Below the pieces are notes generated by a model, which ran no database searches, was not told where the DNA came from, and saw nothing but the letters and a program-made list of their open reading frames with translations. From contig VGFL01000012.1 of NCBI GenBank assembly GCA_016868915.1, positions 1 through 44,807 of the forward strand: DNA of 44,807 nucleotides. Reading direction: 5' to 3'. Below, one piece after another: positions 1-44,807 of this stretch (the first letter of the stretch is position 1; each line of letters begins with the position of its first letter). A program made the position numbers and the translations under genes. The DNA comes from Bacteroidota bacterium (lineage in GTDB: Bacteria > Bacteroidota > Bacteroidia > Flavobacteriales_D > Crocinitomicaceae).

Positions 1-421
1 CGTACATAACAACATCATCGTTTGGATCCGCGGTTAACGTGTCATAAATCTGAAGAAAAACAGCAGCTGAATCTCCTGCTTGTACTATATTTTTGTAGGC
101 AAAATTTAAGGTCCAAGAAGCAGGATTAGTAATTGCTCCGGGGACATATTGTTGAATGAAGCCTGGAATGGTATCAGAAGGCCATTGTAAAAGACCCGCA
201 GTTGCTGGATCAAAAATTGTTTTAATCTTTCCATATTGAGCACCAGCGTAGGCGCCAGATGTTTCAATGGTGTAAAGACCTTGTCCCCATCCAGGAGAAT
301 CATAGGCTATACCGGGAAGCAAAGGAGTTGCAGGTGATTCAAAATTACCGTTAACAACAATTTGAGCATTTGATGAAATAACGCAAATTAAAAAAGAGGC
401 AAATAGTAAGATTTTTTTCAT
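1..421 (-). CDS. Secreted protein, N-terminal 140 codons (partial, runs off left edge)
   Basis: The reading frame opens at an ATG at 421 and stays open to base 1, so the gene continues outside the window. The ORF track shows only a shadow ORF here because this frame has no stop. The first 20 residues (MKKILLFASFLICVISSNAQ) are a clear Sec signal peptide ending in the NAQ cleavage context common in Bacteroidetes. The mature part begins IVVNGNFESP and then reads TPLLPGIAYDSPGWGQG, which resembles the start of a carbohydrate-binding-like beta-sandwich of secreted T9SS cargo; that is inference. A promoter at 444-472 fits. I cannot name a function. A T9SS C-terminal domain would be expected in the missing part. 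Confidence 0.8.
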   Translation of the reverse strand, partial: MKKILLFASFLICVISSNAQIVVNGNFESPATPLLPGIAYDSPGWGQGLYTIETSGAYAGAQYGKIKTIFDPATAGLLQWPSDTIPGFIQQYVPGAITNPASWTLNFAYKNIVQAGDSAAVFLQIYDTLTADPNDDVVMY

Positions 422-443
422 ATGATTAATTTTAAATTTAATA

Positions 444-472
444 CAAAACTAATAAATTCCTTAAATAAACAA
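444..472 (-). promoter_or_regulatory. Bacteroidetes-type promoter of the partial secreted gene
   Basis: On the minus strand TTG (470-472), an 18-base spacer and TAGTTTTG (444-451) match the Bacteroidetes -33/-7 pattern TTG-N17-23-TAnnTTTG. The -7 box lies 22 bases upstream of the ATG at 421. Confidence 0.55.
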
Positions 473-582
473 TAGAACTCAACCAAAAAGGTGTTTTTTT
501 CTTCTTGACTTATTGTTAAGAAATTTAAACTCTAAAAACTATAGTGCTCATGCTTTTCATGCAGGAAAAAAAATAAGTGTAC

Positions 583-3500
583 TCAGACACTCGTTGAACT
601 AATCACAATGTCATCGTCCGAATTGTTTTTTTTAAATTTTAATTTTTCCTTAAGTCGGTCAACAATATAATACATCATTGGGACAACGATAATTGTTAAG
701 AACATTGAACTCGTTAAACCACCAATTAAAATCCAAGCCAGGCCATTTTTCCACTCTGCACCGGATCCTTTTGCAATTGCAATTGGTATCATTCCGATTA
801 CCATTGCGATGGTTGTCATCAAAATAGGACGCATTCGTTCACGAACAGACTCAAGGAGAGCGTCGAACGTATTTTTTCCTTGAGCTTTGAGATGATTTGC
901 AAAATCCACAATCAAAATCGCATTTTTAGCAACCAATCCAAGTAGCATCAACATTCCAAGCATAGTAAAAATTCCCATACTTGAAGAGGTCAAGTTGAGT
1001 GCTAAAATTGCACCGATGAGCGAGACAAGAATTGAAAAAAGTACCACAAATGGATAAACAAAATTGTCATATAAAGCAACCATTATAAGATAAACCAATA
1101 TTAAACCCACTCCCATTGCAGTTCCCAACGCGCCTACGGACTCTTTCTGTCTTTTTACCTCTCCTCCCCATAACATCCGAATATTTTTATCTAACGGACT
1201 TTTTTCCAAGTATTTCTCAATTTCAGCCGCAACATTTCCTGAGGGTGTCCCCAAAACATAACTCCGAATAGTCGCACTTGATATTCTATTTTTTCTTTCC
1301 AAGGTAGCATTCCCATTATCTACAACTACTTTCGCAAAATCAGTCAAACGAATTTGTCTTCCATCTGAAGTAGAAAACATCATTTCCTCAATATCTTTGA
1401 CACTTCGTCGGTCGAATTTATCAAGCATTATTCGAATGTTGAATTCATCACCTTTTTCATCAAATTGAGTATCATCATTTCCCGTTAGCGCGTTTTGTAA
1501 TTGCAATCCAACAGAGGCAATTGGTAGACCAAGAGCTCCCATTTTGGTACGATCTAATTCTACGCGAATTTCTGGGGTAACATCATCCGTTGAGATACTT
1601 GGGTCTTTTGCTCCTTTGATTTCTTGAATTGCATTTTTTAAACGCCTTGCCTCTTTACGTAATAATTCACTATCATCTGATGACAAAAAAAGTTCAATTG
1701 GTGCCTCCTCTGATTGAACCATCCCAATATTTAATGCCTTAACCTCTATTCCCGGGTATTTATTTTCAATTTTTTCCCGTAATTTATTCATATATATTTC
1801 GGTTGGATACACATTTTGCATACCTTCCTTCATTTGGACAGTTATTTCTGACTTATTTTCAGCGCCGAATGAAGCCGCACCCATCCCCGAGCTTGGTCCA
1901 CCAACATTTGAAAATACGATGGCGACGACATCTTTCTGCGCCAAAATGAGCTGTTCAATTTCTAAAGTGGTCGCATTATTTTCTTGAAACGGCGTACTTT
2001 TATCGTACTTTAATTTAATCATAAACTTACCTTGATCCCCTTGAGCGACAAATTCTTGTCCAACAATCCCCAATCCCATAGTAGCCATACTAGCTACGAA
2101 TAATACCAAGATCCCAAGACCCATTATCATTTTATGACGCAGTGACCATGCAACTATAGCTACATAAGATTCTGTAAAAATTGAAACTCTACGTTCGAAC
2201 CATAATAAGATTGCTTGAAATGGATTTTTAGGATTTAATTCAACTATTTTAGCAAAACGAGATGCCAACCAAGGCGTTAAAGTAAAGCAGACCAAAAGAG
2301 ACATTAAAGTAGAAACGACAACAACAATCGAAAATTGACGAAGTATATCAGAGATAATACCTTCAATAAAAACAACAGGTGAGAAAACAACAACATCAAC
2401 AAGAGTAATGGCAAGTGCTGTGTAGCCAATCTCATTCCTACCATCCAAGGCAGCTTTCCGTCGACTTTTACCCATTTGAAGGTGTCTATATATATTTTCT
2501 AAAACCACGATTGAGTCATCTACAAGAATTCCAATTACTAAAGACATTGCGAGAAGGGTCATTAAGTTAAGTGTATACCCAAGCAGATACATTGCAATAA
2601 AAGTTGAAATAAGTGAGGCTGGAATTGAAATTAATACGATTAAGGCATTTCGTAAACTGTGTAAAAATAACAGCATCACAGCTGCAACGAGAATAATTGC
2701 CAATTCCAAGTCGTGAATAACGGCATCTACAGAGCTAATTGTTGGAATTGATGTATCCGTAGCGATCGTAAATTTCACTCCTTCTTTTTTATATTTTTCT
2801 TCAATTTCTTTAAATTTCTCTTTTGTCGCTTTCGACATATTCACAGCATTCGCATCGCTTTGCTTCATCATTCGAAGACCAATTCCATTTTCACCATTGT
2901 AACGACTTATGGCTATTTGATCTTCCTGTGAATCGGAGATACTTGCAACATCTTTTAATCTTACCAAAGAATTATTATTCGAAATCAAAACATGATCACC
3001 TAACTCCTGAATTGTTTTAAATTTTCCAGACAGTCGTACTTTTATTTGTTCACTTTCATTTTTAACCTTGCCAGTGGGAAAATCTACATTAGCAGCGGAA
3101 ATAGATTGATTCACATTTGCTAATGTTAACCCGAAAGATTTTAATTTGTCTCTGTCAATATCGACCTTAAATTCTCTTCGTTCACCGCCAATAACTTGAA
3201 TATCTGCAACACCTTTGGTTTGTTTAATTGAGGGTAAAATTTGCTTCTCCATCAACAGCATAAATTCTCGATCACTGATATTTGGAGCTATGGCACTTAC
3301 TTGTAATACGGGCGAAGCATTAGGTTCAATTTTAGCTAAGACAGGTTTTTGGGCAGCAGAAGGTAATTTATTTTGGGCATTATTTATCTTTCGTTGGGCA
3401 TCCTGTAATGCCTCGTCCATATCAGCAGAAGGATTAAACTCAATAAGAACAACAGAGGCGTTATCTAGAGAAAAAGAGGTCACTTCTGTAATATTCTCCA

Positions 3501-3720
3501 ATCCACTGAGTGCATCCTCCAATGGTTTTGAAACCTGATTTTCAACAGTCGCAGGGGAAGCTCCTGGATAGGTTGTTGTGACAGTTAAAATTGGTGGGGA
3601 AAAGTCTGGTAATAATTCATAACTCAGCTGATTGTAACTAATTAAACCACCACCAATAAGTATTGTAAACATTACAATAATGAAAGAGGGTCTTTTTATT
3701 GATAATTCGGTAAGTGTCAT
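583..3720 (-). CDS. RND multidrug efflux pump, inner-membrane permease (HAE1/AcrB-like)
   Basis: The 1045-aa protein is a full-length proton-driven RND transporter of the hydrophobe/amphiphile efflux type, exporting small molecules through a tripartite envelope complex. It begins MTLTELSIKRPSFIIVMF, the usual amphipathic helix plus TM1. It then has a large periplasmic porter domain, a TM block with GILVDDSIVVLENIYRH near residue 400 (TM4 acidic pair), a second porter domain, and a C-terminal TM block with GLVAKNAILIVDFANHLKAQG. The DD pair and the VAKNAILIV signature favour HAE1 (drugs, lipophiles) over heavy-metal CzcA. It is the last gene of the tetR-tolC-hlyD-RND operon and lies 11 bases after the adaptor gene. 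The substrate cannot be read from the sequence. Confidence 0.95.
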   Translation of the reverse strand: MTLTELSIKRPSFIIVMFTILIGGGLISYNQLSYELLPDFSPPILTVTTTYPGASPATVENQVSKPLEDALSGLENITEVTSFSLDNASVVLIEFNPSADMDEALQDAQRKINNAQNKLPSAAQKPVLAKIEPNASPVLQVSAIAPNISDREFMLLMEKQILPSIKQTKGVADIQVIGGERREFKVDIDRDKLKSFGLTLANVNQSISAANVDFPTGKVKNESEQIKVRLSGKFKTIQELGDHVLISNNNSLVRLKDVASISDSQEDQIAISRYNGENGIGLRMMKQSDANAVNMSKATKEKFKEIEEKYKKEGVKFTIATDTSIPTISSVDAVIHDLELAIILVAAVMLLFLHSLRNALIVLISIPASLISTFIAMYLLGYTLNLMTLLAMSLVIGILVDDSIVVLENIYRHLQMGKSRRKAALDGRNEIGYTALAITLVDVVVFSPVVFIEGIISDILRQFSIVVVVSTLMSLLVCFTLTPWLASRFAKIVELNPKNPFQAILLWFERRVSIFTESYVAIVAWSLRHKMIMGLGILVLFVASMATMGLGIVGQEFVAQGDQGKFMIKLKYDKSTPFQENNATTLEIEQLILAQKDVVAIVFSNVGGPSSGMGAASFGAENKSEITVQMKEGMQNVYPTEIYMNKLREKIENKYPGIEVKALNIGMVQSEEAPIELFLSSDDSELLRKEARRLKNAIQEIKGAKDPSISTDDVTPEIRVELDRTKMGALGLPIASVGLQLQNALTGNDDTQFDEKGDEFNIRIMLDKFDRRSVKDIEEMMFSTSDGRQIRLTDFAKVVVDNGNATLERKNRISSATIRSYVLGTPSGNVAAEIEKYLEKSPLDKNIRMLWGGEVKRQKESVGALGTAMGVGLILVYLIMVALYDNFVYPFVVLFSILVSLIGAILALNLTSSSMGIFTMLGMLMLLGLVAKNAILIVDFANHLKAQGKNTFDALLESVRERMRPILMTTIAMVIGMIPIAIAKGSGAEWKNGLAWILIGGLTSSMFLTIIVVPMMYYIVDRLKEKLKFKKNNSDDDIVISSTSV

Positions 3721-3731
3721 TTCAACTGTCT

Positions 3732-4781
3732 TTATTTTATTTTAACATTTGAATTATTCTTTAAATTCACTTGGCCTTTAATTACCACCTTATCATTTTC
3801 AGTTATCCCGGAAAAAACCTCAATGTAATCACCATCAGCTGTTCCCGAATTGAAGGATGTGAGTATCGCTTTGCCTTTTTTAACTAAATAAACCTGTGGA
3901 TTTTTTGTTGAACCAATAAGAGTTTTTCTTGGAATAGACAGCGCGCTATGACTGGTACCATTCGCCATTGTGGCAGTTGCGAACATTCCTGCTTTGTATT
4001 CATTTGAATTATTTTTGACTTCAATTAATACTTTTACATTATGTAGTTTATCGGCTTGAGGGGAAATCACCTTTATTAATCCCCCTCTAATTTGATCGGG
4101 TGTAATATCAGCCGATACGTCAACCTTTTGCCCTTCCCTAAATTTATTTATATCACGCTCAGGAATATTTATAGCGAGCTTCAAGATAGAAATATCGGTA
4201 ATTTCAGCCACGGGTGTTCCAATCCCAATAACGGTACCTAAATCAATCATTTTTTTTGTGATAAAACCATTGAAGGGTGAAATAATTAAACAACCCTTAA
4301 TTTGCCTTAAAATCTGAGCTTTTTGAATTTCTAATCCTTTGATGGCTAGTTGAACCTTCTCCAATTGAATATCAGGAGCTGCGTTTTGTTCGGCTAAAAT
4401 CCGATAGCGTTGTTCATCTTTGCGCTGACCTTCAAGATTTACTTCAATTGTTTGTAACTGAAGTTTCAGCATTTCATCGTCTAATTTTGCTAAAACGCTT
4501 CCTTTCTTCACATAATCTCCCTCCTCGAATTTAACTGTGAGTATTTTACCCTGTCCTTCTGAACTTACCATTACTTGTTTGTAAGGCTCGAATGTTCCTA
4601 AATAGGAAAATTGGCTGTCGAAAGTATGTAGCTCTGGTTTAATAGTTTCCACCAAAACTGAAGCATTTACATCGTGTATATAGAGCTTGGCGGCAGCTTT
4701 TTTCCTATTCCCTATTAATGTAACGATTGTAAGGACAATTAATCCTACACCAACCACACTCAGAACCAAAACTTTTTTCAT
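3732..4781 (-). CDS. RND efflux periplasmic adaptor (HlyD/AcrA-type membrane fusion protein)
   Basis: This adaptor bridges the RND pump and the TolC-like channel. The N-terminus MKKVLVLSVVGVGLIVLTIVTLIG is a membrane anchor. A lipoyl-like half-motif (VSSEGQGKILTVKFEEGDYVKKG) follows near residue 80, then a coiled-coil hairpin (about 105-150), the second lipoyl half (GCLIISPFNGFITKKMIDLG) and beta-barrel and membrane-proximal domains. The ORF track starts at 4805 (MVILNNSG...), overlapping the tolC-like gene. I prefer the internal ATG at 4781 because it begins exactly at the hydrophobic anchor and falls 7 bases after the preceding stop (4789). The length of 349 aa is normal for the family. No lipobox is seen. 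Confidence 0.92.
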   Translation of the reverse strand: MKKVLVLSVVGVGLIVLTIVTLIGNRKKAAAKLYIHDVNASVLVETIKPELHTFDSQFSYLGTFEPYKQVMVSSEGQGKILTVKFEEGDYVKKGSVLAKLDDEMLKLQLQTIEVNLEGQRKDEQRYRILAEQNAAPDIQLEKVQLAIKGLEIQKAQILRQIKGCLIISPFNGFITKKMIDLGTVIGIGTPVAEITDISILKLAINIPERDINKFREGQKVDVSADITPDQIRGGLIKVISPQADKLHNVKVLIEVKNNSNEYKAGMFATATMANGTSHSALSIPRKTLIGSTKNPQVYLVKKGKAILTSFNSGTADGDYIEVFSGITENDKVVIKGQVNLKNNSNVKIK

Positions 4782-4788
4782 TCCACTA

Positions 4789-6102
4789 TTATTTAATATT
4801 ACCAATTGATTTAAGGTATTGAATTTCCGTTTGTCTTAATTTTAAATACGCATTAATTACGTTATTTTGTGCCTGCTGAATTTGATTATTTGCTTGGATT
4901 ACATCATTTGCACTTACCGTTCCTTGTTTGAACAGATTTTCTATTTGGTTGTATACTTTCTGAGCTAAATCCAACTGATTTTTATTTAATTTCAGAGTAT
5001 TCGATTGACTTTCAATTTCTCTGCGTGCATTCTTTGTGATTTGCTCTAATTGCTGAGTCAAGTAAATCTCTTGGTTTTCAATTTTTTCAAGATTCAATAA
5101 GTTGATTTTTTGTTTATTTTGGCGTTCAAGACCGTCAAAAATTGTCCAATCGAGCCTTAAACCAAAAAAAGCAGATGGAATACCTACCCTAAAATTATCT
5201 TTTGGCATCAGACTATACGTGTAATTATACGCTGCATATAATGATATGCTCGGGAAATAGGACATTTTATTGCCTTTGTTTTCCGCTAAATTCATTTGTT
5301 TCTGCTCCACAAGCAATTCGTATTGAGGGCGATAAATGGTTGTCGTGTCGTATAAAATTGTTCTCTCAATTAATTCATCCGAGAGAATTGAAATGCGATT
5401 TTGAACAGGAATACCAGTGAGAATACATAGTGCATCCTCTACTTGTGCTTTTGCCGAATTTATGTTTTGAATAGTATTTTCAAGAGATAATTTATTTAAA
5501 GTCAATTTATCAACCTCTAAGGAAATTAGTACTCCTTGTTGGACCATTGCTGTCATATTCAAAATTAGCTTATTGAGATTGTGAATATTACTATCAATGA
5601 AAGATTTCTGTTTTATCAATGCTTGAAGATTAAAATATGCACTTGCTATTTGATACTTGATTTCATCTTGCGTTAACTTGTATTGAAGATTAACTATTTT
5701 TTTATTAATGTCAAGTACAGTGAGGCCATAATTTAATTGAGGATTGTATATTATTTGAGTTAGCTGGATAGTGTTTCCAAGGTTGAATGGGACTCCAAAT
5801 TTGACAGTTGCATACGTATCGGGTTCACCACCAAAAAATGCTGCGGGGACAACTTGCCCTGGAATCAGCGCATTGAATCTATAATCACCGGTTGCTGAAA
5901 TTTTTGGAAATCTCGCTGCTAGGTATGTATTCTTCTGTTTTCCATTTATTTCAATATCCAGTTTCGCATTTCGAATTGACTGGTTTGCCGTATCAGAAAT
6001 TTCTAAAAGCTGCTGTAAGCTATATACTTGGCAATTGATGCTAGACGAAGCAACTGCAAAAAAAATTATGAACCCTACATTCGATAAAGATAACTGTTTC
6101 AT
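4789..6102 (-). CDS. TolC-family outer membrane efflux protein
   Basis: This 437-aa protein has a signal peptide (about residues 1-24, ending SSINCQ). It has the two-fold repeat of long alpha-helical hairpins typical of outer-membrane efflux proteins (OEP, PF02321). The first repeat begins YSLQQLLEISDTANQSIRNAKLDIE, and the second runs from YRPQYELLVEQKQMNLAENKG. Gln- and Asn-rich coiled helices dominate the C-terminal half (residues 330-430), as expected for the periplasmic tunnel. It probably forms the trimeric exit duct for the RND pump encoded downstream. It starts 4 bases after the tetR stop, so the two are almost certainly cotranscribed. The Cys near residue 25 could be a lipobox, though a spacing check is needed. 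Confidence 0.93.
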   Translation of the reverse strand: MKQLSLSNVGFIIFFAVASSSINCQVYSLQQLLEISDTANQSIRNAKLDIEINGKQKNTYLAARFPKISATGDYRFNALIPGQVVPAAFFGGEPDTYATVKFGVPFNLGNTIQLTQIIYNPQLNYGLTVLDINKKIVNLQYKLTQDEIKYQIASAYFNLQALIKQKSFIDSNIHNLNKLILNMTAMVQQGVLISLEVDKLTLNKLSLENTIQNINSAKAQVEDALCILTGIPVQNRISILSDELIERTILYDTTTIYRPQYELLVEQKQMNLAENKGNKMSYFPSISLYAAYNYTYSLMPKDNFRVGIPSAFFGLRLDWTIFDGLERQNKQKINLLNLEKIENQEIYLTQQLEQITKNARREIESQSNTLKLNKNQLDLAQKVYNQIENLFKQGTVSANDVIQANNQIQQAQNNVINAYLKLRQTEIQYLKSIGNIK

Positions 6103-6106
6103 TATA

Positions 6107-6721
6107 CTAATCTTTTTGAATGAATAAATAATTTAATAACATTTCTTTTACGACTTCTTTATATTTCACAAGGTGGGCACTGTACTCTTCATCAGATAAA
6201 TTATTCAATTGTTGATTGAGCAATCTTGCCATGAATGGGTGTTGACAATTTGCCATTACTAACATGATAATACTCGACAAATCTAATTTTCTCATAATTC
6301 CATTTTTCTGAGCCTCAAGAGTTTCTTCAAAGATCCCTGATCGACCAAGTTGAGATAATATTCCTTGTGGTTCAATCCCTGCATTCTTATTTCTGGACAT
6401 TTCATTGATAACAAACATTGGAATTTCGGGGTGCTTTGCCAGGAATTCAAACTCTCTATCAACGAGCTTATTAATTTTCTCTTTTAGCGTAATATTCGAA
6501 GAAAATACATCAACCATAGACAGCAGAAATTCTTCAGTAACACTTTGATAAATTAGAACGAAAAGTTGATTTTTTGATCGGAAATAATAATTTACCAAAG
6601 CTACATTTGTGCCTGCTTCCTTCGCAATTTCTCTTGATGTACATCCAGAAAATCCCTTTTGAATAAAAACACGCTTAGCGGCTATTTTTATTTTTTCTTC
6701 TGTATGTGAATCTTTTGACAT
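6107..6721 (-). CDS. TetR/AcrR-family transcriptional repressor of the efflux operon
   Basis: The 204-aa protein has an N-terminal TetR helix-turn-helix (residues about 9-55) with the typical run TSREIAKEAGTNVALVNYYF and the following FRSKNQLF. The C-terminal helical ligand-binding domain is divergent, as usual. It is the first gene of the tetR-tolC-hlyD-RND operon. A perfect 20-bp palindrome (6754-6773) lies 32 bases upstream of its ATG, the expected place for an autoregulatory operator. The simplest model is that the protein represses the whole operon until a pump substrate binds; this is inference from family behaviour. The ligand is unknown. Confidence 0.92.
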   Translation of the reverse strand: MSKDSHTEEKIKIAAKRVFIQKGFSGCTSREIAKEAGTNVALVNYYFRSKNQLFVLIYQSVTEEFLLSMVDVFSSNITLKEKINKLVDREFEFLAKHPEIPMFVINEMSRNKNAGIEPQGILSQLGRSGIFEETLEAQKNGIMRKLDLSSIIMLVMANCQHPFMARLLNQQLNNLSDEEYSAHLVKYKEVVKEMLLNYLFIQKD

Positions 6722-6737
6722 AATTCAAAAATCAATA

Positions 6738-6745
6738 TAAAGATA
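6738..6745 (-). promoter_or_regulatory. Candidate -7 element of the efflux operon
   Basis: TATCTTTA on the minus strand matches 7 of 8 positions of TAnnTTTG. No TTG falls at the ideal distance upstream (CAA complements lie at spacings 15 and 28). The palindrome 6754-6773 occupies the spacer, so a bound repressor would block the promoter. Confidence 0.4.
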
Positions 6746-6753
6746 AACAGAGA

Positions 6754-6773
6754 TTTTAAACAATTGTTTAAAA
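6754..6773. promoter_or_regulatory. Perfect 20-bp palindrome, candidate TetR operator
   Basis: TTTTAAACAATTGTTTAAAA is its own reverse complement across all 20 bases and lies 32 bases upstream of the tetR ATG. TetR-family repressors bind such dyads as dimers and usually regulate their own operon. The half-site and the assignment to this regulator are inference. Confidence 0.7.
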
Positions 6774-6851
6774 CAAAAAAATAAAACCGTTCTTATTTCA
6801 TATGAATGAAGGGAATCACCCTAATTTTAGTTGAAAAATGACAATTTTATT

Positions 6852-7382
6852 TTAGGAATTACGTAATCTTTTGTACCATTTTATGGCAATCATTAAGGTT
6901 ATTCCAACGGCAAAGAAGCCGAATACACCATTAATCCAATTTAAACTGTTTTTTAGAACGACAAGAAATACAATGCTTACTAAAAATAAGGTTGCCACTT
7001 CGTTCCAAATACGTAATTGAGTGGATGTCCATTTGAAATTATCTTTACTGAAATCAAAAAGAATTTTTTGGCAAATAAAATGGTATATAAGAAGTAAAAC
7101 AACAAATCCTAATTTAAGATGCATCCAGGTTGATACTTTATAATACTCCCAATTTAAAAATAACATCCAATTACCAAAAATAACAGTGAAGGCCATTGAT
7201 GGTGTTGTAATAATCCACCATAACTTTTTTTCCATAATAAGGAACTGCTTTGATAAAATTGACCTTTCTGTTGTTTCTTTCGTTTGAGCCTCAACATGGT
7301 AAATGAAAAGTCTAACCATATAAAACAGTCCAGCAAACCAACTGACCATAAAAATTATATGAAGCGCTTTAATTGTATCCAT
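6852..7382 (-). CDS. hemJ: HemJ-like protoporphyrinogen IX oxidase (UPF0093/CopD-like membrane protein)
   Basis: A 176-aa protein with about four to five membrane helices. Signature features of the HemJ family (PF03653) are visible: an N-terminal helix with ALHIIFMVSWFAGLFYMVRL and a conserved His near residue 8, a following YH at the end of helix 1, MEKKLWWIITTPSM near residue 50, HLKLGFVVLLLIYH near residue 88, and a C-terminal RIWNEVATLFLVSIVFLVV. HemJ oxidises protoporphyrinogen IX to protoporphyrin IX in heme synthesis in bacteria lacking HemG/HemY. The gene stands alone between the efflux operon and a lipoprotein gene, with no heme neighbours. Family membership is strong; the enzymatic role follows from family knowledge. 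Confidence 0.85.
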   Translation of the reverse strand: MDTIKALHIIFMVSWFAGLFYMVRLFIYHVEAQTKETTERSILSKQFLIMEKKLWWIITTPSMAFTVIFGNWMLFLNWEYYKVSTWMHLKLGFVVLLLIYHFICQKILFDFSKDNFKWTSTQLRIWNEVATLFLVSIVFLVVLKNSLNWINGVFGFFAVGITLMIAIKWYKRLRNS

Positions 7383-7434
7383 TGCAGTTTTAATTTTTAA
7401 TAAATGGTTTTCATAACGGACTAATTAAACAAAA

Positions 7435-7457
7435 AAGGCGAACAATTCGTTCGCCTT
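7435..7457 (-). terminator. Intrinsic terminator after the DUF5011 lipoprotein gene
   Basis: A perfect 9-bp stem (AAGGCGAAC / GTTCGCCTT) with a 5-base loop is followed on the minus strand by TTTTTT (overlapping the stem base). It lies 20 bases beyond the stop of the lipoprotein gene. Confidence 0.85.
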
Positions 7458-7477
7458 CAAAACACAAATTTTACTAT

Positions 7478-8179
7478 TTACTGTTTTGTATAGGTTGCTA
7501 TGCATTGTCCCTCTCCACCGATTAAAGGGGTAGAATTAACATATGTATAATTAATGGTTATTTGATTCCCCTGGCTATTCATAGTTCCAGACCCAGAAAA
7601 ATCAATGTTACCAATGGTTATATTAACGGACTGCTGTGGTATGGTAATAGTCGCTCCATTTATTGTTGCATTAGCAGAACCACCTACAAGCATAAACATA
7701 TTATCAATGACTAACTGATTTGCCGATGTACCAATACTAACTTCAGGTGTTCCAGCCAATGGAAATCCAGTTCCGCAATCACTTGATACGTCCCACGTTA
7801 CAGTCCAATTGTCTTGTCCAATAACTACGTCGACTACCCGTTGAGCTGTCGCTGTTCCATTTGCATTGGTTGCGCTGTAATTTACTTCGTAGGATCCCGT
7901 TGTTGAGGAGTTTACATTATTTTCTGTAACTACATCGACACTCGATCCATCTTTGTTTACTGCTGTTGCACCTGGGTCATTATACGTTGATCCAACTGAA
8001 ATAGAAGTGTCCGCCGAACCAATTAAAGTAAGAATAGGTGTATACAAACAACTGCCGTCGTCCTTTTTCGCTTTGCTGTTATAATTGGTTGCCACTGGAT
8101 CAGTACATCCTTTCTTTTTACACGATGTGATACCAACGCCAAAGACAGATAATAAAAATAAAACAATACATTTTTTCAT
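7478..8179 (-). CDS. Lipoprotein with a Bacteroidetes GCTDP..DGSC motif and a DUF5011 Ig-like domain
   Basis: The 233-aa protein begins with a lipoprotein signal (residues 1-20, GVGITSC followed by KKK). It is then followed by the short CTDPVATNYNSKAKKDDGSC segment often seen in Bacteroidetes surface proteins. Residues about 48-115 (PILTLIGSADTSISVGSTYNDPG ...) look like a DUF5011/HYR-type immunoglobulin-like repeat. The C-terminal 110 residues are a beta-rich region of no family I recognise, with a conserved-looking C near each end that could form a disulfide. It is probably anchored in the outer membrane. It appears monocistronic: a promoter at 8203-8233 and a strong terminator at 7435-7457 frame it. 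Function unknown. Confidence 0.85.
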   Translation of the reverse strand: MKKCIVLFLLSVFGVGITSCKKKGCTDPVATNYNSKAKKDDGSCLYTPILTLIGSADTSISVGSTYNDPGATAVNKDGSSVDVVTENNVNSSTTGSYEVNYSATNANGTATAQRVVDVVIGQDNWTVTWDVSSDCGTGFPLAGTPEVSIGTSANQLVIDNMFMLVGGSANATINGATITIPQQSVNITIGNIDFSGSGTMNSQGNQITINYTYVNSTPLIGGEGQCIATYTKQ

Positions 8180-8202
8180 ATTTACAACATTAAATTTTTG
8201 AA

Positions 8203-8233
8203 CGAATTTAGTAAAAAATCAATATAAAGCAAA
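8203..8233 (-). promoter_or_regulatory. Promoter of the DUF5011 lipoprotein gene
   Basis: On the minus strand TTTG (8230-8233), 19 bases, then TAAATTCG (8203-8210, one mismatch to TAnnTTTG), 23 bases upstream of the ATG. Confidence 0.45.
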
Positions 8234-8292
8234 TAAAATATGAATTTCTTTTGGTTTAAAAAATGAAAATAAGATCAAGGTAGCAAGGTGCC

Positions 8293-10140
8293 TTACTCCA
8301 CCGTTACGCTTTTAGCCAAGTTTCTCGGCTGGTCAACATTACATTGACGCATTACTGCGATGTGATATGATAATAATTGAAGTGGAATTGTAGCCAGAAG
8401 TGGAACCAGACATTCATTTGTTTCGGGGATTTCAATTACTTCATCAGCAATTTCTCGAACATGAATATCTCCCTCTGTAACAATGGCAATAATTTTTCCT
8501 TTTCGAGCTTTGACCTCTTGAATATTAGAAACAACTTTTTCATAGGAATTTCCTTGTGTAGCAATAACAAAAACAGGCATGTTTTCATCAATTAAGGCAA
8601 TTGGTCCATGTTTCATTTCTGCTGCGGGATAACCTTCAGCGTGAATATATGAAATCTCTTTCAATTTTAATGCCCCCTCCAATGCAACTGGAAAAGAGTT
8701 CCCTCTTCCCAAATATAGTGCATTTGACACATCTTTATATTGAGCAGCAATTCGTTCAATATGCCCATTGCTTTCTAAAACTCGCTTTACTTTATTGGGA
8801 ATCGATTCAAGCTCGGCCAACATAGTATGAAGGGCAGACTGGGTTATTGTTCCTTTTTTCTGTGCTAAAGTTAATGCCATCAGAGCAAGAATTGTAACTT
8901 GGGCTGTAAAAGCTTTGGTTGATGCAACTCCAATTTCTGGTCCAGCATGAGTGTAAGATCCTGCATCTGTGATTCGAGAAATGGAGGACCCAACAACATT
9001 ACAAATACCAAGAATCGTTGCTCCCTTACTCTTTGCTAATTCAAGAGCTGCCAATGTATCGGCCGTTTCACCTGATTGAGAAATAGCAATAACAACATCC
9101 CTTTCATCAATAATTGGATTCCTGTATCTAAATTCACTTGCATATTCAACTTCAACATTGATTCTTGCAAGATCTTCAATAAGATATTCTCCAACTAAAC
9201 CTGCATGCCACGAGGTTCCACAAGCCACAATAACGAGGCGATTTGCCTGTATCATTTTATCTTCATACTCCCTGATTCCACGCAGAGAAACCCATCCTTC
9301 GTTAGTATTTAACCGACCTCTGAAACAATCAAGAATTGATCTTGGTTGCTCATATATTTCTTTCAACATAAAATGCTCATAACCTCCTTTTTCAAGCGCC
9401 TCTAACTCGAGCTCTAACTGTTGGATATATGGTGTTTTCTGCTGATCCCCAATGTTGTATAATTTGAGACCATCATTCTCAAGATCAATCACTGCAATTT
9501 CTTCATCATTCAAATAAACAACTTGTTTTGTGTATTCAACAATTGGCGAAGCGTCTGAAGCAAGGTAAAAGTCTCCTTCTGTTCCAATTCCAACTACCAG
9601 CGGACTACTTTTACGCGCAGCTACTAACCGATTGGGATAGTCTTTTGAAATGGCAACAATTGCGTAGGCACCAATAACGTAATGAAGAGCAATACGTAAA
9701 GCCTCTCCAAACCATACCTTTTCTTTTTTACTTATATTATCAATCAAATGAACCAATACTTCAGTATCTGTTTCGCTTTTAAAAACATAACCTTGATTAA
9801 TTAATTCTTTTCGAAGAGAGTCATAGTTTTCTATTATACCATTGTGAATCAATGCAATCGTACCATCCATTGAAACATGTGGATGAGCATTTATATCAGT
9901 TGGCAGTCCATGAGTTGCCCAACGGGTATGACCAATACCAATATGGCCGGAAATATCGAATTGATTGGCGTAATCCTCTAAATTTGATACTTTCCCCGCT
10001 TTTTTATAAACTAATAAATTACCTTTTGATAGTAAAGCCACTCCTGCACTATCATACCCTCTATATTCGAGTCTTTTTAAACCCTTCAGAACGACAGGGA
10101 AGGCATTTTTCTTACCAATATAAGCTACAATTCCACACAT
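8293..10140 (-). CDS. glmS: Glutamine--fructose-6-phosphate aminotransferase (isomerizing)
   Basis: Full length at 615 aa. It makes glucosamine-6-phosphate from fructose-6-phosphate and glutamine, the entry to UDP-GlcNAc for peptidoglycan and LPS. After the initiator Met, Cys2 (MCGIVAYIG) is the N-terminal nucleophile of the class II glutaminase domain (1 to about 230), with RLEYRGYDSAG and HTRWATHG motifs. Two SIS sugar-isomerase domains follow (CGTSWHAG near 305; LYLGRGNSFPVALEGALKLKE near 475). The C-terminus is DQPRNLAKSVTVE as in canonical GlmS. It is the last gene of an operon with a DUF4270 lipoprotein (gap 3) and a glycogen-synthase-like protein. No glmS ribozyme is expected or seen in Bacteroidetes. 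Confidence 0.98.
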   Translation of the reverse strand: MCGIVAYIGKKNAFPVVLKGLKRLEYRGYDSAGVALLSKGNLLVYKKAGKVSNLEDYANQFDISGHIGIGHTRWATHGLPTDINAHPHVSMDGTIALIHNGIIENYDSLRKELINQGYVFKSETDTEVLVHLIDNISKKEKVWFGEALRIALHYVIGAYAIVAISKDYPNRLVAARKSSPLVVGIGTEGDFYLASDASPIVEYTKQVVYLNDEEIAVIDLENDGLKLYNIGDQQKTPYIQQLELELEALEKGGYEHFMLKEIYEQPRSILDCFRGRLNTNEGWVSLRGIREYEDKMIQANRLVIVACGTSWHAGLVGEYLIEDLARINVEVEYASEFRYRNPIIDERDVVIAISQSGETADTLAALELAKSKGATILGICNVVGSSISRITDAGSYTHAGPEIGVASTKAFTAQVTILALMALTLAQKKGTITQSALHTMLAELESIPNKVKRVLESNGHIERIAAQYKDVSNALYLGRGNSFPVALEGALKLKEISYIHAEGYPAAEMKHGPIALIDENMPVFVIATQGNSYEKVVSNIQEVKARKGKIIAIVTEGDIHVREIADEVIEIPETNECLVPLLATIPLQLLSYHIAVMRQCNVDQPRNLAKSVTVE

Positions 10141-10143
10141 AAA

Positions 10144-11436
10144 TTAATAAGTAGTATAGGTAACGACTAATTTAGGTTTTACTTTATTTGATGTATGTAT
10201 ACCATTAAAAACAATTCTTTCAGCCGAATTTATGAAAAATCGAGGAGAAATTACTAAACCTGTATTCTCTTGACTATCAGTAACAATTGACTGAGCGTAA
10301 CTACGAATATCAACAAAAAATAATTTCTTGACCTCATTGTATTCGCCAATGGTAGGAAGGCTTGTGTAATAATTATCGGAGTCCTGGACCTTGGTGGCCA
10401 CTGAAACGCTAATACCAGGTTTGTACCTGTATCCAGTTTGGTATTGAATTGGAAGACTTAGTTCTGCTTTATGAATTATGGTTTTTTGCGGAAGATTACT
10501 CAATCCAGGTATTTTCACGATAGCTCGATGTTTAAACGCTTGAGCATAATATTCATTTTTTCCTAAGGTGGTATTTTGCAAGAGATTGCTAACTGGAGTT
10601 CCAGATGAATTAATATCTACGTGAGTGAAATCTGCACAACTTGCATTGAGCAACAGATCAAAAGTTTTAAAAATACCATTTTGACGAAAATATATTGTAA
10701 TTTTTGAAGAAGGATCATTCAGCTTAACATACAAGGCGGCACCAACTCCTGGGGCTTGCGAACCATTATTAGTTCTGACGTGAATTCCTTTAAAATAACT
10801 CACAAAATTTTCATTACTTGCAAAAGTAGAGCTCCCGCTTGAAATCAATGCCTTAAAGAAACTGGTATCTAATGGGATTCTTAATTGAGCATCAACCGTA
10901 TCTCCCCCGACAATTGTTTTTTCAGTGGGTTTCGGCGTTATAGTTCCTTTACCAAAGGGAACAAGATTTGTTTGTTTTATGGATTTAGTTGTAAAAGAAT
11001 AATAGGTAGAATCAATATGTAAATCTTCATCCAATTCATAAACTTCAAACGTTTGAGTGCTCTGATCACCGTAAAATCCAGCATATTCAAGAGAAAGAAC
11101 AACCGAATCCATGATTATAGTGGACATGTCTCCAAAATTTGGATTTATCGTTGTTAAACTAAGTTGCGTGTAAATTGAGGCATTAAATGTTCCAAATTTA
11201 GGATCGTAGTAACTTCCAAGCAATCCGTTTGGACCATTATCAGTTATTAATGAGTCCTCCTCTATGGTGTAGGTTTGAAGTTCAAAAGTGTCAACTGTTA
11301 TTCCATTTAAAATTTCGTCTTCATCAAGGGTTCCTATACCAACGGAAGAGTCTTTTTTCTTACACGAAAAAATCAGAAGAAATAAGCAATTGGCTAAAAT
11401 AAATTTTGTCAAAAAAGATGCATAGAATCTCTGCAT
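10144..11436 (-). CDS. DUF4270 family lipoprotein
   Basis: The 430-aa protein has a lipoprotein signal (residues 1-25, ending LLIFSCKKK). The mature N-terminus SSVGIGTLDEDEILNGITVDTFELQTYTIEEDSL matches the DUF4270 family of Bacteroidetes outer-membrane lipoproteins. The rest is beta-rich with short charged loops, and the C-terminal SNKVKPKLVVTYTTY is typical of the family. It sits between the glycogen-synthase-like gene (gap 5) and glmS (gap 3), all one operon. The same neighbourhood recurs in many Bacteroidetes according to my recollection. No biochemical role is established; a link with envelope or storage polysaccharide is only suggested by context. Confidence 0.9.
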   Translation of the reverse strand: MQRFYASFLTKFILANCLFLLIFSCKKKDSSVGIGTLDEDEILNGITVDTFELQTYTIEEDSLITDNGPNGLLGSYYDPKFGTFNASIYTQLSLTTINPNFGDMSTIIMDSVVLSLEYAGFYGDQSTQTFEVYELDEDLHIDSTYYSFTTKSIKQTNLVPFGKGTITPKPTEKTIVGGDTVDAQLRIPLDTSFFKALISSGSSTFASNENFVSYFKGIHVRTNNGSQAPGVGAALYVKLNDPSSKITIYFRQNGIFKTFDLLLNASCADFTHVDINSSGTPVSNLLQNTTLGKNEYYAQAFKHRAIVKIPGLSNLPQKTIIHKAELSLPIQYQTGYRYKPGISVSVATKVQDSDNYYTSLPTIGEYNEVKKLFFVDIRSYAQSIVTDSQENTGLVISPRFFINSAERIVFNGIHTSNKVKPKLVVTYTTY

Positions 11437-11441
11437 TTCTC

Positions 11442-12263
11442 CTAAACTAATACCGATTCATCGATAATTTTATCAAAAAAAGCAGAAAGTTCCTTGGCTT
11501 GGTTTTCTTCGGCAATATAGCCTAACTTCGGGCATTTAGAATTATTGAAAACATCAAGTAATTCCGCAGGAATAGATTCAGAACCGATACACAATCCATC
11601 GATGTATTGAGCAAGGGCTTTTGTAATTCCTACACACGAGGTGTCAGAAAATTTTGAGGCTACGTTAGATGGAATACCATCAAATAATAATTTTTCAGGT
11701 AGTCTCTTGTCCCATGGGGTAGTAAAAACTTGATCAAAAATGTTGTATACAACTTTTGTACTTGCAAAATGGGGATCCTTATCATACACAAACTTAATAT
11801 ACAATGCCATCATTGAAGATAACCACCCATTGCAATGAATAATGTCAGGCTGCCAACCTAATTTTTTAACTGTCTCGAGCACTCCTCTGCAGAAAAAAAT
11901 TGAACGCTCGTCATTATCATTATAAAATTGACCCTCAACATCACCTAAGGCTCCGTTTCTACGGAAAAGTTCATCATTATCAATGAAGTATACTTGCATA
12001 CGCGCAGGGGCCACAGACGCAACTTTAATTATCAACTGATGATCATCGTCATCAATTGTTAAATTCTGTCCTGAGAGTCTTATTACTTCGTGGAGTTGAT
12101 GTCTTCTTTCATTTATGCAACCAAATCGGGGCATAAATACTCTGATTTCTTTGCCGGCATCCTGAATTATTTCAGGAAGCCTTCTTGAGGTACTTGAAAT
12201 TTCAGATTTAGGTGAAAAAGGGAATATTTCCTGCGAAATAAAAAGAATTTTCTTTTTTTCCAT
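11442..12263 (-). CDS. Glycogen/starch synthase N-terminal-domain protein (GT5-like, probably non-catalytic)
   Basis: The 273-aa protein resembles only the N-terminal Rossmann domain of GT5 glycogen synthases (PF08323): ILFISQEIFPFSPKSE at the start, RVFMPRFGCINERR near residue 45, VYFIDNDELFRR near 94, and DIIHCNGWLSSMMALYIK near 145. The C-terminal glycosyltransferase domain (about 200 residues with the E-x7-E motif) is absent. The usual ADP-glucose loop KxGGLGDV is replaced by KSEISSTSRRLP. It is therefore unlikely to be a processive glycogen synthase on its own. It heads the operon with DUF4270 and glmS and faces panC divergently, with a promoter at 12291-12321. Its real role is unknown. 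Confidence 0.85.
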   Translation of the reverse strand: MEKKKILFISQEIFPFSPKSEISSTSRRLPEIIQDAGKEIRVFMPRFGCINERRHQLHEVIRLSGQNLTIDDDDHQLIIKVASVAPARMQVYFIDNDELFRRNGALGDVEGQFYNDNDERSIFFCRGVLETVKKLGWQPDIIHCNGWLSSMMALYIKFVYDKDPHFASTKVVYNIFDQVFTTPWDKRLPEKLLFDGIPSNVASKFSDTSCVGITKALAQYIDGLCIGSESIPAELLDVFNNSKCPKLGYIAEENQAKELSAFFDKIIDESVLV

Positions 12264-12290
12264 GCAATTGTAAGATGCTAATTAAGAATA

Positions 12291-12321
12291 CAAAATTAAG
12301 AAAAAAATACCGATCTTCAAA
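12291..12321 (-). promoter_or_regulatory. Promoter of the glycogen-synthase-like/DUF4270/glmS operon
   Basis: Minus strand TTTG (12318-12321), exactly 19 bases, then TAATTTTG (12291-12298), a full match to the Bacteroidetes consensus, 27 bases upstream of the ATG. Confidence 0.75.
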
Positions 12322-12329
12322 AAAACACA

Positions 12330-12337
12330 TAGTTTTG
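12330..12337 (+). promoter_or_regulatory. Candidate -7 element for panC
   Basis: TAGTTTTG matches TAnnTTTG fully and lies 18 bases upstream of the TTG start of panC. No clear -33 TTG is found at the right distance, so support is partial. Confidence 0.4.
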
Positions 12338-12355
12338 TGTCCAATTTGAATTGAG

Positions 12356-13207
12356 TTGAAAAAGATTGCAATTTGCACAACGATAAAAAGTTTGAATAAT
12401 GAACTAACAAAAGTTTCAAAAAATAGAGACTATGACTTAGGGTTTGTTCCCACTATGGGGGCTTTACATAGGGGCCATCTTGAATTGGTTAAACGAGCAA
12501 GCACGGAGAATCAGTCTGTTGTCGTCAGTATTTTTGTTAATCCCAATCAGTTCAATAACAAGGAAGACCTCGAAAAATATCCGAGAACTATAGAAAATGA
12601 TATAAAAGTACTTGAAAATATTTCCAATTGTATTGTGTTCATTCCAAATAAACATGAGATTTATCCAGATGACGATAATTTCCAGAGCATTGATTTACAA
12701 GGAATGGACACTATTCTAGAGGGAAAATATAGGCCTGGACACTTTCAAGGAGTGGTTCATGTCATTCATAATTTCTTTAAGTTAATTCGACCGACACGTG
12801 CATATTTCGGTCAAAAAGACTTTCAACAACTTGCGATAATAAAAAAAAGCACTCATATTTTTAATTTTCCAACTCATATAATTACTTGCAAAACAGTAAG
12901 AGATAATTCGGGACTTGCTAAAAGTAGCCGAAATTTAAGACTAAGTGCAGCGGAAAAAAGAGATGCCGTAATTATATTTAAAACCTTGATTTTTATTAAA
13001 AAAAATCGAAAATATTGTAAAACCCCAAAAGAATTGAAAATCCAAGCGATGAACTTTTTTCTCAAAGGAAAATTGAAATTAGAATATATCGAAATTTGTG
13101 AATCAAAAAGTTTAGAAATTGTTGAAAACCAATGGGCTGAAAACATGACTGCATCAATTGCGGCTTACTGCGGTGAAGTACGCTTAATCGATAACATGGA
13201 AATTTAA
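12356..13207 (+). CDS. panC: Pantothenate synthetase (pantoate--beta-alanine ligase)
   Basis: The 283-aa enzyme condenses pantoate and beta-alanine using ATP, the last step of vitamin B5 synthesis before CoA. Motifs visible are FVPTMGALHRGHLELV (HxGH nucleotide-binding signature, about residues 30-45), SIFVNPNQFNNKEDLEKYPRT near 60, GKYRPGHFQGV near 123, RAYFGQKDFQQL near 145 and the KMSKS-like SGLAKSSRNLRLS near 185. The start is TTG: the in-frame codon two codons further upstream is preceded by a TGA, so no ATG is available nearby. It is transcribed divergently from the glmS operon. No panD lies downstream, where many Bacteroidetes have it. Confidence 0.95.
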   Translation: MKKIAICTTIKSLNNELTKVSKNRDYDLGFVPTMGALHRGHLELVKRASTENQSVVVSIFVNPNQFNNKEDLEKYPRTIENDIKVLENISNCIVFIPNKHEIYPDDDNFQSIDLQGMDTILEGKYRPGHFQGVVHVIHNFFKLIRPTRAYFGQKDFQQLAIIKKSTHIFNFPTHIITCKTVRDNSGLAKSSRNLRLSAAEKRDAVIIFKTLIFIKKNRKYCKTPKELKIQAMNFFLKGKLKLEYIEICESKSLEIVENQWAENMTASIAAYCGEVRLIDNMEI

Positions 13208-13208
13208 C

Positions 13209-13568
13209 TTACAGATTCTCTACATTAAAACAAGTTTGCATTTTTTTGGTAAGAGATTTTATTACTAATTCGTATGAATTATTAATACATTCTACTAAAA
13301 TTTCTTGTGGAATTTCTGCCCTTAAGCTTATGGTAATCCAATGCTTTTTGTTCATATGATATCCAGGTTGGATTCCTTCGAAACGCTCTCTTAACTCGAT
13401 ACTCCGTTCTGGACTGCACTTTACACTTATTGATATTGGATTATTAATATCAACCAACAAGAAAATTTTTCCACCGATTTTGAAAACAAGTGTTTGATCG
13501 TCAAAAGGAAAATCTTCATTCACATATGGTTTAGAGGCACATAGAGAATAAAGATCCTCAATGTTCAT
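13209..13568 (-). CDS. MmcQ/YjbR family DNA-binding-like protein
   Basis: The 119-aa protein matches the MmcQ/YjbR family (cyaY-like/double-wing fold): an N-terminal helix MNIEDLYSLCASKP, then DDQTLVFKIGGKIFLLVDI, PISISVKCSPERSIELRERF, GYHMNKKHWITISL and the C-terminal helix LVECINNSYELVIKSL. The GYHMNKKHW block is the most diagnostic part. The YjbR fold is reported to bind DNA in some members, but the cellular role is not established. The gene directly abuts the desaturase stop (its ATG follows without a gap), so the two are probably cotranscribed; it converges on panC with one base between the stops. Confidence 0.85.
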   Translation of the reverse strand: MNIEDLYSLCASKPYVNEDFPFDDQTLVFKIGGKIFLLVDINNPISISVKCSPERSIELRERFEGIQPGYHMNKKHWITISLRAEIPQEILVECINNSYELVIKSLTKKMQTCFNVENL

Positions 13569-14678
13569 CTAGTGAATAGCAGGTGCATTGTCAAATTTAC
13601 CGAGATTGTAGAGCATTTTTGAATGCCCTAATAAAGCGCCTAAGAAGGAGTTGTAAGAATGATAGGGTAAGTTAAATTCGTTTGCAGTTTCTCGGACAAT
13701 CTTTGATAATTTTGGATAATGAACATGACAAATATTTGGAAACAAGTGATGTTCTACTTGATAATTCAAGCCACCAATATACCATGTAAGAATTGAGTCA
13801 CTTGGAGCAAAATTGGCCGTGTTGTACAACTGATTAATCGCCCAATCTGCATCAACATTACCAGATTCATCCGGCTTTAAATAATCTGAACTTGGAACCA
13901 CGTGAGCCGGTTGGAAAATTGCTGCCAAAATAAAACCACAAATAAATTGCATCGTTGCCCAACCCAGTAAGGACATGTACCATGGGGCATCGATTAGCAA
14001 TATAGGTAAGGCAAGAAATAGTGACATGTAAACTATTTTACTAACAATTAGATTTGTTAAATGTCTCGAAAAACTAATTTTTTGAGTTTGTATCAATCCT
14101 TTTTTCTTGTATCTAACGGCTTGTTGAAAATCTTTTGTTGTTGACCACATCATTGTCATTAACCCATAAAAAAACCACGCATAAATAAATTGAAAACGAT
14201 GGAGTTTATTTCTTTTTGTATGAGGGGAAAATCGTAAAATAAATGAAGGCGGTTTGATATCTTCATCCATATCAGCAACATTCGTGTACGTGTGGTGCAG
14301 AACATTGTGTTGTATTCGCCAATTAACATCACTACCACCCAAAAGAACCATCACCTTACCAACTATTTTATTGACCAATTCGTTTTTAGAATAAGCCCCA
14401 TGATTGGCATCGTGCATTACAGACAAACCAACTCCAGCCATTCCGATACCCGTTATACTCCACAGTGCAATAAACAACCATGGAGAATAGTCTACAAAAA
14501 ATAACATACTGAAAGGGAAAAGGTACAATGTAAGCATAAATATAGTTTTGACCACCATATTTGTGTTTGCGTGGCGAGAAATATTATTTTCTCTAAAATA
14601 GCTATTTACTCGTGATCTTAAAACTTTATAAAATTCGGTAGTGTCAACACCAGTAAATCGAACATTTTTATATTGCAT
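13569..14678 (-). CDS. Membrane fatty acid desaturase (acyl-CoA/acyl-lipid type)
   Basis: The 369-aa protein is a membrane-bound diiron desaturase introducing double bonds in acyl chains. All three histidine boxes are present: HDANH (about residues 89-93), HNVLHH (124-129) and QVEHH near residue 310. Four membrane helices in two hairpins (about 45-85 and 210-260) separate them. The QVEHH form of the third box and the loop PPSFILRFSPHTKRNK resemble the linoleoyl-CoA or front-end desaturase group, but the N-terminal cytochrome b5 domain found in eukaryotic members is absent. A promoter lies at 14692-14720. Regiospecificity cannot be read from the sequence. Confidence 0.93.
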   Translation of the reverse strand: MQYKNVRFTGVDTTEFYKVLRSRVNSYFRENNISRHANTNMVVKTIFMLTLYLFPFSMLFFVDYSPWLFIALWSITGIGMAGVGLSVMHDANHGAYSKNELVNKIVGKVMVLLGGSDVNWRIQHNVLHHTYTNVADMDEDIKPPSFILRFSPHTKRNKLHRFQFIYAWFFYGLMTMMWSTTKDFQQAVRYKKKGLIQTQKISFSRHLTNLIVSKIVYMSLFLALPILLIDAPWYMSLLGWATMQFICGFILAAIFQPAHVVPSSDYLKPDESGNVDADWAINQLYNTANFAPSDSILTWYIGGLNYQVEHHLFPNICHVHYPKLSKIVRETANEFNLPYHSYNSFLGALLGHSKMLYNLGKFDNAPAIH

Positions 14679-14691
14679 GATAAAATTTTAA

Positions 14692-14720
14692 CAAATTTAA
14701 AAATTAATAAAATACATCAA
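14692..14720 (-). promoter_or_regulatory. Promoter of the desaturase gene
   Basis: Minus strand TTG (14718-14720), 18 bases, then TAAATTTG (14692-14699), 14 bases upstream of the ATG. The imperfect palindrome CATCAACATATGTGATG (14715-14731) overlaps the -33 region and could be an operator. Confidence 0.6.
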
Positions 14721-14749
14721 CATATGTGATGTGTAACTTTTGCATAAAC

Positions 14750-15361
14750 TCAAGTTGAAAAGTCGCATTTTTTACCTGTTAAGCATCGGACTAAGAGTAT
14801 GATGAAAACAAATATTAGATTCATATGTTCGCTCACAACGAAGAAATAGTTTAACCAAATGACTATGATCCAAATTGCGCATGAGATAAAAGAGTATTTT
14901 AATTTGGGTCGCAATTTATTTAACTCCTCAGGAGATTTCATTTTATGGATGAAAACCAGGACATCCTGATTCATTTTAATGCTTAATATAAAGTAGAGCA
15001 GAGGCAAAAGAATAATTACTTGAGGTATTCCAAAATCTTCGAAAAGAAGAAAATTAACCCACTCAGTCGTAATTGACTTATTTGGATTAAGGGTATAAAT
15101 AAAAAGATGAACAAAAACTAATTCTAGAAAAAAATCTACGAACAGAAAACCAACAGATTTTTTGTCTATTGGCTGGTCTTTTTTTAAAACCCGTTTATTT
15201 ATTTTTCTAAATGTTTCATTTCTGAAATAGTTCGTAAAAAGAATATCAATTAAATAGTACGCTAAAATAAAAAATAGAGACCAATTCCACAGAAAATAGC
15301 CGAGTAAAGGGATTGCTAATTCCCCAAGAAGCTGAATAATAATCGCCGTTTTTTTACTCAT
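14750..15361 (-). CDS. Hypothetical multi-pass membrane protein
   Basis: A 203-aa protein with about six predicted membrane helices: two at residues 6-45, one near 70-90, one or two around 110-130, and a final pair at 150-195. I do not recognise a family; there is no signature motif and few charged residues inside the helices. Loops contain KRVLKKDQPIDKK (positive, probably cytoplasmic). Its ATG overlaps the stop of the TPR lipoprotein gene by one base (TAATG), which indicates translational coupling. It therefore likely works with, or is at least coexpressed with, that lipoprotein. Confidence 0.75.
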   Translation of the reverse strand: MSKKTAIIIQLLGELAIPLLGYFLWNWSLFFILAYYLIDILFTNYFRNETFRKINKRVLKKDQPIDKKSVGFLFVDFFLELVFVHLFIYTLNPNKSITTEWVNFLLFEDFGIPQVIILLPLLYFILSIKMNQDVLVFIHKMKSPEELNKLRPKLKYSFISCAIWIIVIWLNYFFVVSEHMNLIFVFIILLVRCLTGKKCDFST

Positions 15362-16386
15362 TACTTTAGTGCGGCAACACGTTCTTTTGTTAACTCAAAT
15401 TGTGGATTGTATTTTAATGCTTTGGCATAAGCTTGTAAGGCTCTTGTTCTGTCATTTTTATCTTCGTAACATAGTCCGATATTATGCCACGCTTTGACAA
15501 ATTCGGGTTGAATATCTATGGCCATTTGGTAGTAAATAATTGCACTGTCTAATTGATTTTCGGTATGAAATTGTTTTATGTAACCCAAATTAAACCAGCC
15601 TAAATGATATTTATCATTTACCCGCATTAATTCATGATAACCTCTCTCTGCGTCATTGAACCTCTCTAACATTTGATCACAATAAGCAACGCCATATAAT
15701 GCCTCAGATAAATTGGGATTTATCGCAACGGCACTTCTAAATTTTTCAATGGCAATTTGATATTTTTCATCTTCAGTGTAAAGCTGGCCCAGTCGTAAAT
15801 AAGCCAATTCAAATGTTGGATCTTGTTGGACGGCTGTTTCGTAAGATGAAATAGCTAATTTTCTATTGTTTTGCATAAGAAAAATTGTTCCTTTCATAAT
15901 ATATGCATCACGGTATTTTGGATTAATCTTTAGCGCCTGATCCACATATTGTATGGCCGTTTGAAAGTCGGAAAAATAAGCATAAGTTGAAGATAGCCCA
16001 ACAAGTGCTTTTGTATTTTTTGGTTGTTTTTTAACGATGAATGAGTAATGAAATTGAGCGCGAGAAACATCGGTAACCGAGCGCTCAGGATCATTTGAAA
16101 GTACATCCGCATACAAAAGACGAGTATCAATACGGGAACTATCCAAACGAAAGGCTTTAGTAGCATCTGGTTTCGCAATATCAAAATACTTCTGGTTGTA
16201 TTTCGTTAGAAAGGAATCAAGCATTAAATTTCCTCGTTTCACGAGAAGTCCAACATTATTTGGATCCTTTGAAAGTAGGCTATCTAAATTTTCGTTTTTT
16301 ACAGTAACTTTTTCACCTTTTTCTTTACAGCTAAAGATTAGGAAAATTGAAAGAAATAAGAATAAACAACTAATTAAGTGTTTCAT
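15361..16386 (-). CDS. TPR-repeat lipoprotein
   Basis: The 341-aa protein has a lipoprotein signal (MKHLISCLFLFLSIFLIFSC, then KEKGEK). A helical region follows with roughly six to seven tetratricopeptide repeats between residues 85 and 335. Diagnostic pieces are ALVGLSSTYAYFSDFQTAIQ, AYIMKGTIFLMQNNRKLAIS, AYLRLGQLYTEDEKYQIAIE and AWHNIGLCYEDKNDRTRAL. TPR lipoproteins of this type act as scaffolds in the envelope. A candidate -7 box TATTTTTG (16402-16409) lies 15 bases upstream of the ATG. The downstream membrane protein overlaps its stop. Partner and function unknown. Confidence 0.88.
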   Translation of the reverse strand: MKHLISCLFLFLSIFLIFSCKEKGEKVTVKNENLDSLLSKDPNNVGLLVKRGNLMLDSFLTKYNQKYFDIAKPDATKAFRLDSSRIDTRLLYADVLSNDPERSVTDVSRAQFHYSFIVKKQPKNTKALVGLSSTYAYFSDFQTAIQYVDQALKINPKYRDAYIMKGTIFLMQNNRKLAISSYETAVQQDPTFELAYLRLGQLYTEDEKYQIAIEKFRSAVAINPNLSEALYGVAYCDQMLERFNDAERGYHELMRVNDKYHLGWFNLGYIKQFHTENQLDSAIIYYQMAIDIQPEFVKAWHNIGLCYEDKNDRTRALQAYAKALKYNPQFELTKERVAALK

Positions 16387-16414
16387 TTGTTAAAAGATAA
16401 ACAAAAATACCTTT

Positions 16415-16449
16415 TTTGTTGATGATACTGTAATTTCTCGTTAATTTTG
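16415..16449 (+). promoter_or_regulatory. Promoter of the small CxxC membrane protein
   Basis: TTTG (16415-16418), 23 bases, then TAATTTTG (16442-16449). The -7 box is a full match; the spacer is at the long end of the accepted range. The ATG lies 17 bases downstream. Confidence 0.5.
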
Positions 16450-16466
16450 ATACATAATTTCATCAA

Positions 16467-16709
16467 ATGAAAAATCGATATGCTCTTTTACTCACTGTTT
16501 CCTTCGTTCTTATAACGCTAGATTATTTTTCACAGGGGTGCTCACAATGTAAAATGTTAGCAGAACAAGGTTCAGAAGTGGATGAGGGATCTTTTGGCAG
16601 CACGATTAATTCGGGTATTTTGTACTTAATGGTAATCCCCTATTTGATTCTCATGTTTCTTTTTAGAGAACGTATATTTCGAATATTAAAAGGTTTATTG
16701 AAGAAATAA
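16467..16709 (+). CDS. Small CxxC membrane protein
   Basis: An 80-aa protein with a signal-like first helix (residues 4-20), a short periplasmic CSQCKMLAEQG segment at residues 25-35, and a membrane helix STINSGILYLMVIPYLILMFLF with a basic C-terminus. Bacteroidetes encode many similar small proteins with CPMCKA plus NxGILYL..PY, often near respiratory or copper-related genes (from memory, not searched). Here it stands alone and divergent from the TPR lipoprotein. The CxxC could bind a metal or be redox-active; that is inference. It has its own promoter at 16415-16449. Confidence 0.75.
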   Translation: MKNRYALLLTVSFVLITLDYFSQGCSQCKMLAEQGSEVDEGSFGSTINSGILYLMVIPYLILMFLFRERIFRILKGLLKK

Positions 16710-16720
16710 ATCAACGAAGA

Positions 16721-16754
16721 AAGCCCCCCAGAATACTGCGATTCCAGAGAGCCT
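16721..16754 (-). terminator. GU-rich hairpin, candidate terminator of the CsgG-like gene
   Basis: In minus-strand RNA AGGCUCUCUGGAAU pairs with AUUCUGGGGGGCUU (14 bp, about five G-U pairs, 6-base loop) and is followed by the pyrimidine-rich UCUUCGUUGA. On the plus strand the wobbles become mismatches, so it works in one direction only. The U-tract is poor, so this is tentative. Confidence 0.45.
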
Positions 16755-16780
16755 CTCTACTGTTCTTTTAGTTTTCTGTT

Positions 16781-17998
16781 TTAAAGTTTATTGAGCCCTT
16801 TCTTACTCTTTAACACGTTGAATCCAACGTTGAATCCGGTGTAACCTCCCCCTTTTTGTGATGAATAGAAAACATTAACGGGAATATTTAAAGAGCCAGC
16901 TTTGAACGTTCTTCCTATTGCAAAGACAAAAGAAGTATTAAGTTTAGTTACTCCTCTTTTATCAAAATGTGATTCAGAAAAATCATAGGTTGAAACTCCC
17001 GAAGCTGCTGCCGGAGTAGGTGCAATAAAGTATCCGTTTGTATTGTATTGTGGATCATTTCCATAGGTCTCATAGGCATATGTATCCCAATCTGATCTTG
17101 AAAAATAACGACCATCTAAACTGAATTTATTTTCCTTGTCAAAAAATCCGTCTGAAACCTGTTTTAAACCGAATCCTGGTCCAAAAGCTAATTCCCAATT
17201 TCCTTTTCCAAATCTAAATCCGTTCATAAAGATAAAAGAGGGTATAAATTGACCTTGTTCCAAACCGGAAACGTTAAATATACCTTCAACAAGTGCTGAA
17301 AAATTTTCCGTTCCAACGTATTGTCCTTCCAATTGGTATCCAATCATACTTACAAATGGTGCAATTCCAATTCCACCCTGATCCTCAGGCCTAGTGGCAA
17401 ACTCATAAACAGATCCTACTAAACCAGCAGCACCAACACGTGGGCCTGAGTTATTAATTTTCCCTAGACTATTGGATGTAATCACATCATTTTTAAATGC
17501 TAATCGATCAACCACTACTTTATCTGTTGCAACACCATGCATTTCTTTTAAAAGAATTTCAATCATACGTTGAATTTCCAATTCTTGATTGTCAAATTCA
17601 CGAACGGCAGATTTAAAAATCGTTTTATTTTTAACATCAATTATTTTTAACGTAATGGCAATTTTATTTCCCAATAGATCTAGACTGCCGCACATTACAT
17701 AATCCGTATTCAAGGAATTTCCGAGTTTTATTAAACAATTTTGACCAAAACAATCTTGGGCATACTCAGGATTTGATTTAATTACATCAGCCATATCGAA
17801 CTCATCATATACTTTATATTTGTTGAGTTTAATTAATTCCAATCGCATCATTCGTGCAGCCGATTCGGTTTTTACTGTCAGAGAGGTTACATTCGGGTTT
17901 GCAACTGCGATTGTTTGATTTGCATCAGTAACTTGGGCGATAAAGGTCGAACTAATCAGAAATGTGAGTAGTACAAAAAAGAAACTTTGTGTTTTCAT
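16781..17998 (-). CDS. CsgG/LpoB-like N-domain fused to a putative outer-membrane beta-barrel
   Basis: The 405-aa protein starts with a signal peptide (residues 1-21, ending STFIAQ). Residues about 25-165 resemble the nucleotide-binding-fold CsgG/LpoB-like domain found in many Bacteroidetes envelope proteins. Recognisable parts are MMRLELIKLNKYKVYDEFDM, a CFGQNC disulfide-type loop and LNTDYVMCGSLDLLGNKIAITLKIIDVKN. The remaining 200 residues are Gly- and aromatic-rich beta strands (SMIGYQLEGQYVG, NWELAFGPGFGL, GGGYTGFNVGFNVLK), as in an outer-membrane barrel. It lies 106 bases downstream of an HTH regulator on the same strand. Function is unknown; a sensor or export role is only a guess. Confidence 0.75.
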   Translation of the reverse strand: MKTQSFFFVLLTFLISSTFIAQVTDANQTIAVANPNVTSLTVKTESAARMMRLELIKLNKYKVYDEFDMADVIKSNPEYAQDCFGQNCLIKLGNSLNTDYVMCGSLDLLGNKIAITLKIIDVKNKTIFKSAVREFDNQELEIQRMIEILLKEMHGVATDKVVVDRLAFKNDVITSNSLGKINNSGPRVGAAGLVGSVYEFATRPEDQGGIGIAPFVSMIGYQLEGQYVGTENFSALVEGIFNVSGLEQGQFIPSFIFMNGFRFGKGNWELAFGPGFGLKQVSDGFFDKENKFSLDGRYFSRSDWDTYAYETYGNDPQYNTNGYFIAPTPAAASGVSTYDFSESHFDKRGVTKLNTSFVFAIGRTFKAGSLNIPVNVFYSSQKGGGYTGFNVGFNVLKSKKGLNKL

Positions 17999-18104
17999 CC
18001 TTATTAATTTTATTGATACAAAGTTGTTGCAAAAAATGAAAGTGTTAAAATTGTTTTTTGAAAGATTAAAAAATCAATTTGCGAATATCGCAAATGATTA
18101 GTTT

Positions 18105-19118
18105 TTATTCAAATGCAATATCAGCCTCTATTTTTGTCTTAAAGGAGCGGATCATTTTTTCTAAATCAAAGAAATAACTGTTTCGTTCTTTTTCGTTTAC
18201 CTGGCTAATTAAACTTGAGTTCGCTAATTGTTTATCTAAAATCTGCTTGGTATCTTTAACATAGTTTACATCAGTGGTGTGAAGATAATTCATAATATTA
18301 TGAGAAATAAAAATACCTTTTGTCTCATTAGCTTCGTAATAAAAGGTAGCTTCCGCATTGATTGTTTCATTGATGTACATATCGAAATTGTTGCCTTGGG
18401 CAGGAGCTGATGTACCAAAAATAAATTTTTTACCAATGGAAGCTTGATTTTTAAGGTGTTCAACTAAAAGTATAGCTCTATCGCAAAGAAACAAAGCATA
18501 AGTTGGATTTTCGAATAGATGAGCTTTATAGTAATACCAAATTTGCCGCATGAAACCACGCATCAACTCTTGATCGTATATTTCTATCGTCGGAATCTGG
18601 TTATACAACTGTAAAATTTCTTTTCCTAAATCAAAAACTCCATCTGGTATTTTTTCATGGACAAATTTTTGGTTCGAATAATCGGAAATTTGTAAATGTG
18701 TTTTGGCCCAAAAGAATAAGCGAAAACGAATAAGTTGAGGAAAATTTAGTAATTGAAAAAATTGTACATTATTAATGGCTAATAATATCGTTGGATTTGA
18801 AAATGATTTTAAATGAGCGAAACGATCTCGTATACCCTCCAAATAACTAACTAAACTAAAATCATATGTATTTAACGGCGGGAAGTCAAACATTGCCTTG
18901 CCTGTTCCAATTTCGGCAAGCTTGTCAAATGAAATTTCAAAATGTTTACAAATTTTTTGAATCTCACTTGCACTTAATGGCGTTTCATTTCTATAACGCC
19001 TATAAACAGCATCAGGGCTAATATGCAGAACCTCCGATAAAGCATTACCAAGTGAATCTTGATTTCCAATTTTTGATTTTATCTCCTGAAAAATCAAACT
19101 TTGTATGGATATTTTCAT
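18105..19118 (-). CDS. HTH transcriptional regulator with a large C-terminal domain
   Basis: The 337-aa protein has an N-terminal helix-turn-helix of XRE type (residues about 20-65, LSEVLHISPDAVYRRYRNE then LSASEIQKICKHFEISFDKL). About 250 helical residues without a family I recognise follow (for example FRLFFWAKTHLQISDYSNQ and FMRQIWYYYKAHLFE). A perfect palindrome TACTCTAA-AG-TTAGAGTA (19119-19136) directly touches the start codon, which strongly suggests autoregulation or control of the neighbouring gene. The same-strand CsgG-like gene follows. It is not near any phage gene, so it is probably a chromosomal regulator of an envelope function. Confidence 0.82.
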   Translation of the reverse strand: MKISIQSLIFQEIKSKIGNQDSLGNALSEVLHISPDAVYRRYRNETPLSASEIQKICKHFEISFDKLAEIGTGKAMFDFPPLNTYDFSLVSYLEGIRDRFAHLKSFSNPTILLAINNVQFFQLLNFPQLIRFRLFFWAKTHLQISDYSNQKFVHEKIPDGVFDLGKEILQLYNQIPTIEIYDQELMRGFMRQIWYYYKAHLFENPTYALFLCDRAILLVEHLKNQASIGKKFIFGTSAPAQGNNFDMYINETINAEATFYYEANETKGIFISHNIMNYLHTTDVNYVKDTKQILDKQLANSSLISQVNEKERNSYFFDLEKMIRSFKTKIEADIAFE

Positions 19119-19136
19119 TACTCTAAAGTTAGAGTA
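19119..19136. promoter_or_regulatory. Perfect palindrome abutting the HTH regulator start
   Basis: TACTCTAA, AG, TTAGAGTA: 8-bp arms with a 2-base centre, starting at the base immediately upstream of the ATG. The 2-base loop is too small for an RNA hairpin, so a protein-binding DNA dyad is more likely. Confidence 0.6.
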
Positions 19137-19284
19137 AATAAATTTATAAATGAGAATGACGTTTTAAAAATTGAAAAACATAGTAAAAAGCAAGAGTTTT
19201 ATCTAATTAAAATTGCTCCTCAATTGAAATATTTAGGCAACCATTAGGTAAAAAAGTAGTTTTTAAACTTATGTTGCAAAGTTG

Positions 19285-19292
19285 TATATTTA
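19285..19292 (+). promoter_or_regulatory. Candidate -7 element of the T9SS substrate gene
   Basis: TATATTTA is a 7-of-8 match to TAnnTTTG, 15 bases upstream of the TTG start. A TTTTT run at 19260-19264 stands 20 bases upstream in place of the -33 TTTG. Support is weak. Confidence 0.3.
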
Positions 19293-19307
19293 CATTTTAG
19301 GTTAAAA

Positions 19308-22300
19308 TTGAAAAAAACTGGATTAATTTTCTATTTACTGATATCCCTCAGTATATTTGGGCAAGACATATGGATTACCCCAAACCGCGGTCAATGGGAT
19401 GACCGTATTCTTTACAATGTAGACATTAATCAAGGAAAATTGTATTTAGAAAAAAACCAAATGACCTTTTTCCTTACTGATGCCATGGCCCACAATCACG
19501 CTGAACATAAACATCACTCAGAGGAAAAAAATGGAACTGCTTATCATGTGATCAACCAGACTTTTTTAAATGCAAACCCAAATACCTACAAAGAGGAAAA
19601 AATACCATCAAATCATTACTCAAACTATATCTTAGGGTCTGACCAAACTAAATGGAAATCAGAGATTTATTCCTTTCAGGAAGTTCATTACAAGCAATTC
19701 TACACTGATATTGATCTTTTTTACTGTACTAAAGATAAGCAACTGAGCTATAACTTTTTTATCGCACCACATGCTGATCCCTCTCAAATACAATTCAAGC
19801 TTACCGGCGCAGAGTCGGTCAAAATAACGGCTGAAGGCACACTCGTTTTAAAACATCGGTTTGGTGAAATAATAGAATCCGCACCTATTGCCTGGACTGA
19901 AAATGAAAAAGGAATAAAAACCAAAGTGGCCTGTCGATTCCTCCAAATGCAAGATACAATACGATTTTATTTCCCCGACGGATACGCAAAAAATGAAAAA
20001 CTAATTATAGACCCCAGTCTGACATTTTCCACCTTTACAGGTTCAACAGCTGATAATTGGGGCTTCACTGCCACACCCGATATCAATGGGAATTTGTTTG
20101 GGGGGGGTATTGTTTTTGGGGCGGGCTATCCGCTCTCAACAGGCGCTTACGACCTAAGTTTTAATTCTGGAACTGGAACATTTCCTATCGATATCGGAAT
20201 AACAAAATATAATGCGGTTGGTACTAACATCTTATATTCAACGTATATCGGAGGAAGTGGGAATGAAACACCTCACTCTATTGTATCCGCCCAAAATGGT
20301 GAATTATACATTTATGGTGTAACGTCATCTACAAATTTCCCTATGGCAGGAACACCCTATGACAATACGCACAATGGGGGGCCTTATGAAATAGAAAACT
20401 CATTAGAATTTAACGGTGCTGATATTTATGTAGCACGCTTGAATCCGAATGGTACCACTTTATTGTCATCAACCTATATTGGAGGAGCAAATACAGATGG
20501 TCTAAATACGAATAGTTTAAATTACAATTATGGCGATCAATTTCGGGGCGAGATTATCCTCGATGGTAATCAAAATGTCTATATATCGAGTACGACAGCC
20601 TCATCAAATTTTCCAACTGTTTCAGCAAGTCAATCCACATTAAATGGAAGTCAAGATGCAGTTATTTTTAGATTAAATTCGTCACTTAGCACGCTCGCGT
20701 GGAGTACTTATTTTGGTGGTAGTGGGCTCGAAACAGGAAATGCAGTATCTATTTCAAGCAATGGATATATTTATGCCGCGGGAGGTACTTCTTCATCCAG
20801 CTTACCGCTTTCTCTCGGCAATGATTTATCATTCAATGGAGGTATTTCTGATGGTTATGTATTACGCTTAAATCAATCTAATGGCCAATTTGTTGCGGGA
20901 ACTTACATGGGAATGAATGAATATGATCAAACCTATTTTGTTGATACAGATATCGATAATTTTGTGTACGTGTATGGTCAGAGTGAATCAAATTGGGGTG
21001 TTTCGCCAGGGTGTTATGGAACCCCGAATTCTGGACAATTTGTGAGAAAATACTCGGCAGATTTACTTTCTATTTCTTGGTCAACGATGATTGGTGCTGC
21101 ACATGGACATGTTGAAATATCACCTACTGCTTTTCTCGTTTCAGATTGTTATGATATTTATTTGGCAGGATGGGGAGGTATTTTAAATCAAAGCGGACAG
21201 GCAACCTCTTCAACGAGTAATAATTTTCAATGTACCCCAGATGGGTATCAACTCATAACAAACGGAAATAATTTTTACATCGCAGTCCTTGATCAAGATG
21301 CCAGTGCACTGAAGTATGCAACATTCATGGGAGGAACCACCAGTAGCTCCAACCACGTGGATGGAGGAACGAGCCGTTTCGACAAATCGGGAAGGATTTA
21401 TCATGCGGTTTGTGGTGCATGTGGAGGAAACGATTATGGATTTACAAGCACTCCTGGAAGTTGGTCTCCAACGAATAACAGTCCAAATTGTAACATGGCA
21501 ACCTTCAAGTTTGAATTAAGTGCAATTCAGGCCATTGCAGCACAACCTGTACCCTTAATTTGTATACCGCAATCCGTTTATTTCCAAAATAATAGTATTA
21601 ATGGAAACGCTTATTTATGGTACTTCGGAGATGGCAACTCATCCACAGAATTTGAACCTATTTACCAATATACAACGCCAGGAGTTTATGATGTAACCCT
21701 CATTGTCACTGATACGAATGGCTGCTTTAGTCCAGATTCCAGTACGATAACAATTAATATAGGTTCATTTGAAGGAGGTGTGGTGGCTCCACCGTCACCC
21801 ATTTGTCCGGGTGATAACTTTCAATTTGAAGCATACGGCGGAGCAAATTACAGCTGGACACCTGCTCAATACTTGAATAATCCAAATGTATACAACCCAG
21901 TTGCGACAATAACTCAAACCACTACTTTCACTGTCACAATCTCGGACAGCTGCGGCTCTGTAGCGTTCCCCGTAACACTCGAAGTGTATGATAATTCCAT
22001 TTCGATTTCTCCGGATACAAGTATTTGTATTGGAAACAGCGTCCAGCTCAATGTAAACTCATCAGGATCCATCACATGGTCCCCACCAACCTATCTAAAT
22101 AATCCGACTTCTTTTTCACCAATATGTACGCCGCAACAATCCACTACGTATACAGCAAATGTTACCAATCAATATGGATGCGAAAATCAAGCTCAGGTCA
22201 CCATTAACGTTTTTCTCAATCCACCTATACCCATTTTAGAAGATACAGTTCAAGTATGTGAGGGAGGCAGTGTTGGTATTGTTGTTTCTGGTGGAAATAG

Positions 22301-23174
22301 CTACTCTTGGCAAAATAGTCCATACCTAAACACCACACAAGGAAGTGCTGTTATTGCCAATCCCCCGAATGATAATTGGTTTTATGTAACAGTAACAAAT
22401 ACATGTGGAAGCACTCAAGATTCCATTTTGGTTCAGACAATAGAAGCTCAAATTCAAGCCGGTAATGACACCATTATTTGTCCAAATGAAACGGCCATTC
22501 TATGGGCGTCAGGTGCTAGTTATTACCAATGGAATCCACCTGCTACGTTTTTTGAATTATCTGGGAATTTGGTTGAGGTAAGTCCCACACAATCGACAAA
22601 TTATCAAGTTATTGGAACGGATGCAAATGGTTGTAAGGACACTGCGTACGTTTTAGTCCAATTATTTCCATATCCTTCTTTAATCGTGACATCAGATATA
22701 TTTGCTTTTTATGGTGAAGAAATTCAACTTTCTGCTACCTCAAATACACCGGGTAATTTTACATGGTATCCTCCGACAGCTTTAAGTTGCAGTGATTGTT
22801 CAAACCCAGTAGCTGCGCCAAACCAAGACATTACCTATTTTGTCAACTTTGAAGATACGAATGGTTGCTACACAGGTGCCTGGGTAAATATCTATTACGA
22901 TGCCTTGGTATACGTTCCAAACACATTCATTCCGGATGATGATGCTAAGAATGATGTATTTCAGATTTATGGGTCAAATATTTATGAAATGGAATGTCTG
23001 ATATTTAATCGGTGGGGAGAGCTAATTTGCACATTAAATTCAATAACTGATTCTTGGGATGGAACCTATCAAGGAAAAAAATGCCCAGATGGAACTTACA
23101 CTTGGAAATTGACCATTACAGACTTTCAAAATAGACACAAACAAATCACCGGTCACATTAACCTACTTAGATAG
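19308..23174 (+). CDS. Large T9SS-secreted adhesin-like protein (SBBP repeats, PKD, gliding-motility C-terminal domain)
   Basis: The 1288-aa protein has a signal peptide (residues 1-19, FGQ). Residues 20-240 begin IWITPNRGQWDDRILYNV, the DUF7948-like N-terminal domain of Bacteroidetes SBBP-repeat proteins. Beta-propeller-like SBBP repeats follow (STYIGGSGNETP, STYIGGANTDG, STYFGGSGLETG; to about 710). Then comes one PKD domain (YLWYFGDGNSSTEFEP near 770) and five Ig-like repeats of the form W-x-P-..-Y..T..D..GC (about 830-1195). The end (YVPNTFIPDDDAKNDVFQIYG ... CPDGTYTWKLTITD) is the type B gliding-motility/T9SS sorting domain. It starts at TTG. It is probably exported across the outer membrane and displayed or released; binding partner unknown. 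Confidence 0.92.
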   Translation: MKKTGLIFYLLISLSIFGQDIWITPNRGQWDDRILYNVDINQGKLYLEKNQMTFFLTDAMAHNHAEHKHHSEEKNGTAYHVINQTFLNANPNTYKEEKIPSNHYSNYILGSDQTKWKSEIYSFQEVHYKQFYTDIDLFYCTKDKQLSYNFFIAPHADPSQIQFKLTGAESVKITAEGTLVLKHRFGEIIESAPIAWTENEKGIKTKVACRFLQMQDTIRFYFPDGYAKNEKLIIDPSLTFSTFTGSTADNWGFTATPDINGNLFGGGIVFGAGYPLSTGAYDLSFNSGTGTFPIDIGITKYNAVGTNILYSTYIGGSGNETPHSIVSAQNGELYIYGVTSSTNFPMAGTPYDNTHNGGPYEIENSLEFNGADIYVARLNPNGTTLLSSTYIGGANTDGLNTNSLNYNYGDQFRGEIILDGNQNVYISSTTASSNFPTVSASQSTLNGSQDAVIFRLNSSLSTLAWSTYFGGSGLETGNAVSISSNGYIYAAGGTSSSSLPLSLGNDLSFNGGISDGYVLRLNQSNGQFVAGTYMGMNEYDQTYFVDTDIDNFVYVYGQSESNWGVSPGCYGTPNSGQFVRKYSADLLSISWSTMIGAAHGHVEISPTAFLVSDCYDIYLAGWGGILNQSGQATSSTSNNFQCTPDGYQLITNGNNFYIAVLDQDASALKYATFMGGTTSSSNHVDGGTSRFDKSGRIYHAVCGACGGNDYGFTSTPGSWSPTNNSPNCNMATFKFELSAIQAIAAQPVPLICIPQSVYFQNNSINGNAYLWYFGDGNSSTEFEPIYQYTTPGVYDVTLIVTDTNGCFSPDSSTITINIGSFEGGVVAPPSPICPGDNFQFEAYGGANYSWTPAQYLNNPNVYNPVATITQTTTFTVTISDSCGSVAFPVTLEVYDNSISISPDTSICIGNSVQLNVNSSGSITWSPPTYLNNPTSFSPICTPQQSTTYTANVTNQYGCENQAQVTINVFLNPPIPILEDTVQVCEGGSVGIVVSGGNSYSWQNSPYLNTTQGSAVIANPPNDNWFYVTVTNTCGSTQDSILVQTIEAQIQAGNDTIICPNETAILWASGASYYQWNPPATFFELSGNLVEVSPTQSTNYQVIGTDANGCKDTAYVLVQLFPYPSLIVTSDIFAFYGEEIQLSATSNTPGNFTWYPPTALSCSDCSNPVAAPNQDITYFVNFEDTNGCYTGAWVNIYYDALVYVPNTFIPDDDAKNDVFQIYGSNIYEMECLIFNRWGELICTLNSITDSWDGTYQGKKCPDGTYTWKLTITDFQNRHKQITGHINLLR

Positions 23175-23218
23175 AGATGTGGAATATATCTTACCCTTTT
23201 TTGAAAAGAGATAAATAC

Positions 23219-23890
23219 CTAAAGCGTTAGCGACTTCAAGAATTCATTCTTTGTAGCTTCGTTTTCAAATTTTCCAGAATAATAACTTGTGACAGTTGAT
23301 GAAGACTCATCTTTAATTCCACGAGAAGAAACGCACAAGTGTTTTGCGTCGATCAACACCGCAATATCTTGTGTTCCTAAAACATGTTGTAGTTCTTTAG
23401 CAATCTGAACCGTTAAACGTTCCTGAACTTGAGGCCTTTTTGCAAAATACTGGACAATTCGATTTAGCTTTGACAAACCAATAACAGATCCATTGGATAT
23501 ATAAGCAACGTGAGCCTTTCCCATAATTGGAACGAAATGATGCTCGCAATTGCTGTAAAAGGAAATGTTTTTTTCAACCAACATTTGATTGTATTGGTAT
23601 TTGTTCTCAAAGAGGGCAATTTTTGGTTTATTTTCGGGATTCAATCCTGAAAAAATTTCTTGAACATACATTTTTGCAACTCTATAAGGAGTTCCTTTTA
23701 AACTGTCATCCGTTATGTCTAACCCTAATGTTTCCATTATTTTTTCGAAATGAATAGAAATCTCCTCAATTTTTTGAGCGTCTGATATAGAAAATGCATC
23801 CTTTCGCATGGGAGTTTCAATGGTTGTTAGAATATGCTCGTTACCTAATTGTTCGTATAATTCACTAAGTGAAATTGAATCTGTCTTCAT
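23219..23890 (-). CDS. folE: GTP cyclohydrolase I
   Basis: The 223-aa homodecameric zinc enzyme converts GTP to 7,8-dihydroneopterin triphosphate, the first step of folate (and pterin) synthesis. Catalytic and zinc motifs are intact: YSNCEHHFVPIMGKAHVAYI (Cys and His ligands, about residues 113-132), GLSKLNRIVQYFAKRPQVQERL (about 138-160) and HLCVSSRGIKDESS (second Cys, about 190). The first 40 residues are a variable N-terminal extension. It stands alone, convergent with the T9SS gene and with its own 150-bp upstream region. The length and motifs are those of the FolE1 type. Confidence 0.97.
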   Translation of the reverse strand: MKTDSISLSELYEQLGNEHILTTIETPMRKDAFSISDAQKIEEISIHFEKIMETLGLDITDDSLKGTPYRVAKMYVQEIFSGLNPENKPKIALFENKYQYNQMLVEKNISFYSNCEHHFVPIMGKAHVAYISNGSVIGLSKLNRIVQYFAKRPQVQERLTVQIAKELQHVLGTQDIAVLIDAKHLCVSSRGIKDESSSTVTSYYSGKFENEATKNEFLKSLTL

Positions 23891-24043
23891 AGTCTTTTTT
23901 TTAGTTAGCTTAATGGATACATTAAATTAGTTATAAACCGTAAAAGTAGAAACATATGAATCTGAATTTTGTTTAATCTTTATTGCATAAAACTTAAACA
24001 AAATAAAAATCACCTATGGGAAGTAATACCCTATTAAGATTAG

Positions 24044-25162
24044 TTAATGGATTAAATTAAATTGGATTTCTGTCCAAACCTTTTCAGCCGCATAATCCCA
24101 CGAAAATAACTGAGCACGTTGAATTCCATTATTTCTCAAAGTATCTCGCAATTCTTGATCGTGAAACAGACGATTCATGCCTTTGAGAATCTCATTTTCG
24201 TTGAATGGGTCACAGTAAATTGCGGCATCTCCCGCAATTTCAGGCAAACTGGTTTTATTCCCGGATAAAATGGGAATACCACATTTCATCGCTTCAACCA
24301 ACGGAATTCCAAATCCTTCAAAATAAGGTACATATGCTAAAGCGAATGCAGAGGCCGTATATTGAACCAATTTTTTTTGTGTGAGATGTCCGGTAAATCG
24401 GATGTTTTTTTTAACCGTTTCTGGAATATCGATGGAATGCCCTTTCCACATGGGTTTTCCAACGATAACCAATTCCATATCTGGAAAGGAGTTTTTATCC
24501 ATGAAACGCTCAAAGGAATTTACCAAGCGTTGCACATTTTTGCGTGGATGAATAGACCCGACAAAAAGAAAATAGGGTTTCAGATTATTATCGTCTCTAA
24601 ATACTTGAATTTCCTCATTTGAAAAAACACGATATTTTTCTGAAGCGCCATTCCAAGCAACTACAATTTTTTGAGGGTCAATTTTATAAGTTGTTACAAT
24701 ATCTTGCTTCGAAGATTCCGATACAGTGATTATTTTCTGCGAGTGACGGGCAAATTTCGGAAAGTATTTTCGGTAATACCAACCCACTAATCCCGGTAAA
24801 TCTTCCGGATAATGTTCAAAATTTATATCGTGTATGACGTTTATTTGAGGAATACGTGAACCTAAAACTAACGAACCGTCTGGGGAGAAAAGTACGTCGA
24901 TTTTATATTTTTTTAGCGCTCGGTTCAAGCTCCATTCAAACCAAATTAGGTAGAGAAAGGGATGTCTGGCTTGAGGTTTTAGAACTATTTCTTTACAATT
25001 AGAACCGAATTTAAATTTCTTGTCCACTTTACGATCAAAAAACAACATAAATTCATGTTCGGGATGATTTTGTACAATTCGTCGAACAACTTCAAAAGTA
25101 TACCAGCCAAATCCTTCCATTTTATCGGATAGTAAAAAGCGGGTATTTATTCCTATACGCAA
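24044..25162 (-). CDS. Glycosyltransferase family 4 (GT-B fold)
   Basis: The 372-aa protein matches GT4/group 1 glycosyltransferases: an N-terminal MRIGINTRFLLSDKMEGFGWYTFEVV, the linker HDINFEHYPEDLPG, and a C-terminal nucleotide-sugar domain with FLFVGSIHPRKNVQRLVNSF near 190 and EGFGIPLVEAMKCGIPILSGNKTSLPE (E-x7-E motif) near 285. The first domain is soluble and the protein may associate with the inner membrane through basic loops. It lies 3 bases after DUF3050 and in turn aspS, so all three are one transcription unit. The sugar and acceptor are unknown. Confidence 0.92.
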   Translation of the reverse strand: MRIGINTRFLLSDKMEGFGWYTFEVVRRIVQNHPEHEFMLFFDRKVDKKFKFGSNCKEIVLKPQARHPFLYLIWFEWSLNRALKKYKIDVLFSPDGSLVLGSRIPQINVIHDINFEHYPEDLPGLVGWYYRKYFPKFARHSQKIITVSESSKQDIVTTYKIDPQKIVVAWNGASEKYRVFSNEEIQVFRDDNNLKPYFLFVGSIHPRKNVQRLVNSFERFMDKNSFPDMELVIVGKPMWKGHSIDIPETVKKNIRFTGHLTQKKLVQYTASAFALAYVPYFEGFGIPLVEAMKCGIPILSGNKTSLPEIAGDAAIYCDPFNENEILKGMNRLFHDQELRDTLRNNGIQRAQLFSWDYAAEKVWTEIQFNLIH

Positions 25163-25165
25163 AAT

Positions 25166-25948
25166 TTAGATTAAAACAGGAACGGATTTTATTTCTTTTA
25201 AAACTCCATTCCATAAATGCATTCTCATTTTTAACGCATCAATAGATACTTGTGTTGCTTCATACCATTTTAATTCATCATTTCCGCATAGCTCTTGTAT
25301 CATTTGCAGAGACATTGGTCCGTGTTCACCGCCATCTACTTCAATGTGTCTTTCAAGGTAATATATCAAATCAGAAAGAGAGTTACCAGTTTGTTTTTCA
25401 ACAGTTTTTACAATTTCAATAAACATATCTGGAATTAAATCTTCACGACCGAACGTAAATAATGCAGCCAATTCGTGAGGTTTATTTTCTTTTATTTTTT
25501 GAAAGGTGAATGAAACAAAATCAATTGTATTTTTTGAAATAGTAAGATGCTCTAAATCTGATTTTACCGTATTTAGGTCACTTCTTTGAACAAATGATAA
25601 AACCTCAGCGGTATCTAATCCAATTTGCTCCATTGCCTTCAGATATAATTCAAAGTGACTTACCGGGTTTCCACTTTTATCCAAATCACTTTCTTCGCCC
25701 AATACAATTTCATTTATCAATCTGCGAGTGGAGGCAGATCCACTTGGTCTCCAGGGTAATTCAACTGAAGTCAAATTGATTTGAAGTGCTTTTAGCAGAC
25801 TCATGAAATCCCAAACAGCGTAGATATGTTGTTTCATAAAAATCTGAATGGCCTCTAATGAGTTTAACTCCGAATACAACGGGTGGGCAAGAAGCTCCAT
25901 TCTAAATGGTTCAATATCAGATTTTAATTCATTAAGTTCTTTTGTCAT
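25166..25948 (-). CDS. DUF3050 family protein (heme-oxygenase-like fold)
   Basis: The 260-aa soluble protein matches DUF3050 (PF11251). Family marks are LAHPLYSELNSLEAIQIFMKQHIYAVWDFMSLLKALQ at residues 20-56 with a conserved HxYAVWDFM core, PWRPSGSASTRRLINEIVLGEESD, and DGGEHGPMSLQMIQEL with an EHGPM motif near 210. The His/Asp/Glu residues of these helices are compatible with a diiron or heme-oxygenase-like (CADD) fold, which I infer from the family. It begins at the base after the aspS stop and is followed by a GT4 gene. The biological role is unknown. Confidence 0.88.
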   Translation of the reverse strand: MTKELNELKSDIEPFRMELLAHPLYSELNSLEAIQIFMKQHIYAVWDFMSLLKALQINLTSVELPWRPSGSASTRRLINEIVLGEESDLDKSGNPVSHFELYLKAMEQIGLDTAEVLSFVQRSDLNTVKSDLEHLTISKNTIDFVSFTFQKIKENKPHELAALFTFGREDLIPDMFIEIVKTVEKQTGNSLSDLIYYLERHIEVDGGEHGPMSLQMIQELCGNDELKWYEATQVSIDALKMRMHLWNGVLKEIKSVPVLI

Positions 25949-27694
25949 TTATTTCAATTTAATTCCTAATTCGTTCATTTGCTCATCCTCAAGAGGTGAA
26001 GGAGCGTCGATCATGGTGTCTCTTCCGCTGTTATTTTTTGGGAATGCGATATAATCCCTAATTGATTCTGAACCGCCCATGGTTGCAACCAATCGATCTA
26101 ATCCAAATGCCAATCCACCATGTGGAGGAGCCCCAAATTCAAAGGCATTCATCAGAAATCCAAATTGCGCTTGTGCTTGTTCAGGAGTGAATCCAAGTAG
26201 ATCAAACATCTTCGCTTGTAAGTCTTTATTATGAATTCGAATAGACCCTCCGCCCAATTCAACGCCATTCATAGCTAAATCGTATGCATTGGCGCGCACT
26301 TTACTCGGATCTACTTCCAACAAATGATCATCTTCTGGTTTTGGCGAAGTAAATGGGTGGTGCATGGCATGCCAACGATTAGCATTCTCATCCCATTCCA
26401 AAAGTGGGAAATCTACCACCCAAAGCGGCTTGAATTCATCCACTTTTCTCAATCCCAATTGATTTCCTAAATGCAAACGCAATTCACTTAATTGTTTACG
26501 GGTTTTATCCAAATCACCGCAAAGAATCAATAACAAATCTCCGGGTTTCATTCCTGTTTGACTTGCCCATTTTTCGAGTTCTACGGTATCATAAAATTTA
26601 TCCACAGAAGATTTAAATGTTCCATCTGAATTATAACGCATGTAAACGAGACCTTTTGCACCAATTTGTGGACGTTTTACCCAATCGGTAAGTTCGTCGA
26701 GTTGTTTTCTAGTAAATTCAGCAGCCCCTTCTACATTAATTGCCAATACAGACTCAGCGCTATCGAATACCACAAATCCTTTACCTTGCGTTCGAGAAGT
26801 CACATCTTGAAATTCCATTCCAAAGCGAATATCTGGTTTATCAGAACCGTACTTCTCCATTGCCTCTTTATAGGTCATTCGAGGAAATTCTCCCTCAAAT
26901 TCAACATTTTTAACAGTTTTAAATAGATGCTTAATCAATCCTTCAAAGGTTTGCAAAACATCTTCTTGTTCTACAAATGACATTTCACAATCGATTTGAG
27001 TAAACTCAGGTTGTCTATCGGCGCGTAAGTCTTCGTCTCTGAAGCACTTAACGATCTGGTAATAGCGATCGATACCAGAAACCATTAATAATTGCTTGAA
27101 GGTTTGAGGCGATTGAGGTAAGGCATAAAATTGTCCTTGATTCATTCGGCTAGGCACCACAAAATCACGAGCTCCCTCTGGAGTGGATTTAATTAGAACT
27201 GGTGTTTCAACATCCATAAAATTTTGAGAGTCCAAATATTTGCGCGTTTCGAGGGCAACTTGATTTCTCAAAAGTAATTTTTGATGAACTGGATTTCTTC
27301 TTAAATCCAAATAACGATATTGCATTCGCAATTCATCTCCACCGTCCGTATCGTCTTCAATTGTGAACGGAGGCGTTTTTGATTTATTTAAAATTTGCAG
27401 ATTTTCAACTGAAATTTCGACTTCTCCTGTAGGGATGTTTCGGTTTTTACTTGATCTTTCAATAACAACCCCAGATACTTGAATTACATATTCTCTACCC
27501 AGTTTTCTTGCGCTTTCGCACAACTCGGCATCTAAATCCATATTAAAAGCTAATTGAATAATTCCATATCGATCACGTAAATCAATAAAAGTCATTCCGC
27601 CTAAATCTCTGGATTTCTGGACCCAACCAGAAACAGTAACTTTTTGATTATTATTTATTAAACGAAGCTCACCACAGGTATGTGATCTGTACAT
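25949..27694 (-). CDS. aspS: Aspartate--tRNA ligase
   Basis: The 581-aa class IIb aminoacyl-tRNA synthetase has an OB-fold anticodon-binding domain (1 to about 105, [20 protein letters not shown] and [10 protein letters not shown]). The catalytic domain has motif 2 ([23 protein letters not shown] near 220) and motif 3 ([15 protein letters not shown] near 535). A bacterial GAD insertion domain lies between about 290 and 420. Length and layout are typical of bacterial AspS; discriminating versus non-discriminating type is not decided from sequence alone. It heads an operon with DUF3050 and a GT4. Upstream is an unusual inverted repeat (27697-27735). Confidence 0.97.
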
Positions 27695-27696
27695 AT

Positions 27697-27735
27697 TTCA
27701 GTTTTGTACTACAAAAATAAAAAAACAAAACTGAA
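27697..27735. promoter_or_regulatory. Inverted repeat around the aspS promoter -7 box
   Basis: TTCAGTTTTG (27697-27706) and CAAAACTGAA (27726-27735) are perfect 10-base inverted arms, separated by 19 bases. On the minus strand the spacer holds TATTTTTG (27712-27719), a full TAnnTTTG match. The near arm ends 2 bases before the ATG. It could be a dimeric operator or an RNA stem in read-through mRNA from hpf. Confidence 0.5.
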
Positions 27736-27772
27736 GAGGAAAGGTTTGAGAAAAGTTGCTTGAATTTCAGTA

Positions 27773-28060
27773 TTATTTTTCTTTCTCCTTGAGTATTTGC
27801 TTCCTCATTGCCTCTACTACCCCATCAACAGCCTCCTCAAAAGACTTACACTGTTTTTTCGCGAATAATTCTTTACCAGGAAGATGAATTTTAAGTTCAA
27901 CAATTTTATTCTCTTTTTCTTTCACTTTATCCAAACGAAGAAAAACTTCAGATGATAATACCTTATAGTTAAAAAGTTCTAATTTATCCATTCTACCATG
28001 AATGAAATAAACCAATTTTTGATCAACCTTGAAGTGAATGGAGTGAATTTTCGTTTCCAT
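27773..28060 (-). CDS. hpf: Ribosome hibernation-promoting factor (HPF/RaiA family)
   Basis: The 95-aa protein matches the short HPF/YfiA family: beta strand KIHSIHFKVDQKLVYFIHGRMDKL, then YKVLSSEVFLRLDK, a basic VELKIHLPGKELFAKKQCKSFEEAVDGVVEAMRKQI helix at the C-terminus. It binds the 30S decoding region in stationary phase and blocks translation. It is the short form without the C-terminal dimerisation domain that creates 100S ribosomes in long HPF. It lies 5 bases after the xer-family recombinase gene in the rpsU-xer-hpf cluster, a common Bacteroidetes arrangement. hpf ends 78 bases upstream of aspS. Confidence 0.9.
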   Translation of the reverse strand: METKIHSIHFKVDQKLVYFIHGRMDKLELFNYKVLSSEVFLRLDKVKEKENKIVELKIHLPGKELFAKKQCKSFEEAVDGVVEAMRKQILKEKEK

Positions 28061-28065
28061 AATAA

Positions 28066-28941
28066 TTATTTTTTTCCTCCACGAGGATGAGTCTGTGAAT
28101 AGATTGAGGTTAATTGGGCAAAAGAATTGTGCGTATATACTTGCGTTGCCGACAGATTTGCATGGCCTAGTAAATCTTTTAATGTTTCCAAGCCTGTTCC
28201 CCTATTCAACATGTGTGTTGCAAAAGTATGACGCAAAACATGAGGGCTTGTTTTATCAAGATTTGTTGCCAAACTGAGGTACCGGTTTATGATTCGATAA
28301 ACGAGCATAGCATATATTTTTTTTCCAAATTTCGTTGAAAACACAAATTGATTTTCTGTAATTTTTTCATTTTTGACTTGAACGTATGAATAAATTTGTT
28401 GATACAATTCTTTCGATATCGGGATAATACGTTCTTTATTTCTTTTTCCAATTACCTTAATCGAATCATCAGATACATTTTTAATCTTTAATTCGATAAG
28501 CTCACTCAAACGAATCCCTGTTTGATAGAAAAGTTCAAAAATAAGTTTGTCTCGCTTTCCTTCTAAGGAATCAGAATATAAATCTTCCATTTTTTGAGAT
28601 TGTATTTCAGATTCTTTCGCAAAAATAGGAAGTCGTTTTTCATTTTTTGGACCTTGAATTTTCGCCATTGGATTGACTGATACTATATCCTTTTTTCGCA
28701 ACCATTTATAAAAGGTTCTTAGAGCAGCTAATTTTCGATTGATTGATTTTGCCTTTTTTTTGTCCGCGAAAAGCAGTACAATCCAACCACGTATAAATGT
28801 TGAAGTTAGTTCATTAAACTCGTTGATTTTCTTTATTCCCGCAAAGTTTATGAACTGAGTCAAATCTCTTTCATACGCATCAATAGTATGTTGCGAATAG
28901 CGTTTTTCTGCCGTCAAATAAATAATAAAATCATGGAGCAT
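28066..28941 (-). CDS. xerC: Tyrosine recombinase XerC/XerD-like
   Basis: The 291-aa site-specific recombinase has an N-terminal SAM-like core-binding domain (1-90, MLHDFIIYLTAEKRYSQHTIDAY) and a catalytic domain. Catalytic residues are visible: Arg in YQTGIRLSEL near 145, Lys in VIGKRNKE near 170, HVLRHTFATHML (HxxR) near 237, H in LGHANLSATQVYTH and the nucleophile Tyr in the latter (about 269). XerC/D resolve chromosome dimers at dif. The position between rpsU and hpf suggests xerC, but C versus D is not settled from sequence alone. A terminator hairpin directly upstream may attenuate its expression. Confidence 0.9.
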   Translation of the reverse strand: MLHDFIIYLTAEKRYSQHTIDAYERDLTQFINFAGIKKINEFNELTSTFIRGWIVLLFADKKKAKSINRKLAALRTFYKWLRKKDIVSVNPMAKIQGPKNEKRLPIFAKESEIQSQKMEDLYSDSLEGKRDKLIFELFYQTGIRLSELIELKIKNVSDDSIKVIGKRNKERIIPISKELYQQIYSYVQVKNEKITENQFVFSTKFGKKIYAMLVYRIINRYLSLATNLDKTSPHVLRHTFATHMLNRGTGLETLKDLLGHANLSATQVYTHNSFAQLTSIYSQTHPRGGKK

Positions 28942-28945
28942 AAAA

Positions 28946-28967
28946 AAAGGAGCTTTTAGGCTCCTTT
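28946..28967 (-). terminator. Intrinsic terminator between rpsU and xerC
   Basis: AAAGGAGC and GCTCCTTT form a perfect 8-bp stem with a 6-base loop. On the minus strand four T residues follow it, and together with the stem base they make a T7 run that ends at the xerC ATG (28941). It terminates rpsU mRNA or attenuates read-through into xerC-hpf. Confidence 0.85.
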
Positions 28968-28990
28968 ATTACGTAAAATATACTATTTTG

Positions 28991-29182
28991 TTACTGTTCA
29001 GATGAGAATAAATGCTGTTTGTAAGCAGCACGGATGATTTGTTGTCTTTTTGTTACAGAAGGTTTTTCAAATTCCTTGCGAGCACGCAACTGTTTCATAA
29101 CGTTGGTTTTTTCAAATTTCTTCTTGTATTTTTTCAACGCTTTTTCAATATTTTCGCCTTCTTTAATAGGAATAATTAACAT
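28991..29182 (-). CDS. rpsU: 30S ribosomal protein S21
   Basis: The 63-aa basic protein matches bS21: MLIIPIKEGENIEKALKKYKKKFEK, then RARKEFEKPSVTKRQQIIRAAYK. S21 binds the 3' end of 16S rRNA near the anti-Shine-Dalgarno. In Bacteroidetes it also helps sequester that sequence, which fits the lack of Shine-Dalgarno motifs seen throughout this window (family knowledge). It has a full-consensus promoter (29214-29245) and is followed by an intrinsic terminator. The short length is normal for the phylum. Confidence 0.97.
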   Translation of the reverse strand: MLIIPIKEGENIEKALKKYKKKFEKTNVMKQLRARKEFEKPSVTKRQQIIRAAYKQHLFSSEQ

Positions 29183-29213
29183 GTACTATTTTATTTAATT
29201 GTTTAAAGGGGCA

Positions 29214-29245
29214 CAAAGATAAGCATAAACAGAATAAAACACAAA
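29214..29245 (-). promoter_or_regulatory. rpsU: rpsU promoter
   Basis: Minus strand TTTG (29242-29245), 20 bases, then TATCTTTG (29214-29221), a full consensus match. The -33 box lies directly before the acyl-CoA dehydrogenase stop (29246). The ATG of rpsU is 31 bases downstream of the -7 box. Confidence 0.8.
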
Positions 29246-30385
29246 TTATTTCAGAATTTCTCTTGATATAACTAGTTTCTGTATTTCGGAAGTGCCTTCA
29301 CCAATAGTCATTAGTTTCGAATCGCGTAAAAACTTTTCAGCTGGGTATTCCTTCGTGTAACCATACCCCCCCATAATTTGAACGGCTTCATTTCCGCATT
29401 TTACAGCTATCTCAGATGCAAAATATTTGGCATATGCTCCCTGTTTAGTCACCGGTTGTTTTTTATTTTTAAGATCCGCTGCTTGGAATGTAAGAAGCTC
29501 AGCTGCTTTAACTTCCGTTGCCATATCTGCTAATTTGAATCCGATGGCCTGAAAATTTGCAATTGGTTGACCAAACTGTTCTCTTTCTTTTGCATATTTT
29601 AAAGAGGCCTCATAAGCTCCGCGGGCAATACCACAACTTAATGCTGCAATAGAAATTCTCCCTCCATCCAATATTTGCATCGCCTGTTTGAATCCCGTTC
29701 CAACTTGTCCAATTACATTTGCTTCAGGAATCCGAACGTTATCAAAAATCAACTCAGCAGTTTCACTTGCCCTAACTCCCAACTTTTCTTTAATTTTTAC
29801 CGCTGAGTATCCGGGAGTTCCCTTTTCAATAATGAAAGCCGTGATTCCATTACTATCCAACAGGTCGCCTGTCCGAATTAAAATTACAGCAATATCACCT
29901 GTTAATCCGTGGGTTATCCAGTTTTTTGACCCATTAATGACCCATTCATTCCCCTCTTTAACAGCCGTGCATTTCATCCGCATCGCATCAGAACCCGTAT
30001 TGGCCTCGGTTAATCCCCAAGCTCCTATCCACTCACCAGATGCTAGTTTTGGTAAATATTTTTTCTTTTGTTCTTCGGAACCATGATAGTAAATATGACC
30101 TGCACATAATGAGTTGTGTGCAGCTACACTCAATCCAATTCCGCCACAAACTTTTCCTAATTCCATTAAAGCCGTTGCATATTCAAAATAACCAAAACCA
30201 GCGCCACCATATTCTTCTGGAATAAAAATACCAAGTAGACCAAGTTCACCCATTTTTTTCATAACATCTAGTGGAAAATGTTCTTCGGCATCCCATTTTT
30301 TGTAATTCGGCCTAATTTCCTTTTCCGCAAAATCTCTCACCATTTGGGCAATCATTTCTTGGTTTTCATTGTATTCAAAATGCAT
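29246..30385 (-). CDS. Acyl-CoA dehydrogenase
   Basis: The 379-aa FAD enzyme catalyses alpha,beta-dehydrogenation of acyl-CoA. Three domains are visible: an all-alpha N-terminal domain (HFEYNENQEMIAQMVRDFAEK), the beta domain with GAWGLTEANTGSDAMRMKCTA (signature 1, near 125) and SKNWITHG, and an alpha C-terminal domain with REQFGQPIANFQAIGFKLADMA and IMGGYGYTKEYPAEKFLRDSKL (signature 2 region). The catalytic Glu is in GEGTSEIQ (near 365). The ensemble fits short/branched-chain or butyryl-type enzymes; chain-length preference is not decided. It appears monocistronic, between apt and rpsU. Confidence 0.95.
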   Translation of the reverse strand: MHFEYNENQEMIAQMVRDFAEKEIRPNYKKWDAEEHFPLDVMKKMGELGLLGIFIPEEYGGAGFGYFEYATALMELGKVCGGIGLSVAAHNSLCAGHIYYHGSEEQKKKYLPKLASGEWIGAWGLTEANTGSDAMRMKCTAVKEGNEWVINGSKNWITHGLTGDIAVILIRTGDLLDSNGITAFIIEKGTPGYSAVKIKEKLGVRASETAELIFDNVRIPEANVIGQVGTGFKQAMQILDGGRISIAALSCGIARGAYEASLKYAKEREQFGQPIANFQAIGFKLADMATEVKAAELLTFQAADLKNKKQPVTKQGAYAKYFASEIAVKCGNEAVQIMGGYGYTKEYPAEKFLRDSKLMTIGEGTSEIQKLVISREILK

Positions 30386-30401
30386 TTTTCTTTCCTTCTT
30401 A

Positions 30402-30932
30402 TTAATATGTTACTAAACTATAAATTTGATTCGTTTGTTTTGTGAGCTTTTCAATTCCGTTGAGAAAACTCAGATTTACAAGAAAATTAAAACCCACAAC
30501 TTTTCCTCCACATTTTTGAATCAACTCGGCAGCTGCGGATGCAGAGCCTCCTGTTGCCAATAGATCATCGTGAATAAGAACACGTTGCCCTTGTTTGACC
30601 GCATCCGTATGCATTTCAATAACAGCACTGCCATATTCCAAATCATATGAATGACTGATTTTATTGTAGGGTAATTTTCCTTGCTTTCTTATTAAAATAA
30701 AAGGAATACCAAGACGAATAGCCATAGGATAACCAAATAAAAAACCCCTACTCTCAACACCTGCGATTGCCTCTATTCCGTGCGAAGAATAAAATTGCAC
30801 CAAATGATCTAATACTTCAGCGGATAGGGTTGGATCGAGCATTATGGTTGAGATGTCCTTGAAAAGAATTCCTGGTTTTGGGAAGTCTTTAACATCACGG
30901 ATAACCGCTTTTAACTTTTCTTCAATTGACAT
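30402..30932 (-). CDS. apt: Adenine phosphoribosyltransferase
   Basis: The 176-aa enzyme salvages adenine to AMP using PRPP. Motifs: FPKPGILFKDISTIMLDP near residues 17-35 (adenine and flexible-loop region), IAGVESRGFLFGYPMA (family loop near 55-70), the acidic loop and the PRPP-binding VLIHDDLLATGGSASAAAELI near 120. It starts 1 base after the ComEA-like gene stop, and a full-consensus promoter (30937-30966) lies inside the 3' end of that gene. The transcript from it would have almost no leader. Confidence 0.95.
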   Translation of the reverse strand: MSIEEKLKAVIRDVKDFPKPGILFKDISTIMLDPTLSAEVLDHLVQFYSSHGIEAIAGVESRGFLFGYPMAIRLGIPFILIRKQGKLPYNKISHSYDLEYGSAVIEMHTDAVKQGQRVLIHDDLLATGGSASAAAELIQKCGGKVVGFNFLVNLSFLNGIEKLTKQTNQIYSLVTY

Positions 30933-30933
30933 A

Positions 30934-31806
30934 CTACAAAGATAAGTAGGGTTTTAATTTTTCAAAACATTCTTCATCAATTAAAACAGATTCTTTTATC
31001 TCATCGATTGCGGTATAGCCTTGTTTTCTTTCACGTATTTTTATAATTGAATTTGCGATGTTCCAATTTAAATATGGATGCTTTTTCAAGTCTTCAATTG
31101 TAATTGAGTTTAATTTTAATTTGGAAATCTTCTCAATATTAACCATTACATATGGTTCTATTTGTAGAAATTTTTCCACGTCAATTTTCCAAACTTCCAA
31201 TAATTGTTCGGATTTCGTGAATCCCCCTAAGCGCGTTCTGTAATTAATAATCCATTTGGCAAAATACTCTCCGATACCAGGAATTTTTACCAAATCTTCT
31301 TGAGATGCAGTGTTTAATTCAACTAGAATCTTAGGTTTTTCAGTTTTGGTGTCTGATTTTTTAATAGGGTTTTCTGATTTTTCAAATATTGGATAGTAGG
31401 TAGAATCCTTTATCAGTTCGAATAGCTCATCAGATAGTACAAAAACGCGCTTAAGGTCTTCATTTGATTTAATCCCACGAGAGGTGAATTTCAATACAAC
31501 ATTTGCTTGTTTTTCGCTTAAGCCTAATTGCATCCAATCCTTCAACTCATATTGATTTGGGTCAAATTTTGAAGGAGGAACATTGTATCGACTCTTATTA
31601 CCGCCTTGGTCAAAAAAGCTTGATTTTTTATTCTTCTTATATTTTGCTATTTTATTTTTTAATTCGGTAATTTCTGATTCAGAAATTTTAATACTTGATT
31701 CTGTGCGATCCATTGCAAGTAATAGTCGTGGAATGTATACAATAATAATTGATACAATAATAACCCATACAAGCGCTTGTCTATTTCTTTTGGAGATGTA
31801 GGGCAT
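30934..31806 (-). CDS. ComEA-like helix-hairpin-helix membrane protein
   Basis: The 290-aa protein has an N-terminal membrane helix (residues 10-32, ALVWVIIVSIIIVYIPRLLL). A helix follows with an adjacent coiled segment, and then HhH DNA-binding motifs. The clearest is LVELNTASQEDLVKIPGIGEYFAKWIINYRTRLGGF near 172-205, the ComEA signature. A second, weaker one is YELKDWMQLGLSEKQANVVLKF near 95. Such proteins bind dsDNA during natural transformation, but Bacteroidetes members often have an extra linker region as here. Context is not a competence operon; it is followed by apt. The DNA-binding role is inferred from the motif. Confidence 0.85.
   Translation of the reverse strand: MPYISKRNRQALVWVIIVSIIIVYIPRLLLAMDRTESSIKISESEITELKNKIAKYKKNKKSSFFDQGGNKSRYNVPPSKFDPNQYELKDWMQLGLSEKQANVVLKFTSRGIKSNEDLKRVFVLSDELFELIKDSTYYPIFEKSENPIKKSDTKTEKPKILVELNTASQEDLVKIPGIGEYFAKWIINYRTRLGGFTKSEQLLEVWKIDVEKFLQIEPYVMVNIEKISKLKLNSITIEDLKKHPYLNWNIANSIIKIRERKQGYTAIDEIKESVLIDEECFEKLKPYLSL
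30937..30966 (-). promoter_or_regulatory. apt: apt promoter, inside the ComEA-like gene
   Basis: Minus strand TTTG (30963-30966), 18 bases, then TATCTTTG (30937-30944), only 4 bases upstream of the apt ATG (30932). Transcription from here would start close to the start codon. Confidence 0.6.
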
Positions 31807-31811
31807 TGATC

Positions 31812-31949
31812 TTATTCAGCATCATTCTCCGAAAAGGAATCTGGTTCCTGCTTACTTGGAGTTTTTAAGATTTTCAAAAAGAAATAGACCGTTATAATCG
31901 TTACAAAAATTTCAGTAACGAGCATCATTATTAATCCCTCCGTGCTCAT
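31812..31949 (-). CDS. MetS-like small subunit of an NSS transporter (45 aa)
   Basis: This ORF is too short for the supplied track. Read from ATG at 31949 it gives 45 residues: MSTEGLIMMLVTEIFVTIITVYFF..., one hydrophobic helix (about residues 6-25), then the polar tail LKTPSKQEPDSFSENDAE. The stop is TAA at 31812-31814. Its ATG overlaps the TGA of the NSS sodium symporter (ATGA), a hallmark of translational coupling. Small single-helix partners (MetS) needed by NSS transporter MetP are known from actinobacteria and annotated in Bacteroidetes; identity as the partner here rests on position, size and topology. It ends 5 bases before the ComEA-like gene. Confidence 0.85.
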   Translation of the reverse strand: MSTEGLIMMLVTEIFVTIITVYFFLKILKTPSKQEPDSFSENDAE

Positions 31950-33718
31950 GATTTTTTTAATTTAATTTTTCGACTGGCTAGATATACTAGGTAAGCAATT
32001 CCAATCCATAGGATAAGTAAAAGACCCCTACTTATGTTTTTAAAAAGCATATTTTTATTTTCACTTTGAATTTTGGATATTCTGTAGTTATTATCTGTCA
32101 TTATTTTTGATAATTCGCGTTCTTTTTTAATCAAAAGATAGGTTGAAAATGAAATCAGTTTATTTGTGTCCAATTTTTCAATTGAAGTAGTACTACTTAA
32201 GTATTCTGGTTTAAAATCACTCTTTTTCAAGAGTAGCTTCTGCTGCTCTTCTGATTTCTTTTTCATTTCATTGGCATTTTCATAAAATGCTATATTCTCT
32301 TTTGATTTATCATGATTTATGGTGCTTACTATGTCTGGAATACTGTTGATGAATACCCAGCCCAAAAGAATAGGAGTAACATATTTAATTATATACTTAA
32401 AAATAACTGGCACTTTAATGTCGGCTCCTTGGTTGATTTCATTCCATCCGTCTTTCATTCCAAAAATCCAGGCGAATAAAATTATTTCGAAAAGAGCTAA
32501 AATCACGAGAGAAACAGTGCCTGCCCAATAGTCATATTCATCAAATACTCCGTTATTGAAAAAAAGTACAGTGGGTAAACCAAGTAAAAATACGGCTACT
32601 CCAAATGCCCAAGCAGCATTCTTTTCTTTCCAATTAAATTTGTCTTTTAAAAAATCCATAACAGGCATTCCCATCGCCAACGAAGATGTTATTCCTGCGA
32701 AAAATAATAACCCAAACCAAGCAACACCTGCAATTACTCCTAGAAGGCTACCCCATTGTTCGAAAAGATAGGGAAGTGTTTTAAATCCAAGACCAAGACC
32801 ACCACCTTCGCTTAGTAATTCTTTCATTCCATCAATTCCTAAATAACCAACTGCAATTGGAATGATAATAGCAGAACCAAGAACGATTTCTACAAAACCA
32901 TTCATCCAACCAGCACTCATTGCATTTAAGGCAATATCATCTTTTCTCTTTACAAAGGAGGAATAACACTGAATGGACCCCATTCCAATAGATAAGGTGA
33001 AAAATATTTGACCTGCAGCAGCTAGCCACACTTTGGCATCCCAAATTGTTGAGTAATCCGGTGTCCAGAGAAAGTTAAGTCCTAGTGTACCATCGTACAA
33101 TGCTCCATTTTCGCCTGCTCGTAAGGTTATTGCTTTAAATGCTAAGAAAGCTCCGAAAATAAGAAGTAAAGGCATACCGATTTTCGCTGCTTTTTCTACT
33201 CCACCGCTAAGACCTTTCGATAAAATCCATGTGTTCAATAAAAGACAAATCAACCAAAAAATTATCGGTTCAATAGTTCCAAGTGAAACATAATTCCCAA
33301 AGAAATTTGCTACTTCAGGTTGAGTTTTCCCTCCGAAAGAATCAGCAATTGAATGCCATACATAAGATAAAGTCCAAGATTCTAAATAACAATAGTAGGC
33401 AGCTACAGCTAAATTGGTGAAAATTCCAAAAACACCTACATATTTCCAGAGGGCTCTTTTATCCATGGAGTCAAAAATGAATGGAGTTGAATGATGGCCT
33501 TTACTTCCCCCAAATCGACCAATGGACCACTCAACAAATAAAAGTGGAATTCCCATGAGAAGAAAACAAACGAGATAAGGAATGATAAACGCACCACCAC
33601 CGTTTTCAATTGCTTGAACGGGGAAACGCAAAAAATTCCCTAAACCAACTGCATTTCCGGCCATTGCCAAAACGAGCCCCACTCGAGAACCCCAACCACT
33701 TGAATCTTTTAATGCCAT
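31946..33718 (-). CDS. NSS-family sodium-dependent transporter (SNF family)
   Basis: The 590-aa protein is a sodium-coupled neurotransmitter/amino-acid symporter homologue. The N-terminus WGSRVGLVLAMAGNAVGLGNFLRFP with the NAVGLGNxxRFP signature is TM1. About 11-12 membrane helices follow, with EFFFTLSIGMGSIQCYSS-like TM6/TM7 ion and substrate residues (FFTLSIGMGSI near 240). A 90-residue polar helical segment (YENANEMKKKSEEQQKLLLKK ...) separates TM11 from a last helix near 570-585, longer than in typical members. It is followed by the MetS-like gene through an ATGA overlap. Promoter at 33741-33769. Substrate unknown; methionine/alanine type is a possibility. Confidence 0.9.
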   Translation of the reverse strand: MALKDSSGWGSRVGLVLAMAGNAVGLGNFLRFPVQAIENGGGAFIIPYLVCFLLMGIPLLFVEWSIGRFGGSKGHHSTPFIFDSMDKRALWKYVGVFGIFTNLAVAAYYCYLESWTLSYVWHSIADSFGGKTQPEVANFFGNYVSLGTIEPIIFWLICLLLNTWILSKGLSGGVEKAAKIGMPLLLIFGAFLAFKAITLRAGENGALYDGTLGLNFLWTPDYSTIWDAKVWLAAAGQIFFTLSIGMGSIQCYSSFVKRKDDIALNAMSAGWMNGFVEIVLGSAIIIPIAVGYLGIDGMKELLSEGGGLGLGFKTLPYLFEQWGSLLGVIAGVAWFGLLFFAGITSSLAMGMPVMDFLKDKFNWKEKNAAWAFGVAVFLLGLPTVLFFNNGVFDEYDYWAGTVSLVILALFEIILFAWIFGMKDGWNEINQGADIKVPVIFKYIIKYVTPILLGWVFINSIPDIVSTINHDKSKENIAFYENANEMKKKSEEQQKLLLKKSDFKPEYLSSTTSIEKLDTNKLISFSTYLLIKKERELSKIMTDNNYRISKIQSENKNMLFKNISRGLLLILWIGIAYLVYLASRKIKLKKS

Positions 33719-33740
33719 ATTTTTTTATTTGTAAGCTTGG

Positions 33741-33769
33741 TAAAGATAACAAATCCAATTAATTTTCAA
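33741..33769 (-). promoter_or_regulatory. Promoter of the NSS transporter/MetS operon
   Basis: Minus strand TTG (33767-33769), 18 bases, then TATCTTTA (33741-33748, 7 of 8 matches), 22 bases upstream of the ATG. Confidence 0.5.
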
Positions 33770-33814
33770 TATTTGAAATGAAAAATACAAAATTCAGTTT
33801 TCAAACAAATAAGA

Positions 33815-34528
33815 TTAATCTTTGGAAATTTCGTCTATGGAAATTTGATTAATTAAGCTTTCTAATATGCCATCAATTCGCTTTCTTTCTTTTTCCCAAG
33901 TATTTTTAAAATTGTTCGAATTAATGGAAAATATAGCTACACCATTTTCTAATTCATAAAAGCCTGCTAGTGCAATTGTTCCATTTAAGGTACCTGTTTT
34001 TGCATAGATTTTTCCTTGATGATTTAGTAGCCGTTTTTGCAATGTTCCTGGTCTGCCAGGTTGCGCCATTAATGTTTTAAAAATGTTATAAAACTTATCA
34101 GTATAGATTTTTTCTAGTAAGCTCACCTGCAAATCACAAGTTGTCCGATTATTTTTATTTAATCCTGATCCATCGAAAATGATAAAGTTCTCATCAGTAA
34201 TTCCTTGAATTTGATTTTCAATAAGGTAGTTTTTTAACACCCCAGTGCCACCCGAAAGTATAAATAAACTGTCGGCCTTGTCATTATCACTTTTCATTAG
34301 AATAGTTCGGATACACTCATCTGTTGTATATCCTTGATTAAAACTCATCCATGAAACAAATAATTTCAATGTTGAGGCTGGCGCTAAAGGTAAATCTGAA
34401 AATTGTTTAGAAACAACTCTTGATGAATCATTATAAGGGAAATACTTCATTAAATAAGCTGTGGTTTGTGCAATGCCAACTTTTAAAAAAAGTGTAACAA
34501 ACAAAAAAATATAAACTAAACCCTTCAT
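33815..34528 (-). CDS. Compact D-alanyl-D-alanine carboxypeptidase/endopeptidase (S13, PBP4/DacB-like)
   Basis: The 237-aa protein has a signal peptide (residues 1-20) and all three penicillin-binding motifs: SxxK as STLK (52-55), SxN as SDN (80-82) and KTG (177-179). DGSGLNKNNRTT near 119-130 is the PBP4-specific loop. PBP4/DacB is normally about 450-480 aa; in E. coli PBP4, S and SDN are separated by about 240 residues of inserted domains, here by 25. The protein thus lacks domains II and III. It may trim D-Ala or cleave cross-links in the periplasm; activity is inferred from the intact motifs. The gene stands alone with 100-bp flanks. Confidence 0.88.
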   Translation of the reverse strand: MKGLVYIFLFVTLFLKVGIAQTTAYLMKYFPYNDSSRVVSKQFSDLPLAPASTLKLFVSWMSFNQGYTTDECIRTILMKSDNDKADSLFILSGGTGVLKNYLIENQIQGITDENFIIFDGSGLNKNNRTTCDLQVSLLEKIYTDKFYNIFKTLMAQPGRPGTLQKRLLNHQGKIYAKTGTLNGTIALAGFYELENGVAIFSINSNNFKNTWEKERKRIDGILESLINQISIDEISKD

Positions 34529-34630
34529 TTAAACTTTTCATTTAGAAAATAAAAGTAACAATCAATTAAAATGCTTTTTCGAGAACTAATTCTAGTTTCA
34601 AACAGGTAATTTTTGAAAAAAATATTATAC

Positions 34631-35797
34631 TTATTTTTTTCTCAAAACTCGTGGTAAAATCCAAGCACCAATAAATAGATATGGAAAATAAGATATCAAG
34701 CGCCAAATAATGGCCATACCTGCTAATAAAACCGTTGACCCCGAAAAAGATACAAGTAGTTCACCAAATGCATACTCAGCAACGCCACTTGCACCGGGAG
34801 TTGGGCTTACCAACATAAATAACCACAAAACGAATTGTTTGCCAAGAATTAATACGTGATCGTACAAACTCAAATCTAAAAATGCTTGAAGTATGGCATT
34901 TATAACTAGGTACCGAGAAATCCAACTACCACAAGTAATTAAAAAAACTTTTATCCAAGCTGTAAAAGTTTCTTTCTTCATTTCTTTTGAAGTTACTATA
35001 ATATCATCCCCTGTTTGAATAGCTTTTGTTTTCCATCTTTTTAAAAAGGGTAAACTAAACAAACCACTGAGTAACCTTTTTGAAAATGAGGGCCATATAA
35101 ATAAGGCCACAAAAAGTAAAAAGGCGGCAATTGCGATAAATGTATATCCCGTCCAAAAAACAACCTGCAACGCTTGAGAACCAAAATATGTGACAGGAAA
35201 TAAATCAGCTGAGGAAATAAAAAAAAATGTAATGGGAATCATCATTACATAGAATAGATTATCCATCATGGTCGATATAAAAACAATCGCAGTTGATCTA
35301 CCGAGTGCAATTTTTTCCTTGTTTAGAATAAACATGGCCACTGCAGCCCCGCCAACAACACCCGGTGAAAGAGAAGATGCAAATTCCCACAACATGATTA
35401 CCGAAAAACTCTTTCTCCAAGTTAATTGCTCATTGGTAAGTAGTCGAATTCGCCACATGTAGAAAAAATCTCGTCCTACCATGAAAAGCAAAGCCATAAA
35501 AATCCAGAAAAAAGTTTTTTCCGTCCAGCATATAGCTAATAAAACATCCGAAAGTGATTCTCTTTTGTAATCTCCCGATTCATCTAATTTAAAATCAATT
35601 GCTTGTGAAAGGTCTACAACTTTATTATGATTACCATCGATCCAACGATGTGTCCCATTCCCGCTTCCAACTTTTACAAAACGTATTTCACTTAAAGAAC
35701 GATAAAGCATAAAAGACGCAACAGATAAACCCAAAAAAATTGCGGTCCATATTTTCCATTTTTGGAATGAAGATTTTATAATATCTTGATTACTCAT
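34631..35797 (-). CDS. UPF0104 family membrane protein (LPG-synthase transmembrane domain, flippase-like)
   Basis: The 388-aa protein has about eight membrane helices. It matches PF03706/UPF0104, the flippase-like transmembrane module of MprF and AglD-type proteins. The best marks are FSVIMLWEFASSLSPGVVGGAAVAMFILNKE near 135-165 and LVSPTPGASGVAEYAFGELL near 325-345 (conserved SPTPGxxGxxE). Helices: 15-35, 85-105, 130-150, 165-190, 200-230, 275-300, 315-335, 350-380. A long periplasmic loop sits between the first two. It has no catalytic aminoacyl-transferase domain. Its start overlaps the Ig lipoprotein stop by 8 bases. Substrate (lipid or isoprenoid) unknown. Confidence 0.87.
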   Translation of the reverse strand: MSNQDIIKSSFQKWKIWTAIFLGLSVASFMLYRSLSEIRFVKVGSGNGTHRWIDGNHNKVVDLSQAIDFKLDESGDYKRESLSDVLLAICWTEKTFFWIFMALLFMVGRDFFYMWRIRLLTNEQLTWRKSFSVIMLWEFASSLSPGVVGGAAVAMFILNKEKIALGRSTAIVFISTMMDNLFYVMMIPITFFFISSADLFPVTYFGSQALQVVFWTGYTFIAIAAFLLFVALFIWPSFSKRLLSGLFSLPFLKRWKTKAIQTGDDIIVTSKEMKKETFTAWIKVFLITCGSWISRYLVINAILQAFLDLSLYDHVLILGKQFVLWLFMLVSPTPGASGVAEYAFGELLVSFSGSTVLLAGMAIIWRLISYFPYLFIGAWILPRVLRKK

Positions 35798-37343
35798 CTT
35801 TGGGAACTAATTCTGTTTTAATGTCCCAATTTGCGCGAACTTTGATCGGAGTTGAAAACCATAGTACATTTTCTGGCTCATTTTTCATATCCGTATCCCA
35901 ACCATCCCATCGATTGTTTTGATTTTTATCACGAATAACCCGAAAGGTATATTCAGCTGGAACAAGTTCTGAAAAATCAATTGTCTGATTCAATTCTCGT
36001 CTTTTGCTTACCAGAATTCTCCCATTAAGTAAAAGTTGAATAATATCGTTCTGATCTAATTTTGAAACATCAACTTTTAAAACACCTAATTCTCGCGACG
36101 TGAAAACAGAGATAGCCGTTTTCAAACGATCAGATTTTAAATTTGTCTTTCCTGTTATTGCCTCCTTTAAAAATAAAATTTCCAATTCCTTAGCAGAATT
36201 TTTTTCAAATTTTAATAGTAATTGATTCCCTTTGACATCAATTGATTCAATTTTAATCGTGTCTTTTGAAGACTTGTCAATACAACTAATTTTCTTGTCA
36301 TCAATCACAGATATAAAATCAGTTAATTCAAAAGAAATGAAAGAATCAGGAGTGATCCAATTGGTAGTTGCTTTTATTTTTATCGAAGTGATTTCATTTC
36401 CTGATGTTTCCAATCTTGCTGAATCAAGAATGAGCGAATTTTGTTTTACATATAGTTTATTGGATGAATTTGTTTTCGTATTGTAGGCCAAAATTAAACT
36501 ATCATTTCCTTTCAATTCAATATCAGTTTCAGGGAGAATAGTATTTTCAGTAAAGAAAAACTTAAGGTCATTTTCTTTTTTATTCAGACCCACACCAATT
36601 AGTCCTGGTTCAACAACAACGGCATTTCGAAAGATTCGTTTGAATTCGGGCTGAGCCAATCTTAACGGAATAGTATCGATGATACTATCAGACAATTCAA
36701 GAACTTCTTTTCGGAATGCCACTCTCTCCATTGAATCGTATTTTCCATTTAAATTTTTATCCTCCCAACTTTTTACATTATATGAACCTGATTTAACATA
36801 AGAAAATCTTACCCAACCCTGCTCGTTTGTCTTTTGCAAATATTTTGGATCTCCATCAAGCGGATCAAACAATCCAACGAATATTTTTTTGAGTGGTTGT
36901 CCGTCGAAGGCATCTACTATTTTGGTTTGAAAATAAGCGGAGTCTAGTGAAGGTCCGGTTGAAAAAACAAGGACCATTAAGGAATCGTTTCCTTCATTTA
37001 TATCTTTGACCGTTGAATTTAATATAAGTTGGTAGGTTGTATTGGATTGTAACGTATCCAAAAATTCAATTTGTAATTTCTTCGCAGAGGAACTTATTTT
37101 TATTCGTGTGTGATTAGGAGTTATTGAAACTGTATTTTGAGGATTATTTAATGTAAAATACTCATCGAAAGTCAATTCAATCTTATTTTCTTTGAAATTT
37201 ACTGCCCCGTTCTCCACAGATGACTTTACCATCCTTGGAGGAATTTCGTCCTTCTTGCCACCATCAATGATTCCAACTTGAGCGCAAGATGAAACAAGAC
37301 CTAAAAAAAGCCCGATTATAAAATAGCTCCTAACCAAGCGCAT
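35790..37343 (-). CDS. SbsA-type Ig-like domain lipoprotein
   Basis: The 517-aa protein has a lipoprotein signal (residues 1-20, LGLVSSCAQ). A Bacteroidetes-specific start follows: IDGGKKDEIPPRMVKSSVENGAVNFKENKIELTFDEYF, the Big_5 (PF13205) Ig-like domain near residues 30-135. Further beta-rich domains follow, one of them carboxypeptidase-regulatory-like (PLKKIFVGLFDPLDGDPKYLQKTNEQGWVRFSYVKSGSYNV near 155-195). Its ATG lies inside the fRMsr gene (28-base overlap). This lipoprotein family is conserved in Bacteroidetes but uncharacterised; the UPF0104 protein follows directly, so a joint envelope function is likely. Confidence 0.88.
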   Translation of the reverse strand: MRLVRSYFIIGLFLGLVSSCAQVGIIDGGKKDEIPPRMVKSSVENGAVNFKENKIELTFDEYFTLNNPQNTVSITPNHTRIKISSSAKKLQIEFLDTLQSNTTYQLILNSTVKDINEGNDSLMVLVFSTGPSLDSAYFQTKIVDAFDGQPLKKIFVGLFDPLDGDPKYLQKTNEQGWVRFSYVKSGSYNVKSWEDKNLNGKYDSMERVAFRKEVLELSDSIIDTIPLRLAQPEFKRIFRNAVVVEPGLIGVGLNKKENDLKFFFTENTILPETDIELKGNDSLILAYNTKTNSSNKLYVKQNSLILDSARLETSGNEITSIKIKATTNWITPDSFISFELTDFISVIDDKKISCIDKSSKDTIKIESIDVKGNQLLLKFEKNSAKELEILFLKEAITGKTNLKSDRLKTAISVFTSRELGVLKVDVSKLDQNDIIQLLLNGRILVSKRRELNQTIDFSELVPAEYTFRVIRDKNQNNRWDGWDTDMKNEPENVLWFSTPIKVRANWDIKTELVPKDE

Positions 37344-37795
37344 AATTCTTCTAAATATTTTTGATCAATCTCGTCAAAATCATTGAGCTTGTCGCTATCC
37401 ACATCTAAAACTCCAACTACTGTATTTTCTTTATGAATTGTCACCACAATTTCACTTTTAGATTGTGAGCTGCAAGCTATGTGACCGGGAAATTCATCTA
37501 CATTTGGTACTAGGATGGTTTCATTGTTTTTCCATGCTGTTCCGCAAACTCCTTTTCCGAAAGCAATTCGCGAACATGCAACAGGACCTTGGAATGGACC
37601 AAGTACCAATTCCTCATTTTCAACCAAGTAAAATCCCACCCAGAAAAAACCGAAGAATCCTTTCAATCCTGCAGTTACATTTGCCAAATTTGCAATTCTA
37701 TTTGTTTCATTCCCCACTAAATATTTTAGCTGAGTAAGAAGTTCTTCGTATTGTTCAGACTTCGTTGTTCCGTTTTTGATTAATGTTTCTGCCAT
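37316..37795 (-). CDS. Free methionine-(R)-sulfoxide reductase (fRMsr, GAF domain)
   Basis: The 159-aa single-GAF protein matches fRMsr: WVGFYLVENEELVLGPFQGPVACSRIAFGKGVCG near residues 51-85, then PNVDEFPGHIACSSQSKSEIVV near 97-120. Three Cys of the catalytic redox set are in place: PVAC, GVCG and HIAC (corresponding to E. coli Cys84, Cys94, Cys118 by family knowledge). It reduces free Met-(R)-sulfoxide through thioredoxin in the cytosol. Its gene overlaps the downstream Ig lipoprotein by 28 bases and ends close after FkbM upstream. The role in oxidative stress is inferred from the family. Confidence 0.93.
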   Translation of the reverse strand: MAETLIKNGTTKSEQYEELLTQLKYLVGNETNRIANLANVTAGLKGFFGFFWVGFYLVENEELVLGPFQGPVACSRIAFGKGVCGTAWKNNETILVPNVDEFPGHIACSSQSKSEIVVTIHKENTVVGVLDVDSDKLNDFDEIDQKYLEELCAWLGAIL

Positions 37796-37796
37796 A

Positions 37797-38555
37797 TCAA
37801 ATCCAGGTTAGAAATTCAGATTCTCGCTCATTCGGAACAAAGAAATAATCACCTTCTTCTCTTTGATTGCCTACTTCCTTTATAAATTGATAATTGGCAA
37901 TGCCATATTGTTGGTAACTGTTTCTGGAAAAAAGATTTAGTATTTCTTCCCTGTTTTCAATACTAATTTCAAGTTGAATAAATGGTTTAAATTTTTGAAT
38001 AATGGGTTCTATTTCTTTAAAAACTACTCCCTCAAATCCCTCAATATCACATTTAATGTAATCTAGTTTGGTCAAATCTTTTAATAATTCTGATCCTCGA
38101 ACAATTGCCACTTCTTGGTTGTCGTATTTTTGTAATTCAGCGTCATTCTTCGCAATATGAGGAAGGCCGGTTCGAATCATTCCGTTATCCGATGGCAAAA
38201 CCATGACTGTTTTTCCTTCTTCCATGCCAAGTGCAACATTATACGTTTTAACGTGACTAAATTTAGATAAAAAACCGGTTAATACCTCGTAAAAAAGCGG
38301 AATTGGTTCAATGGAAATCACTTTGCCATGAGGTGTAAGTCGCGCAAAATTTTTAGAAAAATAACCGAGATTCGCACCAATATCCACTACAACAAAATCC
38401 GGTTGAATTACTTTTTTAATCACATAATGGTATTTGAAAGCTTGTTTTCCCTTCAATAGATTTAAGTCATACATCCAATAAAACACAATGTGCAGCAACT
38501 TCAAGTAGTTTTTTGGACTAAGGATTCGGTAGAGAAGTCGCTTTGCAAAATTCAT
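37797..38555 (-). CDS. FkbM family SAM-dependent methyltransferase
   Basis: The 252-aa protein has the Rossmann SAM motif VVDIGANLGYFSKNFARL near 50-67, with an acidic second motif (VISIEPIPLFYEVL) near 75-88. The conserved FkbM block LDYIKCDIEGFEGVVFKEIEP lies near 160-180, followed by a C-terminal LEIS. These match the FkbM domain (PF05050). FkbM proteins are O-methyltransferases in polyketide or polysaccharide modification. The gene precedes the fRMsr gene (gap 1) and begins the fRMsr/Ig-lipoprotein/UPF0104 unit. The acceptor is unknown. Confidence 0.88.
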   Translation of the reverse strand: MNFAKRLLYRILSPKNYLKLLHIVFYWMYDLNLLKGKQAFKYHYVIKKVIQPDFVVVDIGANLGYFSKNFARLTPHGKVISIEPIPLFYEVLTGFLSKFSHVKTYNVALGMEEGKTVMVLPSDNGMIRTGLPHIAKNDAELQKYDNQEVAIVRGSELLKDLTKLDYIKCDIEGFEGVVFKEIEPIIQKFKPFIQLEISIENREEILNLFSRNSYQQYGIANYQFIKEVGNQREEGDYFFVPNERESEFLTWI

Positions 38556-38619
38556 GTGTAATTTTGAGAAACGAAGTTACGATTTTTGGTAGAATTTAGG
38601 TTTTATTTTAACCGCAAGT

Positions 38620-38967
38620 TTATTTTATTTGAAGTTCGATAGATGGATCCCAAAAGATTTTTTGAAAATGTAAAATTTGATCATTTTTCACCTGAATACC
38701 TTCTTTTACCAATCGTTCTTCCATTTCGGTGGGAGATGAAAAATGCATCTTGCCGGTAAGTAATCCATTTCTATTTACAACACGATGTGCGGGAATTTCT
38801 GGTTGAGTGTGACAGGCATTCATTGCCCAGCCTACCATTCTCGATGATTTTTTAGTTCCTAATGCTTGAGCAATTGCCCCATACGAAGTAACGCGGCCAA
38901 AAGGAATTTCCTTTACAATGGCATAAACCTGTTCAAAAAAGTCAAGATGAGTAGCTTGAGTATTCAT
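38620..38967 (-). CDS. Alkyltransferase-like protein (ATL; MGMT family without the catalytic Cys)
   Basis: The protein is a short MGMT C-terminal domain (115 aa from the ATG at 38967; the track starts at an upstream TTG). [24 protein letters not shown] and [13 protein letters not shown] carry the DNA-binding helix and Arg finger. The active site motif is PAHRV instead of PCHRV, so the alkyl-accepting Cys is replaced by Ala. ATL proteins bind O6-alkylguanine and hand it to nucleotide excision repair, without removing it. A -7 box TACTTTTG (38971-38978) lies 4 bases upstream of this ATG. The enzyme cannot repair by alkyl transfer if read correctly. Confidence 0.9.
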
Positions 38968-39075
38968 TTGCAAAAGTAATTCTGCATAAATATAAATTGA
39001 ATTTTAAAGAGGATAATATTGTTTTCAATTTTCAAGTTAAATTCCCAAAAAATGCAATCCCAATTCTTTTTCAAT

Positions 39076-39083
39076 TAAATTTG
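39076..39083 (+). promoter_or_regulatory. Candidate -7 element for the carboxylase gene
   Basis: TAAATTTG fully matches TAnnTTTG and lies 18 bases upstream of the ATG at 39102. It falls inside the N-terminal extension of the track ORF, which argues against the upstream start. No good -33 is seen. Confidence 0.4.
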
Positions 39084-39101
39084 TCAATCAACGGAAAATT
39101 C

Positions 39102-40643
39102 ATGAATAAAAACGACATATTAATTCAGAAAAGAGAGGAAGCAAAGAAAGGCGGTGGACAGGCTCGAATTGATAAGCAACATAAGCAGGGGAAATTGACT
39201 GCTCGAGAGCGTATTGAAGTTTTGCTCGACGAAAATTCTTTTCAAGAAATTGGTGCTTTTGTTTCACACAGATCTCGTGATTTTGGATTGGACAAACAGA
39301 ATTTTCCGGGAGATGGTGTCGTAACGGGTTACGGAACTATTCATGGAAGATTAGTTTATGTTTTTTCTCAAGATTTTACGGTTCTAGGAGGATCACTATC
39401 TGAAAGTCACGCTTTGAAAATTTGTAAAATAATGGACATGGCTATGATCAATGGGGCTCCAGTAATTGGTTTGAACGATTCAGGAGGTGCTAGAATTCAA
39501 GAAGGAGTTGTTTCTTTGGCGGGATATGCAGATATTTTTTACCGCAATACCAGAGCTTCTGGGGTAATTCCCCAAATCTCTGTGGTGATGGGGCCTTGTG
39601 CCGGTGGTGCCGTATACTCACCTGCGCTGACGGATTTTATATTCATGGTTGAGGATACTTCGTATATGTTTGTTACTGGACCAAATGTGGTGAAAACCGT
39701 GACGCATGAGGAAGTTACCTCAGAAGATTTGGGAGGCGCAAGAGCACATGCTGAAAAATCAGGAGTAAACCATTTTACGGCACCAAATGACGTTGCTTGC
39801 TTGAAGCAAGTTAGAGATGTATTAACCTACATGCCACAGAATTATTCAGAAAAAGCGCCAACAGTTTCAACTTCAGCGTTTAGTGAAAAAAAGAATGATT
39901 TTATCAAGGCAATTTTACCCGATAATTCCAATTTGCCTTACGATATACGCAAAGTAATAGATTGTGTAATTGACGATGATACGTTTAGAGAGGTTCAGGC
40001 AGATTTTGCCAAAAACATTGTCGTTGGATTTGCTCGTTTGGATGGCAGAACCATTGGGATTGTTGCCAATCAACCGGCGAGTATGGCAGGTGTTCTAGAT
40101 ATAGATGCTTCGCGTAAAGGAGCTCGTTTTGTTCGTTTTTGTGATTCTTTCAATATTCCACTTCTCGTATTTGAGGATGTTCCTGGATTTTTACCTGGAA
40201 CAGATCAAGAATGGCGAGGAATCATAACGCACGGAGCGAAGCTGCTTTATGCCTTTTCGGAAGCAACAGTGCCAAGAATTACGGTGATTACTCGCAAGGC
40301 TTATGGTGGTGCGTTCGACGTAATGAACTCTAAAAATATTGGAGCAGATTTAAATTTTGCGTGGCCAACTGCTGAAATTGCAGTAATGGGTGCTAAAGGA
40401 GCAGCAGAAATTATCTTTAAACGAGAAATTGCGGAAGCTAAGAACTCAGAAGCAAAATGGTTGGAGAAAGAAGCGGAATATGCCAATTTATTTTCCAATC
40501 CTTACCGTGCTGCAGAAAGAGGTTTTGTGGATGAGGTAATTCTGCCTGAAGAGACGAGACAGCGTGTCATTCATGGATTCAAAATGCTTGAAAATAAATC
40601 GGAAGAATTGCCTCGTAAGAAGCACGGGAATATTCCGTTGTAG
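39102..40643 (+). CDS. Acyl-CoA (propionyl-CoA) carboxylase, carboxyltransferase beta subunit
   Basis: The 513-aa subunit transfers carboxyl from biotin to propionyl- or a related acyl-CoA. Marks are [21 protein letters not shown] near 28-48, [38 protein letters not shown] near 70-110, and the two crotonase-fold oxyanion regions with [18 protein letters not shown] and [17 protein letters not shown] (near 127-180) and [16 protein letters not shown]. The track ORF begins 35 codons upstream. I chose ATG at 39102 because the family starts with [18 protein letters not shown] and a promoter-like element lies between. The biotin-carboxylase/BCCP partner subunit is not in the window. The length is typical. 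Confidence 0.93.
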
Positions 40644-40797
40644 GAAACTGATTTCAAATAATCCATCTGATTTAGGTTGTTATTCATTAATCCGATTCTG
40701 AATTTCCCATTCGTTTCCTAACTATTTAATTGGTTAATTTAAATCATTCTTCAACTTTCTTTATTTGTTTTCACTTAACATAAATTCAAATAGTCAA

Positions 40798-40858
40798 AAG
40801 TTATAGTTATATCTATAAAAATAACTATTTTTTTATTAAGTTATAATTGTATCTATAA
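40798..40858. repeat. Two near-identical 21-bp direct repeats upstream of the AAA ATPase, plus inverted arms
   Basis: AAGTTATAGTTATATCTATAA (40798-40818) and AAGTTATAATTGTATCTATAA (40838-40858) match at 19 of 21 positions and begin exactly 40 bp apart, about four helical turns. Between them ATAGTTAT (40803-40810) and ATAACTAT (40821-40828) form an 8-bp stem with a 10-base loop. Such phased repeats suggest cooperative protein binding at the promoter of the following gene. Confidence 0.6.
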
Positions 40859-40888
40859 TAATGGTATTTTTGTATTAATTATTAAAGT

Positions 40889-42106
40889 ATGATGAAAACA
40901 ATACAAATACCTATAAATATAGTTAGGCGTGATTTTTATATCAATCGCGTAAAGCCATTTATAGGTAAACAAATTATTAAAGCTTTGACTGGCCAACGTC
41001 GTGTCGGTAAAAGTTATTTACTTTTTCAACTTATTGAATATATTAAACACGAAGATGCAAACGCTACGATTTTATATATTAACATGGAGGATTTGGCGTT
41101 TTCAACTATTCAAAATGCCATTGATTTAAGTAACTATGTGCTTTCAAATCAATCAGCGGATGGAAAAACCTATGTTTTTATAGATGAAATACAAGAAGTA
41201 GAAAGTTTTGAGAAAGCACTTCGTTCATTAGTTTTAAACCAAAATTTGGACATTTACTGTACAGGAAGTAATGCTAATCTGCTCTCGGGTGAATTGGCAA
41301 CGGTATTAAGTGGAAGATTTATTGAAATCACTGTTTACAGCCTTTCGTATCCTGAGTTTTTGATGTTCCACAAAGTTAAAGATACATTAGAGTCCCTTGA
41401 AATGTATATTAAATGGGGTGGTTTACCTTATTTGATGCATTTACCCAAAAGAGATGAGATTATTTATGAATATTTAAAAAACATATATTCAACAATTATT
41501 TATCGCGATATTGTTCAACGGTTTGCGTTGCGTAATGTCCGTTTTTTGGAACAATTAATACTTTTTTTGGCTGATAATACGGGAAGCTTATTTTCAGCAA
41601 AGAAAATAAGTGATTTCTTAAAGTCACAACGAATCAATATTGCACCTAATCAAGTTCAGGTTTACTTGAGTCATCTTGAAAGTGCCTTTATAATTCATCG
41701 AGTGGAACGATTTGATATTGCAGGAAAACGCATTTTTGAGGTTGGCGACAAGTATTATTTTGAAAATTTAGGGATACGTAATGCAATTTGGGGTTATCGA
41801 TTGGAAGATCGAGCAAAACTTGTAGAAAATAGTGTTTACAATCATTTGATTTTTAAAGGATACAAGGTAAAAGTTGGAGTAATTCCAATTGGAGAAATTG
41901 ATTTTGTGTGCGAACGTCAAGGAGAAAAATTATATGTTCAAGTGGCATTAACAATCAACGAAAAACAAACTATCGAACGAGAATTCGGCAACTTACTAAA
42001 AATCAAAGACAATCACCCAAAAATAGTGGTTACACTCGACGCATTCTCTGGGAATTCTTATCATGGAATCCAACATGTAACGCTTCAACAATTTTTAATG
42101 CAATAA
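40889..42106 (+). CDS. AAA ATPase with DUF4143 and nuclease-fold C-terminal region
   Basis: The 405-aa protein is an ATP-binding protein of the AAA_14/DUF4143 type. Walker A is GQRRVGKSYLL (near residue 35-45), Walker B YVFIDEIQEV (near 93-102), and a sensor-like YCTGSNANLLSGELATVLSGRFIEI follows near 128-152. The DUF4143 part (about 160-340) includes WGGLPYLMHLPKRDEIIYEYL and a winged-helix-like segment. The C-terminus GEIDFVCERQGEKLYVQVAL resembles a PD-(D/E)xK fold, with VQVA in place of the usual E-x-K, so nuclease activity is doubtful. Family function is unknown; members are abundant and scattered, suggesting horizontal spread. It is preceded by phased repeats and followed by a hairpin-rich block. 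Confidence 0.9.
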   Translation: MMKTIQIPINIVRRDFYINRVKPFIGKQIIKALTGQRRVGKSYLLFQLIEYIKHEDANATILYINMEDLAFSTIQNAIDLSNYVLSNQSADGKTYVFIDEIQEVESFEKALRSLVLNQNLDIYCTGSNANLLSGELATVLSGRFIEITVYSLSYPEFLMFHKVKDTLESLEMYIKWGGLPYLMHLPKRDEIIYEYLKNIYSTIIYRDIVQRFALRNVRFLEQLILFLADNTGSLFSAKKISDFLKSQRINIAPNQVQVYLSHLESAFIIHRVERFDIAGKRIFEVGDKYYFENLGIRNAIWGYRLEDRAKLVENSVYNHLIFKGYKVKVGVIPIGEIDFVCERQGEKLYVQVALTINEKQTIEREFGNLLKIKDNHPKIVVTLDAFSGNSYHGIQHVTLQQFLMQ

Positions 42107-42122
42107 TTTTTTGAAATTGTTA

Positions 42123-42319
42123 AATCGTTGAAACGATTGGTGAATCAGGGTTATCGCCTCCTAGCCTTGGGTTTCCACCTATACATTCGTTTCGGTCGAT
42201 GAATAAACCCGAGACTAGGTGGACAACCACACATTCCGCAAACCATTTTATTGCCTGTCTGCCGGACAGGCAGGGTTTACCTACATCTCCTTTGCTTCGC
42301 TGAAGCTACGCGAAAGCAA
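42123..42319. repeat. Candidate dispersed intergenic repeat with multiple hairpins
   Basis: The block holds at least four inverted repeats: 42123-42138 (AATCGTT-GA-AACGATT); 42160-42174 with 42205-42219 (CCTAGCCTTGGGTTT against AAACCCGAGACTAGG, one mismatch and one wobble); 42252-42272 (8-bp stem, 5-base loop); and 42292-42300 with 42310-42319 (one bulge). CCACCTA at 42175-42181 can alternatively pair with TAGGTGG (42216-42222). Similar motifs (GCCTGTC..GACAGGC, TTCGCTGAAGCTACG) look familiar from Bacteroidetes intergenic repeats, but that is memory, not search. Confidence 0.5.
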
Positions 42320-42331
42320 GAAAAACAAAAA

Positions 42332-42355
42332 AAAACACCCCGAATGAGGTGTTTT
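42332..42355 (-). terminator. Terminator, distal of a tandem pair
   Basis: AAAACACC and GGTGTTTT form a perfect 8-bp stem with an 8-base loop; on the minus strand a run of T (42327-42335, partly in the stem) follows. It lies 68 bases past the lipoprotein stop and could also act weakly for the ATPase on the plus strand. Confidence 0.75.
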
Positions 42356-42375
42356 CAAATAAATTAGGGCAAAAA

Positions 42376-42405
42376 AATCCCCCACGATGAAGCTTGTGAG
42401 GAATT
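42376..42405 (-). terminator. Terminator, proximal of a tandem pair
   Basis: Minus-strand AATTCCTCAC pairs with GTGGGGGATT (10 bp, two G-U pairs, 10-base loop), followed by TTTTT. It sits 18 bases past the lipoprotein stop at 42423. Confidence 0.7.
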
Positions 42406-42422
42406 ATTAATTCATACAACAA

Positions 42423-42935
42423 TTATAACTTCTTAAGTTTAAATGATCCTGAAACAGCTCTAGATGAAAATGTTCCATCCTGATTTGATTCAGCAATTGT
42501 TCCTTCAATAGTTCCTTTAACAAAATTTGAAGTTTCTTCAGTAATTATTACCTTAGGATATGCAATAGTTCCATTTGTTGTTTGTTTTCCACTCACAAGT
42601 GGAATAGCCCACGGGCCACTAATTGTCATAATAAAACAGCTTTGAGAGGTATTCCCAATAATGAAAGTGCCCTCTCCATCTGGAACAAAAAATGAACAAT
42701 TAAAATTTGGAATAGAAGCAACACTTCCTTCAATCAATTGCACGGCATTATAACCACTGCAGGTTGAACCTGAATTTTTTAGGTAGAGGGCTTTTCCGTC
42801 CATACTAGTACTAGAGTTTCCAGACCAAACAAATGTTTGACCTTTAACAGTAACTGTAAAATATGAATTACCGCCATTTATAGCATTACAGCCGTATACA
42901 AGAGGAAATAACAAAAAAAATAATAAGTTTTTCAT
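42423..42935 (-). CDS. Hypothetical lipoprotein
   Basis: The 170-aa protein has a short lipoprotein signal (MKNLLFFLLFPLVYGC, lipobox LVYGC at residue 16). The mature part is beta-rich, with Cys residues (GSTCSGY, NFNCSFF, SQSCFIM) that could form disulfides. A central YFTVTVKGQTFVWSGNSS start and a C-terminal GTIEGTIAESNQDGTFSSRAVSGSFKLKKL resemble small Bacteroidetes beta-sandwich lipoproteins, but I do not recognise a family with confidence. It is probably monocistronic, with tandem terminators downstream. A DUF6252-type assignment is possible. Confidence 0.78.
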   Translation of the reverse strand: MKNLLFFLLFPLVYGCNAINGGNSYFTVTVKGQTFVWSGNSSTSMDGKALYLKNSGSTCSGYNAVQLIEGSVASIPNFNCSFFVPDGEGTFIIGNTSQSCFIMTISGPWAIPLVSGKQTTNGTIAYPKVIITEETSNFVKGTIEGTIAESNQDGTFSSRAVSGSFKLKKL

Positions 42936-43032
42936 TTTGTTTAGTTTAATTTAAGAATAGTAAAATCTTAATTTTTAATCACCAGTATATTAAAAAGGCC
43001 TATCCAAAAAAGTAGCTACTTTACGATGTGAT

Positions 43033-43056
43033 TTTAATTTGGAAAACCAAATTAAA
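43033..43056 (-). terminator. Hairpin, distal of a pair downstream of the 43155 lipoprotein gene
   Basis: TTTAATTTGG and CCAAATTAAA form a perfect 10-bp stem with a 4-base loop. There is no clear T-run on the minus strand, so terminator function is uncertain; a processing or stability structure is the alternative. Confidence 0.45.
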
Positions 43057-43059
43057 CTT

Positions 43060-43092
43060 AAAGCGGAAAATCCTTTATGGAAATCCCGCTTT
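43060..43092 (-). terminator. Hairpin, proximal of a pair downstream of the 43155 lipoprotein gene
   Basis: AAAGCGG and CCGCTTT pair (7 bp), with an inner TCC/GGA helix and an internal loop. It is about 62 bases past the stop. The tail TTTAAGTTTAATTT is T-rich but interrupted. Confidence 0.45.
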
Positions 43093-43154
43093 TCAAAAAG
43101 TTTTATCGGACACAAGTGATTAGTATTATTAACTTTTTCATATTTAGCATTTTA

Positions 43155-43901
43155 TCATCGTAGTATCGATATCAATCCATGAATGAAAGAAATAAATAAT
43201 AGTAACCCACCTATTCCATATAGTGCTAAACCAAGAAAACTAACACTTCCGCCTGTTGCCATTAGAACAGCCGTTATAATTCCAATCAGTAAACATCCCC
43301 ATCCTGCTAACCAAATCATTAAGTTTGTTTTATACGCCGAACTATTTTTCCCTTTTGCGTAGCGGACACCAAATGGCGCCAATCCAAATAAGCAAAGAAG
43401 AATGCCTATTATCATTTCCTCATCACCACCATTTGATTTTTGTTTTAATTTATCCTTTACAAATTTTACTGGATTTTTCGTTACTTTAGAACTAATACTC
43501 TTTGATGTTTCCACATTAGATGAAGGTTTTTCAATCAAGTTTTGGCTATAGTTGTCTTTTGACATTTTCCTAACTGAAAAAGTGTTATCAGTATTCAAAG
43601 AGGCAAAGTCATTTTCTGATGTGTTAATATAACTTGTATATAATGTTTCCTCTTTATTCTCTGAAAAATTTCTTGTCAATGAAGGGTTCTTTTCAACTTC
43701 ATTAGCAACAGAATTAACTTCATTTTTGGTGATACTTTCTTTTTTATTAGACAACTCAACTGAGCTTTTTAATTTTTTAGTTTTTGATTTAGCATTCCAA
43801 ACAACCGTATAACCTGGGCTATAGCGTCTTTTTACGATTGAACATGAGTCTAAAAAAATAACAGTTAATAACAACAATACTAAGTAACTTAACTTTTTCA
43901 T
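43155..43901 (-). CDS. Lipoprotein with RRYSPGY motif and C-terminal membrane helices
   Basis: The track ORF begins at 43928, but the ATG at 43901 (MKKLSYLVLLLLTVIFLDSC) starts exactly at a lipoprotein signal, so I use that (248 aa). After the lipidated Cys comes SIVKRRYSPGYTVVWN, a motif seen in Bacteroidetes lipoproteins (RRY.xGY). A polar, low-complexity, Ser/Lys/Asn-rich linker follows (residues 35-160). The last 80 residues (MIIGILLCLFGLAPFGVRYAKG ... GIITAVLMATGG ... GIGGLLLFISFIHGLISILR) form about three membrane helices, faintly like a Pmp3/YqaE fold. A lipid anchor plus C-terminal helices is an odd topology. Function unknown. Confidence 0.8.
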   Translation of the reverse strand: MKKLSYLVLLLLTVIFLDSCSIVKRRYSPGYTVVWNAKSKTKKLKSSVELSNKKESITKNEVNSVANEVEKNPSLTRNFSENKEETLYTSYINTSENDFASLNTDNTFSVRKMSKDNYSQNLIEKPSSNVETSKSISSKVTKNPVKFVKDKLKQKSNGGDEEMIIGILLCLFGLAPFGVRYAKGKNSSAYKTNLMIWLAGWGCLLIGIITAVLMATGGSVSFLGLALYGIGGLLLFISFIHGLISILR

Positions 43902-44174
43902 AAAAATAAATTTAATATCCCTACTCATTTCGCTTTTCGGTTTCCGCGACTCAAAAAAAATTAATTATTTCTTTGAATACTTCTAATATAACTATTTTAT
44001 TTTTCAAACTACAATTGTAAGAAATTAAAAAAAAAATAATCCAGGTTAGGCAACCATAATAAAACAGTATGCGTCTTTGATTTGGTTTAGATTGACAATG
44101 GGTTAATCTTTTTGGTTTAAACAAACTTGTAGAATTCCTGAAAAGAACGAAAGCATTCATCTCTCTCGTTTTTT

Positions 44175-44546
44175 TCAGGATTTTTCTTTAAAAGTCACAA
44201 AGAATCCAAGGCACTGAAGGATAATAATACTACTTAGCACCCCTGCTGTATTTGCTACCAAATCCCAAAAACTTTCTTCCCTTCCTGGTACAAAACCTTG
44301 CAGCAATTCCAAAAAACCACTATACAATATAATCGTTACTACTACTATAAATTTCTTTGATTTAAATTGCTGAATTAATAAACCATTAAAAGTCACCACT
44401 GCATATGCAATAAAGTGTCCTAACTTATCTTTTTCAGATAAATTTACATTCGAAATTGGGGGAATTAGAGAAAGAACAGTTATTCCGACCACAACGCATA
44501 TAAAACTAAGCGATATAATTTTTTGATTATTCCTGATCCAGTTCAT
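44175..44546 (-). CDS. VanZ-like family membrane protein
   Basis: The 123-aa protein matches the VanZ domain (PF04892) found in teicoplanin-resistance VanZ and many small membrane proteins. Four helices are seen at about 10-28, 48-62, 66-82 and 98-118. DKLGHFIAYAVVTF near residues 40-53 and GFLELLQGFVPGREESFWDLVANTAGVL near 77-104 carry the family's D-K-x-x-H-F and E-x-x-Q..P-x-R-x..D-x-x-A-N motifs. It overlaps the S9 peptidase by 20 bases and starts inside its 3' end. The biochemical role of VanZ proteins is unknown; this short form is common in Bacteroidetes. Confidence 0.9.
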   Translation of the reverse strand: MNWIRNNQKIISLSFICVVVGITVLSLIPPISNVNLSEKDKLGHFIAYAVVTFNGLLIQQFKSKKFIVVVTIILYSGFLELLQGFVPGREESFWDLVANTAGVLSSIIILQCLGFFVTFKEKS

Positions 44547-44807
44547 AGTTCAATTTCTTTCCCTTATCAATTGCAGGCAAGCCTTCAATCATCCAAAGTG
44601 GAATAGGTTTATCCAATAAATAATGATCAAAAAACTGACGCATCCGAATACTTAAATCGATCTTATTGGCAAGCTTTGTCAAATTGTGATCATCCCCATT
44701 ATAATTCAACATCCAACAAGGTTTACTTAACCTCCGAAGTCCAGTGTAAATTTCTATTCCTTGGTACCATGGGACAGCACCATCTTGATCGTTATGCATG
44801 ATTAACA
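44527..44807 (-). CDS. Prolyl oligopeptidase family S9 peptidase, C-terminal end (partial)
   Basis: The frame stays open to the right edge: the codons at 44800-44805 read LI, so the true reading is LIMHNDQDGAVPWYQGIE..., and the ATG of the track at 44799 is internal. The HNDQDGAVPWYQGIEIYTGLR block carries the catalytic Asp (NDQDGAVP), and GDDHNL near the end carries the catalytic His, as in the alpha/beta hydrolase domain of S9 peptidases. The serine nucleophile is outside the window. The C-terminus RQFFDHYLLDKPIPLWMIEGLPAIDKGKKLNYEL is typical of Bacteroidetes S9 members with a signal peptide and propeller-like N-domain. Confidence 0.88.
   Translation of the reverse strand, partial: LIMHNDQDGAVPWYQGIEIYTGLRRLSKPCWMLNYNGDDHNLTKLANKIDLSIRMRQFFDHYLLDKPIPLWMIEGLPAIDKGKKLNYELDQE

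Follow-up and report, generated by a model that had tools for sequence, protein, structure and literature searches.

A Structured Intergenic Block in a Bacteroidota Contig as a Probable Relic of a Palindromic Element Associated With a Y1 Transposase

Introduction

Between the stop codon of an ATPase gene and the terminators of the gene facing it, a Crocinitomicaceae contig (GenBank assembly GCA_016868915.1, contig VGFL01000012.1) carries about 200 bp of strongly folded DNA in which two stems compete for the same bases. "The window" refers here to the whole stretch of this contig that was analysed (44,807 nucleotides, positions 1 to 44,807), and the block occupies positions 42123-42319. Does the block encode an RNA that switches between two structures, i.e., an attenuator, a riboswitch or a structured small RNA, or does it belong to a family of repeats? 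A first-pass annotation of the sequence had considered both. Our analysis identifies the block as a remnant of mobile DNA and not as an RNA switch. With a probability of roughly 0.78, it is an orphan copy, now decayed, of a composite palindromic element that is dispersed in the genus and is the DNA partner of a TnpA transposase with the signature of subclass 1.2.

Position and Structure of the Block

The genes on either side, an ATPase gene on the plus strand and a 170-aa gene on the minus strand, both point into the block, which hence occupies a convergent intergenic position. There is no gene 3' of the block on either strand that a leader might control. The block is GC-richer than its surroundings, as the first-pass annotation had it (0.482 for 42123-42319 versus 0.318 and 0.320 for the flanks), and only 0.2% of 197-bp stretches are equally GC-rich. 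The inverted repeats named in that annotation are likewise all present at the coordinates given there; the repeats and the adjoining features are:

40889-42106, plus strand: ATPase gene, AAA_14 and DUF4143 (Pfam AAA_14 2.5e-32, DUF4143 3.1e-13)
42123-42129/42132-42138: inverted repeat AATCGTT/AACGATT
42157-42174/42205-42222: inverted repeat, 18 nt, 83% complementary
42175-42181/42216-42222: inverted repeat CCACCTA/TAGGTGG
42252-42259/42265-42272: inverted repeat TGCCTGTC/GACAGGCA
42331-42356, minus strand: hairpin of an intrinsic terminator with a T run behind it, for the convergent gene 42423-42935
about 42370-42410, minus strand: further terminator for the right-hand gene
42423-42935, minus strand: convergent gene, 170 aa, without Pfam family

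The block folds more stably than all of its dinucleotide shuffles on both strands (z -4.0 for plus, z -5.7 for minus). The two stems that use 42216-42222 are indeed mutually exclusive and near-isoenergetic in an 86-nt fold (-25.7 versus -23.4 kcal/mol). The extent proposed for the block holds only in part: the structure is real, but the element described below is confined to 42122-42280, the 31-nt hairpin that follows is separate, and minus-strand terminators lie beyond. The stem of the terminator at 42331-42356, CACCYCGAATGAGGTG, recurs in the genus beside tRNAs and other genes and is a common terminator.

A Three-Hairpin Element Family in the Genus

Related freshwater bacteria carry, scattered through their genomes, an element of ~110 bp with three hairpins in the order A-B-C and ~20 nt between neighbours. 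A and C are small, and B, in the centre, is a long perfect palindrome. In the aligned copies, A is AAATCGTTGAAACGATT and C is AAACCATTTCAATGGTTT, and B reads, e.g., CCCATAGGTGCGGGATTAATCCCGCACCTATGGG. A covariance model (R1) built from 13 copies in relatives, with the window left out, matches the window on the plus strand at 42122-42280 over the full length of the model (1-111/111; 41.6 bits, E 4.8e-5). Order and spacing of A, B and C are kept in this alignment, and the score is well below the ~110 bits of intact copies. The element starts 16 nt past the stop of the ATPase gene (42106), which is a neighbour and lies outside the element.

In its own genome, the window copy is the only R1 match and the whole block is single-copy, with pieces of it matching other genomes of the genus. 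R1 matches at E<=1e-3 occur in 13 of the 86 congeners and are absent from the other 73; some of the positive genomes carry them at 10-14 distinct loci, the maximum being about 14. The repeat family considered earlier thus exists across the genus but not in the host genome, where a single orphan copy is left, and the copy count proposed as a check would have misled if restricted to the host (1 copy versus up to ~14 loci in congeners). None of 64 sampled elements lies inside an ORF, and 47 of them follow a gene on the same strand, often a few nt from its stop. A search of phages and plasmids for the block found none.

Covariation had been suggested as a further check, and the stems do covary strongly. 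Among 38 distinct copies of the central palindrome, many pairs are altered on both sides yet still paired (pairs 2, 4 and 11 of palindrome B, for example, occur as C-G, T-A and A-T), and even copies at one shared site (L124/L149) differ by a paired change. However, the element gives a score in both orientations, and the covariation hence reflects the palindromicity of the DNA, which reads equally on either strand. Template switching at quasi-palindromes can keep palindromes perfect without RNA or selection. For both reasons, we rejected covariation as evidence for an RNA; covariation alone is no proof of one.

Comparison of flanks yielded no clean pair of filled and empty sites; it turned up sites that are shared and a single copy with one half deleted. 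In the comparison of L130/L132 with L134 (2531-2584), an element at a shared site is without its right half from the palindrome centre onward, which is a likely route of decay. Around the window copy itself, an empty-site comparison met with a loss of synteny beyond the carboxyltransferase gene, on its downstream side.

Anatomy of the Window Copy

The block has the following parts:

42121-42280, plus strand: the genus-specific element with hairpins A-B-C, in diverged form (covariance model match 42122-42280)
42123-42138, plus strand: hairpin A, AATCGTT-GA-AACGATT; its left edge corresponds to the position of the tnpA stop codon in relatives
42157-42174, plus strand: left arm of hairpin B, the central palindrome
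42175-42204, plus strand: 30-nt insert CCACCTATACATTCGTTTCGGTCGATGAAT in the hairpin B tip, which gives rise to the alternative stem
42205-42222, plus strand: right arm of hairpin B, common to both competing stems
42240-42279, plus strand: hairpin C, AAACCATTTTATT...GGTTTA, with interrupted tip (covariance-model alignment)
42253-42273, plus strand: 21-nt palindrome GCCTGTCTGCCGGACAGGCAG inside the tip of hairpin C
42290-42320, plus strand: 31-nt hairpin CTTTGCTTCGCTGAAGCTACGCGAAAGCAAG, a palindrome that stands apart from the element and looks mobile

Hairpin A is intact and the arms of hairpin B have drifted. The competing stems exist because the insert at the B tip starts with CCACCTA, a repeat of the outer arm; sequence added at the tips of palindromic repeats can yield exclusive stems that look riboswitch-like. 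Most copies are without this insert, which is also found at the B tip in G014 (L071) and G042 (L072). Its 22-nt core has one exact match outside G000 among 84,980 species genomes, on a contig of G042, and a wide distribution of the insert in Bacteroidota is thereby rejected. Within 299 genomes of the order, the only other match to the insert has 3 mismatches and lies in an apparent open reading frame.

Hairpin C is uninterrupted in relatives and reads AAACCATTTYAATGGTTT. The 21-nt palindrome inside its tip in the window is the sole copy among the 86 congeners; palindromes resembling it occur in 9 further genomes within the order, once in each (0 for a reversed control pattern). The TGCCTGTC and TTGCTTCGC hairpins had been taken for genome-dispersed elements, which they are not: each is single-copy here, with 1 and 2 copies, respectively, in the genus.

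The 31-nt hairpin at 42290-42320 is single-copy both in the window genome and in G001, where it interrupts, with 1 mismatch, an ORF6N gene (L023:1174-1204, G001:C228). The ORF6N frame there reads ...RRNIERF up to the hairpin and continues behind it with PTDFMFELTEDE... in a different frame. The split gene indicates that this palindrome was inserted at an unrelated site in another genome.

Association With a Y1 Transposase

Intact tnpA genes of the MSKSYSK type are present in four genomes (G009, G042, G117, and G119), and the element is found at the stop codon in 4/4. The gene encodes 149 aa (TAAATCGTTGAAACGAT...), the element begins exactly at its stop codon, and in G009 elements lie on both sides of the gene. 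Furthermore, a C-terminal tnpA coding tail, called above the 99% control score, stands directly upstream of 16 of 63 sampled elements and downstream of none (0/63); the rest of the gene is missing from most of these. All 4 genomes with the intact tnpA lineage are element-positive, for which a hypergeometric estimate that ignores shared ancestry gives p ~3e-4 under random spread. Nine element-bearing congeners are without an intact tnpA of the MSKSYSK lineage, no Y1_Tnp was found in the window's own genome, and no tnpA was found in viral contigs. Several sub-families of the element, e.g., those behind LamG/T9SS genes, differ in hairpin A and are without a tnpA tail, so that a single transposase does not have to act on every one of them.

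Judged from its sequence, the partner TnpA is a short IS200-like Y1 HUH transposase. It matches Pfam Y1_Tnp (1e-28), the NCBIfam IS200/IS605 transposase model NF033573 (76.8 bits, cut-off 55) and, in the PDB, the TnpA proteins of ISDra2 and ISHp608; with the REP-associated transposase (RAYT) model it reaches 33 bits (cut-off 80). Its motifs are DHVH, WQ and YIRNQKxHH, i.e., Y---Q--HH, within ~149 aa.

By analogy with IS200/IS605 TnpA and its ends, this TnpA would recognise the hairpins of the element as single-stranded DNA and move or copy either the element or tnpA together with the element. A similar action may be compared to that of RAYTs, which are thought to act on REPs. Elements that lack tnpA are found scattered between genes, mostly at their 3' ends. 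In the window, there is no transposase left, the arms of B have drifted, B and C have additional sequence at the tips, and a third short palindrome adjoins them. If the block has any effect today, it would be at most the one that a generic 3' stem-loop has on the mRNA of the ATPase.

Other tnpA lineages of the genus have palindromes behind them as well. L091 and L151 (near 96.5 kb of G025:C2) show a Y1 tnpA of a different lineage, MSKSLSRIYIHALWSTKRR, and behind it a pair of palindromes with the common core GGGTGTGGGTTTAAACCCACACCC, so this second lineage has its own repeat. More Y---Q--HH lineages in L109, L110, L112, L108, and L153 have short palindromes after them (ACTCCGAAGGAGT, GCTCCTACGGAGC). 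To go by these arrangements, each tnpA lineage of the genus may have its own cognate repeat.

A Parallel Case in Another Order

Persicobacter sp. JZB09, which belongs to another order, has a tnpA with a subclass-1.2-like signature and A-B-C palindromes on both flanks. These palindromes (AACCCTTTCAGGGTT, CGATGGGTTTTCACCCATCG, and ATCCCTTCGGGAT) are unrelated in sequence to the genus element but share its layout, and the element lies within a few nt of the tnpA stop codon. Across 4 Persicobacter replicons, the unit is present at 34 places, among them short copies that come in pairs and have no tnpA. In L216 (CP012861), such short pairs, e.g., at 19087-19309 and 24379-24603, consist of mutually inverted copies ~80 nt apart; they look much like a tnpA unit that has been deleted internally. 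In Bernardetia, a tnpA of the Y---Q--HH type likewise has repeated palindromes on both flanks.

Relation to Known Systems

TnpA proteins of subclass 1.2 are characterised by DH[IV]H, WQ and Y---Q--HH motifs and a median length of 148 aa, and they have been reported to have no REP, generally no IS200-type terminal structures and no IS properties (Quentin et al. 2018, PMC6006769). The TnpA of the genus resembles this subclass, to which we assign it by motifs and length (149 aa, DHVH, WQ, Y---Q--HH), and it is likewise a low-copy protein of Bacteroidota. In contrast to that report, however, the genus tnpA has a three-hairpin element at its stop codon (4/4) as well as dispersed copies, and the Persicobacter tnpA has palindromes on both flanks.

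IS200/IS605 elements and their non-autonomous derivatives (PATEs/MITEs) resemble the present case in three ways: the Y1 TnpA belongs to the same family by its NCBIfam and PDB matches, hairpins adjoin tnpA, and there are short copies that lack tnpA, which Persicobacter exemplifies. In contrast to their single subterminal hairpin, there are three hairpins per end here and many degraded single copies. No tnpB was seen beside the examined tnpA genes. REPtrons, i.e., REP/BIME repeats with their RAYT (TnpA-REP), are similar in that intergenic palindromes, mostly 3' of genes, flank a low-copy Y1 transposase. They differ in the TnpA, which has Y---NP in place of the Y---Q found here, where the RAYT model stays below its cut-off, and in the element, which is ~110 bp long with three hairpins in our case. 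In the copies inspected, the hairpin feet read AAAT/AAAC or CCTA rather than the GT[AG]G of REPs.

TIRtrons (Di Nocera et al. 2013, PMC3733652) consist of tyrosine transposases (TIRYT) with longer inverted repeats on either side, which are also found singly in the genome; in this they are comparable to the present system. They differ in that their transposases are described as relatives of RAYTs. An integron attC is similar by analogy only, as a palindromic site with variable arms that follows one gene after another at the 3' side; attC core sites (GTTRRRY/RYYYAAC) were not seen by eye in the element.

The block in the window is itself an ordinary relic. What is new is that a TnpA subclass reported to be without such partners has elements that resemble REPs or IS ends, and these repeats may be the DNA target that this group was missing. 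The two families with the same three-hairpin layout and unrelated sequence beside tnpA, one in the Flavobacteriales genus and one in Persicobacter, are concrete candidate substrates.

Alternative Explanations

The elements might instead have been selected as 3' terminators or mRNA stabilisers that benefit the host, rather than being products of a mobile element. Their frequent position just behind a same-strand gene (47/64) is in line with this, as are the paired changes that keep palindrome B free of mismatches, also where two copies share one site, although template switching perfects palindromes without selection. Moreover, no element hairpin is followed by a T run on the plus strand, only minus-strand terminators score at the window locus, the distribution is patchy (13/86 genomes), and tnpA tails precede elements. 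We consider such an origin unlikely; a terminator or stabiliser role could be a secondary effect.

A MITE of a DDE-type IS with TA target duplications (IS630/mariner-like) would account for elements that start with TAAA and often finish with TTTA and whose ends resemble inverted repeats. Yet the terminal hairpins are palindromes in themselves, the TA may simply be part of the hairpin, and it is a Y1 tnpA, not a DDE transposase, that is repeatedly fused at the stop codon, which makes this origin very improbable.

A regulatory RNA that switches between the two exclusive stems, for which the strong fold on both strands and the near-equal energies speak, is the least credible of the alternatives: a block between convergent genes cannot be a 5' leader and has no downstream gene to regulate, Rfam gave 0 matches at the gathering score and nothing credible at E<=5, promoter-like sites are no commoner than in shuffles, and family members adjoin unrelated genes. 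A switch conserved in the three insert-bearing copies was unsupported, given that the main stem dominates the fold in the other two.

Neighbouring Genes

In some cases, the elements adjoin ORF6N, KilA-N or AAA_14/DUF4143 genes. An obligate pairing of ATPase and element is ruled out by the closest homologue of the ATPase gene (G105, 73% nucleotide identity) and two more distant homologues, which have no element behind them. Palindromic elements also lie 0-3 nt from the stop of genes of a multi-copy LamG-type (Laminin_G_3) family with a T9SS C-terminal sorting domain (L129, L130, L132, L133, L145, L122, L124, L147, L149, and L152). The members of this family have constant N- and C-termini and highly variable middles, and the family resembles a shuffling surface-protein repertoire.

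These neighbourhoods suggest that the neighbours may be passenger genes. Subclass 1.2 TnpA and three-hairpin repeats could then form a distinct system of Bacteroidota in which the repeats serve as movable 3' boundaries of passengers (LamG/T9SS, ORF6N/KilA-N, and AAA_14-DUF4143 genes being proposed), a single-strand-DNA analogue of gene cassettes. We regard this extension as speculative and unlikely; if it were true, the window would hold a fossil cassette made up of the ATPase gene and the element.

Further to the right in the window, ~120 bp at 42997-43119 match 4 congeners at 81-85% on contigs that are otherwise non-syntenic, one of the matches lying at a contig end. This segment is probably the remnant of another repeat or insertion sequence.
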